64,000 nucleotides of DNA. Source: Rheinheimera mangrovi. GTDB lineage: Bacteria > Pseudomonadota > Gammaproteobacteria > Enterobacterales > Alteromonadaceae. Under the pieces are notes generated by a model that was given only the letters and a program-made list of their open reading frames with translations, did not search any database and had not been told where the DNA came from. A program made the translations under genes and the position numbers. How positions within the stretch are numbered: position 1 is the first letter of the stretch; each line of letters begins with the position of its first letter. Positions 1 to 64,000 of the stretch are shown one piece after another. The stretch lies in NCBI RefSeq assembly GCF_003990335.1, contig NZ_CP034683.1, forward strand, positions 1,130,501 through 1,194,500. Reading direction: 5' to 3'.

Positions 1-95
1 AGTTGAAGATCACTGCATTGGACTGGGATAACAACGGCTGGCCTTTGGTGAATGATAAAGACTGGTTGGGTTATCAGAGTGAGCTGGTTCGCTAA
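1..95 (+). CDS. C-terminal end of a GH43-type arabinan-active glycoside hydrolase (partial)
   Basis: Only the last 30 codons are inside the window, ending in TAA at 93-95. The readable peptide contains WDNNGWPLV followed by a short DWLGYQ tail. A W-D-x-x-G-W-P turn close to the C-terminus is common in the five-bladed propeller enzymes of family GH43 (endo-1,5-arabinanase and arabinofuranosidase types). The next gene in the same direction is a complete GH43 enzyme, which supports an arabinan-utilisation locus continuing to the left. The frame runs from position 3; the start and catalytic residues lie outside the window, so substrate cannot be judged. Confidence 0.6.
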   Translation, partial: LKITALDWDNNGWPLVNDKDWLGYQSELVR

Positions 96-162
96 CTTCT
101 GCCGATAGAACGACGCTGCTGTTGTTTTAAAAAAAATTTCGTTTTAGACTCAAAAAGTCTTA

Positions 163-173
163 TTGTAATACAA
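163..173. promoter_or_regulatory. Candidate operator: 11-bp palindrome upstream of the GH43 lipoprotein gene
   Basis: TTGTA-A-TACAA is a perfect inverted repeat with a one-base centre, in an AT-rich leader 41 bases before the ATG at 214. Such short palindromes near sugar-utilisation genes are often regulator sites. No regulator gene is in view, so the assignment is a guess. Confidence 0.25.
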
Positions 174-213
174 ATATAAATTTAACGATAAATAAAAACA
201 GACAGGGTTAGCT

Positions 214-2097
214 ATGACTTCTTACATCAAGCCTTTACCCGGCTTAAAAGGGTACCGGATCCCATTGGCTATCGGCTTACTTAGCCTGTTAGCCGCCTGT
301 TCGCCTGAGCTGCACAAAGGCGAGGTTAAGGTTTCACCTGCTGTTCAGCCTGCCGCATCCGTGGTTACCGAAGTCGAAGATCAAAGTTTTACCAATCCAT
401 TATTTGCCAATGGTGCTGATCCCTGGCTGGAGTACTGGCAAGGCAATTATTACCTGACCACCACCACCTGGACCTCTCAGTTGGTGATGCGTAAATCACC
501 CACTCTGGCGGGTTTAGCCACTGCTACTCCGGTGAATGTCTGGTCTGAAACCAATGCCAAAAGTTGCTGTAACTTCTGGGCTTTTGAATTTCATCGTTTG
601 CAGGGGCCTGATGGACCACGCTGGTACATGATGTACACCTCGGGCAAGCAGGAAAATCTGGACGGTCAGCATTTGTCGGTGTTGGAAAGTGCGGGCGACG
701 ATCCTATGGGGCCTTATCAGTATAAAGGCTCACCTATGCCTGATAGCTGGAACATAGACGGTAACTATCTGGAACATAATGGCAAATTGTATTTGCTCTG
801 GTCCGAGTGGGTGGGGGATGAACAGCTCAACTGGATCAGTGAAATGTCCAATCCCTGGACTTTAACGGGCGAACGTATGGTGTTGTCCCGCCCTTCATTG
901 CCTTGGGAGCAATCAGGCCGAAAGGTCAATGAAGGCCCGGAAGTGTTGAAACACCAGGGCCGTACTTTTGTCATTTATTCTGCCAGTTTTTGTGATACGC
1001 CGGATTACAAGCTGGGATTACTGGAATTGACAGGCGAGGATCCAATGGACGCTAAGTCCTGGACTAAAGCACAGCAGCCCGTGTTTGAGCGCGGCAATGG
1101 CGTGTTCGGCCCTGGCCATAACGGCTTTTTTACCTCACCGGATGGCACAGAAAACTGGCTGGTGTATCACGGCAATAATAAAGAAACCGACGGCTGCAGC
1201 GCGACCCGTTCGGTCAGGGCTCAACCTTTTAGCTATAAAGCTGATGGTACTCCGGACTTTGGTACTCCGGTGCCTGAGGGGCGAACTGTGGCTGCGCCTT
1301 CTGGTGAAAATGGTCCTCTGACGCTGGTGCCTGAAGGCGTGAGCTGGCAGTTGCTCAACCGTTCTACAGGACTTTGCCTGACGCCTTCAGCACAAGGGCT
1401 GACAGAACAGGCCTGCGAGGGTACAGGCCTGTGGATTTTAGACCCAACAACCAAAGGCCGTTACCGGCTGGCGACAATTTCAGGGGCATTTTTAGCTGCA
1501 CATCATCAGCTGTCTGCCTGGGTAAATCAGCCGGAACAGCAATGGCAGTTAAAAGCTGGCAGTGATGGCTATTCCCAGCTGTTCAACGCTGCAGATCAAA
1601 CAGCTTTGACCCCAGCAAACTGCAAAGCCGACGGCAACAGCTTATGTCAGGACTGGTTATTGGTGCCAACAGGAAAGACGGTGCTAAGCAGCAGACAAAG
1701 TGGAAAAGTGCTTAGCACAGCTGGTTGCGCAAGCCAGGATGGAACTTTGATCACACAACAAAGCTGGAGCCAACAGCAATGCCAACAATGGAACTGGAAA
1801 GTAGGGCAGGCAGGTTTTCTGCAACTGCAGAACGGTCAGAACCCAGAGCTTTGTGTTCAGGTCAAACAGGATGCTTTAGCTGCTGGTGCTGATCTGATTT
1901 TAGGCAGTTGCTCCGCCAAATCCAGCCAGTGGGCTCTGCAACTACTGACAAACGGCGCTGTATCTCTATTCTCGGCTCATACAAAACAGGCTGTCGACTT
2001 ACCTGGTTGCAGTTTATTTGATGCAGTAGCACTGAAGCAGGCTCCGGCCGCAGCTGATGCTATCTGTCAGCAATTTCAGCTCAGAAACCCTGATTGA
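214..2097 (+). CDS. GH43 glycoside hydrolase lipoprotein with C-terminal beta-trefoil-like region
   Basis: Probable arabinofuranosidase/arabinanase-type enzyme acting on plant or algal polysaccharide, held on the cell envelope by a lipid anchor. The N-terminus is a lipoprotein signal with lipobox LLAAC (Cys29). Residues about 60-360 form the GH43 propeller. The likely catalytic triad is visible as D69 (NGADPW, base), D182 (NIDGNYL, pKa modulator) and E240 (NEGPEV, acid). The RSVRAQPF...DGTPDFGTPV stretch is typical of GH43 enzymes. Residues about 375-620 carry QQWQL, QQWNWK and SQWALQ, which are QxW-type repeats of a ricin-like beta-trefoil carbohydrate-binding fold. A second GH43-type gene ends just upstream. 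Exact substrate is not readable from sequence. Confidence 0.85.
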   Translation: MTSYIKPLPGLKGYRIPLAIGLLSLLAACSPELHKGEVKVSPAVQPAASVVTEVEDQSFTNPLFANGADPWLEYWQGNYYLTTTTWTSQLVMRKSPTLAGLATATPVNVWSETNAKSCCNFWAFEFHRLQGPDGPRWYMMYTSGKQENLDGQHLSVLESAGDDPMGPYQYKGSPMPDSWNIDGNYLEHNGKLYLLWSEWVGDEQLNWISEMSNPWTLTGERMVLSRPSLPWEQSGRKVNEGPEVLKHQGRTFVIYSASFCDTPDYKLGLLELTGEDPMDAKSWTKAQQPVFERGNGVFGPGHNGFFTSPDGTENWLVYHGNNKETDGCSATRSVRAQPFSYKADGTPDFGTPVPEGRTVAAPSGENGPLTLVPEGVSWQLLNRSTGLCLTPSAQGLTEQACEGTGLWILDPTTKGRYRLATISGAFLAAHHQLSAWVNQPEQQWQLKAGSDGYSQLFNAADQTALTPANCKADGNSLCQDWLLVPTGKTVLSSRQSGKVLSTAGCASQDGTLITQQSWSQQQCQQWNWKVGQAGFLQLQNGQNPELCVQVKQDALAAGADLILGSCSAKSSQWALQLLTNGAVSLFSAHTKQAVDLPGCSLFDAVALKQAPAAADAICQQFQLRNPD

Positions 2098-2098
2098 G

Positions 2099-2695
2099 CT
2101 AGAAGGCCTCCAGATTAACTACAGCAGTGGCTGTGCGTTCCACTGCTGTTTTTTCATCGACAAATAACATCAGACTGTATTCAGAACTAATGGATGAATA
2201 ACTGATTTGCAAATGTAAACGGCTGTTGTCCGGCTGTGGTTCTGGCTGAAAATCCAGTACCAGTCTGGTGTTGGCTAAATGGCTGGTTTTATAGTCAGCG
2301 CTGATTTTATCCGCAGTTTTCATCACCTGCTCCACTATGCCAAGATGTTGCTCTGTGCTTTGAACTGTCGTCGCATCTGTTTCCGAAGACACCCAGGCTA
2401 CAGCACCAAATTTGGAGCTGAGCTGGGTAAGAAGTAGGCTGGTTTTTTGTTGCAATAGGGTGTAATCCGGGCCCTGATAATAGTTCAGTTGCAAGGCGCT
2501 TAACTTGTCCTCTGTCCACTGCGTTTCTACTTTTGCGGCAGCTTCAAACAAAGTTACAGTCTTTTCGTTTTGTAGCTCAGCACTAAGGCTGGCTTTTGCG
2601 GCGCCTAAAACATAAGCATCGACCTGAAAATCTGCCGCCAGCAATGCAGGACTGAATGCCAACATGGCCACAAAAGAAAAAACACGCATACCCAC
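2099..2695 (-). CDS. Exported protein of unknown function
   Basis: I do not recognise this 198-residue protein. It starts with a clear Sec signal peptide (hydrophobic SFVAMLAFSPALLAA, cleavage near residue 21), so it should be periplasmic. The mature part is mixed alpha/beta in character: a central amphipathic helical segment, then a strand-rich C-terminal third (RLHLQISYSSISSEYSLMLF). There are no cysteines and no evident catalytic motif. The stop lies one base beyond the convergent GH43 gene's stop, so the two genes nearly touch tail to tail. It is probably a stand-alone transcript, because the next upstream minus-strand gene ends about 150 bases away. Confidence 0.6.
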   Translation of the reverse strand: MGMRVFSFVAMLAFSPALLAADFQVDAYVLGAAKASLSAELQNEKTVTLFEAAAKVETQWTEDKLSALQLNYYQGPDYTLLQQKTSLLLTQLSSKFGAVAWVSSETDATTVQSTEQHLGIVEQVMKTADKISADYKTSHLANTRLVLDFQPEPQPDNSRLHLQISYSSISSEYSLMLFVDEKTAVERTATAVVNLEAF

Positions 2696-2843
2696 TCCTG
2701 TCTGACTGAACCTGTTCTGGCTATAAGATAGCAGTTATAACAATCTTTATGCATCAATTAACTACGACAGCAAACAGAAGATTCTATAGACTCCGGCCCC
2801 CGTCGCCGGGGGGAGTAGAAATGCTTGGTTGGAGCAGTGTTGC

Positions 2844-4457
2844 TTACTCGCGGAATTTTGAAGAGACTGTGTTCAGTTCCTGAGCCAGTGCGCGCAATTG
2901 ATCAGAAATATCTGCCACTGAACTTTGAACCTGAATAGTACGGCTGAATGAATCTGCCATCTGGTGAGTATTATCTAGCACTAAACTGGCCACCATGGTT
3001 TGTTGCTCGGTCGCTGTAGCGATTTGCGCATTGACCATATTAATTTTATCGATTTCCTGATTGATCAGCTCGATAGAGCTACCTGCTTCAGCCGTCAGTA
3101 CTGCACTGTTATTGGCTTTAGTTACCGCCAGATCCATTAATCGTACTGCGCTGTCGACGTTTTGCGTCAGCTTGCCTAACAATTCACGAATAGTAGTGAC
3201 TGAAGAGGCGGTACGGGACGACAATAAACGCACTTCATCCGCAACCACAGCAAAACCCCGGCCTTGTTCACCTGCTCTGGCTGCTTCAATAGCTGCATTT
3301 AATGCCAGTAAATTGGTCTGATCGGCAATATCATTAATGCTTTTTAAAATGCCACCAACTTCCTGAGTTTGTTTGGCCAGATCGGTGATCACTGTGCTGG
3401 TATGGGCAATTTCACTGGCTAAATCTTTAGAGGCCTGTACTGAAGATGTAGTTTTTTCATAACCCTGTTTAGCTAAACGGCTGGCATCATTAGCGCTGCC
3501 GGATGCTGCATTTGCTGACTGGCTGATATCTTTGACGCTACTTTGCATTTCTTCCATCGAATGCGACACAGTGTCTGCATCATTTTTTTGCTGACTGGTC
3601 ATGCCATCAAGCTCTCTCATGCCTTTAGCCAGTTCATCGGCTGTGCGGCTGACAGGGTCTACCAGATGGGCAATAGCTACAAAAGAGCTTTGCAGTAGAG
3701 CGATAAACTCATTGAAGTTGCGGGCTACAGCACCAAATTCATCTTCAGAGTCGATGGACAGACGGCTGGACAAAGAGCCTTTACCTGATGCCAATACCTG
3801 CAGTGAACTGGCCAGACTATTGGCTGTTTTGCTGATGTTCCGGCCTATCATATGACCAACAACCGCCATAATAATTAACAAGACAGTACCGCATAACACA
3901 ATAATCAGCACAGAACGTTCAGACGAAGCCGACATATCGACCAGTATTTGTTGAAAGTTATGGTCAGTCTGCTTTTCGTAGGCCACAAAACCGCTTTTTG
4001 CGGTTTCATACAAAGCTGTTTTATTTTGAATAATGCTTTGTGCTGCGCCTATATCTAAAGTGCCGTCAATCATGGACTGAGCAATTTCTGCTGCCGCCTT
4101 GGCGTAAGCACTAAAATTCTGTTCCAGTGTCTCTAGCTGTTTCAGGTTAGTCGTATCCAGTTTTTTCAGTTGTGACAGATTGGAGACTACTCGTTCTTCA
4201 GTCGCTTTGGCTGTACTGAGTATGTCTGGATCGGATAAAGAAACGGATTGAGTAAAGAATTCTTCGACCGCATTAAATTCCACCACCATTTGCGAGGCAA
4301 GCTTAGAGCTGTCATACATTTTGTCTTTAATCAGCACGATGCTGTCAGCATTGCGGGCAGCAAAATAAATGGACGATGTCAGTACTATTAAAAAAGCCAG
4401 AATTGCGATAGCAATAATAAGCCAGATTTTTTTCAATAAACTCAGGTATTTCAGCAT
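2844..4457 (-). CDS. Methyl-accepting chemotaxis protein with periplasmic helical-bundle sensor
   Basis: Transmembrane chemoreceptor that would signal through CheW/CheA. TM1 is at about residues 12-33. A mostly helical periplasmic domain (about 34-180, no PAS/Cache-like beta pattern) follows, then TM2 (about 183-204), a HAMP region and a long coiled-coil signalling domain. The hairpin tip is intact ([20 protein letters not shown] and [12 protein letters not shown]). No NWETF-type CheR-binding tail is present. The gene lies 64 bases downstream of a mini periplasmic binding protein and a porin on the same strand, so the receptor may sense the ligand of that pair. A hairpin between them could lower its expression relative to the binding protein. 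Confidence 0.93.
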
Positions 4458-4487
4458 AAGTAGGATCCAGAGTATGGCTTACAACAA

Positions 4488-4512
4488 AGGCAGGTGATCA
4501 GATCACCTGCCT
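4488..4512 (-). terminator. Terminator-like hairpin between the binding-protein gene and the MCP gene
   Basis: A perfect 12-bp inverted repeat (AGGCAGGTGATC / GATCACCTGCCT) with a one-base centre is followed, on the minus strand, by TTTGTTGT. It lies 10 bases after the stop of the binding-protein gene and 31 bases before the MCP start. It could be a partial terminator, or a 3'-end stabiliser for the upstream transcript. Confidence 0.6.
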
Positions 4513-4521
4513 GGACAAGCT

Positions 4522-4935
4522 TTAGTTCAGTGTTAAGGCCACTTTGACTGCACCAGTCACAGCACCTGTACTGACATAACCAATGGCTGCAGGGTTTTTC
4601 GCCACTGCGTCCAGCACTTCCTGTTCTGATGCCAGTTCTTTTGGCGGTGTTCCTTTGCCAGTGAATATCAGTTTAGACCAATAGGCTTTCATCTGGCTGG
4701 AAGAACGGCCCAAAGCTTTTTGGTCAAAATCAGCACGCACTGTTACCGCCTCAGCCAGATTTAATGGCTCAGCTGCTTTGCCATCGGTAAAACTCTTGGC
4801 GCGGCCGGTAAAAATTTTATTGATATCATCCTGCGACAAGGTTGCTGCATTGGATGGGTGAACTATTACTGCAACATTGGCAAAAGCCATAAAGCTCAGA
4901 GTCAGGGCAGGAATGAAGATTAACTTTTTTAACAT
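4522..4935 (-). CDS. Small phosphate-binding-like (PstS-like) periplasmic protein
   Basis: A 137-residue exported protein with a signal peptide (about 1-20). The mature part VAVIVHPSNAATLSQDDINKIFTG resembles the start of a PstS-type type-II periplasmic binding fold, and IGYVSTGAV is like the hinge/ligand-loop region. At under half the length of PstS it corresponds to only one lobe or a condensed fold, so it is not a standard ABC-importer binding protein, and no ABC genes are nearby. It lies 11 bases behind a porin gene and ahead of an MCP, suggesting a periplasmic relay or adaptor. Ligand unknown; phosphate or another oxyanion is only a family-based guess. Confidence 0.72.
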   Translation of the reverse strand: MLKKLIFIPALTLSFMAFANVAVIVHPSNAATLSQDDINKIFTGRAKSFTDGKAAEPLNLAEAVTVRADFDQKALGRSSSQMKAYWSKLIFTGKGTPPKELASEQEVLDAVAKNPAAIGYVSTGAVTGAVKVALTLN

Positions 4936-4946
4936 GATTTGATTCC

Positions 4947-6080
4947 TTAAAACACCAGATCTACGCCAACAACCAGTACGCTGTCTTTACGATCAGCAGT
5001 TTTATTGTCTGCATTGGTATATTGAGCTTTAAAAGCAGCAGAAGGGTGGAAGTCATACCGCACACCGACGTTGATGCTGTTGCGTTCAGTCTCCAGACTG
5101 TTTACTAAGCCTGCAACAGGAGCAAAGATAGGTGAAGCCGTTGGTACACCAGCATAAATTTCAGTTTTAGCTTTGTTGTCTTCTTTTTCAAAAGACACAT
5201 AAGGTGTAATAGTGTCAAAGCGGTGACCAATAGAAATGTAATAGGATTCCTGATCAGAGATAAAAGAGTCGTTTACTGTGGCTTTGGTAATTTCAGACAC
5301 CACCAGCCAATCATTTTTGTCGATGTTAAAACCAATGCCGGCAAAAGAACTTGATTCATCCACTATATCTAGATCTTTAGCCAAAGCACCCAAACCAAAG
5401 CCAGTTAATTGCGCATACAAGCCTGCAGGACTATCCAACTGATCGACATAAAACGTGGTTTTACCTGTCAGATAAGCCAGACGGAATGAATACCCATCCT
5501 GACCTAATTCCCAGGCTATCCCGGTAATATTTTCAATTTGTGCATCTGCCGCTGAACTGCCTATAGCAGCATCACCGTCGTAACTACCGACAATAAACTG
5601 CAACGATGAGTCGAAGTTACCTAAAGTGGTGGTGTGGTACAAAGATGCACCTTCGATATTATCGAAACCTAAGCCGTAGACACTTTGTGGCACGCGTGAC
5701 CAGTCATAGGCATAACCTACATCACGAAAATCTGAGTATTTATAAAATGGAGTTCTTAAACGGCCTGCATTGACGCGCAAGGTATCGGTTAAATCATAAC
5801 TTAAAAATGCCCACTCAAATTTAACATCCCAGTCATCAGCTCCACGACCTAACAGCTGAGCTGTCACCGACAGTTTATCGCCTAAGTCAGACTTTACCTG
5901 CAGTGCGGCTAAACTCTCGTTTTTAAAGCTGAAATCATCGTCGTAGCCATAAAGAGTGTCGTCGTTACTTAGCGCCATGCCGCCTTTGATCGAAGCAAAA
6001 CCATTGATGTCGATTTCAGCATGGCTGGTACCACACAGGGTTGCGGCAATGGTGGCTGCCAGTATTTTACGTTTTAACAT
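4947..6080 (-). CDS. Outer-membrane porin-like beta-barrel protein
   Basis: A 377-residue protein with a Sec signal ending near SHA-E (residue 21). It has alternating amphipathic strands throughout and a C-terminal Phe (VVGVDLVF), the usual BAM recognition end of an outer-membrane beta-barrel. Sections such as LRVNAGRLRTPFYKYSD resemble porins of the phosphate-selective/DcaP-like type. The start is supported by a GAGGA ribosome site seven bases upstream. It is first in a probable three-gene unit with the small PstS-like protein and an MCP. Specificity cannot be read; no trimeric-porin PEFXG motif was seen. Confidence 0.78.
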   Translation of the reverse strand: MLKRKILAATIAATLCGTSHAEIDINGFASIKGGMALSNDDTLYGYDDDFSFKNESLAALQVKSDLGDKLSVTAQLLGRGADDWDVKFEWAFLSYDLTDTLRVNAGRLRTPFYKYSDFRDVGYAYDWSRVPQSVYGLGFDNIEGASLYHTTTLGNFDSSLQFIVGSYDGDAAIGSSAADAQIENITGIAWELGQDGYSFRLAYLTGKTTFYVDQLDSPAGLYAQLTGFGLGALAKDLDIVDESSSFAGIGFNIDKNDWLVVSEITKATVNDSFISDQESYYISIGHRFDTITPYVSFEKEDNKAKTEIYAGVPTASPIFAPVAGLVNSLETERNSINVGVRYDFHPSAAFKAQYTNADNKTADRKDSVLVVGVDLVF

Positions 6081-6414
6081 AGGGTATCCTCATCGATTTT
6101 TTAGTGTTGTACTTTTTGCTGGCCAAAGGGGTTTAGCCTTATAAAAATCAATAGTCAGCCTTGACTAAGTTTTTGCTTTCTATACTGTGCACGGTCCTGC
6201 AGCTGGTCGGATATCCCTGTCAGATTTGAATGGCCTGAAGTTGTACCTTTTACAATGTCATCCAATTTTGTCGCTCGAATTATACATCTCACCGAATTTA
6301 ATTACTAATTTTTTCGTATTTATCAAATTTTCGTTATGACTTGATGTAATAAAACCTAGTCTCTGGCTTTAAACATAGCCAAAGGTAAAGAGTTGGTTGA
6401 TATTTTTGTTTGAT
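6081..6414. other. Intergenic region between the porin gene and cydC
   Basis: This 334-base AT-rich gap must hold the porin promoter and the 3' end of the cyd operon. The visible structure is a 6-bp inverted repeat, TAGTCA-N4-TGACTA at 6152-6167, about 75 bases upstream of the porin start. It is a possible regulator site. I found no GC-rich hairpin with a U-run after cydC and no open frame worth calling. Confidence 0.4.
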
Positions 6415-8049
6415 TTACAACAAGTTTAGCTGCACTCGATGGCAACCCTGGTCGATAACCAAAGGCTGATGACTGGCGATAATCAGGATTTGCTGCTGAC
6501 AGCGACGGCGAAGGGTCTGAATAAGCTGGTTTGCTGTGTTTGCGTCTAAGCCGACTAAGGGCTCATCAAGTAAAAGCACACTACTTTGTTGCAGTAAAAG
6601 GCGCGCTAAGGCAATACGTCTGGCTTGTCCGCCTGAAACTGCTACACCATATTCTCCAAGTTCAGTTTCAAGTCCCAGTGGTAAAGTGGCCAGCCAATCA
6701 CTTAATTGAGCCTCAGCTAAGCTTTGCAGCAATTCCTTGTCACTGGCTTTTGGTTTTGCCAACCGTAAATTGGCGGCCAGAGTCATATTAAATAAGCCGA
6801 CTTGTTGTGACAGCATACTGATCTGTTCCCGCTGAGTTGAGTCGGTATAAAGCTGTAGCTCTGTGCCATTGAGCAAAACACGACCTGATACAGCTGGCAG
6901 CCAGCCGGCTACAGTGGCGAGAAAAGTAGATTTTCCTACGCCGGATGGTCCTTGCAGCCACAGTAGGTCACCGGCTTTTAAGCTGTAACTCACTGGCGTT
7001 GTTTGTTGTAAAGCACCTGGGTAAGCAACAGACAGTTGCTGTAAGTCAAGGGTTAAAGGCCCACTTACACAGGTTAAAGTACCAGCCTCCGGCTCTGGCC
7101 GGATTTGATTCAATCGCTGTTTTGCCATCAAGCTGTCAGCCAGGTGTCGATACAAAGTAGCCAGAGGTAACCAAATTTCCGGTAAGGCCAAAGTCGACAG
7201 CAACATAGCCACTAATGAGGCAATACTAATGTGCTGTTCTGCTGCTAAAGGCAAAGCTGTGATCAGCAAATGAAAACTCATCAGCGCCAGAGTGCTGACT
7301 AGTAAAAACTGACAGCACAAGTCCAGTATTTGCTGGCGCCAGAGCAGCTTTTGGTAATGAAGTTCTGTCTGTTGCCATTGCTGTTCTGCTGCTGCCCAGC
7401 CCTGATGCAGTTGCAACATAGTAAGGGCTGATAAAGGCTCCAGCAATTCCTGTCGACGTTGTGACGCTAGTATTACCAACTGGCAGGCCCGGCGGTAACC
7501 CAAAACAAAACCAAGCAGGGGAATCAACAGCAAACCAAGCAAATACACTAACGCAACCTGAGCTAGTTCTGCTTGCCAAAACCACAGAGCGCAGAGCCAG
7601 CCTGCGCTGATCAGGCAGGCCCAGAACACCGGAGCGACCACACGCAAAGGCCATTGATCCAGTCGATCTATGTCGGTGATCAGGCGCTGTAACAGATCGG
7701 CTGATTTGGTATCAGGCTTGAGGCTGCTGGCTAAAAAACGTCGCATAAACCACAGCCGCAATTGTTGTAGTAATAACAAAATGGCGTTATGCGAACTTAA
7801 ACGCTCAAAGTAACGGCTGGCGGTGCGGCTGATGGCAAAAAAACGGATAAGGGCAGCTGGGCCAAAATAGTTAAAACTGGCAGCGCTGGCGAGCTGTAAA
7901 CCTGCCAACGCAGAGGCGGTAATAAACCAGCCGGAGACAGTTAATAACCCCATAATACTGGCCAGGGTTAAAGCTCCTAACGCCAGACTAAGTAACCACC
8001 AGCGCCAGTGTGGACGCATTAAGGCCGACAGTTTCAGTTGATCTTTCAT
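6415..8049 (-). CDS. cydC: CydC, ABC transporter subunit for cytochrome bd assembly
   Basis: Half-transporter that pairs with CydD in the inner membrane. The family is needed for cytochrome bd maturation; thiol export and haem transport have both been proposed as its job. The 544-residue protein has six predicted membrane helices in the first ~320 residues and a nucleotide-binding domain with Walker A (GPSGVGKST), signature (VSGGQARRIALARLLL) and Walker B (VLLLDEP). The start is placed at the ATG at 8047-8049, which overlaps the cydD stop as ATGA. A longer open frame exists upstream but runs into cydD and lacks family similarity. Last gene of the cyd operon. Confidence 0.93.
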   Translation of the reverse strand: MKDQLKLSALMRPHWRWWLLSLALGALTLASIMGLLTVSGWFITASALAGLQLASAASFNYFGPAALIRFFAISRTASRYFERLSSHNAILLLLQQLRLWFMRRFLASSLKPDTKSADLLQRLITDIDRLDQWPLRVVAPVFWACLISAGWLCALWFWQAELAQVALVYLLGLLLIPLLGFVLGYRRACQLVILASQRRQELLEPLSALTMLQLHQGWAAAEQQWQQTELHYQKLLWRQQILDLCCQFLLVSTLALMSFHLLITALPLAAEQHISIASLVAMLLSTLALPEIWLPLATLYRHLADSLMAKQRLNQIRPEPEAGTLTCVSGPLTLDLQQLSVAYPGALQQTTPVSYSLKAGDLLWLQGPSGVGKSTFLATVAGWLPAVSGRVLLNGTELQLYTDSTQREQISMLSQQVGLFNMTLAANLRLAKPKASDKELLQSLAEAQLSDWLATLPLGLETELGEYGVAVSGGQARRIALARLLLQQSSVLLLDEPLVGLDANTANQLIQTLRRRCQQQILIIASHQPLVIDQGCHRVQLNLL

Positions 8050-9770
8050 TGGCTTTCCTGCTGATAACTGACCTGATACAACGGATGCGCCTGAATTTCT
8101 GCCACAGTGCCTTTGGCAACAATCTGCCCCTGAACTATAAGCCATACCTGATCGAGCCAGTCTAGCCGCTGCAATTGATGAGTGGCGAGCAACAGAGTTT
8201 TGCCGCGGCTTAACTGCTCTAATTGCTGAAAATAAAGCTGCTGTTGTGCTGGCGGCAACATAGACGCAGGTTCATCCAATAACCAACACCAGCTTTGTTT
8301 TAATAAAGCTCTGGCCAGTGCCAGGCGTTGCAATTGCCCACCTGATAAACCAATACCGCTTTCTGCAAGTTGGGTGTCCAGACCTTGAGGTAAGGCAAAA
8401 ACAAAGTCAGCACAAAAAGCCTGCTGTAATACCAGTTTGAGTTCAGCTTCTGTCGCAGAGGCTTTAGCAAGTAGCAAATTGCTGCGCAAACTCCCCTTCA
8501 GCCACTGGCTTTGCTGAGATAAATACACCAGCTGTTGCCGCCACTGGGCTAAATTCAAGTCGGTTAAGTCATGATCTCCTATCTTGATCTGGCCCTGATC
8601 CGGTTGCTGAAAGCCTAACAAAGACTCAAGCAGACTGGTTTTGCCTGCGCCGCTTGGGCCTGTTACAGCAATACGTTGCGCTGGTAAAATCTGCGCCTGA
8701 ATAGCTGTCACTAATGCAGCTCTGTGCTCTGAACCCCGCAGGCTAACTTGCCGGAACTCAATACAGACCGGCTCTGTTGGGGCTGGAGTGTCGCCGCCTG
8801 CACAAACAGGCAAAGCCCAAATCGGGGCCAGGCTGGCAAAAGCGGCTTCAGCCTGAGCTTTGGCATGATAATCTGTGCCTAATTGCCGCAGTGGTGCATA
8901 AAACTCAGGCGCCATCAGTAAGATAAACAGCGCCGGTTGATAAGACACAGGAATTTGCGCTTTAGCCCATGGCAACTCGCCAAGTAAACCTAAACCCAAA
9001 TACAAGGCCACCAGTGCAATGGCCAAAGAAGCAAACAACTCCAGTACAGCACCGGATAAAAAGGCTTTGCTTAACACTGACATAGTGCGGGTTCTGTAGT
9101 CTTCACAGGCGTTGTTAAGCCGGTTTAATACCAGCGGTTCTGCTTGTAATTGACGAATAAGCTGGGCGCCACGTAAAAACTCCAGAAAACGTCCACCCAA
9201 TAAACCTAAAGCCTGCACTTGCTGCTGGCTGGCTTTTGCAGCTTTTTTGCCGAGTAAAATCATAAAAAGTGGAATAAGTGGGGCTGTGGCTAACAACAGC
9301 AAGGCGGCCAGCACACTTTGACTGGCAACGGCAACAGAGATAAACAAAGGGCAAAGCACCACCAGATAAAGCTGCGGATAATAACGGCTGATATAAGGGT
9401 CAAGCGCGTCAACTTGCTCCAGTAAACGGGTGGATAAATCGCCGTCAGAGGCGATGCGCTGGCGCAGAGGCCCGGCCCGGCTAATGATGCCAAGCAACTG
9501 CTGGCGAATGGATGTGCGCAGGTTCTGACTGGCGGAGAGCCCAAGCAGATCTTTGGCTGCCAACAGCATAGGGCGCAGCAGCCACAGCACTAAAATATGC
9601 AGCAACAAATCCGTCGGGATCTGCTGCTGGTGTAAAGCCAGATCACATAAAGTCGCCAGCAACCAACACTGCCAGATCATCAGTAAAGAGGCCGCTGCAC
9701 CCAGGGCTATTGCGAGGTGCAAGCGGTTTTTTTCTGACAGGACTAATTGCCTTAATGACTGCACAGGCAT
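8046..9770 (-). CDS. cydD: CydD, ABC transporter subunit for cytochrome bd assembly
   Basis: Partner of CydC in the heterodimeric exporter required for assembly of cytochrome bd. The 574-residue protein carries an N-terminal six-helix transmembrane domain and a C-terminal ATPase with Walker A (GPSGAGKTS), signature (LSGGQLQRLALARALL) and Walker B (WCWLLDEPAS). The ATG at 9768-9770 is preferred over the TTG immediately before it because AAGGA sits at normal spacing. Only 11 bases separate it from the cydX stop. Placing cydDC directly behind cydABX differs from E. coli, where they are separate loci. Confidence 0.93.
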   Translation of the reverse strand: MPVQSLRQLVLSEKNRLHLAIALGAAASLLMIWQCWLLATLCDLALHQQQIPTDLLLHILVLWLLRPMLLAAKDLLGLSASQNLRTSIRQQLLGIISRAGPLRQRIASDGDLSTRLLEQVDALDPYISRYYPQLYLVVLCPLFISVAVASQSVLAALLLLATAPLIPLFMILLGKKAAKASQQQVQALGLLGGRFLEFLRGAQLIRQLQAEPLVLNRLNNACEDYRTRTMSVLSKAFLSGAVLELFASLAIALVALYLGLGLLGELPWAKAQIPVSYQPALFILLMAPEFYAPLRQLGTDYHAKAQAEAAFASLAPIWALPVCAGGDTPAPTEPVCIEFRQVSLRGSEHRAALVTAIQAQILPAQRIAVTGPSGAGKTSLLESLLGFQQPDQGQIKIGDHDLTDLNLAQWRQQLVYLSQQSQWLKGSLRSNLLLAKASATEAELKLVLQQAFCADFVFALPQGLDTQLAESGIGLSGGQLQRLALARALLKQSWCWLLDEPASMLPPAQQQLYFQQLEQLSRGKTLLLATHQLQRLDWLDQVWLIVQGQIVAKGTVAEIQAHPLYQVSYQQESQ

Positions 9771-9781
9771 CAAATCCTTAT

Positions 9782-9898
9782 TTACTCTGATGGCTCGTTC
9801 TCTTCGCCAGGGTAACCATTAAACTCCAGCCACATCGCATTGATAATGCCAAAAGAGCAGGCCAGTAATACGCCTAATATCCAGGTGAAATACCACAT
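9782..9898 (-). CDS. cydX: CydX, small subunit of cytochrome bd oxidase
   Basis: A 38-residue single-helix membrane protein starting MWYFTWILGVLLACSFGIIN, an almost textbook CydX sequence. It binds the CydA side of cytochrome bd and is needed for oxidase stability and activity. It follows cydB by 11 bases with a GGAG ribosome site. The longer open frame that contains it extends back into cydB and is not used. Easily missed because of its size. Confidence 0.95.
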   Translation of the reverse strand: MWYFTWILGVLLACSFGIINAMWLEFNGYPGEENEPSE

Positions 9899-9909
9899 AA
9901 AACTGCTCC

Positions 9910-11046
9910 TTAATACAATGAATGAGTGTTGGCGCTGATGCTGTTGCGGTTTAAACGGCCCCACATTTTCCAGTAACACCAAGCTGTGTAGCACAAAATA
10001 ATGGGTACAAAAATACAAGCCACCACAAACATGATTTTTAACGTCAGTTCACTGGAGGTTGCATCCCACATCGTCAGGCTGTGGTTGGGCATGCTGCTGG
10101 ATGGCATAATAAAAGGAAACATCGACACGCCGCAGGTCATAATCACCCCGGCCATGGCCAGTGAAGAGGCGACAAAAGCCTGCCAGCCTTTCGCCAGTTT
10201 GCTGCAAAGTGCAGATACCAGGAAAGCCGCCACACCCAGCAGCGGGAAAATCCACAACAGTGGGTAAGTCTCATAGTTGCTAAACCAGGCGCCACTGCTG
10301 ACTTCCACAGTTTTGGTGACAGCACTGTTGATGGCGTTGCTGTCGATCAGACTGGTGACTTTATAGCCCATACCTGCAGACGCCAGCCAGATACCTGCCG
10401 CTACAAATAATACGGCTGCCAAAGTAGCGCTGATTAAAGACACTGCTTCAGAGCGCTGTCGCAGTGGCGCTTCGGTTTTCATTTGCAGATAACAGGCCCC
10501 CTGATTAATAAACATCAGCAGGCTTAGCACACCTACTAACAAAGCAAATGGGTTTAATAAAGCCCAGAATGAACCTGTGTAGTAAATCCGCAGTAGCTCA
10601 TCAAAGTGGAAAGGCACACCTTGCAGCAGGTTGCCAAATGCCACACCAAAAATAATCGGAGGTATGGCAGAACCTGCCGTTAACGCCCAGTCCCAGTTAC
10701 TGCGCCATTTGGCATTATCCAGCTTAGAGCGATAATCAAAGCCGATAGGGCGTAAGAATAGTGCTGCTAATGTCAGCATCATGGCCAGGTAAAAACCGCT
10801 GAAAGCTGTGGCATACACAGGAGGCCAGGCGGCAAACAAAGCGCCACCAGCAGTAATCAACCAGACCTGATTACCATCCCAGTGCGGGGCGACTGCATTG
10901 ATCAAAATACGGCGCTCGGTGTCGTCGCGGCCTATGACTTTAAGCAGCGCACCTACCCCCATATCAAAACCATCTGTCACGGCAAAACCAATCAGCAACA
11001 CACCAACCAATAACCACCAGATAAAGCGTAAAAATTCATAATCCAT
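9910..11046 (-). CDS. cydB: Cytochrome bd ubiquinol oxidase subunit II
   Basis: Inner-membrane subunit of the quinol:O2 oxidoreductase, which generates proton-motive force under low oxygen without pumping. The 378-residue protein has the family opening FIWWLLVGVLLIGFAVTDGFDMG, with conserved NAVAPHWDGNQVWL and about eight to nine hydrophobic helices. The ATG at 11044-11046 is chosen, one base after the cydA stop. The upstream extension in the open frame overlaps cydA and lacks membrane character. Second gene of the cyd operon. Confidence 0.96.
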   Translation of the reverse strand: MDYEFLRFIWWLLVGVLLIGFAVTDGFDMGVGALLKVIGRDDTERRILINAVAPHWDGNQVWLITAGGALFAAWPPVYATAFSGFYLAMMLTLAALFLRPIGFDYRSKLDNAKWRSNWDWALTAGSAIPPIIFGVAFGNLLQGVPFHFDELLRIYYTGSFWALLNPFALLVGVLSLLMFINQGACYLQMKTEAPLRQRSEAVSLISATLAAVLFVAAGIWLASAGMGYKVTSLIDSNAINSAVTKTVEVSSGAWFSNYETYPLLWIFPLLGVAAFLVSALCSKLAKGWQAFVASSLAMAGVIMTCGVSMFPFIMPSSSMPNHSLTMWDATSSELTLKIMFVVACIFVPIILCYTAWCYWKMWGRLNRNSISANTHSLY

Positions 11047-11047
11047 G

Positions 11048-12598
11048 TTAAACCTCCCGGGCCTGTTCGCCGTGATACTTGCCGGTATGGATGGACGCAG
11101 GGCCTTTACGGGCAAAATGCTGCATCAACCAGACTTCGATGATCAGAAACACTGTGTAAAGCGCGGTAATAGCCAATAAGCTGATCCAAATCTCTGTGGT
11201 ACTCAACTGAGAAGCGGCTAAATGAGTAGGCAATATTTCACCTACTGCCCAAGGCTGACGGCCATATTCGGCAACAAACCAACCCGCTTCACAGGCAATC
11301 CATGGCAGAGGTAACGAAAACAGCGCAGCTTTGAGTAACCAGCGTGGTTTTTCCGGTGTGCGCTTGGCACTGTGATAAAAGGACAAGGCAAACACCAACA
11401 GCATAATAAAACCAGCTGCCACCATCACCCGGAAAGACCAAAACAGTGGGGCTACTTTAGGAATGCTGTTTTGAACGGCTTGTTCCACTTGTTCTGCAGT
11501 CGCATTAACAGGATCGTCAGTGTAGGCCATTAACAACAGGCCATAACCCAGATCATTTTTTACCAGATCAAAGGCTGCGATATTTTCCGGCGTTTTTTCA
11601 CCGGCACGCAGTTTTTTCAGCAGACCATAGGCTATCTGACCATTGAGAATACGCTGCCGATGGATTTCTTTTAACTCAGCCAGACCTGTGACTTCTTTAT
11701 CCAAAGATCGGGTCGCTATAAGACCCATTGCTCCTGGGATTTTCAGTGCGTAGTCCGTGCTTTGAGTCTCTTCGTTCGGGATACCAAATACAGTGAAATC
11801 TGCTGGTGCTTTGTGAGTTTTCCATTCGGCTTCCACAGCAGCCAGCTTTACTTTTTGTACATCACCCAGCTCATAACCAGACTCGTCCCCTAACACTATG
11901 ACAGACAAAGCGCTGGCTAAACCAAAAGCTGAAGCTATGGCAAAACTGCGGCGGGCAAAAGCCAGGTCACGGCCTTTGAGCATATACCAGGCAGAAATTG
12001 CCAGCACAAACATAGCGCCTGTGACATAACCTGCAGACACTGTATGGACAAACTTCACCTGAGCGACAGGGTTAAATACCACTTCGCTGAAGCTGAGCAT
12101 TTCCATTCTCATGGTTTCGAAATTAAATTCGGCGCCGACAGGGTGTTGCATCCAGCCGTTGGCAATTAAAATCCAGAGCGCTGATAAATTTGAGGCCAAA
12201 GCCACCAGCCAGGTTACTGCCAGATGTTGCACTTTGCTGAGTCTGTCCCAACCAAAAAAGAACAAACCCACTAAAGTGGATTCAAGGAAAAATGCCATCA
12301 GACCTTCAATGGCCAAAGGTGCACCAAAGATGTCACCGACATAATGTGAATAATAAGACCAGTTGGTGCCAAACTGGAATTCCATCGCTATGCCTGTGGT
12401 GACGCCTAAAGCAAAGTTAATGGCAAATAATTTGCCCCAGAATTTAGTCATATCGCGGTAAATTTCTTTACCCGTCATCACATAAACTGACTCCATAATA
12501 GCCAACAGGAAGGTCATACCTAAAGTCAAGGGCACAAACAAGAAGTGATACATTGCCGTAGCGGCAAACTGTAATCTGGAAAGTTCTACAACATCCAT
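11048..12598 (-). CDS. cydA: Cytochrome bd ubiquinol oxidase subunit I
   Basis: Haem-carrying subunit that oxidises quinol and reduces O2. The 516-residue length and the extended periplasmic Q-loop place it with the long-Q-loop (E. coli-like) class. [12 protein letters not shown] gives the haem b595 ligand His18. GRQPWAVGE is the diagnostic GRQPW motif, and [17 protein letters not shown] holds the b558-ligand histidine region. First gene of cydABXDC, so the whole oxidase and its maturation transporter can be made from one message. The operon probably responds to oxygen (FNR-type site upstream). Confidence 0.97.
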
Positions 12599-12725
12599 TC
12601 GGATTGCTCCTCCATCTGGAACTGTGGGGATGGTCTGCTATTTTGGCTAAAGCACCAGTTAGTAGCTAAAGCTCATACGTCAGCATGAGTGAACACTAAG
12701 CTACGCCTTTTGTCTGTCTGCTGTG

Positions 12726-12739
12726 TTGACGGGGATCAA
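12726..12739. promoter_or_regulatory. FNR-type site upstream of cydA
   Basis: TTGAC-GGGG-ATCAA differs at one base from the FNR consensus TTGAT-N4-ATCAA. It lies about 128 bases upstream of the cydA start and 103 bases before the divergent dehydratase-like gene. Oxygen control of cydAB by FNR/ArcA is well known in relatives. Which of the two genes it controls is inference. Confidence 0.6.
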
Positions 12740-12841
12740 TAAAAATTGATGAATAAGTTGTAAATAGTGGGAATTTGATAAAAATCGCAAATGGTATTCT
12801 GTTACTATCGAAATCAACATCAGGATTGTGAAGGCTCAGGT

Positions 12842-13651
12842 ATGAAAATATTAGTGATAGGTGCTGGCTGGTTGGGAACTCAACTGGCGACACAGCTCAA
12901 AACAGATGGGCATGAGTTATGGCTTAGTAGCCGTAGTACAACTAAATCTTCTGCCGTCGCTGAACAGTTTGGTCATTTTGTGTTGGATTTAGGCCAATCT
13001 ATCCGGCCTACCCCAGAGCTTGAATCGTTATTTAAAGATGCGCTGATTATTTGTACAGTTCCCGCCAGCCGTTCAGATGGCGAGGGTTACACCAGAGGAT
13101 TGGCTCAGCTTGCTACTTTGATGAAGCAATTGGGCGCAGCGGCCTGTATCCATTTAAGTAGTTCAGGCATTTATGAAGGCTTGTCAGGTGAAGTTAACGA
13201 ACAAAGCCAGTTACAACTGGCCGATCCGCGTATCGAATTGCTGGCCGTTGGCGAGCAATTATTAAGAGTGGCCGTGCCTTGCTGTACTTTACGTCTGGCA
13301 GGTTTAATTGGTCCTGGCCGCCATCCGGCGCGGTTTTTATCTGGTAAACAGGCTGGTGCCGCTGATGTGGCTGTAAATATGGTACATAGCAGTGATATTT
13401 GTGCTGCAGTTTCTGCCATAGTCCAGCAACAGTTATGGCCAGAGCTGTTTAATTTATCCAGCCCACAATTTTGTTCCAAGGCGGAGTTTTATCTGACCGC
13501 CTGTGAATTAGCCTCTTTACCAGCTCCGGTGTTTGAAACTAAAAGTACAGCAACCCCAAGTCGCAGAGTGAGCAGCGCAAAATCTCAGACTATTGCTGGC
13601 TTTCACTACCAGTTTGAGTCTGCTTTGGCTGCTTTGCCCTTTTGTAGCTGA
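12842..13651 (+). CDS. NAD(P)-binding epimerase/dehydratase-like protein (YeeZ type)
   Basis: A 269-residue soluble protein with an N-terminal Rossmann fold: ILVIGAGWLGTQLATQL gives the GxGxxG nucleotide loop. HLSSSGIYEG sits where extended short-chain dehydrogenases have the catalytic Ser/Thr strand. The tail resembles the YeeZ/SDR-e-like group of unknown substrate rather than classical sugar epimerases, because no clear YxxxK is seen. The start is set at the ATG at 12842; the longer frame begins in the promoter region. It is divergent from cydA and convergent with copZ, so likely a monocistronic gene. Confidence 0.7.
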   Translation: MKILVIGAGWLGTQLATQLKTDGHELWLSSRSTTKSSAVAEQFGHFVLDLGQSIRPTPELESLFKDALIICTVPASRSDGEGYTRGLAQLATLMKQLGAAACIHLSSSGIYEGLSGEVNEQSQLQLADPRIELLAVGEQLLRVAVPCCTLRLAGLIGPGRHPARFLSGKQAGAADVAVNMVHSSDICAAVSAIVQQQLWPELFNLSSPQFCSKAEFYLTACELASLPAPVFETKSTATPSRRVSSAKSQTIAGFHYQFESALAALPFCS

Positions 13652-13679
13652 GTTTTACTAAACCAAAGCAACTATAAAG

Positions 13680-13880
13680 TTATAGCTCTGTAGCCGGGTA
13701 ACCGGCTTCATCCAGCGCTGCAATAATATCCTCTGCTGCCAAATCGCTTTCAACATCTACCTGCTGCTGCGCTAAATCTACTGTCACTTTGGCATCAGCC
13801 TGCAACTGTGCAACTGCTTTATTCACTATGCTGATGCAGTGGTTACAGCTCATGCCTGTGACTTTTAGTTGTACTTTCAT
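13680..13880 (-). CDS. copZ: CopZ-like copper chaperone (HMA domain)
   Basis: A 66-residue single heavy-metal-associated domain, beta-alpha-beta-beta-alpha-beta. The metal loop MSCNHC binds Cu(I), which the protein would hand to the CopA ATPase encoded divergently. The start is the ATG at 13878-13880 behind AAAAGGAAAA; an in-frame extension to 13949 covers the promoter and is rejected. A CueR-like promoter lies in the gap, so copper probably induces it together with copA. Confidence 0.9.
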   Translation of the reverse strand: MKVQLKVTGMSCNHCISIVNKAVAQLQADAKVTVDLAQQQVDVESDLAAEDIIAALDEAGYPATEL

Positions 13881-13918
13881 ACTATTTTTCCTTTTTACTG
13901 TTGAGTTAGCTTGCGAAC

Positions 13919-13949
13919 ATGATGAACGCTTCCCCTGTGTTAAGGTCAA
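13919..13949 (-). promoter_or_regulatory. CueR-type promoter of copZ
   Basis: On the minus strand TTGACC (-35, 13944-13949) and CATCAT (-10, 13919-13924) are separated by 19 bp, the overlong spacing of MerR-family promoters. The spacer carries a partial dyad with CCTTAA opposite GGGGAAG. The gene follows 39 bases later. The dyad is weaker than the copA one. Confidence 0.5.
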
Positions 13950-13971
13950 GTGTTAGTGCTGAACTTTTTAG

Positions 13972-14002
13972 TTGACCTTACCCTAAGGGCAAGCTTTAGC
14001 TT
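13972..14002 (+). promoter_or_regulatory. CueR-type promoter of copA-cueR
   Basis: TTGACC (-35, 13972-13977), a 19-bp spacer and TAGCTT (-10, 13997-14002). The spacer holds an imperfect dyad ACCTTACCC-TAA-GGGCAAGCT, close to the ACCTTCC/GGAAGGT-like operators of CueR and HmrR. A CueR gene is the second gene of the operon, so feedback copper control is likely. Confidence 0.75.
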
Positions 14003-14045
14003 TGAAGCTATCGGGGTATTACCCTTTTTTGACTGGAGTCATGGT

Positions 14046-16223
14046 ATGTCTGAACAGATCCAATTGAATATCAGCGGAATGAGCTGCGCTTCCTGTGTGG
14101 GCCGTATTGAAAAAGCTTTAGCTAAAGTGGCAGGTGTAGAGCAAGTCAACGTCAATCTGGCCACTGAAACCGCAGCGATTAGCGGCCTTGCTCTGTCGCC
14201 AGAGGTATTGATGGCTGCTGTGGAGAAGGCGGGCTATCAGGCTAGTCTGCCGCAGGAAAAGCCGGTAGTTGAGGTTGCTCAGCCTGCTTTTTATCAGCAG
14301 GAATGGTGGCCTGTTGTTGCCAGCATAGTGCTGACTTTGCCTTTGGTACTGCCAATGATTGGCATGCTGTTTTGGCTGGATTGGATGTTGCCATCCTTCT
14401 GGCAATGGTTGTTGGCTACTCCGGTGCAGTTCTATTTTGGCGCGCGTTTTTACAAAGCGGGCTGGGCTGCACTTAAAGCAGGCAGCGGCAATATGGATTT
14501 GCTGGTGGCCATTGGTACCAGTGCAGCTTATGGTTTGTCCTTGTATCTGTGGTGGGATTTTGCTGCACAGCATGCAGGGCATGGCGCGCCTCATTTGTAT
14601 TTTGAAAGCAGCAGTGCAGTATTAAGTCTGGTGCTGTTGGGTAAGTATCTGGAACACAGAGCAAAAAAACGCACTACTGACGCCTTAAGGGCGCTTGAAA
14701 ATTTAAAACCCGCAGTCGCGACTGTGTGGCAAAACGGGCTTTGGCTTGAAGTAAAAGCGGAAGCTGTGCAACAAGGGGACCTGGTGCTGGTAAAGCCAGG
14801 CGAACGAATTCCGGTGGATGCTGTGGTTGAGCAAGGCCAAAGCCATGTAGATGAAGCCCTGATCAGCGGCGAGTCTGTGCCGGTCAGTAAAACACTGGCA
14901 GATAAAGTGACAGGGGGCTCAGTCAATCTGGATGGTGTATTGCAGATCAGAGCCAGTGCTGTAGGAGCTGAATCTACCTTGTCCCGCATTATTCAATTGG
15001 TGGAACAGGCGCAAGGGGCGAAAGCGCCTGTCCAGGCATTAGTAGATAAAATCAGCGCTGTTTTTGTGCCGGTGGTTTTACTAATAGCTCTGGCGACCTT
15101 GTTGGGATGGGGGCTGCTGACTGAAGATTGGGTGACAGGTATTCTCAATGCGGTTGCGGTATTGGTGATTGCCTGTCCTTGTGCTCTGGGTCTGGCCACA
15201 CCTGCTGCTATTATGGCAGGGACAGGTTCTGCTGCGCGTTCAGGAATTCTGATTAAAGATGCTATTGCCTTAGAGCAGGCGAAGGCGGTGAACCTGGTGG
15301 TGTTTGATAAAACCGGTACTTTAACCCAAGGCAAACCGGTGCTGCAGCAAGTCAGTCGTTTTACTGATGAAGCTGATACGCTGCAATGGGCTGCCTCGTT
15401 GCAGCAAAACAGCGAGCATCCGCTGGCCAAAGCTTTACTGGCTTATGCCGCATCGCATCAGGTTGCAACAGTTGAAGCAACAGAGTTCCGCGTAGTCGCA
15501 GGCAAAGGTGTACAAGGTAAAGTGCAAGGTCGTAGTCTGGTGCTCGGTAGCAGCCACTGGATGCAGCAGCTGGGATTAGACTTGCCGCTCGGACAGATTA
15601 AAACCGGCGGAGCCTCAGTGTCCTGGCTGGCGGAGCAGCAAGCAGATGAGAGTTATCAGTTGTTGGCGCTGTTTTGTTTTACCGATGAGTTAAAAGCTGA
15701 TGCGGTGCAGGCCGTGAAGTTGTTACAGCAACAAGCTATAGCTGTAGCTATGTTAACGGGCGACAGCAAAGAGAGTGCCGCTTTAATAGCCCAGCAACTG
15801 GGGTTAACCGACTGGAAAGCTGAAGTGCTGCCCGGTGAAAAAGCCGCTGCTATTGCCAGCTGGCAACAACAAGGCTATCAGGTGGCTATGGTAGGTGATG
15901 GCATAAATGACGCACCAGCTTTAGCTCAGGCAAATTTAGGCATAGCTATGGCCAGCGGCACTGAAGTTGCGGTGAGCGCCTCCGCCATGACGCTGATGCG
16001 CAGTAAACCTTCGTTGGTCAGTGCGGCCTTGCAGATTGCCAGACTGAGTTATCGCAAAATTCAGCAAAATCTGTTTTGGGCTTTTATCTTTAATGTCATA
16101 GGCATACCGCTAGCCGCTTTAGGTTATCTGAATCCGGTGATTGCAGGTGCAGCTATGGCCTCTAGCAGTTTATTCGTGATTAGTAATGCTCTGTTGTTAC
16201 AGCGCTGGAAAGCACAGGAGTAA
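14046..16223 (+). CDS. copA: Cu(I)-exporting P1B-type ATPase
   Basis: Pumps cytoplasmic Cu(I) to the periplasm using ATP. The 725-residue protein has one N-terminal metal-binding domain (MSCASC, Cys14/Cys17), eight membrane helices and the transmembrane Cu site CPC (Cys377/Cys379 in [12 protein letters not shown]). The phosphorylated Asp is D421 (DKTGTLT), followed by TGDS and [12 protein letters not shown] hinge motifs. The ATG at 14046 is chosen because the longer frame would start inside the promoter and its translation is not ATPase-like. It is followed one base later by cueR and is divergent from copZ, forming a complete cytoplasmic copper-export module. Confidence 0.96.
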
Positions 16224-16224
16224 A

Positions 16225-16626
16225 ATGATGGCTACTTTAGTGACTATTGGCCAGGCGGCCAAGCAGACCGGACTGTCCGCCAAGATGATTCGTCATTACG
16301 AAGAAGCAGGCTTGCTGCATAAAGCCAACAGAACAGATGCTGGCTACAGGTTGTATAACAGCCTGCAATTGCAACAGTTAGGTTTTATTAAACAGGCTCG
16401 TACTTTAGGCTTTTCGATAGCACAAATAAGTTCTTTGCTAGGCCTGTGGCAAAATCCAAACCGCAGCAGCAAAGAAGTGAAACAACTGGCGGAACAACAT
16501 CTGGACGAAATTAAACAGAAAGTGACGGAGTTGCAGCAGATGCAGCAAGTTTTACAGCAATTAGCTGACAGTTGTTGCGGTGACGATCAACCCCAGTGTG
16601 CGATTCTGGATGGATTACAAAAATAA
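16225..16626 (+). CDS. cueR: CueR-type MerR family copper-responsive regulator
   Basis: A 133-residue dimeric activator that twists overlong-spacer promoters when Cu(I) binds. The N-terminal MerR helix-turn-helix is clear (IGQAAKQTGLSAKMIRHYEE). The C-terminal sensor loop is CCGDDQPQC, where Cys117 and Cys125 match the spacing of the two Cu(I) ligands in CueR. A neighbouring extra Cys118 is present. Two start ATGs are adjacent (16225 and 16228); either is possible. One base separates it from copA, so it is translationally linked and probably autoregulated. Confidence 0.93.
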   Translation: MMATLVTIGQAAKQTGLSAKMIRHYEEAGLLHKANRTDAGYRLYNSLQLQQLGFIKQARTLGFSIAQISSLLGLWQNPNRSSKEVKQLAEQHLDEIKQKVTELQQMQQVLQQLADSCCGDDQPQCAILDGLQK

Positions 16627-16646
16627 AGGTTTGCTTCCTGTAAAAA

Positions 16647-16674
16647 GAAGATCCCGGCACAGACCGGGATCTTC
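16647..16674 (-). terminator. Rho-independent terminator for the subtilisin gene
   Basis: An 11-bp stem (GAAGATCCCGG / CCGGGATCTTC) with a six-base loop, followed on the minus strand by TTTTTAC. It sits between convergent cueR and the protease gene, and may also slow plus-strand transcription, although the plus side has no U-run. Confidence 0.85.
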
Positions 16675-16691
16675 CGCTAAAAACCCAGGGA

Positions 16692-18473
16692 TTAAGGCTG
16701 ATAGGAGGTTGTCAGAGTCAAACCAGACACTGCGGTGTAACCACGGATACCAATGTGGTAAGTAGCGGCCACAGGATTATTAAAAGTACAGCTTTCTGTA
16801 TTGCCGTTCAGGTATGGGCGGCAATCATAAGCAGAAGTGGTAGGTTGTGAACCACGGCGTACATACAGATCGGCATCACCAGTACCGCCTGAGGTATTCA
16901 CTGTCAACACACTCATACCAGCCGGCACGACCAGGGTGTAATATTTCCAGGAATTACGTGACACAGAAATATTGTTTACAGTTGAAGTTGCGCCTGTTCC
17001 ACCGCCTGTACCACCTCCGGTGCCTGAAGCCGCTGCCACAGCTGCAGCTGCATCAACAATTCCAGTACCACAATTGCTGCAGCTGGCTGGGAAAGAGCGG
17101 GTGGTTGTTTTCAGGATGCTTTCAATTTCATCCGGCGTAGCCCCAGGTTTTTTCTGAGCTATTAAGGCCGCAACACCAGCCACATGAGGGGCTGCCATTG
17201 AGGTACCTTGGCTGTAACCATAACTGTCTGAGCCCGGTGTTGTAGTACCTGTATTATAAGTAGACAGAATACCGTTTGGATCGTTTGACGAGTTCATAGC
17301 ACCGCCAGGTGCTGCGACATCAATAGAAGTACCGTAGTTTGAATAATAAGCGCGGCCACCGCTGCGGTTCGTCGACGCTACGTTCACTACACCGGCACAG
17401 TTACCTGGGTTGAAGTTATTGGCGTTTGCATTGTCGTTACCTGAGGCTATCACAATAACTGTGCCACGAGAGCGGGCAGAGTTAATAGCAGCCTGAGTGG
17501 TAGAGTCACAAGCTCCTGAACCACCTAAACTCATATTGATCACTTTAGCCGGGTTGGCGTTCGCAGGAACACCAGACACTGTGCCACCAGAAGCCCAGAT
17601 AATACCGTCTGCTATATCTGAGGTGTAACCACCACATTTACCCAGTACACGAACCGGCACTACTTTAGCGCCGTAAGCCACGCCCGCAACACCTGAACCA
17701 TTGTTAGTCACAGCTGCTACTGTACCGGCGACATGTGTACCATGCCATGAAGAATCCTGAGCAGAGTGCGTGCCACCACATTCGTTGGCTAAAATCCAAT
17801 CACCCGGATCCTGAGCATTGCTGTCGCGGCCGTTACCATCGTTGCCAACAAAACTGTCAGAAATCATGTCATAACCAGGCAGTATATTGGCGTTTAAGTC
17901 CGCATGTGGACGGTAGCCTGTATCTAATACCGCTACTACTACACCAGCACCAGTGGCATTGTCCCAGGCTGTGTTGGCACGTAAACCACCTGTAGATTCA
18001 TAGTAATGCCATTGACTGGTGTACTGAGTATCGTTTGGTGTGGCGGCAATTTTTAACATACGGTCTTCTTCAACCGACTCCACTAAAGGATCCTGCGCCA
18101 ACAGCTCAATAGTGCGTGCCGTTTCTGCTTTGGACAGACGACGTTCAGCTTTTACTACATGACGGTCTGCGACAGCCAAAGAGCGGACAAAGCTCATAGG
18201 TTCACCAGCACGGCTGGATAATTCAGCTGCGGCATGGGCTTTTAACTTATTGACTGAATTTGTCGCAGTGTTCGTTAAACCCTGAGCAGATAAAGTCGCG
18301 GCATTTTTATATTTCACGATAAAACGGGTAGGTGGCTCGACAGCTTTGGGTTCGTTCACCTCTAAACGGATACCAGTGTTTTCTGGTGCTGCTTGCGCTG
18401 CAGTAGCTAATAAGGACAGTGCGGACAAAGTAAGCAATGAGACTTTGGATAAGTTAAATGTTTTATGTTGCAT
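16692..18473 (-). CDS. Secreted S8 family serine protease (subtilisin-like) with PPC domain
   Basis: Extracellular subtilase, made as a pre-pro-enzyme. Residues 1-28 are a signal peptide and about 48-142 an inhibitor-I9-like propeptide (RFIVKYKN... VESVEEDRML). The catalytic domain has Asp184 (VLDTGYRPH), His244 (HGTHVAGT) and Ser425 (GTSMAAPHVAG). After a Gly/Thr linker (about 483-496) a C-terminal pre-peptidase domain follows (about 500-593, with DADLYVRRG), usually removed or used for export and substrate binding. Four cysteines in the catalytic half may form disulfides. Monocistronic, ending in a strong terminator. Confidence 0.94.
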   Translation of the reverse strand: MQHKTFNLSKVSLLTLSALSLLATAAQAAPENTGIRLEVNEPKAVEPPTRFIVKYKNAATLSAQGLTNTATNSVNKLKAHAAAELSSRAGEPMSFVRSLAVADRHVVKAERRLSKAETARTIELLAQDPLVESVEEDRMLKIAATPNDTQYTSQWHYYESTGGLRANTAWDNATGAGVVVAVLDTGYRPHADLNANILPGYDMISDSFVGNDGNGRDSNAQDPGDWILANECGGTHSAQDSSWHGTHVAGTVAAVTNNGSGVAGVAYGAKVVPVRVLGKCGGYTSDIADGIIWASGGTVSGVPANANPAKVINMSLGGSGACDSTTQAAINSARSRGTVIVIASGNDNANANNFNPGNCAGVVNVASTNRSGGRAYYSNYGTSIDVAAPGGAMNSSNDPNGILSTYNTGTTTPGSDSYGYSQGTSMAAPHVAGVAALIAQKKPGATPDEIESILKTTTRSFPASCSNCGTGIVDAAAAVAAASGTGGGTGGGTGATSTVNNISVSRNSWKYYTLVVPAGMSVLTVNTSGGTGDADLYVRRGSQPTTSAYDCRPYLNGNTESCTFNNPVAATYHIGIRGYTAVSGLTLTTSYQP

Positions 18474-18833
18474 TTTATTCTCTCAAATTATTGTTATCTG
18501 GATTTGCCTCATCCATGGATACCCTTGTCCCTTATTTAGTTGATATAGTGGGTGGGCGGTACGATAATTGGTCAATAAAATGTTAATGTAAATAGGTGTA
18601 TATTTATCAAATTTAATCTTTTGTTTTCATTTTTTCGGTTTTATTTGGTTTTAATGCGATAAGTTGCATGCTGGGAGCGGCTAAAATGCTGGGTTTGATT
18701 ACATTTGGTAACAAGTGTGTATTTGTTGATAAGGTTATTAGTTATGCCAAAATGTTATAAAAACTGTCGGGTTATTTGTCAGAAAACTGTTTTTTCAGAT
18801 CGTTTTTTGGACAATGCAGAGAGGTTTTAGAAG
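18474..18833. other. Intergenic region upstream of the subtilisin gene
   Basis: About 360 AT-rich bases separate the protease start from the end of the multicopper oxidase gene. It should hold the protease promoter. I saw long T/A runs and no open frame with a ribosome site, no large repeat and no recognisable RNA. Confidence 0.4.
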
Positions 18834-18861
18834 TGGCGAAGCCCTTTTGCAGGCTTCGCCA
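18834..18861 (-). terminator. Hairpin at the end of the copper oxidase operon
   Basis: A perfect 10-bp stem (TGGCGAAGCC / GGCTTCGCCA) with an eight-base loop begins seven bases after the oxidase stop. The following minus-strand bases (CTTCTAAAAC) are only weakly U-rich, so it may be a terminator or a 3'-stabilising hairpin. Confidence 0.55.
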
Positions 18862-18867
18862 ACTGTA

Positions 18868-20253
18868 TTAATGATGAGAGTGGGCCTTGGGTTTTCTCAC
18901 TTTCAGTGTGTCAGCACTTTCAGTGCTGTCAGATGCTGCCGACTTGGCTGCTGGTACTTCTCCTGTCCATTCCTGCGCCACAGTACCGGCAGGATGTTGA
19001 TACCAGCCCGGATCTTTGTAATCACCCGGGGCCTGATCCTTGCGCACTTTAAAGACGCTGAACATACCGCCCATTTCAACTGAGCCAAAAGGCCCATCAC
19101 CGGACATCATCGGCAGTGTATTGGCAGGCAAAGGCATTTGCATTTCGGTCATATCCGCCATGCCGCGTTCGCCCATTACCATATATTCCGGCACCAGCTT
19201 GTTGATCTTTTGCATCAGTCCACTGTGATCCACACCAATCATGGTCGGTACGTCGTGACCCATCGCATTCATCGTATGGTGCGATTTATGGCAATGGAAG
19301 GCCCAGTCACCTTCTTCGTCGGCCAGCAATTCAATCTGGCGCATCTGCCCTACAGCCACATCTGTGGTGACTTCAGGCCAGCGCGCAGAAGTGGGCACAG
19401 GACCACCGTCTGTGCCCGTGACTGTAAACTCATGGCCATGGATATGAATAGGATGGTTGGTCATCGTCAGATTACCCACCCGGATCCGCACTTTGTCATT
19501 TTTGCGCACCACTAGCGGATCTATGCCAGGGAAGACGCGACTGTTCCAGGTCCAGAGGTTAAAGTCGGTCATGGTCATAATTTTTGGTGTCGCACTGCCC
19601 GGTTCTATATCGTAAGCATTGAGCAGGAAACAGAAATCACGGTCTACTTCGTCAATATGAGGATGTGCATCTTTTGGATGGGTGATCCACATGCCCATCA
19701 TGCCCATGGCCATCTGCACCATTTCATCAGCATGAGGATGGTACATAAATGTACCGGGACGGCGGGCAACAAACTCATACATAAAGGTTTTACCAGGCTG
19801 GATGGCGCGCTGATTTAAACCTGAGACTCCGTCCATGCCATTAGGTAAACGCTGGCCATGCCAGTGCACTGAGGTATGTTCAGGCAACTTATTGGTGACA
19901 AAAATCCGCACTCTGTCGCCTTCCACCACTTCAATAGTAGGGCCTGGTGACTGACCGTTGTAGCCCCACAAATGCGCTTTCATACCAGGAGCCAGTTCAC
20001 GCACTACTGGTTCTGCCACTAAATGGAATTCCTTTACGCCATTGTTCATTCGCCAGGGTAAAGTCCAGCCGTTTAATGTAACCACAGGGTTATAAGGCCG
20101 GCCAGTATTGGGAACCAAGGGGTCCATAGTGTCAGCGGATTGCTGGATCACAGGTTCAGGCAAAGCGGCCATTGAGCTTCTGCTGACTGCGGCTACACCT
20201 ACAGCAGCTGTAATAGCACCGACTTTTTTTAATAAATCACGACGGGTTAGCAT
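18868..20253 (-). CDS. Tat-exported multicopper oxidase, copper-resistance type
   Basis: Probable periplasmic oxidase that detoxifies Cu(I) or oxidises metal-complexed substrates. The N-terminus is a twin-arginine signal (TRRDLLKKVGAI). The four copper-ligand segments are present: HWHGQRLPNG, HPHADEMVQMAMG, HPIHIHGHEF and HCHKSHHTMNAMGH (type-1 Cys-His pair with downstream Met). The tail is Met-rich (MGERGMADMTEMQM), as in CueO/PcoA-like copper oxidases. The ATG at 20253 is preferred over an adjacent GTG because AGGAG is then six bases away. Last gene of a four-gene metal cluster. Confidence 0.92.
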   Translation of the reverse strand: MLTRRDLLKKVGAITAAVGVAAVSRSSMAALPEPVIQQSADTMDPLVPNTGRPYNPVVTLNGWTLPWRMNNGVKEFHLVAEPVVRELAPGMKAHLWGYNGQSPGPTIEVVEGDRVRIFVTNKLPEHTSVHWHGQRLPNGMDGVSGLNQRAIQPGKTFMYEFVARRPGTFMYHPHADEMVQMAMGMMGMWITHPKDAHPHIDEVDRDFCFLLNAYDIEPGSATPKIMTMTDFNLWTWNSRVFPGIDPLVVRKNDKVRIRVGNLTMTNHPIHIHGHEFTVTGTDGGPVPTSARWPEVTTDVAVGQMRQIELLADEEGDWAFHCHKSHHTMNAMGHDVPTMIGVDHSGLMQKINKLVPEYMVMGERGMADMTEMQMPLPANTLPMMSGDGPFGSVEMGGMFSVFKVRKDQAPGDYKDPGWYQHPAGTVAQEWTGEVPAAKSAASDSTESADTLKVRKPKAHSHH

Positions 20254-20265
20254 CACATTCTCCTG

Positions 20266-21660
20266 TTAATGACCAGCTGCAGCAGCTGTGTTGTTTGCGG
20301 TTTCAGATTCAGCTGCAGGCTGTACTGTTGGACTGCCCCACAAGCTTTGTTGCAGCTGCAGTTCTGACAGATAAAAATCGCGCTGTGCATTCATTTGTCC
20401 AGTCACTGTTTCGACCTGAGCCTGGGTATCCGCTATCAGTTCAAATACGCCAATTAACATGCCGTTGTAACGCAGCACGTTTTGCTGATTAATTTTTTGC
20501 GCCAGTGGCACTAACTGGTCCTGATAGTGTCGGGCGATTTGGTAGGAGCTTTGGTGTAAAGTATAGGCCTGGCGGACTTCTGTGCGGGCCTTTTGTTCCA
20601 AAGCTTTGGCTTGCCACCAGGCTTGCTGGTATTGAGCCTGAGCTTTGCTGATGCGGGCAGAACCTGAATCAAACACAGGCAGTTCAAAGCCCAGGGCTAC
20701 TTCGCGTTCTTCGCTATGTTGCATGGAGCCAGCAATCTCAGCAGACAAACCACGGACAAAACGGCTGTTTTTCTCGAGGCCTAATTGCAGTTCCAATTGG
20801 CTTAAGCGGGCTTTGGCTTGTTGTAGATCCAGTCGTTGTGCCAGAGCTTGCTGCTCCAGATTATCCTGCAACGGCAATGTGGCAGGGATAGCGGGCAAGT
20901 AGGCTGGCAGCTGCAAGTCTGTCGTTGGGTCTACACCAAGCAGCAAATAAAGCTGCTCACGGCTTTGTTGCTGTTGTTGTTTCGCTTGCGCCAGTTGCAG
21001 GCGAATTTCTGCGGCAAACTTCAACTGACGTGCTTGTTGCAGTTCGCTGTAATTGCCAACCTGATACATCCTATTAGCCAATTCAGCCGACGCATCTATG
21101 GCTTCCTGCACTGTAAGCAGATAGTCATAACGCTGCTGCGCTGTAACCGCTTCAATAAAAGCGCCGCGGCTTTGTGTCAGCAGATTAATTAACTGTAATG
21201 CGACTTGCTGCTGTTGTTGCTGTGCTTGCTGCGCAGCAATGGCTTTGTCCCTGCTTAAAAAAATCAACTTAAACAGATTCAGCGAAAAATCGAGCTCTGT
21301 GTTGTAGCCTTCTTCTCCCCGGCTTCTGGTCACTCTTAACCCTGGATTAGGTAATAAGCCCGCCTGAGTTAATTCTGCCTTGCTGATGGCCACTGAGGCC
21401 AATGCAGCCAGAAAATCCGGATTGTTTAATACCGCAATACGGCTAACGTTCTCTGCGGTTAAAGGTTCAGCCAGCAGCCGGGCTATTTCCTGGTCTGCTT
21501 CTGCTCTTACCGTAGGATCTGTGGCTGACAACTGAACCTGCATCGCTGCAGCCGTTTGGGTTAAGATTTCAGGCTGTTCTGGTGTTGTGGTGACGGCACA
21601 GGCACTCAGTAATAGTGCTGCCAGCAGCGGACAAAACTTAGTGATGATGTTCATCTTCAT
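20266..21660 (-). CDS. TolC-family outer-membrane efflux lipoprotein (CusC-like)
   Basis: A 464-residue outer-membrane factor. The lipobox LLLSACA gives an acylated Cys21. Two repeated halves rich in Gln and Ala form the long coiled-coil hairpins, with signature-like strands such as LPNPGLRVTRSRGEEGYNTE and VALGFELPVFDSGSARI, the latter the typical 'P.fd.g.r' turn of TolC proteins. Such channels normally work with an RND or ABC pump and a fusion protein, but neither is encoded here. It may be borrowed by a remote CusAB, or serve the multicopper oxidase and His-rich protein directly. Its start overlaps the upstream gene by 23 bases. Confidence 0.88.
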   Translation of the reverse strand: MKMNIITKFCPLLAALLLSACAVTTTPEQPEILTQTAAAMQVQLSATDPTVRAEADQEIARLLAEPLTAENVSRIAVLNNPDFLAALASVAISKAELTQAGLLPNPGLRVTRSRGEEGYNTELDFSLNLFKLIFLSRDKAIAAQQAQQQQQQVALQLINLLTQSRGAFIEAVTAQQRYDYLLTVQEAIDASAELANRMYQVGNYSELQQARQLKFAAEIRLQLAQAKQQQQQSREQLYLLLGVDPTTDLQLPAYLPAIPATLPLQDNLEQQALAQRLDLQQAKARLSQLELQLGLEKNSRFVRGLSAEIAGSMQHSEEREVALGFELPVFDSGSARISKAQAQYQQAWWQAKALEQKARTEVRQAYTLHQSSYQIARHYQDQLVPLAQKINQQNVLRYNGMLIGVFELIADTQAQVETVTGQMNAQRDFYLSELQLQQSLWGSPTVQPAAESETANNTAAAAGH

Positions 21661-22204
21661 CTCCTGTTTTTACCTTCTTGTGCTTTGAGTGATCCATTGG
21701 CTCGGAATGCTTGGAATGGTCCATTGGCCTGGAGTGTTTGGAGTGATCCATTGGCTCGGCATGCTTAGAGTGATCCATAGGCATCGAATGCTTGGAATGG
21801 TCCATAACTTCGGCATGTTTGGAATGATCCATAGGCATCGAATGTTTGGAGTGGTCCATAGCTTCGGAATGCTTGGAGTGATCCATAGGCATCGAATGTT
21901 TGGAATGATCCATAGCTTCGGAATGTTTTGAGTGGTCCATCGACTCGGAGTGCTTGGAGTGATCCATCGGCATCGAATGCTTGGAATGGTCCATGCCCCC
22001 ATGGCCAGCGGCTTGACTAGCGTAGTATTGCCAGCCACCCAATTCTGCAACTTTTTGGTTGGCTTGTTTCCAGTCAGTGGTGTTGTTTTGCAAGGTAACA
22101 GTAGTAAGAGGCTGAACTGTTGTCTCTTCTGTTGCGCTGGCTAACGCCGAAGCGGAAAACACCACGGCGGCAGCGACGAGTGCCGGATAAATAAACTGAT
22201 GCAT
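21638..22204 (-). CDS. Exported Met/His-repeat protein (12 x MDHSKH), probable copper-binding
   Basis: A 188-residue periplasmic protein: signal peptide (about 1-22, cleavage after ALA), a short folded-looking stretch (residues 30-65, DWKQANQKVAELGGWQYYASQA), then twelve tandem nine-residue units beginning MDHSKH (residues 71-178), and a tail ending DEDEHHH. Met, His and acidic side chains suit Cu(I)/Cu(II) buffering. Units 3-8 mostly alternate between endings SEA and SMP, showing an 18-residue higher-order period and recent duplication. The last codons overlap the ribosome site and start of the TolC-like gene. The N-terminal part resembles small proteins found with TolC/CusC copper loci, but I cannot name the family. 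Confidence 0.82.
   Translation of the reverse strand: MHQFIYPALVAAAVVFSASALASATEETTVQPLTTVTLQNNTTDWKQANQKVAELGGWQYYASQAAGHGGMDHSKHSMPMDHSKHSESMDHSKHSEAMDHSKHSMPMDHSKHSEAMDHSKHSMPMDHSKHAEVMDHSKHSMPMDHSKHAEPMDHSKHSRPMDHSKHSEPMDHSKHKKVKTGDEDEHHH
21671..21994 (-). repeat. Twelve tandem 27-bp coding repeats
   Basis: Each 27-base unit encodes MDHSKHxxx. Units differ mainly at third positions and in the last three codons. Some neighbours are nearly identical over 54 bases, implying unequal exchange of two-unit blocks. The array is in frame, so changes in copy number would not break the gene. Confidence 0.95.
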
Positions 22205-22287
22205 AAAATCATAACCTGTTTAATAAAGCTGAAAAACACACCACAGACACAGCATTCAAATTGGCTGTTGTGGTGTAACTACCATGT

Positions 22288-22695
22288 TCAGCTGAATAAA
22301 CGGGGTGGTCGTTCCAGACCTGAGAGCGTCAGAGGTAAAACTAAAGAATTAAAGCTGATGATCCGCTCAGTTTGTGGCGGGGCGGCGATAAAGTCCGATG
22401 GATTGATCATCAGTACTGCCGCAGCACAACTGACAGCACAGCCGGGACAGGACAATTCGTGATCATCCACAGTAAGGTTGCCGGAATCATTCAGGACCAG
22501 TTGATGGTCTGAATGCTCAGGCATACTGTGATGACTGTGTTCTGTCATCATCTGGTGTTCTGGCATTTGGGAGTGCTTGCTTGAATGATCCGGGCCACAA
22601 CACAACATAGCGGCTGCTGCCACTCCCTTAAAAAGGAGTAAGCCGATAAGCATCAGTAATGTCAGACGGGATATTTTCCCGCGATTTCTGTTCAT
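22288..22695 (-). CDS. Small exported or membrane-tethered Met/His/Cys-rich protein
   Basis: A 135-residue protein with an N-terminal hydrophobic segment (LTLLMLIGLLLFKGVAAAA) that is a signal or anchor. It is followed by a metal-ligand-rich stretch (CCGPDHSSKHSQMPEHQMM, EHSHHSMPEHSDH) and a Cys cluster (SCPGCAVSCAAAV). This pattern is typical of small metal-resistance proteins of the DUF2946-like sort, but I am not certain of the family. It is first in the four-gene copper cluster (83 bases ahead of the repeat protein). Likely role: periplasmic capture or sensing of copper; no enzyme motif is seen. Confidence 0.68.
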   Translation of the reverse strand: MNRNRGKISRLTLLMLIGLLLFKGVAAAAMLCCGPDHSSKHSQMPEHQMMTEHSHHSMPEHSDHQLVLNDSGNLTVDDHELSCPGCAVSCAAAVLMINPSDFIAAPPQTERIISFNSLVLPLTLSGLERPPRLFS

Positions 22696-22793
22696 GCCGT
22701 TTCGCTGTGTGCCAGATAAACCAGTGGCGCTACCCTAATACAAAGCCTCTAAAAACTCAAGTTCAAGACGGCTTTTAGCAAAAATACAAAGTC

Positions 22794-22825
22794 TTGACGG
22801 AGTGACCCGGGCGAGTCATTGTAAC
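22794..22825 (+). promoter_or_regulatory. Possible MerR-type promoter of the DUF3703 gene
   Basis: TTGACG (22794-22799), a 20-bp spacer containing an AGTGAC-N8-GTCATT inverted repeat, and TGTAAC (22820-22825). The overlong spacing and central dyad are typical of metal-responsive MerR promoters. The -10 is poor, so this is tentative. Confidence 0.35.
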
Positions 22826-22854
22826 TATCACTACAGAGACCGGAACTAAGCAAA

Positions 22855-23220
22855 ATGGCATTCACTGCAGAGCAGGCATTTTATGCCGAAGTAAAACAGG
22901 CTTTAAAAGCCCGACGTCAGCAACAATGGTCAAGTGCCTGGTCGCATTTGGAGCGAGCGCATATTTTGGGACAGCAGCAGTTTATGTTGCATCTGCAAAG
23001 TCATTGGTTGATGTTAAAACTTGCAGCTGACCAATCAAACTGGGCTGAAATTCGGGGGCAGGTGCTGCGTTTGTTACTGACTCCTGTGGGGCATTTAACA
23101 GGACGTTTGCCTACAGGTAACCCGGGTTCCAGTCATTATCCGGTGTTGCAACCTCAGCCTGTACCTGAGGATTTACAGCATTTTCTGTCCACCACAAAAG
23201 ATCAGGGCCTTAAGGGCTGA
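22855..23220 (+). CDS. DUF3703 family protein
   Basis: A 121-residue soluble protein with no signal peptide. The pattern HLERAHILGQ...HWLMLKLA followed by LTPVGHLTGRLPTGNPGSS is characteristic of DUF3703, an all-helical family of unknown function often found beside heavy-metal transporters and regulators. It is divergent from the copper-oxidase cluster, and its promoter looks MerR-like, which fits a metal-stress role. No catalytic residues can be proposed. Confidence 0.8.
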   Translation: MAFTAEQAFYAEVKQALKARRQQQWSSAWSHLERAHILGQQQFMLHLQSHWLMLKLAADQSNWAEIRGQVLRLLLTPVGHLTGRLPTGNPGSSHYPVLQPQPVPEDLQHFLSTTKDQGLKG

Positions 23221-23281
23221 TTTAATTATTCTGTGGTATGTTTTTAGTTAAAGAATATGTTGTCAGCACAGGAGTGCACAG

Positions 23282-24853
23282 ATGCAGGTTGCCGCAGTTC
23301 CCGAGAATGAACAAGACAGATTAAAAGCACTGCTGAAATTACAGATCCTGGATACTGAACCTGACAGTACTTTTGATGTTGTCACGTCCTTAGCCGCCAG
23401 CATCTTTAAGGTCCCTATTGTGCTTGTGTCTTTGATTGACGAGCAGCGGCAGTGGTTTAAAAGTAAGCATGGACTAGAAGTTTGTCAGACGGACCGTAAA
23501 CTGGCCTTTTGTGCTCATGCTATTTTGCAGTCTGATGTTTTTATTGTCGAAGACGCCTCAAAAGACGAACGTTTTGCCGACAATCCTCTGGTGTGCACTA
23601 TTCCAAATATTCGTTTTTATGCCGGTTGTCCGCTGATCAATGAGCAAGGTTTTGCCTTAGGCACCTTATGTATAATCGACTCTGTGCCTCGAAAAATGAC
23701 AGAGCACGACAAAACCTTATTACGCCAACTGGCGCAAATGGTGATGGACAGGCTGAATGAGCATAAACGCAAACTGCAAACTGAACATAAGCTGCAATTA
23801 TTAGATTTATTACTCGACTCCATTCCTGATGCATTAGTAGCCTGTGACAGTGAAGGGCAATTAGAACAATTTAACAAAGTAGCGCGAGAATGGCATGGCG
23901 TGGATGTACGGCACTGCGAGGCTGAATTATGGAGCCATCACTACAATTTATACGAAGCAGACGGCAAGACGGTATTACCTGTTGAACGAATTCCATTACT
24001 TCGGGCTTTTCATGGTGAAACTGTACTCAGTCAGGATATTTGTATTAAAAGTAAAAACCAGCCTCCACGTTGGGTGCGTTGCCGTGGTGAACAGCTTAAA
24101 ACTCGCTCTGGTCAGGTGTTAGGGGCCTTAGTACTGATGCACGATATCAGTGAGCAAAAGCAGCTGGAGCAGATGAAAACTGATTTTATTTCTACCGTCA
24201 GCCATGAATTGCGGACACCTATTACGGCTATCAGTGGTGGTTTGGAGCTGGTGATCAATCAAGTGTTAGGACCTGTTCCTGAAAAAGCCTTAGCCATGCT
24301 GAAGGTGGCCAGCCAAAATAGTAAACGCTTGCAGCTACTGGTCAACGATTTGCTGGATATGGAAAAGCTCAGCGCAGGGAAAATGGATTTCTATCTGCAA
24401 CCTTGTGATTTAGCTGTGGAATGCCAGCAGGCAGTTGCACAAAATCAGCCCTACGCCGATAAGTTTTCAGTGCAACTTTGTGCACTGAACAACGAGCCTG
24501 TCATGATGCAGCTCGATAGCCACAGGCTGCAGCAAGTGTTGAGTAATTTATTATCCAATGCGATCAAGTACTCAAAAAGCGGTGCTGCTGTGGTTCTGAG
24601 TTACGCCCAGCTGGATAACAAAATACGCCTTCAGGTGGAAGACAAAGGCGACGGTATACCACTGCAGTTCCAGGAAAAAATATTCCAGCGTTTTGCTCAG
24701 GCCGATGGTTCGGATAGCAAAGCTCGCTCAGGTACTGGCCTTGGTTTGGCGATAAGCAAAGCCATTATTGAGTCGATGGGCGGCAGTATTGGCTTTCACT
24801 CAGTGCCAGGCCAAGGCACTGTATTTTATTGTGACTTTCCGCTCTCCGACTAA
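23282..24853 (+). CDS. GAF-PAS sensor histidine kinase
   Basis: A 523-residue cytoplasmic kinase with no membrane segments. The N-terminal GAF domain (about 10-160) contains CAHAILQ and GTLCIIDS patterns of the class seen in diguanylate-cyclase and kinase GAF sensors. A PAS domain (about 170-290) follows, then HisKA with phospho-acceptor His308 (VSHELRTPIT) and HATPase_c with the G1/G2 boxes (GDGIP, GTGLGLAISKA). No receiver domain and no response regulator gene is adjacent, so it is an orphan kinase. Signal could be a small cytoplasmic ligand or redox state; no haem or flavin motif was seen. Confidence 0.92.
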   Translation: MQVAAVPENEQDRLKALLKLQILDTEPDSTFDVVTSLAASIFKVPIVLVSLIDEQRQWFKSKHGLEVCQTDRKLAFCAHAILQSDVFIVEDASKDERFADNPLVCTIPNIRFYAGCPLINEQGFALGTLCIIDSVPRKMTEHDKTLLRQLAQMVMDRLNEHKRKLQTEHKLQLLDLLLDSIPDALVACDSEGQLEQFNKVAREWHGVDVRHCEAELWSHHYNLYEADGKTVLPVERIPLLRAFHGETVLSQDICIKSKNQPPRWVRCRGEQLKTRSGQVLGALVLMHDISEQKQLEQMKTDFISTVSHELRTPITAISGGLELVINQVLGPVPEKALAMLKVASQNSKRLQLLVNDLLDMEKLSAGKMDFYLQPCDLAVECQQAVAQNQPYADKFSVQLCALNNEPVMMQLDSHRLQQVLSNLLSNAIKYSKSGAAVVLSYAQLDNKIRLQVEDKGDGIPLQFQEKIFQRFAQADGSDSKARSGTGLGLAISKAIIESMGGSIGFHSVPGQGTVFYCDFPLSD

Positions 24854-24905
24854 GAAAGACTCGATAAACAGCAAAGCTCTGCAGCGTAAGCTGCCGTATG
24901 AAAGG

Positions 24906-25259
24906 TTAGTTGTCCTCAATCTCTGCCAAAAGATAAAACAAAGCTGCGATAGAAGCGGCCTGAATTTTTACAACACAACTTTGGGCTAATGCAAAAAAAT
25001 GCGCCTGTACCAGAGCTGTTAGTTCCTGCTGATTAAACTGCCTGGCTGAAACAGGTAAAGATGATGCGGGTAAAGTGCTGTTATGTCGTTTAAATTGCTG
25101 CAGCAGATAGGCCTGACCTGTCGCATCAATCAGCAGATCGTCAGGAGTTAAATAGGGCTGTTGCAGCTGATAGTGCTGCTCAAAGCTACTCTGGGTGGCG
25201 ATATAGATCAGCTCATCCTGACCTGCGAATTTAAAAATGGCTGGGTAGTGGATCATCAT
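24906..25259 (-). CDS. DUF4144-like hypothetical protein
   Basis: A 117-residue soluble protein, starting MIHYPAIFKFAGQDELIYI, an opening I associate with DUF4144, a gammaproteobacterial family without known function. The first 50 residues look strand-rich; the last 40 are helical. There are two start ATGs in a row (25257-25259 and 25254-25256). It lies downstream of a minus-strand terminator and faces away from the nhaR-like gene. No partner gene is evident. Confidence 0.6.
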   Translation of the reverse strand: MMIHYPAIFKFAGQDELIYIATQSSFEQHYQLQQPYLTPDDLLIDATGQAYLLQQFKRHNSTLPASSLPVSARQFNQQELTALVQAHFFALAQSCVVKIQAASIAALFYLLAEIEDN

Positions 25260-25349
25260 TCGCGCTCTTCAAAGTCGTTGTGCCATTGTATCTGTAAAAA
25301 GAGTGGAGTGCAGCGAGTGATAGAGTGCAGTAAACAAAGTTGTAGCCAT

Positions 25350-25446
25350 AAAAAAGCCCCTTGCTAACAAAAACAAGGGGCAAAAGGCGCGGATGAGCCT
25401 ATGGGTTAAACTGTTACTATGAAATTTTGCAGGAACCTCACAACAG
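25350..25446 (-). ncRNA. Candidate small RNA, about 95 nt
   Basis: Between DUF4144 and nhaR the minus strand holds a complete transcription unit with no open frame to match. It has a sigma-70-like promoter (TTTACT at 25474-25479, 16-bp spacer, TATAAC at 25452-25457), about 70 nt of unstructured-looking RNA, then a strong terminator. The predicted 5' end is near 25445. The shape (about 95 nt, intrinsic terminator with a U-run) is like Hfq-dependent base-pairing RNAs. It could alternatively be an attenuated leader of the DUF4144 gene. I do not recognise it as a known RNA family. Confidence 0.45.
25356..25381 (-). terminator. Rho-independent terminator of the candidate small RNA
   Basis: An 8-bp stem (GCCCCTTG / CAAGGGGC) with a ten-base loop, followed on the minus strand by TTTTTTA. 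The polarity fits only a minus-strand transcript, yet no minus-strand gene ends here. That is the main argument for a small RNA or an attenuator. Confidence 0.85.
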
Positions 25447-25451
25447 ATACC

Positions 25452-25479
25452 GTTATACGCCCTTTACTTCGTCAGTAAA
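25452..25479 (-). promoter_or_regulatory. Sigma-70-like promoter driving the minus-strand small RNA
   Basis: TTTACT (four of six consensus -35 bases), a 16-bp spacer and TATAAC (five of six -10 bases). It fires away from the nhaR-like gene and about 70 bp before the terminator stem. Confidence 0.5.
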
Positions 25480-25523
25480 ATTCGAATATAACTGCCTATA
25501 TGTTCGTAAATAATTGAATTCAT

Positions 25524-26435
25524 ATGACTCCGGTAAATTACAACCAACTCTATTATTTTTATCTGGTGGCAGAACACGGCAGTATTGCCCGTGTCAGCGA
25601 GCTGTTGCATATCACACCACAAACGATCAGTGGTCAAATCAGCGCTTTTGAACATGGTATCGGTACTGCTTTGTTTTCCCGGCAGGGTAAGCGGCTGGTT
25701 CCCACTGAATTGGGGGTGGTGGTGCAGCGCTATGCCGCAGATATCTTTCAGTTGGGGGATGAGCTCAAAGCCGTACTGACCCGTCAGCACAGCAGCTGGC
25801 AAAGTTTTAGTGTCGGCATTACCGATGTTTTGCCTAAAGCTTTTGTTTACGAAATGCTGAAACCTATTTTGCAGTTGCCGATTAAACTGATTTGCCGTGA
25901 AGGCGAGCAGGCCGGGCTTTTGTCAGAGCTTGCCATCAATAAACTTGATATGGTGTTGTCCGATCAGCCCATTCAGCCTGGCAGTCATGTTAAAGCCTAT
26001 AGCCATTTAGTCACAGAGTCGCCAATGGCGGTGTATGCCTGTGAAGCGTTGGCACAGCAGTTAAGCGCAGATTTTCCGCGTTCGTTACACGATCAGCCTT
26101 TTTTATTACAAGGTAAAAAATCCATTATCCGTCAGCAGTTAATGGGCTGGTTTAATGAAGTGGAAGTGCAACCTGATGTGGTGGCTGAGTTTGATGACAG
26201 TGCACTGATGCAGGCTTTTGCTCAACAAGGCCTTGGGGCTTTTGCTGCGCCTTTATTGCTGGAAACTCAGTTATTAAATAACTACCGCTTATTAAAAGTA
26301 GGGGTGATCCACAGGGTGACAGAACGTTTTTATGCCATATCACCTGAGCGTAAACTGACTCACCCGGCCGTGTTACAGCTGGTGAAAGCGCTGCAACAGG
26401 ATGGCCAGACGAGTGATAAGGGCGTGGGGGGTTAA
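25524..26435 (+). CDS. nhaR: NhaR-type LysR family transcriptional regulator
   Basis: A 303-residue LysR-type activator. The N-terminal winged helix ([33 protein letters not shown]) matches NhaR closely. In E. coli NhaR senses Na+ and activates nhaA and some stress and biofilm genes. The effector domain keeps the NhaR-like [10 protein letters not shown] and GEFDDAALM-like ([12 protein letters not shown]) segments. No antiporter of the NhaA type is in the window, so the target is elsewhere. The ATG at 25524 is the only good start. Its stop overlaps the stop of the convergent MCP gene. Confidence 0.85.
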
Positions 26436-27646
26436 GCTGCAGAAAATGGTTGCAGCTGCTGTTGTGTGCGTTTGGTACCAGACAGCAGCTGATCGGTGGC
26501 TTGATCTATAGCTGCCATTTGTTGATAAGCCAAATTGGTGCCTTGTTCTATTTCGGTCAGGTGATGATGATTTTGCTCTGAGCTATGCGCCAGTTGTTGC
26601 ACGTGTTGTTGGATATGATTCAACTGCTGCTGGGCATTTTTCAGTTGCAGCTCCAACTGGCTAAAATCGCCACTGGTTTGTTGTATTTGCTGCTGAGCAG
26701 CTCCTGCTTGTTCTTGCAGTTGCTCCGACTCATTCTTGGTATCGCGCACTAATACATCCATTTCATTCAGGAAACCAGAGATCTGGCCTGTGGCACTATT
26801 GACCTTAGCGGCCAGAGTGCGAACTTCGTCGGCGACCACGGCAAAACCACGGCCAGCGTCGCCAGCCCGCGCTGCTTCTATTGCCGCATTAAGTGCCAGC
26901 AGGTTGGTTTGATCAGAGAAGTTTTCCACCATCAATAAAATCTGCCGCACGTTTTCAGCATTTTTCTGCAGGCCTGTGACAGTGCCACCAAAGTTCGCCA
27001 ACAGCTGTTCAATTTTATGCAGTTGTGTGGTGAGCTGATTAAGCTGAGTGCTGGCTGTTTTGGCGTTGTGCACTGTGCTGCTGGCAACCACTATCACCTG
27101 ATCGTTGCTTTGCACTATCTCGGCCAGACGTTGCAATGACTGATCGCTTTGTGAGCGGATTTGCTGGCTGCTTTGTTCTGCACCCTGCAACTGTTGTCTG
27201 GTGCTGTGTACAGCTTCCGCTACTTGCTGGTTGACTGCAAAATTGCTGGAGGCTTGCTGATGAATGTCTCGCAGCATGCCGGATAACTGATTTACAAATA
27301 AATTATATTGCTCAGACAAAGTACGGAATTCATCAAAAGTAAAAGCCGGTAAACGGGTTTTTAAATCGCTGCCCGCCTGATTGGCTTGTTGCAAGGCATC
27401 GACCAGAGCTTTAACCGGCCTGACTATTAAATGCATTAAATAACCTATGGTGAACACAAAAGCACCGGTACCAAGCACTAAAATCCACCACCAGCTTTGC
27501 CCTGCATGGCCTTCGGTAGGGTAGGCTGCAAACATCGCCAGCCAGAAAATTAGTGTTAAAAATCCTATGTTGCCAACAATTTTTAATGTCAGGCTGTAGA
27601 AAAACTGCCGCTCAATTGCACTGTAGATATCGTTAAATAAGCTCAT
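26432..27646 (-). CDS. Methyl-accepting chemotaxis protein without a periplasmic sensor
   Basis: A 404-residue receptor. Two hydrophobic helices (about 22-44 and 53-73) are joined by only about ten residues ([14 protein letters not shown]), so there is no room for a periplasmic ligand domain. HAMP (about 70-125) and a signalling coiled coil follow, with an intact tip ([20 protein letters not shown]). The C-terminal half is very Gln-rich. Such receptors may sense membrane, redox or cytoplasmic cues, or respond through a partner. It overlaps nhaR tail to tail by three bases. Confidence 0.9.
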
Positions 27647-27793
27647 GTCCTGACTCTCAGTCTAAGTTCCAAACCCAATTGCTGATGTTGAACTATAAAC
27701 CGTCTTTACAGGTGGTTTATTGTTCTATGTCATACCATAACCAGTTTTTCATATTTTTTTAAGTGCATCAGGCAGTTTGTTTTTATAGAATGA

Positions 27794-27819
27794 GTATATG
27801 AAACGTATATAAAGTGTAT
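27794..27819 (+). promoter_or_regulatory. Phased GTATAT repeats upstream of the ParD-like gene
   Basis: GTATAT occurs at 27794 and 27805, and GTGTAT at 27814, roughly one helical turn apart and ending two bases before the ATG at 27822. Ribbon-helix-helix regulators bind such short phased repeats. No Shine-Dalgarno sequence is visible in this space, so binding here would block both promoter clearance and translation. Confidence 0.4.
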
Positions 27820-27821
27820 CT

Positions 27822-28052
27822 ATGGGCATAGTAAAAATATCGGACGACCTGCATGAAGACTTGCGTGAAGCCAGCAAAGTGATGGCGCGTTCTATCAATG
27901 CGCAAGCTGAATTTTGGATCCGGGTGGGCATGCTGGCAGAACTGAATCCCCAATTAAGCTACCAGGACTTGTGTCGTAAATTACTGAAAAACAAATCTAC
28001 TACTTTGCAGGACTTACTGAATGAACTCGATCCATCTGAAAACCCCGGCTGA
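27822..28052 (+). CDS. ParD-like ribbon-helix-helix protein
   Basis: A 76-residue protein. VKISDDLHEDLREASKVMARSIN is the strand-helix opening of the ParD-like/RHH group, and AQAEFWIRVGMLAELNP is the second helix. The family is related to type II antitoxins and CopG repressors but is often found without a ParE toxin. Here the downstream gene is a methionine aminopeptidase, which it overlaps by 32 bases, giving tight translational coupling. It probably autoregulates through the GTATAT repeats. Whether it is an antitoxin, or simply a repressor of the aminopeptidase operon, is unknown. Confidence 0.8.
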   Translation: MGIVKISDDLHEDLREASKVMARSINAQAEFWIRVGMLAELNPQLSYQDLCRKLLKNKSTTLQDLLNELDPSENPG

Positions 28053-28815
28053 GCTGGAGATCCAACACAAAGCTGGCCAATTATTAGCGCAGGTTTTTCT
28101 GATGCTGGATGAGCTGGTAAAGCCCGGTGTCAGCACCATGCAGATTAACGACGCAGTGGAAGACTTTATCCGCGGACCTTTGGCATCAAGGCCAGCCAGT
28201 AAAGGTCAGTATGACTATCAGTATGTGCTGAACAGCTCCATCAATGAGGTGGTGTGTCATGGAATGCCCAAACAAACAGATATTTTAAAGGAAGGCGACA
28301 TAGTCAACCTGGACATTACGCTGGAAAAAGACGGATTTATTGCTGATTCCAGCAAGATGTATTGTCTGGGTAAAGTTAGTCCCTTGGCACAACGTTTGGT
28401 GGATGTGACTTATCAGGCGCTATGGCAGGGCATTTATCAGGTGAAACCAGGTGCCCGTTTAGGTGATATAGCCGCAGCAGTGCAGCAATACGCTGAGAAG
28501 CATGGTTATTCGGTGGTGCGCGAGTACTGTGGCCATGGCATAGGTCGTGAAATGCATGAAGAGCCGCAAATTTTGCATTATGGCAAAGCTGGTACAGGTT
28601 TAACCCTCAAACCCGGCATGGTTTTTACCATAGAGCCGATGATTAATCAGGGTGATAGGCGTGTAAAACAAAAATCTGATGGCTGGACTGTGGTGACCAA
28701 AGATAAAAAGTTATCAGCCCAGTGGGAACATACAGTGGCAGTCACTGACACAGGTTTTCTGGTGTTGACCCTGCGACCTGAAGAGCTGCATTTTGCGCAG
28801 GTTGGCCAGCCATGA
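28021..28815 (+). CDS. Type I methionine aminopeptidase, accessory copy
   Basis: Removes the initiator Met from nascent proteins. The 264-residue single-domain enzyme has all five metal ligands at E. coli-like positions: Asp98, Asp109, His172, Glu205 and Glu236, plus His80 (VVCHGMP). It is probably not the housekeeping map gene, which usually sits near rpsB. This one starts inside a ParD-like gene and overlaps a short-chain dehydrogenase by four bases. The N-terminus lacks any zinc-finger extension. The pairing with a ParD-like protein recurs in gammaproteobacteria from memory and hints at conditional use. Confidence 0.93.
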   Translation: MNSIHLKTPAELEIQHKAGQLLAQVFLMLDELVKPGVSTMQINDAVEDFIRGPLASRPASKGQYDYQYVLNSSINEVVCHGMPKQTDILKEGDIVNLDITLEKDGFIADSSKMYCLGKVSPLAQRLVDVTYQALWQGIYQVKPGARLGDIAAAVQQYAEKHGYSVVREYCGHGIGREMHEEPQILHYGKAGTGLTLKPGMVFTIEPMINQGDRRVKQKSDGWTVVTKDKKLSAQWEHTVAVTDTGFLVLTLRPEELHFAQVGQP

Positions 28816-29633
28816 GCAAAACCATACTGATCACAGGCTGCTCCAGTGGTATAGGCAAAGCTTTGGCGTTAGAGGCCAAACAACAAGGTTACCGGGTGTT
28901 TGCCACAGCCCGAAAAGAGGCGGATTTAGCTGCGCTGCAGCAGTTGGGGCTGGAGACTATCAGGCTGGAAATGACCAACCCCGATTCAGTGAAGCAAGCT
29001 GTATTGCAGTTGCAACAACAAGCCGGGCGTTTAGATATTCTGGTGAATAATGCTGGTTTTGGCGCTATTGGGCCAGTACTGGATGCCGGGGCTAAAGGCT
29101 TACGTCAGCAGTTTGAAGTCAATGTATTTGCGGTGATGGATTTAACTCAGGCTTGTTTGCCTTTGCTGCTACAAAACAAAGGACTGATCGTCAATATAGG
29201 CAGCGTATCTGGTGTGCTGACCACGCCTTTTGCCGGAGTTTATTGTGCATCTAAAGCAGCTTTGCATAGTTTGTCTGATGCGCTGCGGATGGAACTGGCG
29301 CCTTTGGGTGTGCGTGTCTTAACTGTGCAACCCGGAGCTATTGATACAGGTTTTGCCAGCAGAGCTAAACAGGAAGCAGAGCAGTTGTTAAAGCCTGACT
29401 CACTTTGGTGGCCAATGCGTGAAGGTGTGATGTTGCGTGCCAATGCCAGCCAAAATCAGCCTACTTCAGCAGCAAGTTTTGCCAAAAGTTTAGTACTGGA
29501 GCTGAATAAAGCCGATTGCAGCGGTGTGGTAGGCATAGGGCATGGTGCTTTTACGCTGCCTTTACTGGCAAGATTATTGCCACAAAAATGGCTGGATAAA
29601 GTACTAAGTCGCAAATTTAAGCTGTCCAGGTAA
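28812..29633 (+). CDS. Short-chain dehydrogenase/reductase (SDR)
   Basis: A 273-residue NAD(P)-dependent oxidoreductase of the classical SDR family. The cofactor loop is TGCSSGIG, NNAGFG is the structural motif, and the catalytic residues are Ser in NIGSVSG and Tyr/Lys in YCASKAAL. The C-terminal extension resembles retinol-dehydrogenase-like SDRs, but the substrate is unknown. Its ATG overlaps the aminopeptidase stop (ATGA), so it is the third gene of the ParD-like operon. Confidence 0.9.
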   Translation: MSKTILITGCSSGIGKALALEAKQQGYRVFATARKEADLAALQQLGLETIRLEMTNPDSVKQAVLQLQQQAGRLDILVNNAGFGAIGPVLDAGAKGLRQQFEVNVFAVMDLTQACLPLLLQNKGLIVNIGSVSGVLTTPFAGVYCASKAALHSLSDALRMELAPLGVRVLTVQPGAIDTGFASRAKQEAEQLLKPDSLWWPMREGVMLRANASQNQPTSAASFAKSLVLELNKADCSGVVGIGHGAFTLPLLARLLPQKWLDKVLSRKFKLSR

Positions 29634-29759
29634 TCTCTGAATTGGATCAATAGCTTAGGATTTATTCGAAAAATTGTTTAAATTTTCATCAAAAATCTCT
29701 TGCCTGCTGCTGGATATTTCACCACTATGACAGTCGCTTTTCTTCAGGGAGTGACTGTC

Positions 29760-29960
29760 ATGACATCCAACTTTATGCGAACTGTGCACTTAAAAACTGC
29801 ACAACAATTCAAAGAGCAAGGCCATGATGTGCAGTATGTGGTGAAGCATTTTCACAAAGTAGGCATACCGGAAGACGAAATACCGGAACTCTTGCCTCTG
29901 CTTGGTTTTGGTCTTGATGCCGACCCTTTGGCTTTACGAAATAAAAGCCGTAAAGATTAA
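29760..29960 (+). CDS. Small hypothetical protein
   Basis: A 66-residue soluble protein with no signal or membrane segment. The sequence KTAQQFKEQGHDVQYVVKHFHKVGIPEDEIPELLPLLGF suggests two or three short helices, like a small helical regulator or adaptor. The family is not recognised. The ATG at 29760 follows GGGAG; the longer frame back to 29700 has no ribosome site. A bidirectional terminator follows four bases after the stop, which supports a real, separately transcribed gene. Confidence 0.6.
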   Translation: MTSNFMRTVHLKTAQQFKEQGHDVQYVVKHFHKVGIPEDEIPELLPLLGFGLDADPLALRNKSRKD

Positions 29961-29963
29961 ACT

Positions 29964-29992
29964 AAAAACGCCACTTAAAAAGTGGCGTTTTT
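29964..29992 (+). terminator. Bidirectional Rho-independent terminator
   Basis: A 13-bp stem (AAAAACGCCACTT / AAGTGGCGTTTTT) with a three-base loop. The A-run and U-run flanks serve both the small plus-strand gene and the convergent CNNM-type gene. Confidence 0.92.
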
Positions 29993-30050
29993 GTTTTGGG
30001 CAGAGAGATATACCCTAAATCATTAATGGCGCGGCAAGTGAATCACAGAC

Positions 30051-31379
30051 TTAGTCGTGCATCTCATCGACACCGGCTTTTATTTCTGCCATTTGCTCTG
30101 GGCTCAGCTGAATAGCCAGTACTTTGTCGACTCGTTTACCGTCCATATCCACTATTTCCAGCAGCCAGTTATGGATCAGTACTTTGTCAGCCGTTTGCGG
30201 AATTTTACCCATCAACAGCATTAATAAGCCGTTTAACGTCTGATAGTTACGCTGATTTTCTTCAGGTAATTCATCCAAACCTAAACAGTCTTTTAAATCA
30301 ATAATAGGTAACAGGCCATCCAGCAGGTAAGAACCATCGTCACGTTGTACGACCATTAAATCTTCGCCATCATCCGGATTCAACTCACCCGTTAAGGCTT
30401 CCATTAAATCCTGTAGGGTCACCATACCTTTTAAGTCGCCGTATTCATCGACAACAAATACAACCTGACGTGCTGTTGTGCGGAAATGCTCTAACAATTC
30501 CATGCCAGTTAAGCTGTCCGGCACATAGTGGCAAGGTTGCACTAAGGGGGATAAGTCCGTCAATTGGCCAGCAACAGACTGCGCCAATAGCTGCTTGGCT
30601 GAAACTATACCAATAATCTCGTCTGCACTTTGTCTGCAAACAGGAAAACGTGAATGTGGCGATTGCATGACGCGATGTAAGTTATCTTCCATGCTGATGG
30701 CTGTGTCTAAAAAGATAATATCCGACCGAGGCACCATCAAAGAGGAAATAGAACGTTCATCCAGACGGAACACGTTTTTTACCATTGTATGTTCGTTATG
30801 TTCAATGGCACCTGAGCTTGAGCCTTCCAGCAACATAGCCTGAATATCTTCATGGGTGACATTGGATTCTGTGCTGTGGGCAAAGCCAAATAAACGCATC
30901 AGAGCGTGGGTTGATCCAGACAATAAATACACAAAAGGTTTAGTGACTAAGGCCAACAGCAACATAGGTTTAGCCATTAAGCAGGCGATAGACTCAGCAC
31001 TGATTTGGCCAATACGTTTAGGCACCAGTTCGCCCACTACGATAGACACATAGGTCACCACTACAACCACTAAAGCCGTGGCAAAAATGCTGCTGAATTC
31101 AGGGGCCATGCCAAGGCTTTGCAGCCACAAGGCGAAAGGTTCCGCGAGTATAGATTCACCGAAGATACCGTTTAAGATACCAATAGAAGTAATACCAATC
31201 TGCACTGTAGATAAAAACTGAGTAGGGTCTTCTGATAATTTCAGTGCAATGGTGGCAGAGGATTTACCTTTTTGTGCCTGAGCCGTTAAACGGGATTTTT
31301 TTGCTGTGACAATAGCAATTTCAGACATGGCAAAAATGCCATTCAATACGATAAGTCCAACAAGTATAAAGATTTCCAT
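30051..31379 (-). CDS. CNNM/CorC-type transporter (DUF21-CBS-CorC_HlyC, 'hemolysin family')
   Basis: A 442-residue inner-membrane protein. The DUF21 membrane domain (about 1-190) opens with IFILVGLIVLNGIFAMSEIA and contains GELVPKRIG. Next come two CBS domains (about 200-330, with VDEYGDLKGMVTLQDLMEALTGE) and a C-terminal CorC_HlyC domain (about 345-430). Members of this group export Mg2+/Co2+ or act as divalent-cation transporters; the hemolysin label is historical. The next gene upstream, on the same strand, is a Ca2+/Na+ antiporter, suggesting a cation-homeostasis neighbourhood. A terminator separates them, so they are not one operon. Confidence 0.88.
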   Translation of the reverse strand: MEIFILVGLIVLNGIFAMSEIAIVTAKKSRLTAQAQKGKSSATIALKLSEDPTQFLSTVQIGITSIGILNGIFGESILAEPFALWLQSLGMAPEFSSIFATALVVVVVTYVSIVVGELVPKRIGQISAESIACLMAKPMLLLALVTKPFVYLLSGSTHALMRLFGFAHSTESNVTHEDIQAMLLEGSSSGAIEHNEHTMVKNVFRLDERSISSLMVPRSDIIFLDTAISMEDNLHRVMQSPHSRFPVCRQSADEIIGIVSAKQLLAQSVAGQLTDLSPLVQPCHYVPDSLTGMELLEHFRTTARQVVFVVDEYGDLKGMVTLQDLMEALTGELNPDDGEDLMVVQRDDGSYLLDGLLPIIDLKDCLGLDELPEENQRNYQTLNGLLMLLMGKIPQTADKVLIHNWLLEIVDMDGKRVDKVLAIQLSPEQMAEIKAGVDEMHD

Positions 31380-31572
31380 GGGGTCTCATTGAGGTTATGA
31401 ACTACGGCGGATTATACCCGTCTTGCCTGAAGCTGCAAGGTAGTTCGAGGACTGCTGATGACTTGCTTCAACAGGCTTCATCTTCGACAAAAAAAATGCC
31501 CGGAGCAATTTTTAACATTGGAGTGCGGCGACGTGGCCCGAAGGGTGAGCGCCAGGGATGGCAGCGAATAAA

Positions 31573-31592
31573 AAAGGCCCAGTCGGGCCTTT
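31573..31592 (-). terminator. Rho-independent terminator of the Ca2+/Na+ antiporter gene
   Basis: An 8-bp stem (AAAGGCCC / GGGCCTTT) with a four-base loop and a T-run on the minus strand, 20 bases after the antiporter stop. Confidence 0.88.
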
Positions 31593-31612
31593 TACAATCG
31601 CAGCTGACTTTA

Positions 31613-32686
31613 TCAGTTCGTCACTTGTTTGTTTTTTAATCTGTCGTGAATGAAAGACACAACAACATAAAGTATCACTACTGGAAGCAGGCCATATAAA
31701 ATACCTTGTTGTAAGTCTGGCAGATAGCCTTCTTTCAGCGCCACCGCCACCAGATACCAGGTGTAAGCTATATACAGCAGCATAAAGAGCAAGCCTTCGA
31801 TACGGTTCAGTACTGAGCCGATGAAAAACAGTGGTACACAAAGCACTGCTACGCCCACCATCACCGGAATATCGACCATCGCCATTTGTTGGCCAGCCAG
31901 CAGGGGGATAGGAGATACCAGACCAGAGATACCCAGCACACACAGAATGTTAAATATGTTGCTGCCAACCACGTTACCTACAGCTATATCACGTTCACCA
32001 CGAACAGTTGCCACAACAGAGGTGACCACTTCTGGTAATGAGGTACCAGCCGCAATAATAGTCAAACCTATCACAGCCTCATTGACACCAAAGGCGCGGG
32101 CAATTTCTACTGCGCTGTCGACCAGGAAACGTGAACCTAACACCAGAAGTACTAAACCGCCTACCAACAGCAACAGGTTTTGCCAGGTTGGAACTTTGGC
32201 TTTGAGCATGGCTTCGACTTCTTCATCCGCGGTGTCCATACCCTGAGCTTTACCCTGACGAAACAAAAACCAAGTGTAACTAACTAAGCCTAAGGTCAGA
32301 ATAGCCGCTTCTGGTCGTGTAATGGCTCCATCAAAGGTCATCCCCATCGCCAGGACTGACACCAGAACCATAATGGGTACATCTTGACGTATTAACTGAC
32401 GCGAAATGATCAGAGGTGAAATCATTGCTGCTGCGCCTAAAATAAACAGCACGTTAAAAATATTGCTGCCTACCGCATTGGCAATAGCCAGTTCTGCTTG
32501 CCCTGAGTAAGCTGCTTTTACACTGACAGCTAATTCTGGTGCACTGGTGCCAAAAGCCACCACAGTTAAACCTATAACCAGAGCAGGAACACCAAAAGAT
32601 CCTGCTAAACGAGCAGCTCCCTTGACCAATAAATCCGCGCCAACGACCAATAATACCAGGCCGACCACCAACAAAACCCAGGTCAT
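31613..32686 (-). CDS. Calcium/sodium antiporter (YrbG/CaCA family)
   Basis: Inner-membrane exchanger of the CaCA superfamily, extruding Ca2+ in exchange for Na+ or H+. The 357-residue protein has ten hydrophobic helices in two inverted halves. The alpha-1 and alpha-2 repeats carry the ion-binding acids: VVAFGTSAPELAVS with NAVGSNIFN, and IIAAGTSLPEVVTS with NVVGSNIFN. A charged loop (about 150-165, DTADEEVEAML) joins the halves. Monocistronic, with terminators on both sides. Confidence 0.94.
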   Translation of the reverse strand: MTWVLLVVGLVLLVVGADLLVKGAARLAGSFGVPALVIGLTVVAFGTSAPELAVSVKAAYSGQAELAIANAVGSNIFNVLFILGAAAMISPLIISRQLIRQDVPIMVLVSVLAMGMTFDGAITRPEAAILTLGLVSYTWFLFRQGKAQGMDTADEEVEAMLKAKVPTWQNLLLLVGGLVLLVLGSRFLVDSAVEIARAFGVNEAVIGLTIIAAGTSLPEVVTSVVATVRGERDIAVGNVVGSNIFNILCVLGISGLVSPIPLLAGQQMAMVDIPVMVGVAVLCVPLFFIGSVLNRIEGLLFMLLYIAYTWYLVAVALKEGYLPDLQQGILYGLLPVVILYVVVSFIHDRLKNKQVTN

Positions 32687-32859
32687 GCTTTACTCCATCT
32701 GATGATTTTAACTGGGTGCTAATTTAGAGGAAAAACAAATAACAGGGAAGGGCGAAGCCGGAGAAAGCCTTGCCAAAAGTTTGGCAGCTGTTGTAGCAGA
32801 GCAGCGGATGAGCGCCAATGGCTGTTGGCCAGACGGACACCAGAAAAAAAGCTGATAAA

Positions 32860-32886
32860 AAAGGCCCGTTGCTCAGACGGGCCTTT
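32860..32886 (-). terminator. Rho-independent terminator of the 450-residue lipoprotein gene
   Basis: A 10-bp stem (AAAGGCCCGT / ACGGGCCTTT) with a seven-base loop and a T-run on the minus strand, 21 bases after the lipoprotein stop. Confidence 0.88.
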
Positions 32887-32907
32887 GTCATCAAACCAAT
32901 TTACAGT

Positions 32908-34260
32908 TTAATACTGCAAACTGATTTTATAACCTGTTTCAGTGTCCGGGTCTTTTTCCGCGACCAGCAGATAAGAACTACCTTGAATAAATTCAATTTC
33001 ATCTGTTTGAGCCAGCAGGGTTTTGTTGTTGTTTAAATCTTTACGCACCAAAAAAATTGTATAGCTATCCAGAGGTAAGGTGATGCTGGCACTGGTAGCA
33101 TCATTAATACTGCTGATGTAATACGCTGTGGTTTCCATCGTTTTGCCTGGAGGTACAAAATAAATACTGACGTTGTCAAAGTCTGTCACTACGTTGACTA
33201 CATTAAACACAAAATCGTATACCTGAGGTGTAGCGCTGTCAGTTACGGCTAATACGGTTGGCTGATCCTTTTCATCACGATAAAACACCAGACTTTTGCT
33301 TTGCCCCTGATTTAAAGTTAATAAACCATTCGGGATTTGGCTGGCGCCTTCGTTTGCCGTTAACGTCACTCGGTAATCACCATGTGGAATTTCTACATAG
33401 GAGGTCAGAGTGTCAGCTGGTACATCAGTAAACACCGGAGTGCCGCTGGTGCTGCCTGCATAAATCTGTGCCGGGTCCAAATCGTTCAGGCTGTTGTAAA
33501 CACGGAATTGGGCATTACTGTTTACGTCTTCCAGTGAATAGACAGTAGTGGTATTGCCTATCACATCCAGCGCGATTTTGCGTTTTAGCGGGCCTGCATT
33601 GTCACGCAAGGCCAAAATATATTCTGTTTCGTAATTAAAGGCGTAAACAGGGCTTTGCAAAACAACGTCCTTACTGCCGGAATCGGTTAAATACAGAATG
33701 TAGCTGCCAGTATCAAAAGTGACGGCCTGACTAAAGGCATGTTGGCCTACAGTGGCAACAAAATCAGCATCATCAAAGTCTTCAGTAGAGCTGCTGATGT
33801 ACAAGTCCATGCTTTTGTTTTCGGCCAGTAAGTTCGCAAAGTAGATTTTAAACTGATCATCCAGCTCGTCATCCCGCAGAAAACTCAGGTTCAGCACTTG
33901 AGGTGCTTCGTAGTCATCCACCATAAAAAGCACTGTTTTCTGACTGGTCAGCATGCTGACCTGATCTTCCAGTACAGTTTGAACGTCACCGCTATTGTCG
34001 GTGTAAGTGAAGGCCAGATCATAGCTTTCTGTGGCAACAGTCGTCAGTGAAGTGGCGTCACCAAAGGCCGCACTTCCTAAGGTAGTCTCCAGTTCATCAC
34101 TGTCGGTTAAGGTGAGCGTGGTTGTGGCGCTGTTGGAAGAACCATTGTAAAACTGCAGATAACTGCTTGGGTAGGTGTCGTTGCCTTCTGATGAACTGCC
34201 GCCGCAGGCAGTCAATACAAAAAGACTGGTAATAGGAATGATGAGCTGACGTAACAACAT
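32908..34260 (-). CDS. Lipoprotein with repeated beta-sandwich (DUF4397-like) domains
   Basis: A 450-residue exported lipoprotein with lipobox LTACGGSS (Cys19). The rest is beta-rich and acidic. It is made of about four segments of 100 residues with a recurring plan: YLQFYNGSSNSATTTLTL, FKIYFANLLAENKSMDLYI, FRVYNSLNDLDPAQIYAG and VSIYFVPPGKTMETTAYYI, each followed by a GxYxlxL-type strand. This 'physical/verbal' layout (residue, property, getter strand) is reminiscent of DUF4397 surface proteins. Function unknown; probably a surface or periplasmic structural lipoprotein. Monocistronic. Confidence 0.7.
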   Translation of the reverse strand: MLLRQLIIPITSLFVLTACGGSSSEGNDTYPSSYLQFYNGSSNSATTTLTLTDSDELETTLGSAAFGDATSLTTVATESYDLAFTYTDNSGDVQTVLEDQVSMLTSQKTVLFMVDDYEAPQVLNLSFLRDDELDDQFKIYFANLLAENKSMDLYISSSTEDFDDADFVATVGQHAFSQAVTFDTGSYILYLTDSGSKDVVLQSPVYAFNYETEYILALRDNAGPLKRKIALDVIGNTTTVYSLEDVNSNAQFRVYNSLNDLDPAQIYAGSTSGTPVFTDVPADTLTSYVEIPHGDYRVTLTANEGASQIPNGLLTLNQGQSKSLVFYRDEKDQPTVLAVTDSATPQVYDFVFNVVNVVTDFDNVSIYFVPPGKTMETTAYYISSINDATSASITLPLDSYTIFLVRKDLNNNKTLLAQTDEIEFIQGSSYLLVAEKDPDTETGYKISLQY

Positions 34261-34371
34261 AGTGGTTTTCTTGTCCTGTGATGATAAATACCGTTATCAG
34301 AACAAAAAAATAATACCGGGTTCAGCTCTTTACCCGGCATTTACTCTGCTTAACCTAACTTAATGTCAGCT

Positions 34372-36183
34372 TTACTCAGCTTTGGTTTTAGCCTCTTGTT
34401 GTTTAGCCCACAACTGTGCATAAAGTCCTTGTTGCGCCAGCAATTGCTGGTGAGTACCTGCTTCGGCCACTTCACCTTGTTGCAGTACTAAAATGGCGTC
34501 GGCATCAGTAATAGTAGACAGACGATGTGCAATAACCACAGAGGTATGATGTTTCGCCAGTTCACGCAATGCCTTTAAAATAGCGGCTTCTGAGTGGGAA
34601 TCCAAGGCTGAAGTTGCTTCATCAAAAATCAGAATAGGGGAGCCTTTTAACAGCACGCGAGCTATAGCAATACGTTGTTTTTCGCCGCCTGATACTTTTA
34701 AACCACGCTCACCCACTAAGGTTTGATCCCCTAGAGGCAAGCTTTGAATAAAGCTGTCCAGATGAGCCAGTTTAATCACTTGATCGACTTCTGCCTCGCT
34801 GGCATCCGGTTTACCGTAACGAATGTTTTCCCTAATACTGGTATTAAACAACACAGTATCCTGCGGCACTATGGCAATACTCTGGCGTAATGAGCTTTGA
34901 GTGACATCACGCAAATCCTGACCATCGATGCAAATGCTGCCGCTTTGAATGTCGTAAAAACGGTATAAAAGCCTGGCTATGGTGCTTTTACCTGCGCCTG
35001 AAGCGCCGACAATCGCTAGTTTCTGACCTGGCTCTACTACAAAACTTAAGCCATTCAGAATAGGGCGGCCAGGCTGATAACTAAAATGCACCTGCTTAAA
35101 CTCAATGCGGCCTTGCTGTAACTGCAGCTCTGGCGCATTGGTTTTGTCTTTGATCTGCGCTTCTTTTTTCAAAAGCCCGAGCATATTTTCCAGATCGGTT
35201 AAAGATCGGCGGATTTCACGGTAAACAAAGCCTAAGAAATTCAGTGGGATAAATAGCTGCAGCATATAAGCATTCACCATCGCCAAATCACCCAAAGTCA
35301 GCTCTTTGTCGAGCACGCCTTTGGCCGCCATCCACATCATTAGCGTAATAGCGAGGGCAATAATCAATGCCTGACCTGAGTTTAATGCTAACAAAGACAT
35401 ACGGTTTTTTAGCTTGGCGCTTTCCCAGTTTGCTAAAAACTGATCGTAGGTGCGCTCTTCATAAGCTTCGTTATTAAAGTATTTAACTGTCTCATAGTTC
35501 AGCAGGCTGTCCACTGCTCTGCTGTTGGTGGCCGAATCGGCCTGATTGGCTTCGCGGATGTATTTATTACGCCACTCTGTGACATAAAAAGTGAAGGCCA
35601 CATACAAAGCCACAGCAATAAAAGTAAGTACCGCATACCAGTAGGAAAACAGCAGCGCAAAAATCACCGCCACCATCAGAATTTCCAGCAGGGTAGGTAC
35701 AATATTAAACATTAAAAACCGCATCAGAAAACTGATGCCGTTGGTGCCTCTTTCTATATCCCGGCTGATACCGCCGGTTTGGCGGTCTAAATGAAAACTC
35801 AGTTCTAACTGGTGCAGATGGTTAAATACCCGAAGACCAACTTTACGCATGGCATGTTCAGTGACACGGCTAAACAGAGCATCTCTTATTTCACCAAAAA
35901 AGACCGAGCCAAACCGTAAGGCACCGTAAAACAATAGAAAAGCCAATGGTAAGCTGATGGCTGAGTTTATGCTGGGATCAAGATCGTCGATTATAAGCTT
36001 GAGGGCGTAAGGCAAATACAAAGTGGCTGCTTTGGCGGCAAGCAAAGCAGCTAAAGCCAATAGCACCCTACCTTTAAAGGCCCAGATATAGGGCCACATG
36101 TAGTGCACTGTTTGTTTAAGGTTCAGAGCTTCAGTCTGTTTTGCTGCATCTGCTCTTTTGGCTGCTGTTCCCATACCACGCAT
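34372..36183 (-). CDS. Atm1/HMT1-type ABC exporter
   Basis: A 603-residue full-length half-transporter (membrane domain plus ATPase) of the inner membrane. The membrane domain holds FHLDRQTGGISRDIERGT and NSRAVDSLLNYETVKYFNNE, hallmark segments of the Atm1/ABCB7/HMT1 group, which exports glutathione-linked compounds or metal-thiol conjugates. The ATPase has Walker A (GASGAGKST), signature (VSGGEKQRIAIARVLL) and Walker B (ILIFDEATSALDS). Likely a homodimer. Bacterial members contribute to heavy-metal tolerance. It is followed upstream on the same strand by ppnP, 46 bases away, possibly in one transcript. Confidence 0.92.
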   Translation of the reverse strand: MRGMGTAAKRADAAKQTEALNLKQTVHYMWPYIWAFKGRVLLALAALLAAKAATLYLPYALKLIIDDLDPSINSAISLPLAFLLFYGALRFGSVFFGEIRDALFSRVTEHAMRKVGLRVFNHLHQLELSFHLDRQTGGISRDIERGTNGISFLMRFLMFNIVPTLLEILMVAVIFALLFSYWYAVLTFIAVALYVAFTFYVTEWRNKYIREANQADSATNSRAVDSLLNYETVKYFNNEAYEERTYDQFLANWESAKLKNRMSLLALNSGQALIIALAITLMMWMAAKGVLDKELTLGDLAMVNAYMLQLFIPLNFLGFVYREIRRSLTDLENMLGLLKKEAQIKDKTNAPELQLQQGRIEFKQVHFSYQPGRPILNGLSFVVEPGQKLAIVGASGAGKSTIARLLYRFYDIQSGSICIDGQDLRDVTQSSLRQSIAIVPQDTVLFNTSIRENIRYGKPDASEAEVDQVIKLAHLDSFIQSLPLGDQTLVGERGLKVSGGEKQRIAIARVLLKGSPILIFDEATSALDSHSEAAILKALRELAKHHTSVVIAHRLSTITDADAILVLQQGEVAEAGTHQQLLAQQGLYAQLWAKQQEAKTKAE

Positions 36184-36229
36184 AAATCAGTTTTTCCTGA
36201 ATAGGCCTGGCGTTGAAAGCGTCCGGCCT

Positions 36230-36511
36230 TTAATTGTAAGTGCAAAGATAAGCTGTATCAGTTTCAACTTTTAACTGAAACTTAGCCTGAGCCGGTACTT
36301 CAAACACTGCGCCGCGCGCAAAGGTTTGCCACTGAGTCTGGCCCGGCAATAATACGGTTAATGCGCCACTAATCACAGTTAAAACTTCATGTTGGCTGGT
36401 GCCAAATTCATACTCGCCCGGTGCCATCACTCCCACTGTCGCTGGTAATTGTTCACCCTGAAAAGCGATGGATGTCACCTTTCCGTCAAAATAACTATTT
36501 ACTTTAAACAT
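36230..36511 (-). CDS. ppnP: Pyrimidine/purine nucleoside phosphorylase
   Basis: A 93-residue single-cupin enzyme that phosphorolyses a broad set of nucleosides to base and ribose-1-phosphate. The pattern [39 protein letters not shown] and a final TAYLCTYN aligns end to end with E. coli PpnP (YaiE), which has about 94 residues. The ATG at 36509-36511 has a strong AAAGGAG site. The 44-residue extension present in the open frame is not used. Confidence 0.93.
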
Positions 36512-36723
36512 CTGATTTTTCTCCTTTGAAATACTGATTTCAGTTAACCCTATTTCTATTTTGAAATAAAGAGATTTCTGGGTGTTTAGAAGTCTAAAAA
36601 CTAAATTGGGAATGTTGGTTCTGGTGCGGGCTTTTTTTAACAACAGTGCTATACCTTTAAGGCGATGTCATGGAAAGGAGTCTAAGTAATTGAATTTGTA
36701 CTTTAATCAGCATTGGAGTATTT

Positions 36724-37419
36724 ATGCGGATCACAAAACAGTTTGTCCTTCCCGGCTTGTTCATGCTGGGGGTAAGCCCGGTTGCTCTGGCCGATTTAAG
36801 CTCCACTGTCACTTTATCTTCTAACTATTTATTTAACGGTATTACGCTGACCGAGGATGATCCAGCCTTACAACCAAGCCTCGACTGGGTGTCTGATTCT
36901 GGTTGGTATCTGGGTACCTGGGGTTCTAATGTCAGCTTTGTTGAAAATACCGATCGTGAAATCGATTTTTATACGGGTTATTACACGGATTTAGGCAACA
37001 ACTGGGCGCTGGATCTTGGGGTGGCGCATTACACTTATTATGGCAGCAGTGACAGTAGTGCTTTTGACTATCCTGAGGCTTACATCAAAGTGTCTTATGA
37101 AAATACCAAACTAAGTTACTGGTATGCCAAAGATTATTTTGGCGCTGGCGGTGGTCATTACATAGTGATGCTCACGCAGACTGTTCAACTGACGGAAGGA
37201 CTGACCTTAATACTGTCGGGTGATCGCTCTACATCAACCGACACCAACAAATTTCTGCGCGATAACGACGGCACTTACCATCATTGGCGTGTGGCGCTTA
37301 TCAGCGAATGGTTAGGGGCGAAATGGACTGCTGCATTTGATGATACCGATCTGGAACTGGATGATTTAGGTGAACCCACCTTCTCGTTGTCTGTGGCAAA
37401 AACCTTTAATTGGCTTTAG
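36724..37419 (+). CDS. TorF-like (Gcw_chp) outer-membrane protein
   Basis: A 231-residue exported beta-barrel-type protein with signal peptide (cleavage after ALA, about residue 23). STVTLSSNYLFNGITLTEDDPALQPSLDW is the hallmark opening of the TorF/Gcw_chp family (TIGR02001-like), a putative small porin. The rest alternates strands with aromatic girdles. It is first of a three-gene unit with a dCache chemoreceptor and a solute-binding protein, so it may admit the same ligand that they detect. Confidence 0.86.
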   Translation: MRITKQFVLPGLFMLGVSPVALADLSSTVTLSSNYLFNGITLTEDDPALQPSLDWVSDSGWYLGTWGSNVSFVENTDREIDFYTGYYTDLGNNWALDLGVAHYTYYGSSDSSAFDYPEAYIKVSYENTKLSYWYAKDYFGAGGGHYIVMLTQTVQLTEGLTLILSGDRSTSTDTNKFLRDNDGTYHHWRVALISEWLGAKWTAAFDDTDLELDDLGEPTFSLSVAKTFNWL

Positions 37420-37428
37420 GTGGTCGTT

Positions 37429-39543
37429 ATGCAGTTAAATTCTTTACGATTTAAACTTACTTTTGGTGTCGCGCTTTTGCTTGCCATCAGTATTAGCAGT
37501 ATGGCGTTTATTGGCTGGTATTCCATGACCAGCAGTAATGAATCAGCAGTGACCAAACTAACGCAGTCGGTGCGTACATTAGCTGAGCAAATTTTGACAG
37601 AAGCAGCGCAGCGCACAGCGCTGGAAACAAGTAACGTGCTTGATCGCAATTTTGATACAGCTAAAAACTTTGCTGCAATCTTGTCTGGTTCAGCCTTAGG
37701 CAGCGGTCAGACGCCTTATAGCCGCGATCAGGTCAAAGTTATGGCGGGGCAAATCCTGGGCAGTAATAAAGGAATTTCATCTTTATTTGGCCAGTTTGAA
37801 CCCAATGGTTACGATGGCGCCGACAGTCAGTTTTCTATTGCCAATGATCACAGTTCTAAAACCGGCACTATGGAAATTTATTGGGTTCGTGAACAAAACC
37901 AGCTGAAATTTGTACAAACTCCGGACCCGGCGGTGAAATACAAAGACAGCAAAAACGAATACGGTGTGCGTGAGGCCGAGTGGTATCTCTGTAGTCGTGA
38001 CACTAAAAAAGCTTGTTTGATGGAGCCTTATTTATGGGAAATTACACCAGGCAATCAGGTTCTTTTAACCTCGCTGGTGTATCCGGTTGTGACGCAGGAT
38101 CAGTTCAGAGGTGTGTCTGGAGTTGATTTAAACTTGCCTGTACTGCAAACCTTGTTGCAGGCTCAGGCCGATTTATTGTACGGCGGTAAGGCTGAGCTTT
38201 ATTTGATCAGTAAATATGGTCTGGTGGTCGCCAGTAATAAATTTCCCGATAAACTGGGCCAGTCGATTAAAACTTTGGATGCCGATTTAGCAGCGCATTT
38301 GCAGCAGCAACAAGCTGGCGTTAGTTTATACAAAGACGCCATGCTGGTCACCAAACCCATCAAACTCGATAGCACCGAATCGGGTTGGAAAGTTGTAGTG
38401 GCAGTGCCTGAAGCCACGGCTTTGGCCATGGCGACTCAATTGGCGAATCAGCTGAATGAAGATTCAGCCCAAACTACACAAAGTATGATTGGTTTAGGCA
38501 TAGTGTTGTTATTGGCTTTTGTGGTGTTGATGGCCCTGGGCTTAAAAACCGCAACAGCTCCGATTCTACAGATGAGTGTATTGATGAAAGAACTGGCTGG
38601 TTCTGAAGGCGATTTAACCCGGCAGTTAAAGCAAAGCCAACATCAGGAACTGAATGATATGGCCGATGGTTTTAACCTGTTTACAGCTAAATTGCGTTCA
38701 ATGATCAATAACTTAAAAGAATCGTCCAAGTTAATGCAACACCAGTCTGAGCAAATGGTAAAAACCACAGATCAAACCAACAGTTCGGTCAGTATTCAGG
38801 CCAGTGAAATTCAGAACGTCGCTTCTGCTATGCATGAAATGTCTGCAACAGCCCATGAGGTGGCCAATCTGGCCAGCAGTACAGCGCAAGGTGCACAGCA
38901 ATCTCTGGAAGCTTTAACCTCGGCCAATCAGTTGTTCCAAAATACGGTGGAAGCTTTTAAAGCTGTGTCTGTTGAATTTAACCACACCAGTCAGGGCGTG
39001 AATGAAGTGGCGCAAAGCAGCCAGAAAATTAACGGCATTATTGATGTGATCCAGGCCATAGCAGAGCAAACCAACTTACTGGCACTAAATGCCGCTATTG
39101 AAGCAGCGCGGGCAGGGGAACAAGGCCGTGGTTTTGCGGTGGTTGCCGATGAAGTCCGTTCGTTGGCTGCCCGCACTCACAGCTCTACCGATGAAATTAA
39201 AAACCTGATCCATGCTTTGCAGCAACAAGTGGCTGCCGCCGTACAACAAATTCACACCAATACAGCCAAAGTGACCAGTACTTTGCAGGAAGCCGAAAGC
39301 TCGTATGAGAAGTTATCTATGGCCACTCAAGGCATTTCCAGTATAGCGGACAACGCTTTTCAGGTGGCTTCAGCGGCGGAAGAGCAAAATCAGGTTAGTG
39401 AAGAAATTAACCGTAATATCACAGCCATAGATGACGCTACGAAAGCGTTGCATCAATTGGCTAAACAAAACCTGTTGATCAGCAAAGAAATAGACACTAT
39501 TACCGGCGCTATGGATGCACAGCTGTCGCAGTTGCGCTGCTAA
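37429..39543 (+). CDS. Methyl-accepting chemotaxis protein with dCache sensor
   Basis: A 704-residue chemoreceptor. TM1 (about 8-30), a large periplasmic double-Cache domain (about 35-340), TM2 (about 355-375), HAMP and a signalling coiled coil. The sensor has the Cache-like segments [31 protein letters not shown] and GVSGVDLNL...GLVVASN; a Cys pair ([13 protein letters not shown]) could form a disulfide. The signalling tip is intact ([20 protein letters not shown]). The ATG at 37429 is chosen over an upstream GTG because AGGTGG is properly spaced. The ten-base gap to the TorF-like gene and 18-base gap to a binding protein imply co-transcription. Confidence 0.93.
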
Positions 39544-39561
39544 GTTGAGGCAAATGGTGTT

Positions 39562-40293
39562 ATGAAGTGGTTGTTTTTTGTCCTGGCTCTGCCACCTTCT
39601 GTGTGGGCTGCTGTTGCTGAACCTCTGCGGCTGGCCAGTTTAGACTGGCCGCCTTACACAGGTCATCAGCTTGAGCAACAAGGTGAAACCACGGTACTGC
39701 TCAGGCAGGTATTTGCTGCAATGCAACAGGACCTGCAAACTGAGTTCTTGCCTTGGTCCAGAGCTATTCGCGCCAGTGAAAAAACGGGCGGTTTATACGC
39801 AGGTTATTTCCCTGAATATCAAACCCCAAACCCAAAGTTTATTTTGTCCGATAGCTTAGGCGTCAGTGAACTGGGTTTTGTTGAAGCCACGGCTAAACCA
39901 CTCGGCCAGCTGAGTGTAGCTGTGTTAGCCAAGTTCCAGCTGGGCGTAGTGCAGGATTATGTCAATTTAACAGTAGTGGATCAGATGATTGGCAGAGGCC
40001 AACTGACACCTCAGGTGGCGTTATCTGATCGGCAAAATGTTCTCAAAGTAGCATTAGGGCGTTTGGATCTGGCCGTGATAGACCCTAGGGTTTTAACGTA
40101 TTTGTTGGAGCATGATGCGGAGGTAAAACGTCTGGCGACAGACAAAGTGCAATTTAATTCCAGTTTAACTGAGTTAAAAACCTTACATCTGGCGCTTAGA
40201 CGTGAACCTGCTCATCAGCTATTGATAGAGAAATTTAATCAACATTTACAGAAGGTGAAATCTGCGCCTTTTGGCAATCACTGTTATCAGTAA
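39562..40293 (+). CDS. Periplasmic solute-binding protein (SBP_bac_3-like), no ABC partner
   Basis: A 243-residue exported protein with a signal peptide ending near VWA (about residue 16). PLRLASLDWPPYTG is the typical first strand of type-II amino-acid-like binding proteins; the hinge-return segment DLAVIDPRVLTYLL is also clear. No permease or ATPase follows. Proteins of this kind next to chemoreceptors may deliver ligand to the receptor's sensor domain, or act as orphan sensors. The residues that contact amino acids (R and D of canonical GlnH-like proteins) are not clearly kept, so the ligand is open. Confidence 0.82.
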   Translation: MKWLFFVLALPPSVWAAVAEPLRLASLDWPPYTGHQLEQQGETTVLLRQVFAAMQQDLQTEFLPWSRAIRASEKTGGLYAGYFPEYQTPNPKFILSDSLGVSELGFVEATAKPLGQLSVAVLAKFQLGVVQDYVNLTVVDQMIGRGQLTPQVALSDRQNVLKVALGRLDLAVIDPRVLTYLLEHDAEVKRLATDKVQFNSSLTELKTLHLALRREPAHQLLIEKFNQHLQKVKSAPFGNHCYQ

Positions 40294-40446
40294 TAAATGT
40301 TTTATTTGTTACAAAAGTTAGTCAGCTCTTGCGCTAATGCAAACAACTTCTAGACTTGTGCCAACTATGGAATTTAACCGACACATCTGAACTGTGTTGT
40401 CTGAAATATAAGCCCATCATTCGCCTGAACGGAATCGGAGTGTTTT

Positions 40447-42084
40447 ATGAAAAAAAATTTTGGTTTAGCTGCCCGCCTGTCTCTCTCTTTTGCGATTCCG
40501 TTGTTGCTGATGTTACTGCTGGCCGCTACAGGCTTGCTGGCGATGAACAGTATGAATCAGGGCCTGAAAACCGTGTATCTTGACAGGGTTGTGCCGCTGA
40601 AAGGCCTGAAAAATATTGCGGATTTATATGCAGTATCAGTGATTGATGCGGTAAATAAAGCCCATAGCGGTTTATTAACTGCAGAACAGGCGCTGGAGCA
40701 AGTGCAAACAGCCCAACAACAAATCGCTGCAGAATGGAAAAGTTATATGGCTACGACGCTGACAGATCAAGAGCAGCAGTTGGCTACCCAGGCTGCAGTG
40801 TTATTCAGGAATGCAGATGCAGATATCAGGCAACTGGTTGCTTTTTTGCAGCAACAGCAAGGCGATGTCAGCGGTGAACTGCAAAACTATAATGGCCCTT
40901 TGTATCGCAGCATTGACCCGATTAGCGAGAAAATTACCGAACTGGTGAACTTGCAATTAAAGGTGGCTGAAACGGAATTTGTTGCCTCTGAACAGCTCTA
41001 CACTGAGCAGGTGTGGCAGATGGGATTGTTCACTCTTATTGCTGTACTGGCCGCTATTGCTGCAGCCACCTGGGTGGTACGTCATACCCTGGGGCATTTA
41101 GGTGGTGAGCCCGAATATGTCGCCATGATAGTGCGTAAAGTTGCGGCCGGGGAGCTTGATATTCAGATCGAGTTAAAGCGGCAGGATAGCTCAAGTTTAT
41201 TGCATCATTTACGCACTATGGTTGCGCAGTTATCCGGCATAGTGGGCGAGTTAAAGCTGGCATCCAGCGCCTTGGATCAGGCGGCCGACGAGCTGGCCGT
41301 CAGCAGTGAAAAAACCACAGAGCAGCTTGTTCTGCAGCATCAGGAAATAGAAATGGTGTCTACCGCCATGAATGAAATGAGCAGCTCAGTGGCCGATGTT
41401 GCCCAAAATGCAGTCAGTGCAGCACAACAAACCAATGAAACTGAAAATAATCTGCAGTTAAGCGACGAAGTGATGGCTAAAACCATCGCCTCTATTGAAG
41501 CTTTGTCCACAGACGTCAGCCAGACCACGGCTATAATACAGCAGTTATCAGCTCAAAGCGCTGAAATAGGTCAGGTGGTGGAGGTGATACGGGGTGTGGC
41601 TGAACAAACTAATTTACTGGCTCTTAATGCAGCAATAGAAGCGGCGCGGGCAGGCGAACAAGGCCGGGGGTTTGCAGTAGTGGCCGATGAAGTACGAACT
41701 TTAGCGAGCAGGACTCAGGATTCGACTCAAATGATCCAAGCTATGATTAGCCGCCTGCATGAAGGAGTGCAAGCCACGGTCAGCGCTATGGCTGGCAGTC
41801 AAAAACAAGCAGAACATACAGCTAATTTTGCTGCTGGTGCTTTGGAGTCCTTTAGTAAAATCAAAGGTTTTGTTGGCATTCTTAATCAAATGAACGAACA
41901 AATTGCCAGCGCAGCCGAGCAACAAAGCATAGTGGCAGAAGACATTAACCGTAATGTGATGCAAATTAAAGGCGCAACAGAACTCACCGCCAGCTCTGCC
42001 GATCAGGTCGCCCGATCCAGCCTTGAACTCAAGCAAATCGCCAGACGTTTATCAGGCCATGTGAATTATTTTCGATTAGTCTGA
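40447..42084 (+). CDS. Methyl-accepting chemotaxis protein with four-helix-bundle sensor
   Basis: A 545-residue Tar-like chemoreceptor. TM1 (about 9-30), helical periplasmic domain (about 31-190, no beta pattern, 4HB_MCP type), TM2 (about 193-213), a well-formed HAMP ([20 protein letters not shown]), then a coiled coil with an intact tip ([20 protein letters not shown] and [12 protein letters not shown]). It has no CheR-tether pentapeptide. The ATG at 40447 follows CGGAG. It lies 150 bases downstream of the TorF/dCache/binding-protein unit and probably has its own promoter in that gap. Confidence 0.94.
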
Positions 42085-42171
42085 CCTGTACCGGGGATGT
42101 ACGGATAGCATATTAAAAACAGAAGTATTGAGTGTGCAGCAAAAAGTTTTAACACAGAAAGGAATTCAACC

Positions 42172-42386
42172 ATGAGTAAAACATCAGGCTGGTTGCAGCT
42201 GGAGGATAAAGGCAGTGATTTTCTGTTTTATAACGGCTCTCGCGTTGGGCTTACTGCAGGACAGTAGTTAGTGCTGATTGTGCAGTAGCTGGAGGTTTGG
42301 CTGCACTTAGCGGCGTTGCTCTTCTACCATTGGCTGCTCATTACTATGGCTATACTAGGGCAGAAGGCAGTTGTTTCCTGACTTGA
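42172..42386 (+). pseudogene. Small membrane-protein remnant broken by a frameshift
   Basis: An ATG with a good AAAGGA site (42160s) opens a 31-codon frame (MSKTSGWLQLEDKGSDF...LTAGQ) ending at 42267. In the -1 frame, from the same point, the sequence continues as a Gly/Ala-rich hydrophobic stretch (AVAGGLAALSGVALLPLAAH) to a stop at 42386. Joined, they would give a roughly 70-residue protein with one membrane helix. That fits a frameshifted gene. The alternative is a genuine 31-residue peptide with chance hydrophobic sequence after it. Family not recognised. Confidence 0.35.
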
Positions 42387-42619
42387 GTGGGGATCTATTT
42401 CTGGTTTTGAATTGCAATCTGTGTCATTTACTATTTCATCTGACCTTGCATGAGCAGCGCCGGGCATGGAAACAACTGGATTGGAATGTAACAAACCGAC
42501 TCCATGAAAAAGGTTTTATTCTCGACCCGATAAGCAAAACAAAATCTGTCGTGCTTACGGACGAAGGGTTAAAAAAGTCAGAACAGCTGTTTAAAGCACT
42601 GTTCAGCAAACAACTTTAA
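42371..42619 (+). pseudogene. DUF6429-like fragment with degenerate start
   Basis: The last ~55 codons read RAWKQLDWNVTNRLHEKGFI then SKTKSVVLTDEGL and SEQLFKALF, closely matching the C-terminal body of DUF6429 proteins, small winged-helix-like proteins of unknown role. Upstream the match fades (LLFHLTLHE remains of an expected 'LALLYLTLHE'), the only start is a TTG without a ribosome site, and the expected acidic N-terminus is missing. Read as a 5'-decayed gene following the frameshifted remnant. A functional short product cannot be excluded. Confidence 0.5.
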
Positions 42620-42660
42620 AGCAGCAAACAGAAGTGGCCTTTGCAGGCCACAACCTTGGT

Positions 42661-42957
42661 TCAAAAAGCGGTAATAGCAGTAGCTTCAACAGTCGGAATA
42701 TTCGACCTGACGAAATTTTCAATAATGCCGCAAGCAAGAAAAAATGAACGCTGCGTGATGTGGATAGTGCAGCGTTGTCCCGACACAGAAAATGTGCCTG
42801 CCACAGTGCCGAATACTGGCACTGGGACTGAGAAAGTGCCGCCACTTGGACCGCCTGAAACACTGCCGCCGTGTTGGTGGATTAATGTTGATATTTTGTT
42901 GAATAAATCTTGGGCACTGCCATGGAAGTCAACGCTAAACGGATCGCACGAAGCCAT
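42661..42957 (-). CDS. Small conserved-looking soluble protein of unknown function
   Basis: A 98-residue protein whose pattern (FSVDFHGSAQDLFNKISTLI, GGSVSGGPSGGTFSVPVPVF, GTVAGTFSVSGQRCTIHITQ, PFFLACGIIENFV-like tail) I associate with a widespread small family: an N-terminal strand-helix for a SRPBCC-like fold, then a Gly/Ser turn and two long strands. No signal peptide. The ATG at 42955-42957 is preferred, with GAGGA eight bases upstream; an ATG five codons earlier is weaker. Cellular role unknown. It lies in the gene-poor 42-43 kb stretch. Confidence 0.62.
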   Translation of the reverse strand: MASCDPFSVDFHGSAQDLFNKISTLIHQHGGSVSGGPSGGTFSVPVPVFGTVAGTFSVSGQRCTIHITQRSFFLACGIIENFVRSNIPTVEATAITAF

Positions 42958-42972
42958 AATTTGGTTCCTCAT

Positions 42973-43281
42973 TTGATAAGCCCGCAGTTTGCATCTGTAA
43001 GGCTTACCTGCCGCAGGCGTAAACAGGTGCCTGACTTAGTAAAATCCAAGAGGGAGCTGTCACTGCATTGACCATCCTTGATTTTATTTGTCCGTACCTA
43101 AAATAGCATTTACCTAAAAATGATCCAGTGTTTTATCTGAAATGTGTACAAATTTATTGAGAGGGAAGGCGTTGTCCCCATTTATCTTGTAATCAGTGAT
43201 ACTTTAGGTTGCACCCAAAGCTTACTTCTCGCTGGTTTACCTATTTAGTTTTTTGGGGGAACTGCGCAAGTTCACATAAAA
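42973..43281. other. Gene-free stretch upstream of the small unknown gene
   Basis: About 310 bases between the 98-residue gene's start and the amylase terminator. It should contain the promoter for the minus-strand small gene. No open frame with a ribosome site, no inverted repeat longer than a few bases and no RNA gene were seen. Confidence 0.4.
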
Positions 43282-43302
43282 AAAGGCGCCAGCGGCGCCT
43301 TT
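43282..43302 (-). terminator. Rho-independent terminator of the amylase gene
   Basis: A 9-bp stem (AAAGGCGCC / GGCGCCTTT) with a three-base loop, followed on the minus strand by a long T-run (TTTTTTTATG), 31 bases after the amylase stop. Confidence 0.92.
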
Positions 43303-43332
43303 CACTCAGAAAATAAAGACCAACTCACGACA

Positions 43333-45270
43333 TCAAAACTTCAGCACTACAGACTCCAGCGGCGCTAAGTCGATTTGCACTGAAGCTTGGTCACCTGTCA
43401 CTTTTAACGAGGCTTTACGCTCAGATAACAGATCTTTAAGTTCAAAGCCGCTACCGCTTAATTTCCATTGTTGTACTAAATCTGTGGGTAGTTTTAACGC
43501 AAAGCTAGTAGCTATGCTGGCAAAGTTACTGGCCACTATCACTTTGGTTTTATCGTTAAAACGAGCGAAAGCATAGGTTTTATCGCTGTAACCTGCTGTG
43601 CCTTTGTTCACAGTATGCAGCTCCTGATAAGCGCCTTTAAAGACAGCTTCTGTTGCCGATAAGGTCATTAATTTGGTGTAAAACTCGCGCAGTTGTTTTT
43701 GTTCTGGTGTTAGTTTGCCACCATCGTATTTACCGTCGTTTAACCAATTTTGATGAGCAGGGACGCCTGCGTAGTCAAAAATACTAGTGCGGCTTGGGTC
43801 ACCAAAACCTGAATCTAAAGCACCGGCTTCACCGACTTCCTGGCCAAAATACAACATAGTAGGAGAGCTGCTGATCAAGGCGGACACCACCATAGCGGGT
43901 TTGGCTTTGTTGGCGTCACCGGCAAATTCAGGCGCGGCAATGCGCTGCTCGTCGTGGTTTTCTAAAAAGTGCAGCATATGGTGTTCAATATCCGCCATGC
44001 CTTTTTGCACGCTGGCAATAGCATCGGTACTGCCTTTGCCTTGCATCACCAGCTTTAAGCTGTCGTACATTTCCACTTTGTCGTACAGGTAATCCATTTT
44101 GCCGAGGCGAATATAGTCGCGGTATAAAGCAGGGTTATAGACTTCTGCCAATAAAAAGGCATCAGGGTTTTTGCTTTTAATGCTGGAGTTTAAAAAGCTC
44201 CAGAATTCGACCGGCACCATTTCAGCCATATCAAAACGGAAGCCGTCTACGCCTTTATCCAGCCAGTAAAAAGCGATGTCGCGGAATTTCAGCCAGGAGT
44301 TGGGTACGTCTTTGCCTTGCCAGAAGGCGGCGTGTTCTTGTACTGATTTATCGGCGTAGTCGGCAGGTAACCTATCAAAATCGTAGCTGCCGTCTGGTTT
44401 AACACCGTAGTTTACTTTGACGGTTTCATACCAGTCGTTAAAGTCAGGCTGAGCTAAACGTGAGCCATTGCCTGTCCATTTCGCCGGGTTTTCTGCAAAT
44501 TTGCCGTCGCTCAATGGATGCGATTCGCCGCCCAAAGGCTGATACCCGTTTTGTGCCACTGGTACCTGAAACGGCTGGCCAACCACGTAATAGAAGTTGT
44601 TGTCGCGTTTGTATTCCACGCTGGTGTCATCATTGGCGCCAAAATCTTCAATGCCAGCAGGTTTATCTAAGGACTGATAATGCCGTGCCACATGGTTTGG
44701 CACTATATCAATAATGACCTTTAAACCCTCTGCATGAGTGCGGTTGATCAGCGCCTGAAATTCCTGCAGTCGTTTGGCCGGGTCTACTGCTAAATCCGGG
44801 TTGACGCTGTAATAGTCTTTGACTGCATAAGGAGAGCCGGCGCGGCCTTTGACTACATCTGGATCGTCCTGGCTTATGCCATAAGCGCTGTAATCTCTAA
44901 TGACTGCATGATGCAAAATACCGGTGTACCAAACATAACTTGCGCCCAGCTCTTTAATGCCTTTCAGTGCCGCTTCGTTGATATCGTTAAACTTGCCGAC
45001 ACCGTTTTGTTCAATGGTGCCCCAGGGCTGATTGCTGTTGTTGCTATTGCCAAATAAGCGGGTGAACATCTGGTAGACCACCACTTTGCCTGCGGCTTGT
45101 TCGGCTTGAGGTTTTACCGGCGCTGGTTGTTCTGCCGCTTTTTTTACGTCAACTGATTGCGTCAGGTTTTGCACTGGCGCTTTACCACAGGATGCCAACA
45201 AGGCTAAAGCAAGGGCACTGAGCAGCACTGCTTTTTTCTGCGGCGCTGTGGAGTAAAAGGAAAATTGCAT
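43333..45270 (-). CDS. GH13 alpha-amylase-type lipoprotein
   Basis: Envelope-anchored enzyme hydrolysing alpha-1,4-glucans. The 645-residue protein has lipobox LLASCG (Cys28) and a 50-residue linker rich in Ala, Pro and Gln. The (beta/alpha)8 catalytic domain has the four GH13 regions: DIVPNHV (I), GFRFDMAEM with the nucleophile Asp (II), LLAEVYN with the acid Glu (III) and FLENHDEQR with the third Asp (IV). The last 90 residues form the beta-sandwich C domain. Monocistronic. It would feed maltodextrins to the periplasm, but no mal transporter is in view. Confidence 0.9.
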   Translation of the reverse strand: MQFSFYSTAPQKKAVLLSALALALLASCGKAPVQNLTQSVDVKKAAEQPAPVKPQAEQAAGKVVVYQMFTRLFGNSNNSNQPWGTIEQNGVGKFNDINEAALKGIKELGASYVWYTGILHHAVIRDYSAYGISQDDPDVVKGRAGSPYAVKDYYSVNPDLAVDPAKRLQEFQALINRTHAEGLKVIIDIVPNHVARHYQSLDKPAGIEDFGANDDTSVEYKRDNNFYYVVGQPFQVPVAQNGYQPLGGESHPLSDGKFAENPAKWTGNGSRLAQPDFNDWYETVKVNYGVKPDGSYDFDRLPADYADKSVQEHAAFWQGKDVPNSWLKFRDIAFYWLDKGVDGFRFDMAEMVPVEFWSFLNSSIKSKNPDAFLLAEVYNPALYRDYIRLGKMDYLYDKVEMYDSLKLVMQGKGSTDAIASVQKGMADIEHHMLHFLENHDEQRIAAPEFAGDANKAKPAMVVSALISSSPTMLYFGQEVGEAGALDSGFGDPSRTSIFDYAGVPAHQNWLNDGKYDGGKLTPEQKQLREFYTKLMTLSATEAVFKGAYQELHTVNKGTAGYSDKTYAFARFNDKTKVIVASNFASIATSFALKLPTDLVQQWKLSGSGFELKDLLSERKASLKVTGDQASVQIDLAPLESVVLKF

Positions 45271-45375
45271 CTTCGTCTGTTTCCATATCGTTTTTCCTTA
45301 TGCTAACACAGCCACTCTGTCTGGCTTTTTTACTGCATACGTTTTCATAACCAGACCATTTAAAGAGTCTGTTGG

Positions 45376-45642
45376 CTAGTTAGCTTCTATCCGCTTTAAA
45401 CGCTGGATAAAGCGATCTATATGCTCTTCGTCTTTAGCATCTATATGATATTTCTGGTGAAAGCCTAATGTGACTGTCACTTCATCGGCCACAAAATACA
45501 AGTCGTAGCCGTCAAAGCCACTGGCAATGGTCATGCCGTCCAGCTCAAAGCCTTTACCAAAAGGGGTGTCCACAGTCACCCCTTGTTGCTCTACTTTACT
45601 AAATACTTTCATCAGTAATTTTGTGTCTATTAAATTTTGCAT
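45376..45642 (-). CDS. DUF3081-like small protein
   Basis: An 88-residue soluble protein. LLMKVFSKVEQQG, FELDGMTIASGFDGYDLYFVAD, VTVTLGFHQKYHID and FIQRLKRIE together resemble DUF3081, a gammaproteobacterial family of unknown function. It is alpha/beta with no Cys and no signal. It probably has its own promoter (about 80 bases separate it from the divergent exported protein). Function cannot be proposed. Confidence 0.6.
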   Translation of the reverse strand: MQNLIDTKLLMKVFSKVEQQGVTVDTPFGKGFELDGMTIASGFDGYDLYFVADEVTVTLGFHQKYHIDAKDEEHIDRFIQRLKRIEAN

Positions 45643-45725
45643 AAGTATTCCTGAGTAGCCGCGCTGTTTTGCGTTATGGCGATTAATAAAGGTATAGTGC
45701 GGTTACGAAAAAAAGGAGTCCACGG

Positions 45726-46343
45726 ATGCAAATAACTAAAAAAACATTACTTATCAACGCCCTTTCCTTAACCGCTACTATTACCGTCAGTCTTGCTTCA
45801 TGGTCTGTTTCTGCTGCACCAAGCCCGGCACAACTGCAATTTTTTGACCAGTTAAAGGCCCTTTGTGGTAAAGCTTTTGCTGGCAAAACTACTGTGGATA
45901 ACCAACCCAGCCCGGCCTTTAGTGGCGATATGGTGATGCATGTGCGCGATTGCAGCGACACTCAAATTCAGGTGCCTTTTGTCGTTGGTGAAAACCGCTC
46001 CCGCACCTGGATTATTACCAAAACTGATTCAGGCCTGCAGTTGCAGCACCAACATAAGCATGAAGATGGCACAGATGATGAGTCTACTCTGTACGGTGGC
46101 CATACAGCTACACCAGGCTGGACTGAAGCTCAGAGTTTTCCTGCGGATGATTATTCTAAAAACCTCTTTATCAAAACCAAAACACCACAGTCCGTCGGCA
46201 ATACCTGGCATATGTATTTATACCCGAATGAAAGTTTCAGCTACCGTTTAACCCGCGAAGGCCGTGAATTTCGGGTGGATTTTGACTTAAGCAAAGCTGT
46301 CGCTTTACCAAAAGCCAACTGGGGTGCTGGTATACCCAAGTAA
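45726..46343 (+). CDS. Exported protein of unknown function
   Basis: A 205-residue periplasmic protein with a signal peptide (about 1-30, cleavage at VSAA-P). The mature part has one Cys pair (LKALCGKAF ... HVRDCSD) that may form a disulfide, then strands (VPFVVGENRSRTWIITKTD, LQLQHQHKHEDGTDDESTLYGG) and a C-terminal RLTREGREFRVDFDLSK. A short His/Lys/Glu stretch could touch metal. I recognise no family name, though similar exported proteins occur in aquatic gammaproteobacteria. Its stop codon lies inside a large palindrome that starts in the last codons. Confidence 0.65.
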   Translation: MQITKKTLLINALSLTATITVSLASWSVSAAPSPAQLQFFDQLKALCGKAFAGKTTVDNQPSPAFSGDMVMHVRDCSDTQIQVPFVVGENRSRTWIITKTDSGLQLQHQHKHEDGTDDESTLYGGHTATPGWTEAQSFPADDYSKNLFIKTKTPQSVGNTWHMYLYPNESFSYRLTREGREFRVDFDLSKAVALPKANWGAGIPK

Positions 46344-46384
46344 CTTCAAGAAGCTGAAACTCGCATCTTGAGGTCACTTGGGTA
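46333..46384. repeat. Large imperfect palindrome (REP-like) at a gene's 3' end
   Basis: Arms of 19 bases (TACCCAAGTAACTTCAAGA and TCTTGAGGTCACTTGGGTA) match at 17 positions, separated by 14 bases. There is no U-run, so it is not a standard terminator. It looks like a dispersed intergenic palindromic repeat as known from Shewanella-like genomes. It contains the TAA of the upstream gene (46341-46343). Confidence 0.6.
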
Positions 46385-46524
46385 TTAATTACGCAATTAA
46401 CAGCAAAATCACCGCTAATGGGGCAAAAGCTGCGATAACAGCTCTGGTCAGGTGCAGCGCGCTTGGTTAGTATCAGAGAGTCAGTTTATATCAATATACA
46501 AAACAATAATAAATCGGGAGTGTT

Positions 46525-48228
46525 ATGAGACCACAATTTTGGTTTTCAGCCACAACGCTGACCGTGATGGCCGCTTTAACCTTAACAGCTTGTTCTAAAC
46601 CAGCTGAACAGGAACAAACAGCCAGCAACGCAGCCGTTGAACCCGCCAAAGCAGCTACAGCTTTGGCTGGGACTGAGTTTAACTCAGCTTATAAAGACTA
46701 CTTAAAAACTCTGGCTTCTGATGAATTTCAGGGCCGTATGCCTGCAACTCCAGGCGAAGAAAAAACCATTAACTATATCTCCGAGCAATTTAAACGTATT
46801 GGGCTCAAAGGTATTGATGGGGATAGCTACTTACAGCCTGTGTCTTTAGTTCGTATTGACCCTAAAGAAGTGTCTGGCCTTAAACTGGCGGGCGATAAGC
46901 TTAATGCTGAACTGAAATACAAAGAACAAATGATGGCCTGGACCACGCAAGTCACTGAACAGGTTGAAGTCAAAGACAGCGAGTTAGTTTTTGTCGGTTA
47001 CGGCATAGTAGCGCCAGAATACGACTGGAACGACTACGAAGGTCTGGACGTCAAAGGCAAAACAGTGGTGATGTTTGTCAACGATCCGGGTTTTGCCACT
47101 AAGGATCCAAATCTCTTTACCGGTAATGCCATGACTTATTATGGTCGCTGGACATACAAATACGAAGAAGCTGCTCGTCAGGGCGCGGCCATGGCTTTGA
47201 TCATTCACGAAACTGAACCCGCTTCTTACGGCTGGCAGGTGATAGCTGGTGGTTCGCCTACTAAGTTTGATCTGATTAATCCAAATAAAAATATGGACAG
47301 ATCCAAAGTGGAAGGCTGGCTGACTACTGAGTCGGCGCAGCAATTGTTTGCCTCTATGGGCACTGACATTGAAACCATGCGCCAAAAAGCACTGAGCAAA
47401 GACTTTGCACCAGTGCCTATGGGCGTAACAGCTTCGGTTTCAGTGAAAAACAATATCAGTGAACTGACGTCAAACAATGTGATGGGTTACATCGAAGGCT
47501 CAGAAAAACCAGACGAAGTGGTGCTGTATATGGGCCACTGGGATCACCTGGGCGTGGATTTCTCTAATCCAAAAGACAAAGTCTTTAACGGTGCACAAGA
47601 CAACGCCAGCGGCACTGCCGCTGTGATTGCTTTAGCCGAACATTTCGCCAAACAACCTAAGCCAAAACGCTCAGTGGCGTTCCTGGCGGTAACGGCTGAG
47701 GAACGTGGTTTATTAGGTTCAGCCTGGTATGCAGCTCATCCGGTATTTCCGCTGAATAAAACTGTCGCTGGTATCAATATGGATGTGATGAACGTCTATG
47801 GCCCGATGAAAGATATGGTGGTAGTGGGCCATAACAACTCAGAGCTGGAAAACCTGCTGACTAAATACACTGAACAGCAAGGCCGTTATGTAGCGCCTGA
47901 GCCAAGCCCTGAGCATGGTTCTTTCTACCGCTCAGACCACTTCAATCTGGCCAAAGTTGGCGTGCCTATGTTGTACGCTAAAGGTGGCATCGACAGTTTT
48001 GAACATGGCAAAGAGTGGGGCGCAGCCCAGAAGAAAGAATACAACGTGTGCTGTTACCATAAAGCCGCTGACGAATTTAACGACAGCTGGGATTTACGGG
48101 GTGTGCAGCAGGACATGAATGTGTTCTATCAGGTAGGTAACGAACTTGCCAACTCAGATCAGTGGCCAAACTGGTTTGAAGGTCGCGAGTTCCGCGCCAT
48201 TCGGGATGCCTCATTGGCTTCTAAGTAA
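46525..48228 (+). CDS. M28 family metallopeptidase lipoprotein, copy 1
   Basis: Two-zinc aminopeptidase-type exopeptidase, probably envelope-bound. The 567-residue protein has lipobox TLTACSK (Cys23). A PA-like insert (about 150-280, with VFVGYGIVAPEYDWNDY and GKTVVMFVND) is followed by the catalytic core with five metal ligands visible: His338 (MGHWDHLG), Asp359 (GAQDNASG), Glu392/Glu393 (TAEERGLLG), Asp420 (NMDVMN) and His472 (YRSDHFNLA). It is followed 62 bases on by a paralogue. A terminator lies between them, so each is transcribed separately or the second depends on read-through. Confidence 0.92.
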   Translation: MRPQFWFSATTLTVMAALTLTACSKPAEQEQTASNAAVEPAKAATALAGTEFNSAYKDYLKTLASDEFQGRMPATPGEEKTINYISEQFKRIGLKGIDGDSYLQPVSLVRIDPKEVSGLKLAGDKLNAELKYKEQMMAWTTQVTEQVEVKDSELVFVGYGIVAPEYDWNDYEGLDVKGKTVVMFVNDPGFATKDPNLFTGNAMTYYGRWTYKYEEAARQGAAMALIIHETEPASYGWQVIAGGSPTKFDLINPNKNMDRSKVEGWLTTESAQQLFASMGTDIETMRQKALSKDFAPVPMGVTASVSVKNNISELTSNNVMGYIEGSEKPDEVVLYMGHWDHLGVDFSNPKDKVFNGAQDNASGTAAVIALAEHFAKQPKPKRSVAFLAVTAEERGLLGSAWYAAHPVFPLNKTVAGINMDVMNVYGPMKDMVVVGHNNSELENLLTKYTEQQGRYVAPEPSPEHGSFYRSDHFNLAKVGVPMLYAKGGIDSFEHGKEWGAAQKKEYNVCCYHKAADEFNDSWDLRGVQQDMNVFYQVGNELANSDQWPNWFEGREFRAIRDASLASK

Positions 48229-48246
48229 AAGTGAGTCAAAGATCAT

Positions 48247-48278
48247 AAGGCAGAGCATCGACTCTGCCTTATTTTTTT
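48247..48278 (+). terminator. Rho-independent terminator between the two M28 genes
   Basis: A 9-bp stem (AAGGCAGAG / CTCTGCCTT) with a six-base loop and ATTTTTTT after it. It begins 18 bases after the first peptidase's stop and ends 12 bases before the second gene, leaving no room for a second promoter in between. Confidence 0.88.
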
Positions 48279-48290
48279 AAAAGGAAATCT

Positions 48291-49919
48291 ATGAATAAGT
48301 TAGTAACCACTCTGGCTTTGAGTCTGGTTTTTACCGCCAGTGCCGCTGAGCCGGCATTAGTACAAACCGACTTTAATGCTAATTTTGCCCGCTATTTTGA
48401 AAAAGTAGCGTCGGATGAAATGCAGGGCCGTGCTCCGGCTACTGAAGGTGAAAAGCGCACTGTCGCTTACCTTGAAACTGAATTTAAACGTTTAGGTTTA
48501 ACGGCATACAAAGAAGGCAGTTACCGTCAGGCTGTGCCAGTGGTACAAATTGATCCTGTGGCGGTTTCCAGCATGACCTTAACTGGCGATAAAACCGCTG
48601 CTAATCTGGTGTACAAAACTGACATGATGGCCTGGTCAACCCGCATGCAGCCAGAAATTAAGGTCGAAAACAGCGAGATGGTATTTGCCGGTTACGGCAT
48701 AGTGGCGCCTGAATACAACTGGAACGATTACAAAGATTTAGATGTAAAAGGCAAAACAGTGGTGGTGCTGGTAAACGATCCGGGTTTTGCCACTCAGGAC
48801 GAAAAACTTTTTACCGGTAATGCCATGACCTACTACGGTCGCTGGACTTACAAATATGAAGAAGCAGCCCGTCAGGGCGCAGCCATGCTGTTGATAGTGC
48901 ACGAAACTGAAGCCGCCAGTTATGGCTGGAATGTGGTCTCTGGCACCAGCCCAATTCGGTTTGAACTGGCCAATGCCAATAAAAACATGCACAAAGCTCA
49001 GGTGGAAGGCTGGTTATCTCTGGACGCTGCCGAGCGTTTATTTGCCGCCAATGGCAGTAGCTTAAAAGAGATGAAAGCCAAAGCATTAAAGCCTGATTTT
49101 AAGGCGATACCACTGAATGCCAAAGCCAGTATCAGCATCAAAAACAACCTGCGCGAAATCGACTCCAATAACGTGATTGGTTTTATCCCTGGCAGTAAAA
49201 AGCCGGATGAAGCTGTAATTTATATGGCGCATTGGGACCATTTTGGTCTGGATTTCAGCCGCAGTGATGACAAAATTTTTAACGGTGCTCAGGATAATGC
49301 CGGTGGTATTGCCGGTTTATTAGCGCTGGCTGAGAAATTTAAACAAGGCCCTGCACCAGAGCGTTCCATCGCTTTTGTGGCCGTTACCGCAGAAGAACGA
49401 GGTTTGTTAGGTTCACGCTGGTATGCTGAACATCCCCTGTTTCCGGTCCATAAAACCGTAGCCGGTATCAATATGGACATTATGAATGTCTACGGCCCAA
49501 TGCGTGATGTGATGGTATTTGGTTATGGCAGCTCAGAGCTGGAGCCTATTCTGGCTAAATATGCCAAAGCGCAAAACCGCTACATAGCACCAGAACCTAC
49601 ACCACAGGATGGTTTTTATTACCGCTCAGACCACTTTAATCTGGCGAAAAAAGGCGTACCTATGCTGTATGCCCGTGGTGGTATCGACAGTGTCGCCCAT
49701 GGTAAAGACTGGGGCCTGCAGCAACGCAAAAACTACGTCACGGACTACTACCACAAGGTGAACGACGAGTTTGATCCGAACTGGGATTTACGAGGTTCAC
49801 AGCAGGATTTATTCCTGTTTTATCAGGTAGGTTTAGAGGTGGCGAACAGCCAAAGCTGGCCTAACTGGTTGCCCGGTAAAGAGTTTAAAGCGATACGGGA
49901 TAAATCGCTGCAGCCTTAA
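48291..49919 (+). CDS. M28 family metallopeptidase, copy 2
   Basis: A 542-residue paralogue of the preceding gene, sharing most motifs word for word: MAHWDHFG-like zinc His, GAQDNAGG, VTAEERGLLGS, NMDIMNVYG and YRSDHFNLAK. It differs in using an ordinary Sec signal (MNKLVTTLALSLVFTASA) instead of a lipobox, so it should be soluble in the periplasm or secreted. It also has YVTDYYHKVNDEF where copy 1 has VCCYHKAADEF. Tandem duplication with altered localisation is the simplest reading. Its AAAGGAA site lies inside the terminator's U-tract tail. Confidence 0.92.
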   Translation: MNKLVTTLALSLVFTASAAEPALVQTDFNANFARYFEKVASDEMQGRAPATEGEKRTVAYLETEFKRLGLTAYKEGSYRQAVPVVQIDPVAVSSMTLTGDKTAANLVYKTDMMAWSTRMQPEIKVENSEMVFAGYGIVAPEYNWNDYKDLDVKGKTVVVLVNDPGFATQDEKLFTGNAMTYYGRWTYKYEEAARQGAAMLLIVHETEAASYGWNVVSGTSPIRFELANANKNMHKAQVEGWLSLDAAERLFAANGSSLKEMKAKALKPDFKAIPLNAKASISIKNNLREIDSNNVIGFIPGSKKPDEAVIYMAHWDHFGLDFSRSDDKIFNGAQDNAGGIAGLLALAEKFKQGPAPERSIAFVAVTAEERGLLGSRWYAEHPLFPVHKTVAGINMDIMNVYGPMRDVMVFGYGSSELEPILAKYAKAQNRYIAPEPTPQDGFYYRSDHFNLAKKGVPMLYARGGIDSVAHGKDWGLQQRKNYVTDYYHKVNDEFDPNWDLRGSQQDLFLFYQVGLEVANSQSWPNWLPGKEFKAIRDKSLQP

Positions 49920-49933
49920 ATTTTCCCAAAGCA

Positions 49934-49958
49934 AGCCAGCCTTAGAGCTGGCTTTTTT
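49934..49958 (+). terminator. Rho-independent terminator of the second M28 gene
   Basis: A 7-bp stem (AGCCAGC / GCTGGCT) with a six-base loop and a T-run (TTTTTT), 14 bases after the stop. Confidence 0.88.
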
Positions 49959-50138
49959 CTGCAATTTTGTTGTGTTACTCGGTCCAGTCCTAAAAATATA
50001 GCACTAAAGTTGGCCGCTTCTCACTAGAGGAATATTGGCCTCTTTTTCCTGATTTTCTCCGATTTTTTTCTCATTTTGCCGAACATTTCTTTTGCTTTGC
50101 CGGAAATTGAAGCTCGTATTTATTTCTTTGTCTGTTAG

Positions 50139-50167
50139 TTGACAGAGTAATAATCATACAATAGCAT
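50139..50167 (+). promoter_or_regulatory. Sigma-70 promoter of the first TonB receptor gene
   Basis: A consensus TTGACA, a 17-bp spacer and TAGCAT (four of six). It leaves a leader of about 85 bases before the receptor ATG at 50259. The rest of the 339-base gap after the M28 terminator (49959-50138) shows no gene, hairpin or palindrome that I can name. Confidence 0.7.
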
Positions 50168-50258
50168 GATTTGAGAAATGATAAAAAAATGCCTCGAAGG
50201 TCTGCTGTGTTTTGACCGGGAAGGTGTAATAAAACCACGACAAGGGGAGAAGAAGCTC

Positions 50259-53087
50259 ATGTTTAAGCGATCCGTCTTAAGCAGTGCGGTGTCTATGGCT
50301 TTAGTTCTGTTAAGCCAGCCAGTTACTGCAGCGCAAGAAGATAACAAAGCAACAAGTGTAGAAATTATTGAAGTCAAAGGCATCAGAGGCAGTTTGAATA
50401 AAGCGCTTGATGTAAAACGTCACAACGAACAAATTGTCGATGCCATAGTGGCGGAAGACATAGGTAAATTCCCGGACAACAATGTCGTCGAGTCGCTGCA
50501 ACGAGTCACTGGTGTTCAGGTGACTAACCGCGGTTCAGGCGAAGTATCAGCTGTATCTATCCGTGGTTTAAGCGACATTACTACGACTGTGAATGGCCGT
50601 AATATATTTACTGCCGCAGGTACAGCAGTTGCATTACAAGACATTCCTGCCAGTTTGTTAAAACAAGTTGATGTCTACAAAACCCGTTCTGCCAGCCAGA
50701 TTGAAAGTGGTATTGCAGGCTCCATCGATGTAAAAACGCACAGACCTTTTGATTTTGACGGCGCTAAGTTTATTGCCACAGCCCGTGGTATTTACACCGA
50801 GCAAAATGAAGAAACTAACCCGACTTTAAGTGCGCTTGCCAGCAATAACTGGGAGTTGGATGCAGGTCGCTTTGGTGCTTTAGTCAACCTGTCATTTTCC
50901 CGCATGAAATACCGCGATCAAAGCGTCACAGCCGGTGCTATGGTGCCTTTTATGACAGCTAATCCTACAGCGCCTTTTACGCCATACGAGCGTATTTTCC
51001 TTGATAAACCTGGTGTGGCTGAAAATCCAATCTGGCAACCTGGCTTGCTGAATGGTTTGCCATCTGCCAGTGGTTCCACTTTAAATGTGAATGGTGTTGC
51101 TACGCCTTATATCCTGGGTCGAGATGCTATTTTCCAGAGCGACTACAACGGTAAACGTGAGCGTCCTGCGGCCAATATCTCTTTGCAGTTTGCGCCAAAT
51201 GATAAATCGGAATATGTGTTTGAGTCATTTTATAACGGTTTCCGGAACGAAGGTTTTAACAGTCTGCTGTTCTCTTTTGCTGACTGGTGGGGCAGTTATG
51301 GCGGCATGACGCCAGCTCAGGCTGCAGCCTCTGCCAACGTGGTTTTGCATCCTGGTACTAATATTGTCAAATCCCGCTCAGTGAATGACCCTTGGGTCTT
51401 TACCAGTGGTGATTTATCTACAGGTAAAACTGACAGTTATCTGCATGCTATTGGCGGCAAGTGGGAATTGTCTGATGAAATGACGCTGAAGTCTGAACTG
51501 GTGTATCAGGATAGTGAATACAGCAGCGACTTTTTTGCCATGCGTTTTGTACGTCCCGGCAATAACTACAAACTGAATGTCGATTTTAACGAAAACGGCG
51601 GTATACCTGGCTTCAACTTTGAAGACAATCCGGCAACCGCCGCTGTGGATGAATCCAGTATGGCCGATCCGTCAGCCTATCTGACTGATAGCATGTATGA
51701 CAATGCCAACAGCGATGTGGGTGACGCAGTAACTTTTACTTCAGATTTAACTTACGCTCTGGATGGTTTCTTTACCACAGTGGAAACTGGTGTGCGCTAT
51801 GACAAGCGTGGTGCGACCACCTCTTTTAGTCGCCAGGACCGTTGTTGTGGTGGCGCTGTGAATGTCGGCACTGTTGACGGATTAGCTGCAATCAACAGTG
51901 GTTTTATGGATGGTGAAGCTAACGTACCTACCTCATGGGCTGTGGCGAATGGTCACTATATTCGTGATAATGCTGATCAATTCCGCACAATGTATGGCAT
52001 GAACAAGCTGAATTTACAGCGTTCTTTTGATATTGACGCCACTACGTTATCTTTGTATTTGCAGAGCAAATTTGAAACTGAAGTGGCCGGCCGTGTGTTA
52101 AACGGTGAAATTGGTGCCCGTTATACTGGCATAGACACAGATTCAATGTTTTGGCAGGAAAGCGCGCCAGGTGCTGTTCAGCCGTCGACTGCAGGCGAGA
52201 GTAAAACCCGTAAAATTTTGCCAAGCTTGTCTGCCCGTTATCAGTTAACTGACGATGTCCAGGCACGTGTGGCTTATACTGAAACACTGCGTTATCCGGG
52301 CTTTGGTGATTTAAATCCTTTGATCATCTACAACGAAGACGTAACAGGTATTGGTTATGGTACAGCGGGTGGCGGTAACCCTGACTTAAAACCAACTGAA
52401 TCACAAAACTATGATTTTTCACTGGAATGGTATTTTGCTGATGCCAGCTCGTTATACGGCACAGTGTTTAGACGTGATATTGATGGTTTTGTGGTGGGCT
52501 TCCGCCGTTCAGTAACAGCACCAAAATCTGCAACTGATCCAACGCCTTACAAATTCGTATTAACACAGCCATACAACGCTTCTAATGGCGAGTTGTCAGG
52601 TGCTGAAATTGGTTTAGTCTGGTTCCCTGACTATTTACCACAAGCATTGGATGGTTTTGGTGTGCAGGCCAGTTATACCCGCTTGTCGTCGCAACAAACT
52701 ACACCTGATACCAATAGTGAAGGCGAAATCACCGGCTACAGAGACACCGATCTGTTTGGCGTGTCTGATTCGTCTTACAGCATAGTGCTGGCCTATGACA
52801 AAAACGATCTGAATATGAGATTGTCTTATGCATGGCGTAAAGGGTTCCTGGCTAACTATGAAGCGGCTCTGTTTGCTAACCCGCTGGAAATGCGTCGTAA
52901 AGACGAAGCCAGCATGGACTTCCAATTAAGCTACAAGCTGACAGAACAGTTTGAGCTGACGCTGGACGGCACCAACCTGACCAACGAGCTGTATCAGAGC
53001 TACTATGGCAATGATGCAACCACAGGTAACTTTGGTACCGCCTTATACAGCCGTACTTTCGCCCTGGGCGTGCGTTACAGCATGTAA
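50259..53087 (+). CDS. TonB-dependent receptor (TIGR01782-like)
   Basis: A 942-residue outer-membrane active transporter. Signal peptide 1-24, a TonB-box-like SVEIIEVKGIRGSL at about 33-46, then the plug (IGKFPDNNVVESLQRVTGVQV, a hallmark of the Xanthomonas/Caulobacter-type TIGR01782 group) and a long beta-barrel ending RTFALGVRYSM. A CCGG segment (QDRCCGGAVN) occurs in a barrel loop. Members often import oligosaccharides or their degradation products. No partner sugar genes are adjacent. The ATG at 50259 with AGGGGAG spacing is preferred over the open-frame start 27 codons upstream. Confidence 0.93.
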   Translation: MFKRSVLSSAVSMALVLLSQPVTAAQEDNKATSVEIIEVKGIRGSLNKALDVKRHNEQIVDAIVAEDIGKFPDNNVVESLQRVTGVQVTNRGSGEVSAVSIRGLSDITTTVNGRNIFTAAGTAVALQDIPASLLKQVDVYKTRSASQIESGIAGSIDVKTHRPFDFDGAKFIATARGIYTEQNEETNPTLSALASNNWELDAGRFGALVNLSFSRMKYRDQSVTAGAMVPFMTANPTAPFTPYERIFLDKPGVAENPIWQPGLLNGLPSASGSTLNVNGVATPYILGRDAIFQSDYNGKRERPAANISLQFAPNDKSEYVFESFYNGFRNEGFNSLLFSFADWWGSYGGMTPAQAAASANVVLHPGTNIVKSRSVNDPWVFTSGDLSTGKTDSYLHAIGGKWELSDEMTLKSELVYQDSEYSSDFFAMRFVRPGNNYKLNVDFNENGGIPGFNFEDNPATAAVDESSMADPSAYLTDSMYDNANSDVGDAVTFTSDLTYALDGFFTTVETGVRYDKRGATTSFSRQDRCCGGAVNVGTVDGLAAINSGFMDGEANVPTSWAVANGHYIRDNADQFRTMYGMNKLNLQRSFDIDATTLSLYLQSKFETEVAGRVLNGEIGARYTGIDTDSMFWQESAPGAVQPSTAGESKTRKILPSLSARYQLTDDVQARVAYTETLRYPGFGDLNPLIIYNEDVTGIGYGTAGGGNPDLKPTESQNYDFSLEWYFADASSLYGTVFRRDIDGFVVGFRRSVTAPKSATDPTPYKFVLTQPYNASNGELSGAEIGLVWFPDYLPQALDGFGVQASYTRLSSQQTTPDTNSEGEITGYRDTDLFGVSDSSYSIVLAYDKNDLNMRLSYAWRKGFLANYEAALFANPLEMRRKDEASMDFQLSYKLTEQFELTLDGTNLTNELYQSYYGNDATTGNFGTALYSRTFALGVRYSM

Positions 53088-53112
53088 TACAACAGTGAGT
53101 TGTTACAGATCA

Positions 53113-53139
53113 AAAACACCGGACTTGTTCCGGTGTTTT
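53113..53139 (+). terminator. Rho-independent terminator of the first TonB receptor gene
   Basis: An 11-bp stem (AAAACACCGGA / TCCGGTGTTTT) with a five-base loop, then ATTTTTATC. It begins 25 bases after the receptor stop. Confidence 0.92.
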
Positions 53140-53247
53140 ATTTTTATCAGATTCTCGCTTTCGCGGTAAACTTAAGGTTTAATAAAATCTGATTGTTCTA
53201 ATGAACCGATCTTAATAAAACTTTATACCTCAGGTAATTGGAGTTGC

Positions 53248-55110
53248 ATGAAGCAGTGGACCTTATTTGATTTTTCCGTTAGCACGGATATCAGTGCTTT
53301 TACAACTGCCCAGCTGAATCGACTGAAGCAAATAGTCTGGATTTGTTTAACAGGAACTCTGGCTGGCATTTTAGTCTCAGGACCAAAATCGTCAGCTATC
53401 TTGTTCACCGTAGCTTTGGGGCTGGCTTGTATTGCGGTATTGTTGCAGCAACGCAAAGTCCATTTTGCTATTGGCAGCTTATTGTGGCTGCTCACCCTGA
53501 TGATCTGTAGTCTGGTTAGTATTAATTTAGGCGTGTTTGATTTGATGCTGCTGGGTTATCCGCTGGTGCTGGCTTACGCGGCTATGTACAGCGGCAGACG
53601 ATTTTACCTGCTGCTGTTTAGTTTTATTTTGCTGTTTTGTTCCGCTTTGTCCTTAGCTACGTTGTATGGTTTTATTAGTTTCAACACTCCTGAAGTCAGT
53701 GTTAACTCTTTTATTTCTTTAAATATTCTTTTAATTGTCAGCGGCTTAAGTATGCGGCTTATTGCCAGAGACACCAAAGATGTGCTGCGCCAGCTAAAAG
53801 AAGAAAATGAGCGGGTGCTGCGTTCGCAACTGGAAATCCAGCGTCTGGCTCAGCATGATCCGTTAACCGGCTTAGTCAACAGAGCGCAATGTGAGCAATC
53901 ATTCCACCGCGCCTTAGCGACTAAACCTGATGGGCCATTGGCTTTGTTGTTTATCGATTTAGATAACTTTAAACCTATTAACGACGCTTTAGGCCATCAG
54001 GCCGGTGATGAAGTTCTGAAACAACTGGCGCAGCTGATGCAACAGCAATGCTCAGATTCTGACGTATTGAGCCGTTTTGGTGGTGATGAATTTGTGCTGA
54101 TCCTGACGCAATGGCAAAACCCGGCCGAGCTGGAACTTCAGATCCGGCAATTGCTGCAGCTGTGTCAGCAGGAGTTTTATGTACAAGAGCAAAAAGTGCA
54201 GTTATCTGCCTCTATTGGTGTCACTTTAGCTCCTGCAGACGGTACAGATTTTCATCAGCTTTGCAAAAAAGCAGATACGGCTATGTATCAGGCTAAAAAG
54301 ATGGGCCGTAACAGATTCTGTTGGTATCACTCTGATATGGAACAACAACAGCTGAACAAGTTTAACCTGATGATGCGTTTGCGGGTGGCTGTTAAACAGC
54401 AACTTTTTACTGTTGCCTATCAGCCAACCTATGATTTAAAAGACAATAGCATTCGTGGAGCTGAGGCTTTATTGCGCTGGACTGATGCAGAGTTAGGGCC
54501 AGTTCCACCTGATGTGTTTATTCCTCTTGCTGAGGAAACGGGCTTAATTCAGGAACTAGGACTTTATGTTTTACAACAGGCTTGTGCTCAGGCTGTGCTT
54601 TGGCAAAAGTCTGGGTTTGCATTAAGCATTGCCGTTAATATCTCCGCAATGCAATTCAAGCAAGGCGATTTGCCTGCTGTGGTCATGCAGGTACTACAAG
54701 ACACAGGTTTGGCCGCTCAGGTGCTGGAGCTTGAGCTGACAGAATCTGTGTTGATTGATGACAGGACCTTAGTCAAGCAACAAATCGATGAGTTATCTGC
54801 TTTGGGTGTACGTTTTGCTATCGATGATTTTGGCACTGGTTATTCCAATCTGGGGTATTTAAGCCAGTTTAGTCTGAGCAGTTTAAAAATAGACCGCTCC
54901 TTTGTGGCCCGTATCCGGCAAAATGACAAAGACCTGGCCTTAGTGAACGGCATTATTCAACTGGCCAGCAGCTTAGGTTTACACACAGTGGCTGAAGGGG
55001 TGGAAGATAATCAAAGCCTGCTATTGCTGCAGCAGGCTGGTTGTAGTTGTGCTCAGGGTTACTTCTGGTCAAAAGCTGTGTCGCCGGATGAGTTCTCAAC
55101 TTTGCTTTGA
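53248..55110 (+). CDS. Membrane GGDEF-EAL protein (cyclic di-GMP turnover)
   Basis: A 620-residue inner-membrane protein with five or six hydrophobic helices (about 26-168) like a MASE-type sensor, then GGDEF and EAL domains. GGDEF is intact (residues 278-282), so diguanylate cyclase is possible. The product-inhibition site expected at 269-272 (RxxD) reads SDSD and looks lost. The EAL domain has EALLRW (Glu406), DDFGTGYSNL and AEGVED, keeping the metal and catalytic residues of an active phosphodiesterase. Net activity cannot be deduced. Monocistronic. Confidence 0.92.
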   Translation: MKQWTLFDFSVSTDISAFTTAQLNRLKQIVWICLTGTLAGILVSGPKSSAILFTVALGLACIAVLLQQRKVHFAIGSLLWLLTLMICSLVSINLGVFDLMLLGYPLVLAYAAMYSGRRFYLLLFSFILLFCSALSLATLYGFISFNTPEVSVNSFISLNILLIVSGLSMRLIARDTKDVLRQLKEENERVLRSQLEIQRLAQHDPLTGLVNRAQCEQSFHRALATKPDGPLALLFIDLDNFKPINDALGHQAGDEVLKQLAQLMQQQCSDSDVLSRFGGDEFVLILTQWQNPAELELQIRQLLQLCQQEFYVQEQKVQLSASIGVTLAPADGTDFHQLCKKADTAMYQAKKMGRNRFCWYHSDMEQQQLNKFNLMMRLRVAVKQQLFTVAYQPTYDLKDNSIRGAEALLRWTDAELGPVPPDVFIPLAEETGLIQELGLYVLQQACAQAVLWQKSGFALSIAVNISAMQFKQGDLPAVVMQVLQDTGLAAQVLELELTESVLIDDRTLVKQQIDELSALGVRFAIDDFGTGYSNLGYLSQFSLSSLKIDRSFVARIRQNDKDLALVNGIIQLASSLGLHTVAEGVEDNQSLLLLQQAGCSCAQGYFWSKAVSPDEFSTLL

Positions 55111-55112
55111 GA

Positions 55113-55136
55113 ACAGCGGTTGAGATCAACCGCTGT
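55113..55136. terminator. Hairpin between convergent GGDEF-EAL and peroxidase genes
   Basis: A perfect 10-bp stem (ACAGCGGTTG / CAACCGCTGT) with a four-base loop, two bases after one stop and three before the other. No U-run on either side, so a transcript end-protector is as likely as a terminator. Confidence 0.5.
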
Positions 55137-55139
55137 CAG

Positions 55140-56258
55140 TTAGAGGATTTTTAAAAACTCAGTTAAAGCTTGTTGTTCTGCTTTGGTTAACTGTAGTTTT
55201 TGCAATAAAGGTGAGTGCTCTGGAAAGGGCGCAGCACCGGGCTGCAGGCCTTTTTTCGGCATTCTGGCTTTAAGGCCTGCATTATTATAAAACGCCACAA
55301 TACCTTCAAACTGGGTAAATAAACCATTGTGCATCCAAGGGCCGGTGTGAAACACAGCGCGCAAAGCTGGGGTGCGGAATTTACCTGAATCACTGGCGAC
55401 TTTGGTTTCCAGATAACGTCCTAAATCCTCAAAAGGTCTGCCGTAAAAATGCAGGCCTGTGACATGGAATTTATTATCAGACAGCAATGGCCCCTGATGG
55501 CAGTTTAAACAACGGGCTTTGGTGCGGAATAAATGTAAACCCAGCAACTGTTGATCGTTTAATACTGCGGTGCTTTTACTGTGCTTATGTGGGTCCTTAC
55601 TGTAAGCCGCTTCAAGGAACTCGTCGTAGGCTGTGCGTGGGGCTTTGATCTGCAGTTCAAAATAAGCCAAAGCATCAGCTAACTGCTCAGCATCGATCAG
55701 AGGGCTGTCATACACTTGCGAAAATAATGTCCGGTAGTGCTTCGACGCGTTTAGCTTTCTGACGGCATCTTCGATAGGAAGATCCATTTCTATAGGGTTA
55801 CTGATGGGCTGCAAAGCCTGAGCTTTTAAGGTTGCTGTGCGGCCATCCCAAAAGTAACTATGCCAGAGTTCAAGATTAAACAAAGCCGGGGTATTGCGAT
55901 TACCGGTTTTGCCCTGAACTCCTACAGCTGTGGTTTTTGCATCAGAAAACTGTAGTTTTGCATCGTGACAACTGGCGCAGCTGATGCTGTTATCGGCCGA
56001 CAACATCACATCAGAAAACAGCTGCTCACCCAGCTGATATTTTAATTGCTCAGTCTGACTTTGTGGTTTTGCTGTGGCAGGCAAAGGCGCTAGCTCTGCC
56101 CTGGTAACCTCTGAGTCCAGTTGAGCTTGTGGCCACTGAGCTACAGGCTGATTGTATAAAGCCCGCAGCTTGATCGTGTCGGTGCTGGCAATGGATAACA
56201 CTGGGTAAAGCAGTGCAGCTATAAATAACGTGTGAGCTGAGTTTTTAATAATAGTCAT
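55140..56258 (-). CDS. Di-heme cytochrome c peroxidase / MauG-like protein
   Basis: A 372-residue periplasmic protein with a Sec signal. Two c-type haem motifs are visible: CASCH (Cys94, Cys97, His98) and CLNCH (Cys250, Cys253, His254). RNTPALFNLELWHSYFWDGR, NPIEM and GKFRTPALR with MHNGLF are the standard bCcP/MauG family segments. Proteins of this kind either reduce H2O2 or oxidise a partner protein residue. The start is placed at the ATG at 56256-56258, inside the end of the upstream receptor gene (14-base overlap). It is last in the lipoprotein-receptor-peroxidase operon, so its substrate may be that receptor's ligand. Confidence 0.92.
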   Translation of the reverse strand: MTIIKNSAHTLFIAALLYPVLSIASTDTIKLRALYNQPVAQWPQAQLDSEVTRAELAPLPATAKPQSQTEQLKYQLGEQLFSDVMLSADNSISCASCHDAKLQFSDAKTTAVGVQGKTGNRNTPALFNLELWHSYFWDGRTATLKAQALQPISNPIEMDLPIEDAVRKLNASKHYRTLFSQVYDSPLIDAEQLADALAYFELQIKAPRTAYDEFLEAAYSKDPHKHSKSTAVLNDQQLLGLHLFRTKARCLNCHQGPLLSDNKFHVTGLHFYGRPFEDLGRYLETKVASDSGKFRTPALRAVFHTGPWMHNGLFTQFEGIVAFYNNAGLKARMPKKGLQPGAAPFPEHSPLLQKLQLTKAEQQALTEFLKIL

Positions 56259-58959
56259 ATGAAATTCCAATCCAGAACTGGCGTCCTATTTCTACACCGT
56301 TGGCCCCAGGCAGTATTTGATGCGTGCGACTGTCAAACAAATTGGTGATATCGGCACTTAGTGCCAAATTGCCAGTAGCAGATTGATAAAGTTGATAGTT
56401 AACAGCCAAATTCACCAGCGTAGTGCCGTCCAGTCGCTTTGTGCTGTACACAGGAACCAATACTGAGCCGGAGCTGCATTCAGGGCATAACCAATTGGTG
56501 TTGCCTGTGGTGTCGTAAGTCCCTGTGCCTACTGCTGCAGTGTAACTGGCTTTATAGGTTGCGGTCAGGCTACTGTTAAGCTTGTTTGTCCAATCGGATG
56601 ACCAGCCAAAATTCAGCACCAGTGGTCGGGCAAAATTGGTATTAATTCTGTTTAATGCATCCAGACTGGTCAGCTGGCCATCCAGAATCACCAGTTCATC
56701 TGCTGCTGTATTGTTGATATTTTCATCGAACTCATTTGTGCTGCTAAAAGTTTTACTGAAACTGGTATTCAACCAGAAGCTATGATCGTGCCACTGCTTG
56801 CTCCAGGCCAGCGATAGCCTATTACTGTAACCACTGCCGCTATTGCTTTGATACTTATAGAAATAGCCGTCACTTTCCCGCACTGGATCTGAGGCCGCGG
56901 CTAGCTGATCTTTTTTCCAGCGTTTTAGGGCTTTGATGCTAAAGGTACCAAAGTGTTCGGTATTTTGCTTAAAGCCTAAGGTGGCTTCATCGTCATAAGG
57001 TGTTTTTACATTATCGTACCTTACACGAGTATTGCTGTCGGCCGACGAGCGCAGCCATCCTTGCAGTGCACCGTTACGGATAGGCCTGTACTGCACATAA
57101 TAAGGCAGTTGTGCCTCTTTAATTTTGTAGCTTAGAAGACCTGCGTCGTAGTAGCGGTTCAGACCAAAAGTCAGCAAAGAATCCGCATCGCCAAATAAGC
57201 GATAACCAGCACTCAGACGGGGCGCCAGATTTTGATTTTTGAAAAAATTGTCTGTGCTGTAGCGCAAACCCAGATGCCAATCCCAATCGCCGGACTCGAT
57301 TTGGTCGGTCAGGTACAGCGCATTTTTCAGCACTTTTTCATTAATGAGTTCAGAAGGATACACTAGTCTGGATTCAAAGTACTGAGGTGTGCTACTGACG
57401 TTTTCGCTGTACAGCAGCATATCCTCAACCAGGCTTAAATCTAAGGGCCGCCCTAGTTCCTGCTCCAGCTCGGCCAGTGGCCGGACAAATTCAAGTTCAA
57501 CGCAGTCGTACAAGTAACCGTTGCAGTTCAATGGTGTTTGAGTGCTGGTATATTGTCGGGCAGCTGTGTAGTTATAACTGTCATAAAAACGCTGACGTTT
57601 TATTTGCTCAGACTCAATATCTATCCCAAGCAACAAGCGATGGTTCAGCCCTAGATAGCTCAAATCATTGAACTGCAGGCTGCTTTCCAGGCGGGCATTG
57701 TTTTGGGTTTTATCCAGATCGCCAAGGCCTCCTTGTTTAGATACAGGCGTGACAGAGGAATTCTGTACTTGATCCAGCTTGCCCCAGTCTTTGCCTTTGG
57801 CTTGCAGCCAGACGTAATAGTGATCGGCGGCATCTCTGCTGTTTTCGCTACCGCTATAGCTCAGTTTGCCAGACCACTGGCCTAATCTAAGGTCTTTAGC
57901 CAGGTGCAGTGCTGTGCTGAAACCTCCACCTTCGACCACAAACTCGCTGTCTTTGACGTTCGTTTGTATGTTGTGATTTTTGTAAGGGGCGTAGGTGGCG
58001 GTTAAATCGACGCGGTCCAGCCACAAATCCCGCTGCGAGTACTTCAGCAGCAGGTTGGTGTTTTCCCTTTGTGTCGCTACCATCTCACCTAAAGACAACT
58101 CACTGACCGTACTTTCCAGATAATTCAGATTGATAAGCAGCGCATGCTGACTGTTAAATTGATGGCTTGCTGATACACCGTAGCTATTTTTTTCAAACAC
58201 AGGCGCATCGCCGGTGCTGGCTGGGCTGACATTATCATTATTACCTGTGATCAGTTTGTAATTGCCCCAATCACTTTGAGTGCCGCGATAACTGATGCCA
58301 AAGCGATTTTGATCAAAAGCTGAGCGCGACTTCACATCGACCACACCACCAGAGAAATCACCAAAGTTAGCTGGAATATTACTGTCATAGACATCTATAG
58401 ATTCTACTAACTGACTGTTCAGGGTAAAAGCCTGGGCCGAGCCTCTTACATCATTGGCTTCATACAAAGCACCTGAACTTCCGCTTGGATCTAGTCTGCT
58501 GTTGTAATTGACACCGTCGAGGAAAAAGCCGGTTTGCCAGGGTTGGCCACCGGAAATGGATAGCTCTTTTGCCTGAATTTCTGCGGCCTGATTTAAGGCA
58601 TAGGCCGATTCTGACAGCTGTACACCAGGCATCAGGGCAATAAGCTCGTTAATATCACCTGTGGATTTTGGACTGCGCTGAATAAAATTGCGGTCCAAAT
58701 GATAACGCCCGACTATTTCAGGCTGTTCCGGGCCGGTATACCGTCCTTTGACTTCAATTTTTTCCATCACTTTAGTTTGCTGCAGGCACTGATGAACTGC
58801 AGCTGCTACTTTGCTTTGTTTCTGGCAAAGCACAATATCGGCTTCTTTTAGCTTGTAGTGGCGCATCAGTTGCTGTGTATCTGCAGTGCTGCTTTGTGCA
58901 TAGCCGTAACAAGAGGCGAATAAAGGCAGCAGCGCCAGTGGGCTATAACGATAGTTCAT
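56245..58959 (-). CDS. TonB-dependent receptor of an unusual type
   Basis: A 904-residue outer-membrane receptor with a signal peptide (about 1-21, ending YAQS). A short N-terminal segment (about 22-65: MRHYKLKEADIVLCQKQ and VAAAVHQCLQQTKV) with two cysteines precedes the plug. This is not an STN domain that I can recognise. The plug (about 68-215) contains STGDINELIALMPGV and GDFSGGVVDVKSRSAF. The barrel ends RQFWIGISYDYY with an aromatic C-terminus. CPEC in a barrel loop (WLCPECSSG) adds a Cys pair. It lies 20 bases after the lipoprotein stop and overlaps the peroxidase gene. Confidence 0.9.
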   Translation of the reverse strand: MNYRYSPLALLPLFASCYGYAQSSTADTQQLMRHYKLKEADIVLCQKQSKVAAAVHQCLQQTKVMEKIEVKGRYTGPEQPEIVGRYHLDRNFIQRSPKSTGDINELIALMPGVQLSESAYALNQAAEIQAKELSISGGQPWQTGFFLDGVNYNSRLDPSGSSGALYEANDVRGSAQAFTLNSQLVESIDVYDSNIPANFGDFSGGVVDVKSRSAFDQNRFGISYRGTQSDWGNYKLITGNNDNVSPASTGDAPVFEKNSYGVSASHQFNSQHALLINLNYLESTVSELSLGEMVATQRENTNLLLKYSQRDLWLDRVDLTATYAPYKNHNIQTNVKDSEFVVEGGGFSTALHLAKDLRLGQWSGKLSYSGSENSRDAADHYYVWLQAKGKDWGKLDQVQNSSVTPVSKQGGLGDLDKTQNNARLESSLQFNDLSYLGLNHRLLLGIDIESEQIKRQRFYDSYNYTAARQYTSTQTPLNCNGYLYDCVELEFVRPLAELEQELGRPLDLSLVEDMLLYSENVSSTPQYFESRLVYPSELINEKVLKNALYLTDQIESGDWDWHLGLRYSTDNFFKNQNLAPRLSAGYRLFGDADSLLTFGLNRYYDAGLLSYKIKEAQLPYYVQYRPIRNGALQGWLRSSADSNTRVRYDNVKTPYDDEATLGFKQNTEHFGTFSIKALKRWKKDQLAAASDPVRESDGYFYKYQSNSGSGYSNRLSLAWSKQWHDHSFWLNTSFSKTFSSTNEFDENINNTAADELVILDGQLTSLDALNRINTNFARPLVLNFGWSSDWTNKLNSSLTATYKASYTAAVGTGTYDTTGNTNWLCPECSSGSVLVPVYSTKRLDGTTLVNLAVNYQLYQSATGNLALSADITNLFDSRTHQILPGANGVEIGRQFWIGISYDYY

Positions 58960-58979
58960 ACAGAACCCTTTTCTAAGTG

Positions 58980-61766
58980 TTAATGAGTTGCAACCAAGGG
59001 GTTGAGATCTTCTGGATCGGCAATGCCATCATTATCCGCGTCGTTATCTGCAGTCAGGCCTGAAGCCTGGATCTGTTCAGCTGTGGCACTTAGCAGAAAG
59101 AAGTTAGGTAAACCGTCGTTGTCGGTGTCGACGTTTGCCACCGTAGTGCCGGGGAAATGATTTTGCAGTGCATAGTGAGTTGCGACTTCGGTGTTGAGAC
59201 TTACTTTTTCTGCAGCTGCTACCGCATCGGTCCGGATGATGGCCAAAGCTTGTTCACTCAAGTCAGACGCCAGATTTAACTTAATCTGGTTCTCATGCAG
59301 TTCCTGCTGTTCGTTAATGGAAAGCTCGGCAATCTTGGCATTGAACACAGAAACCCTTTGCTGTAATGCCTGATAAGCAGCTGGAATATCCACGGTTTTA
59401 GCTGTTGCTGAGGCGTAGCGCAAAGCCCTGATATAGTTACGCTGGTTAAAGGTTGTATCGATGTCAGTCGCTTTATACAGATCGCCGCTGTAAGTCAGCA
59501 GAGCTTTGAGTAACTCACTCAGTTGCTCCTGAGTGGGCGAGCCAGCCAGTAAGCTATCCAGATCCTGATAGGCTTTGGCCTGCAGATCGCCAGCTTGAGT
59601 ATAAAAACCTGCAGATGCCAGTAAACTGGCGGCATTGATCGAGCTGATAAAACGCTGTTGAGTATCGGTTAAAGAGGCCAGTAGCGATGTCAGTAACGTA
59701 GCGCTGCTCTGTGCTGTTTCAGTGCGGCCAGCCAATTGAGCTGTTGAAATCAGATAACGGTACCCAAGGATTGATTGTGATATATCCAGCCGTTTTTTGT
59801 CCGGATGGAAATACTGAGTGGCTATGCTTTCACAGTGCAGTGCCTGTTGGTTTGCTAATTCATCAGCTGCCATCTGCTGATAGGCCTTGACCAGACGATA
59901 ACAGCCATAACTGCCCAACATATAAGCGGCGCTGGAGCGCTCAGCAAAATACTCTTCCGAATTCAGCAGCGTTGAGGCTAACTGCATCAGTTCAAGCGCT
60001 TTGTCGCGATGTCCTGAATAAAACAGATCCCATGCTAAACCCGGATTGGCTGAACCATTTTCAAACAACACTGGGTAATAATCACGCAATCTGCTGTAAC
60101 TGGTTTTCAGCTCTGCCAGCACTGTTGCTGTGTCGTTGCCTGCTTGTAGTTTTTGTAATGCTTTATGCAAAGCAATGTCATTTTTAGCATTGGCCGTAGC
60201 AGTACCAGTGGCAGGCAAAAGTGATAATGGCAGGTTTGTGCTTAGGGTCGGATAGTGGTACTGAAACAAGCCTGCGGAAGATTGCAGTGGAAAGCTGTAA
60301 TAACCCAATGTGGCTGTCGCATAAGCGGATTTGCTGTAGCTGTAGTTGTTGTCGTAATTGGTGTCTGCATAAATAGCCAGAGTTTTAGCCAAGTACTCTT
60401 TGGTTTTTTCTACAGCGTTTATTTGTTGAAAACGCTCGGCCACATAGGATAAATGTAAGGCGCGGTACCTATACACTTTTTGGCCTCTATAGGCACCACT
60501 GGTTGGAATTTCATAACTGGTTTGTTCTGCCAGTTCGGCATAATCTTCAATAGCGCTCAACGCCTCCAGCCGATGAGCTTCGGTTGGCTCAGCCAGATAA
60601 TTGTCGATCAAGGCGTTGGTATTTAACTGGTAAGCAGTCAGAAAATTACCATAGATAGTGCTATAAACTTCGGTTTTTGAGGCTAAAGCAAAGCTTTTGA
60701 GTTGACTCATCAATGCAGCTGAGTCGCTTACTGCACCTGCCTGTCGGTAATATCTTGCCAAAGACATCATAAAACTAGCGTCGGCTGTGGTGATATTGGC
60801 TATGCCTTTTTCCAGCAATTTTTGGGTGTAAAGCCGTGAGGAAAGGCTCCGGTAGTGGTTACCCAGTGCCGTATTTCCGATTGCATCGGCATGAGTGGAT
60901 GCATTTCGGTAAGCCAGAGCCTGGGCTCCTGCTTCAGAGATCGCATTACCAAGGATTTCTTCAGCTTTGGACTGGAACCCTGCGATCAAATAGCCTGAGG
61001 CCAGCTCTGTATTGGCAGTGTCTTTGGCATTATCGTCTGGTAACTGAGCAATAACGTCTTCACTTTTCTTCAGATGAGAACTGTTACTGCTGTAGTAGTA
61101 ATTAAGTTTATCTGCGTTGGTGATATAGCTGGCTCTGAGTTCTATCTGCTGTGTTACCGGTGTTTCGATAATGCCGTCTGTAACCGCCACCAGAAAAGAG
61201 CCATCAATCATGCTGAGTACTTCAGGTGTATAGACAAATTCACCGGTAGAGCTGTTGATCTCTAAAGTGCCATTTTCCGGGCTACTGGCAAGGCTAAAGG
61301 TCAGAGCATCGCTATCCTGGTCAAAAGCTTCTATTTTTCCAGTGGTGATACCAGAGCTATTCACTATCACATTTGTACTGAGTATTTTTGGAATGTCATT
61401 TACATTGTGGATAGTAAATGTCAAATCAACTACAGCTCTGTCTTTGCCATCAGTGACAGACAATCTGACGTGGTCAGTGCCATGAAAGTCAGCAAATGGG
61501 CTGTAACTGAAATGGCCATTTTGTAGTAGCTGAAATACGCCGTTATTGGCCGCAGACTCAAGCATATAGGTTAAAGTGTCGCCGTCTGAATCCGTTGCTT
61601 CTGCCTGGGCGGTCAGCTTAGTGTCTTCATCTAGCGTGAACCTAAGTTCAGTATTGCCAAATGCAGGGGCTGAATTTGAATCTCCGCCACCGCAGGCAGT
61701 TAACACAGATAAAGCCAAGGCGACTACACTGATTTTTCTCAAGCTCAGGCTGATAACTTCATACAT
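58980..61766 (-). CDS. Large modular lipoprotein: Ig-like repeats, helical-repeat core, calcium-binding tail
   Basis: A 928-residue exported lipoprotein (lipobox VLTACGGG, Cys25). Two cadherin/VCBS-type repeats come first (about 32-130 and 130-215) with DSDGDTLTYMLE and DQDSDALTFSLA. Residues about 220-850 are almost wholly helical in short paired blocks of TPR or Sel1 character, for example MSLARYYRQAGAVSDSAALM. The C-terminus has two calcium-binding TSP3-like segments (DTDNDGLPN and DNDADNDGIADPEDLNP). No enzyme motif. It is first of the operon with the TonB receptor and the peroxidase, so it may present or process the ligand at the cell surface. I cannot name a family for the whole. Confidence 0.82.
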   Translation of the reverse strand: MYEVISLSLRKISVVALALSVLTACGGGDSNSAPAFGNTELRFTLDEDTKLTAQAEATDSDGDTLTYMLESAANNGVFQLLQNGHFSYSPFADFHGTDHVRLSVTDGKDRAVVDLTFTIHNVNDIPKILSTNVIVNSSGITTGKIEAFDQDSDALTFSLASSPENGTLEINSSTGEFVYTPEVLSMIDGSFLVAVTDGIIETPVTQQIELRASYITNADKLNYYYSSNSSHLKKSEDVIAQLPDDNAKDTANTELASGYLIAGFQSKAEEILGNAISEAGAQALAYRNASTHADAIGNTALGNHYRSLSSRLYTQKLLEKGIANITTADASFMMSLARYYRQAGAVSDSAALMSQLKSFALASKTEVYSTIYGNFLTAYQLNTNALIDNYLAEPTEAHRLEALSAIEDYAELAEQTSYEIPTSGAYRGQKVYRYRALHLSYVAERFQQINAVEKTKEYLAKTLAIYADTNYDNNYSYSKSAYATATLGYYSFPLQSSAGLFQYHYPTLSTNLPLSLLPATGTATANAKNDIALHKALQKLQAGNDTATVLAELKTSYSRLRDYYPVLFENGSANPGLAWDLFYSGHRDKALELMQLASTLLNSEEYFAERSSAAYMLGSYGCYRLVKAYQQMAADELANQQALHCESIATQYFHPDKKRLDISQSILGYRYLISTAQLAGRTETAQSSATLLTSLLASLTDTQQRFISSINAASLLASAGFYTQAGDLQAKAYQDLDSLLAGSPTQEQLSELLKALLTYSGDLYKATDIDTTFNQRNYIRALRYASATAKTVDIPAAYQALQQRVSVFNAKIAELSINEQQELHENQIKLNLASDLSEQALAIIRTDAVAAAEKVSLNTEVATHYALQNHFPGTTVANVDTDNDGLPNFFLLSATAEQIQASGLTADNDADNDGIADPEDLNPLVATH

Positions 61767-61796
61767 AACAAGGACATCCGGAAGAAAAAGATGCGC

Positions 61797-61825
61797 ATAA
61801 TAAATGCATTTTTAAATGAGATCAA
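61797..61825 (-). promoter_or_regulatory. Sigma-70 promoter of the lipoprotein-receptor-peroxidase operon
   Basis: On the minus strand: TTGATC (61820-61825), a 17-bp spacer and TATTAT (61797-61802). The -10 matches consensus at five positions, the -35 at four. The start codon follows about 30 bases later. Confidence 0.7.
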
Positions 61826-61831
61826 TTATCA
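61817..61831. promoter_or_regulatory. Fur-box-like site overlapping the operon -35
   Basis: TGAGATC-A-ATTATCA fits the Fur 7-1-7 dyad (TGATAAT-N-ATTATCA) at 11 of 14 positions, with the right arm perfect. It covers the -35 of the minus-strand operon, so bound Fur would block it. It also lies about 80 bases before the divergent ClpP-like gene. Confidence 0.55.
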
Positions 61832-61909
61832 TTAAGTTTTTAGAGGGTGAAGATTGATTTTATTGCAGCTTTTCAGAGGCGTCAGACTAAAGTCCGGGGA
61901 GTAAAGTAC

Positions 61910-62629
61910 ATGTTAAGTTGGAAAGCTGCAGCTGTTGTAGCAGCTGTGTTATCGCTGTCAGTTCCTGCTGATGCAAAGGTGTGGCTGGAGGCTGACACTC
62001 TTCATTACAAAGGACAAATTACGGCTCAGGATAATAACCATCTGATGCAGCTGTATCAGCAAGCCAAGAGCAAACCTAAGCGTTTAGTGATCCAAAGTGG
62101 TGGTGGGAACATCGATTTGGGGATGGACTTAGCCGACTTTGTGTTGCAGCAACAGCTGGATGTGGAAGTACCGGATTTTTGCTTTTCCTCTTGTGCTAAT
62201 TATGTTTTTGTCGCAGGAAAAACCAAATGGTTGGGAGAAAATGCAGTTTTAGGTTGGCATGGTAATGCTGCATCTGCACGCTGGCTTGATGCCGATATAG
62301 ACGGCATGGTGAAAGATTTAAAAGGGGAAGAACGTCAACAACAATGGCAGAAACTCAGAGCTCATTATGATCAGGTGATTGTAAAAGCGAGTCAAAGAGA
62401 AGCTTTGTTGTATCAACAACTTGGTGTTGATCCAGCCTTATTAACTCTGGGCCTGCAGCCTGAATTACGCAGGCTTGCAACACAGCAGCGTTACCGCGGC
62501 TGGACCTTTAACTCCTCAGTACTAAAGCAATTGGGGGTTAAATCTATCAATCCAGGTCGTGCAGACTGGCAGCCTAAGCTGCATCCGCGTTTTAAATTGA
62601 TGATTATTAATGAACTGAGCGCTTCCTGA
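61910..62629 (+). CDS. Periplasmic ClpP/crotonase-fold protein (SppA-like)
   Basis: A 239-residue exported protein with a signal peptide (about 1-22, ending ADA). The core has RLVIQSGGGNIDLGMDLADFV and CFSSCANYVFVAGKTKWLG, the strand-turn and SxxC patterns of ClpP-fold peptidases. The Ser of SSCAN is the probable nucleophile, and a His follows in VLGWHGNA. The ATG at 61910 with GGGGAG at proper distance is preferred over a GTG 21 codons upstream, whose product would lack an N-terminal signal. The gene is divergent from the Fur-like operon. Substrate unknown. Confidence 0.78.
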   Translation: MLSWKAAAVVAAVLSLSVPADAKVWLEADTLHYKGQITAQDNNHLMQLYQQAKSKPKRLVIQSGGGNIDLGMDLADFVLQQQLDVEVPDFCFSSCANYVFVAGKTKWLGENAVLGWHGNAASARWLDADIDGMVKDLKGEERQQQWQKLRAHYDQVIVKASQREALLYQQLGVDPALLTLGLQPELRRLATQQRYRGWTFNSSVLKQLGVKSINPGRADWQPKLHPRFKLMIINELSAS

Positions 62630-62653
62630 GCTGACGACTTTGGGGGATCAAAA

Positions 62654-62675
62654 AAGGCCACAACAAGGTGGCCTT
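62654..62675. terminator. Bidirectional terminator between ClpP-like and RND genes
   Basis: An 8-bp stem (AAGGCCAC / GTGGCCTT) with a six-base loop, A-run before and T-rich sequence after, so it can serve both convergent genes. Confidence 0.85.
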
Positions 62676-62694
62676 CTTTAATTTTTAATGCTGA

Positions 62695-64000
62695 TTAATG
62701 AGCATTTTTTGCTGTTGGCTCTGCCAATGCATCATCGTCTTCATCCATTACCTTGTCGTGGCTATGATCTTTTGCAATCAGCATATAGACAGAAGGCAAC
62801 ACGAAAAGCGTCATAAAGGTACCAATAGTCATGCCCAGTACCAGCACTATACCTATAGAGTTACGGGCCGCAGCACCTGCACCTTCGGCGAAGATCAGCG
62901 GAGTGTGGCCTGCGATAGTGGCGATACTGGTCATCATTACAGGGCGTAAACGCAGCACTGAAGCTTCACGAATAGCCTCCAGTTTGGATTTGCCTTGTTC
63001 CTGCAGCTTGTTGGCAAATTCCACCACCAAAATACCGTTACGCGCAATCAAACCTATCAGCGTGACTAATCCCACCTGCGAATAGATATTCAGTGTGCTG
63101 GTAAAGCCGTCGGTGTAAAACGGCATTGGTGCCGGAATTTTCAGGAAGGTAAACACCAGCGCACCAAACAGAGCCAGAGGCACCGAACCTAACAAGATGA
63201 CGATAGGGTCACGGAAGCTGTTGTACTGAGCTGCCAGCACCAGGAAAATCATAGTCACGGCCAAAGTAAAAGCTGGCAGGAAGGTGTTGCCTTCACGTTT
63301 TAACTGACGGGATTCACCTGTGTAATCAACCGAATAATTACTTGGCAGTAACTTTTTCGCTTCAGTTTCAAGGAAGGTTAAGGTTTCATCCAGTGGCTTA
63401 ATAGTCACACCACTGATTTTCACTGCGTTCAGTTGCTGCATACGGTTGATACTGCGTGGCACAGTGCTGTGCGTCAGGCTGGCAATTTGATCGACCCGTA
63501 TCATCTGGTCTTGTGGACCTTTGATATAGAGGTTGGTTAAATCATCAGGGGTTAAACGCTCTATACGTTTCACTTGGGGCACCACTTTGTAGCTTTGACC
63601 GGCCATGTTAAAGCGGTTGACATAACCACCGCCTAACAAGGTGCCTAAGTCCTGTACTACATCCTTCATATTCAGGCCTAAATCGGCCACTTTATCGCGG
63701 TCGATATTCAGTTGATACTCAGGTTGATCTACTTTCATATCAATCACCTGGAACGGGAACATGCCGCTTTCGCGCATTACTTTTTCCAGTTTCAGCGCGT
63801 AGTCGTAAATCTCCGTGGATTCGGCCGTAGAAGCAATTACGAACTCGACCGGGAATTGACCACCACCAGGTAACGAAGGTGGAGTGATAGGTAAAATCCG
63901 TACGCCAGAAATTTCAGTCAGTTTTTGTTGTACTTCCGGCATCAGTTCAAACACGGTGCGTTCACGTTCTGCCCAGGGTTTGGTCACCATACCGCCAAAA
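62695..64000 (-). CDS. RND efflux pump permease, C-terminal part (partial)
   Basis: Inner-membrane proton-driven drug or toxin exporter of the HAE1/AcrB type. The reading frame is open to the right edge of the window, so the start lies outside; an internal ATG at 63990 is not the true start. The visible 434 residues include the end of the porter domain (SLPGGGQFPVEFVIAS, DRDKVADLGLNMKDVVQDL), membrane helices 8-12 and the typical GLIARNGILVVEFANKL and EASVLRLRPVMMTSIATIAG motifs. The C-terminus ends in a short acidic tail. The fusion protein and outer channel genes probably lie to the right. Confidence 0.92.
   Translation of the reverse strand, partial: FGGMVTKPWAERERTVFELMPEVQQKLTEISGVRILPITPPSLPGGGQFPVEFVIASTAESTEIYDYALKLEKVMRESGMFPFQVIDMKVDQPEYQLNIDRDKVADLGLNMKDVVQDLGTLLGGGYVNRFNMAGQSYKVVPQVKRIERLTPDDLTNLYIKGPQDQMIRVDQIASLTHSTVPRSINRMQQLNAVKISGVTIKPLDETLTFLETEAKKLLPSNYSVDYTGESRQLKREGNTFLPAFTLAVTMIFLVLAAQYNSFRDPIVILLGSVPLALFGALVFTFLKIPAPMPFYTDGFTSTLNIYSQVGLVTLIGLIARNGILVVEFANKLQEQGKSKLEAIREASVLRLRPVMMTSIATIAGHTPLIFAEGAGAAARNSIGIVLVLGMTIGTFMTLFVLPSVYMLIAKDHSHDKVMDEDDDALAEPTAKNAH

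Follow-up and report, generated by a model that had tools for sequence, protein, structure and literature searches.

A conserved lipoprotein, FusA-family receptor and di-haem enzyme cassette in Rheinheimera mangrovi: a candidate iron-linked protein-import system

Architecture of the gene trio

The window analysed here, a 64,000-nucleotide stretch of the Rheinheimera mangrovi genome, carries three neighbouring minus-strand genes that span 61766 to 55140 in the ORF listing and encode a lipoprotein (LP), a TonB-dependent receptor (TBDT) and a di-haem enzyme (DH) (Table 1). LP and TBDT are spaced by 20 bases, and the TBDT and DH frames overlap by 26 bases with a TTG start; an in-frame ATG lies four codons further on, probably the true DH start, and would leave an overlap of 14. 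The ORF coordinates agree with the 20-base and overlapping junctions described in the first-pass annotation.

Table 1. Features of the cassette and its upstream region (window coordinates)
Feature	Position	Strand	Basis
LP, 928-aa lipoprotein	58980..61766	-	ORF, Pfam, alignment, model
LP signal peptide and lipobox LTAC, residues 1-25	61692..61766	-	Sequence; Cys25 invariant in 15 aligned LPs
LP two Ig/cadherin-like domains, residues 31-212	61131..61676	-	Pfam Big_9/Cadherin, model, VIA-align to cadherins
LP helical-repeat (TPR-like) core, residues 213-867	59166..61130	-	Model
LP most conserved block DTDNDG...NFF...DADNDG, residues 877-924	58995..59138	-	Alignment
TBDT, FusA/YddB-family TonB-dependent receptor, 904 aa	56245..58959	-	ORF, Pfam, profile versus solved structures
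TBDT Cys45-Cys58 segment ahead of TonB-box-like motif	58786..58827	-	Cys pair in 17/20 TBDTs
DH, periplasmic di-haem enzyme, CCP_MauG family, 376 aa from TTG (ATG at 56258 likely start)	55140..56270	-	ORF, Pfam, NCBIfam; signal peptide by reading
DH first haem motif CASCH	55965..55979	-	DH alignment
DH second haem motif CLNCH	55497..55511	-	DH alignment
DH Tyr328	55287..55289	-	DH alignment; counterpart in L043 DH aligns with MauG Tyr294 (assumed numbering)
Fur-like box AATGATAATTGATCTCATTT	61814..61833	-	47 bases before LP start

A modular build had been proposed for LP, comprising Ig-like repeats, a helical-repeat core and calcium-type repeats, and Pfam, the structural model and the DxDxDG sequence all agree with it. 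The predicted structure consists of two beta domains followed by a long alpha-solenoid (mean pLDDT 86.6), with the DxDxDG region at the C-terminal end, where residues 877–924 are probable Ca2+ sites. A Pfam search at E-values up to 1 gives no family for core residues 213–867. Alignment of LPs identifies five invariant tyrosines, at positions 88, 224, 225, 259 and 505, and a conserved tryptophan, sought in the same alignment, is present in at most 4 of the 15 proteins at any column.

Conservation of the cassette

Rare co-occurrence of the three genes had been named in the first-pass annotation as a ground for abandoning its view of a single conserved unit; instead, the clade TBDT adjoins LP in 22/22 loci with visible flanks, and a DH lies within the same gene run in 18/22, consistent with the proposed tie between a redox enzyme and a specific receptor. 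These loci are the window, G002, G031, G022, G028, G062, G060, G097 (two), G096, L052, L053, L054, L055, G158, G116, G410, G311, G164, G149, G133 and G556, with neither DH nor an M16 protease found within the stretches examined in G133 and G556. The arrangement is not attributable to chance, because it recurs in distant genomes with differing flanking genes; one sister LP carries the species name Rheinheimera pacifica. In profile searches, LP and the clade TBDT were identified in the same 14 of 394 genomes of the order and in the same 3 of 369 genomes of the class (G556 alone being new), and no LP match was found in the 20 order genomes featuring other, weaker FusA-family matches; at most two or three candidates were scored per genome, so that a weaker extra copy may be missed.

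Several loci define the limits of these counts. G173 was excluded from the 22, its contig ending just past LP and the matching TBDT opening another contig; G163 was not counted as LP, the match covering the C-terminal 59 positions only; and one LP search returned 11 loci, with full-length LPs in 4 only. G060 was found via its DH alone and thus gives no free count for DH, the other loci having been found via LP too. DUF4920-like and PepSY-like genes have also been observed at 4 of the loci and at one other FusA-family locus.

Receptor family and the Fur-like site

The Plug domain of TBDT is borderline in Pfam (24.0 bits, cut-off 23.9). A TBDT profile, searched against solved structures, clearly points to the FusA/YddB family, with strong matches to FusA (418 bits, 5.5e-124) and its E. 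coli relative YddB (281 bits, 1.8e-82; structure 6ofr) only, the third-best structure scoring 18 bits (0.0059). Membership of this family points to an iron-bearing protein as the import; a receptor family with an unrelated ligand had been raised as grounds for doubt, and the known FusA-family ligand is an iron protein. The odd Cys-containing N-terminal segment remarked on at first reading is real and mostly conserved, the Cys pair preceding the TonB-box-like motif in 17/20 TBDTs examined (absent from L042, L055 and L083; L049 is counted, with its first Cys at residue 22).

The early suggestion of an uptake role with an iron link is supported, and a Fur-like site precedes LP. Scored against the Fur consensus, the window box is not perfect (11/14 matches), and is among four places genome-wide with three or fewer mismatches from the canonical box, one of which (L095) adjoins genes without an evident iron role. 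Fur-like scores before LP exceed those before 242 control genes (p 2e-9), the related loci not being independent and the controls including genes that share an intergenic region with LP. The 22 upstream regions used in this test differ slightly from the 22 loci above, with G173 included, G556 left out and one LP of L053 taken; the score is only 9 in 3/22, and in 8/22 the best match falls at or after the annotated LP start, which may reflect wrongly long ORFs or chance.

The di-haem enzyme

Two CxxCH motifs and the Trp of an FWDGR motif liken DH to MauG, BthA and MbnH, and a conserved tyrosine stands where MauG has its haem-ligand Tyr. The tyrosine occupies the ligand position of the Met of classical bacterial cytochrome c peroxidase (bCcP) in 18/18 DHs, as in MauG, and that Met was found in none of the 18; in the L043 DH it aligns with the FYN of MauG at the second-haem ligand position, presumably Tyr294. 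By this residue DH ranks among the MauG-type di-haem enzymes, taken broadly, its scores remaining below the NCBIfam cut-offs for both MbnH (163.8 bits, cut-off 362.85) and the MauG equivalog (141.5 bits, cut-off 443.85). Relatives of DH in G036 and G084, fetched for DH similarity and found without an adjoining LP or TBDT, appear by eye to be fused behind a lipobox-like start, with Lcl_C domains also featuring in G036.

In NCBIfam the closest relative of DH is MbnH, whose model is matched by 10/10 DHs scanned, and the first-pass annotation had drawn a comparison with methanobactin and copper import. On that view the trio would resemble MbnT/MbnP/MbnH and take up copper or a metallophore, with DH modifying a partner Trp or Tyr, for which the invariant LP tyrosines would be candidates. 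This is nevertheless very improbable and was rejected: the window DH falls far below the MbnH cut-off; LP, which the first reading had itself called unlike MbnP, has no MbnP match in Pfam or NCBIfam and no conserved Trp; TBDT is of the FusA/YddB family and the promoter site is Fur-like; and LP and TBDT are kept without a nearby DH in 4/22 loci. The low counts of Trp at every LP column make the suggested oxidation of a partner Trp in LP unlikely.

A second alternative accepts the import of a protein or peptide and assigns DH to guarding the periplasm as a peroxidase against peroxide from iron or haem release, rather than to opening the cargo. Against the DH profile, peroxidases reach 203 bits and MauG only 149 bits, and passages of Grinter et al. 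note an association only (PMC6793856), although the invariant tyrosine at the bCcP Met position argues the other way, and a processing role for DH fits better with the presence of a processing-type protease in its place after TBDT at two loci; overall, we regard the guarding role as unlikely.

M16 proteases in sister cassettes

DH and proteases of the FusC/PqqL type turn over within one cassette. In the DH-less loci L054 and G158, TBDT is directly followed by an M16 protease, whereas G028 and G410 carry both DH and an M16 protease. The L054 protease is FusC-like (410 versus 165 bits; FusC structures 6b03, 6b05 and 6brs), and that of G028, the one tested of the G028/G410 pair, is PqqL-like (276 versus 184 bits). 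In the TBDT tree, the DH-less protease loci L054 and G158 lie inside a supported group that otherwise mostly bears DH, and as near relatives they represent one event; G028 and G410 lie on separate branches. No FusC-type M16 protease was found among the immediate neighbours of the window cassette.

Two further peptidase genes were set aside. The best 60 of 66 solved-structure matches of an M16 peptidase upstream in G002 (L041, 19-1941) are to other M16 peptidases, FusC and PqqL being absent among them, and the L047 gene at 12944-15469, considered as a protease partner, encodes an S9 peptidase for which no link was found.

Proposed mechanism

On balance, we lean towards an iron-repressed protein-import system in which LP captures, TBDT imports and DH oxidises the cargo to release iron. 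As an outer-membrane lipoprotein presumably exposed at the surface, LP would capture an iron-bearing protein, its Ig domains serving as a stalk and its TPR-like solenoid as the binding surface, and would hand this cargo to TBDT; the FusA-family importer would then move it into the periplasm on TonB energy, where the MauG-like DH may oxidise it such that the iron cofactor is given up, a task that in Pectobacterium falls to proteolysis by FusC.

Instead of capturing cargo at the surface, LP could lie in the periplasm or face inwards, as a scaffold that brings receptor and enzyme together. Proteins of the same cell are common partners of TPR-like solenoids, and DH relatives stand behind lipobox-like starts in G036 and G084. 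Ig/cadherin stalks and calcium repeats are, however, usual in exported surface proteins, and LP precedes TBDT as tbpB precedes tbpA; we accordingly think an inward-facing LP quite improbable.

The preferred reading, capture and oxidative release of an imported iron protein, can be extended to a form of iron piracy that dispenses with proteolysis, which we offer as a tentative possibility: a surface TPR-type lipoprotein would capture an iron protein, for example a ferredoxin or cytochrome from algae or cyanobacteria; this would enter whole through a gate of the FusA type; and a MauG-like DH would strip the cofactor by long-range oxidation, the job being shared with or handed to FusC- and PqqL-kind M16 proteases in sister cassettes.

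Comparison with known systems

In the TbpB–TbpA and HpuA–HpuB systems, a lipoprotein gene directly precedes the gene of a TonB receptor for an iron-bearing protein, a gene order shared, together with a lipobox, by LP, for which Pfam indicates no sequence relation to the TbpB or HpuA lipoproteins. MauG and MbnH differ from DH in that its overall score lies nearer the peroxidases and no MbnP-like partner is seen beside it.

The first-pass annotation took the system for a candidate undescribed one, which holds for part of it. Cytochrome c peroxidases beside FusA homologues without FusC, the same enzyme superfamily adjoining the same receptor family as in the window, are reported in passages of a 2019 study (Grinter et al., PMC6793856), and the system is therefore not wholly undescribed. 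Those passages put forward that, with this enzyme, no proteolysis would be needed for the cargo to give up its iron cofactor, and propose reduction of the cargo, not its oxidation; they show no cargo for YddB, the second family member with a solved structure, and include a Pseudoalteromonas cluster in the survey, so that some receptors of the TBDT clade may be in its table (PMC6793856). The three-gene cassette is not described in the abstract, section 6 or passages of that paper, and the word lipoprotein is absent from its main text (PMC6793856). New, within the literature searched, are the lipoprotein as a constant partner, the cassette itself, the MauG-like tyrosine of DH, and the turnover of DH and M16 proteases in one cassette.

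A close likeness is to Fus of Pectobacterium (FusA and FusC) and to YddB/PqqL of E. coli, with which the cassette shares the receptor family, the M16 proteases of its sister cassettes and, putatively, an iron-linked promoter site; in contrast to Fus, no FusC adjoins it, and its other two genes encode a large lipoprotein and the di-haem DH. Fus is the best-known case in which a TonB receptor takes in an entire folded protein for iron, and the cassette would provide a second such example, genetically simple and from environmental bacteria, adding to Fus-like import a lipoprotein partner in every locus seen, and giving, in its exchange of DH and protease, a direct test of the 2019 suggestion on di-haem enzymes beside FusA homologues.

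Receptor and lipoprotein

Membership of the TonB-dependent receptor (TBDT, 904 residues) in the FusA/YddB family may be considered settled at the level of sequence comparison, because a ten-sequence TBDT profile scored 418 bits for FusA and 281 bits for YddB among solved structures against 18 bits for the next entry, with an alignment spanning plug and barrel. The single sequence, compared with all solved structures at E up to 1, retrieved only FusA (2.4e-54) and YddB (entry 6ofr, 9e-40); Pfam returned nothing but a borderline Plug domain. A Cys pair lies near the N-terminus in 17/20 receptors of the clade; the aligned counterpart of this segment in FusA is devoid of Cys.

The partner lipoprotein (LP, 928 residues) gave no Pfam match beyond two Ig/cadherin-like domains; its predicted structure is good (mean pLDDT 86.6; 89.2 for the core alone), and in the model the core folds into a TPR-like solenoid. 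Conservation is highest in the C-terminal DxDxDG block; among 15 aligned LPs, no conserved Trp was found, and Cys622 and Cys645 are each kept in 14.

Occurrence and gene layout

Eleven stretches were fetched by similarity to LP or to the di-haem enzyme (DH, 376 residues, CCP_MauG family); LP, TBDT and DH share identical order and strand in nine, the remaining two (genomes G036 and G084) carrying a more distant DH by itself. The cassette is present in G062, a same-family relative, and one scan contributed Pseudoalteromonas gelatinilytica, P. shioyasakiensis, Shewanella electrodiphila and Aliidiomarina sedimenti. A second LP lies downstream of DH in P. shioyasakiensis (L053:2957-12727), where one TBDT-DH pair sits between two different LPs, an arrangement suggestive of a duplicated capture protein.

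With seven further loci with visible flanks from an order-wide search and G556 from a class-wide search, 22 loci were compared, window included. LP is adjoined by TBDT in all 22 (divergently in G133), DH lies within the same gene run in 18, and an M16 protease is found in four; S. electrodiphila, G158, G133 and G556 lack DH. The G556 pair (L129:7785-13736), outside the order, has neither DH nor M16 in the 19.5 kb read, and its LP, from another family of the class, matches from residue 217 on, with a start unlike the Ig domains.

At an LP core profile E of up to 1e-10 and at least 1000 bits for the TBDT clade, LP was found in 14 of 394 order genomes and the TBDT clade in the identical 14; the next-best TBDT matches score no more than 246 bits and come from 20 further genomes, in none of which LP was matched. 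The short flanks read for 16 of these weaker matches, in some cases limited to a single side and a few hundred bases, held an M16 protease start in two cases, a DUF4920-PepSY pair in one and LP in none. Both proteins occur in the identical three of 369 class genomes, two already in the order set. Full-length LP occurs in just 2 of 22 genus genomes searched, and the unit is therefore patchy within the genus.

Features of the window
Feature	Coordinates	Strand	Remark
M28 peptidase gene	48291-49919
Second TonB receptor	50178-53087	+	969 aa
DH	56270-55140	minus	ORF
TBDT	58959-56245	minus	ORF
LP	61766-58980	minus	ORF
Fur-like box	61814-61833		47 bases upstream of LP start
Divergent gene	61847-62629	+	260 aa; weak Clp-protease similarity

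In the source genome (one contig, 4.63 Mb), 20 bases separate LP from TBDT, and TBDT overlaps DH by 26 bases from a TTG start or 14 from the ATG at 56258. The flanking genes look unrelated to the cassette: the left side holds a gene for a GGDEF-EAL protein plus a further TonB receptor; the right side starts with a short, divergently oriented gene whose product weakly resembles Clp proteases (E 0.028), followed, on our reading of the sequence, by an RND-type transporter. The second TonB receptor (50178-53087) comes after the M28 peptidase gene, and the two may serve peptide uptake. The Fur-like site lies in the intergenic region common to LP and the divergent gene, and a similar gene occupies the same place in G002 (L041:7115-7948).

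Fur-like sites

Upstream of LP, the best Fur-like scores are higher than in a set of 242 control genes (p 2e-9, Mann-Whitney), with scores of at least 11 in 13/22 LP upstreams versus 15/242 controls; part of the control set has its intergenic region in common with LP. In 8/22 LP upstreams, the top-scoring site falls at or past the annotated start. Only four places in the window's own genome come within three mismatches of the canonical palindrome (one for a reversed-pattern control). The other three, with genes named by sequence reading and no family search, lie between a TonB receptor and PepSY, before a DUF4198-like gene, and in L095, among genes of no evident iron role, where the match may be chance.

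Di-haem enzyme and M16 protease

All 18 aligned cassette DHs retain both CxxCH motifs, together with the Trp of FWDGR and the NPxEM Glu. Alignment of the C-terminal part matches the MauG FYN Tyr to a Tyr of the L043 DH, and this column is Tyr in all 18 (Tyr328 in the window), in contrast to the Met of bCcP. All ten members of a DH alignment match both MauG and MbnH models at 1e-10; curated model cut-offs rule out both identities for the window DH. Overall profile scores (peroxidases 203 bits, a BthA entry 191, MauG 149) place DH closer to peroxidases than to MauG, which counts against a firm MauG assignment. Plain peroxide defence may instead be its role.

Outside the cassette, DH has its closest relatives in long fusion proteins (L050:7367-11631 in G036; L051:6662-11382 in G084) with a lipobox-like start, adjoining another lipoprotein-like gene and no FusA-family TonB receptor; the G036 fusion includes Lcl_C domains, and a surface di-haem system is possible.

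Gene order is LP-TBDT-M16-DUF4920-PepSY in S. electrodiphila and G158, LP-TBDT-DH-M16-DUF4920-PepSY in G028, and M16-LP-TBDT-DUF4920-PepSY-DH in G410; Pfam supplied these names for proteins of L054 and G410, and the others were assigned by similarity. With 410 bits for FusC and 165 for PqqL, the protease of S. electrodiphila is FusC-like, and that of G028 is PqqL-like (276 vs 184 for FusC); those of G158 and G410 were assigned by similarity to these (87.7% and 48.6%). HxxEH is kept in S. electrodiphila, G028 and G158. In the midpoint-rooted TBDT tree, LP-paired receptors group together (support 99/95), and the two protease-only loci are nested in a 15-row group (99/99) otherwise DH-bearing except for G133, their exact position being weaker (81/73); loci with both enzymes fall on separate branches. 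On this distribution, TBDT and LP are the invariant partners, and it is the processing enzyme that varies.

DUF4920-like and small PepSY-like membrane proteins, a possible iron-reductase step, recur beside FusA-family receptors (L115, L054, L080, L044, L082), and a DUF4920-like gene adjoins DH in L042 (5270-5695).

Proposed function and known systems

Since the LP-TBDT pair is constant and the processing enzyme variable, the simplest account is that LP would capture a cargo, TBDT would import it and DH would release its cofactor. This import reading as a whole is favoured by a narrow balance of probability. MauG-like oxidation of a bound protein at a distance fits the DH Tyr, yet the oxidative version is tentative and rather improbable, and DH may instead reduce the cargo. 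Part of the present reading was anticipated by Grinter et al. (2019, PMC6793856), who reported cytochrome c peroxidases next to FusA homologues without FusC and suggested that such an enzyme frees the iron cofactor of the cargo with no need for proteolysis. The word "lipoprotein" has no match in the main text of that paper, and no mention of the LP family was found in further literature listings.
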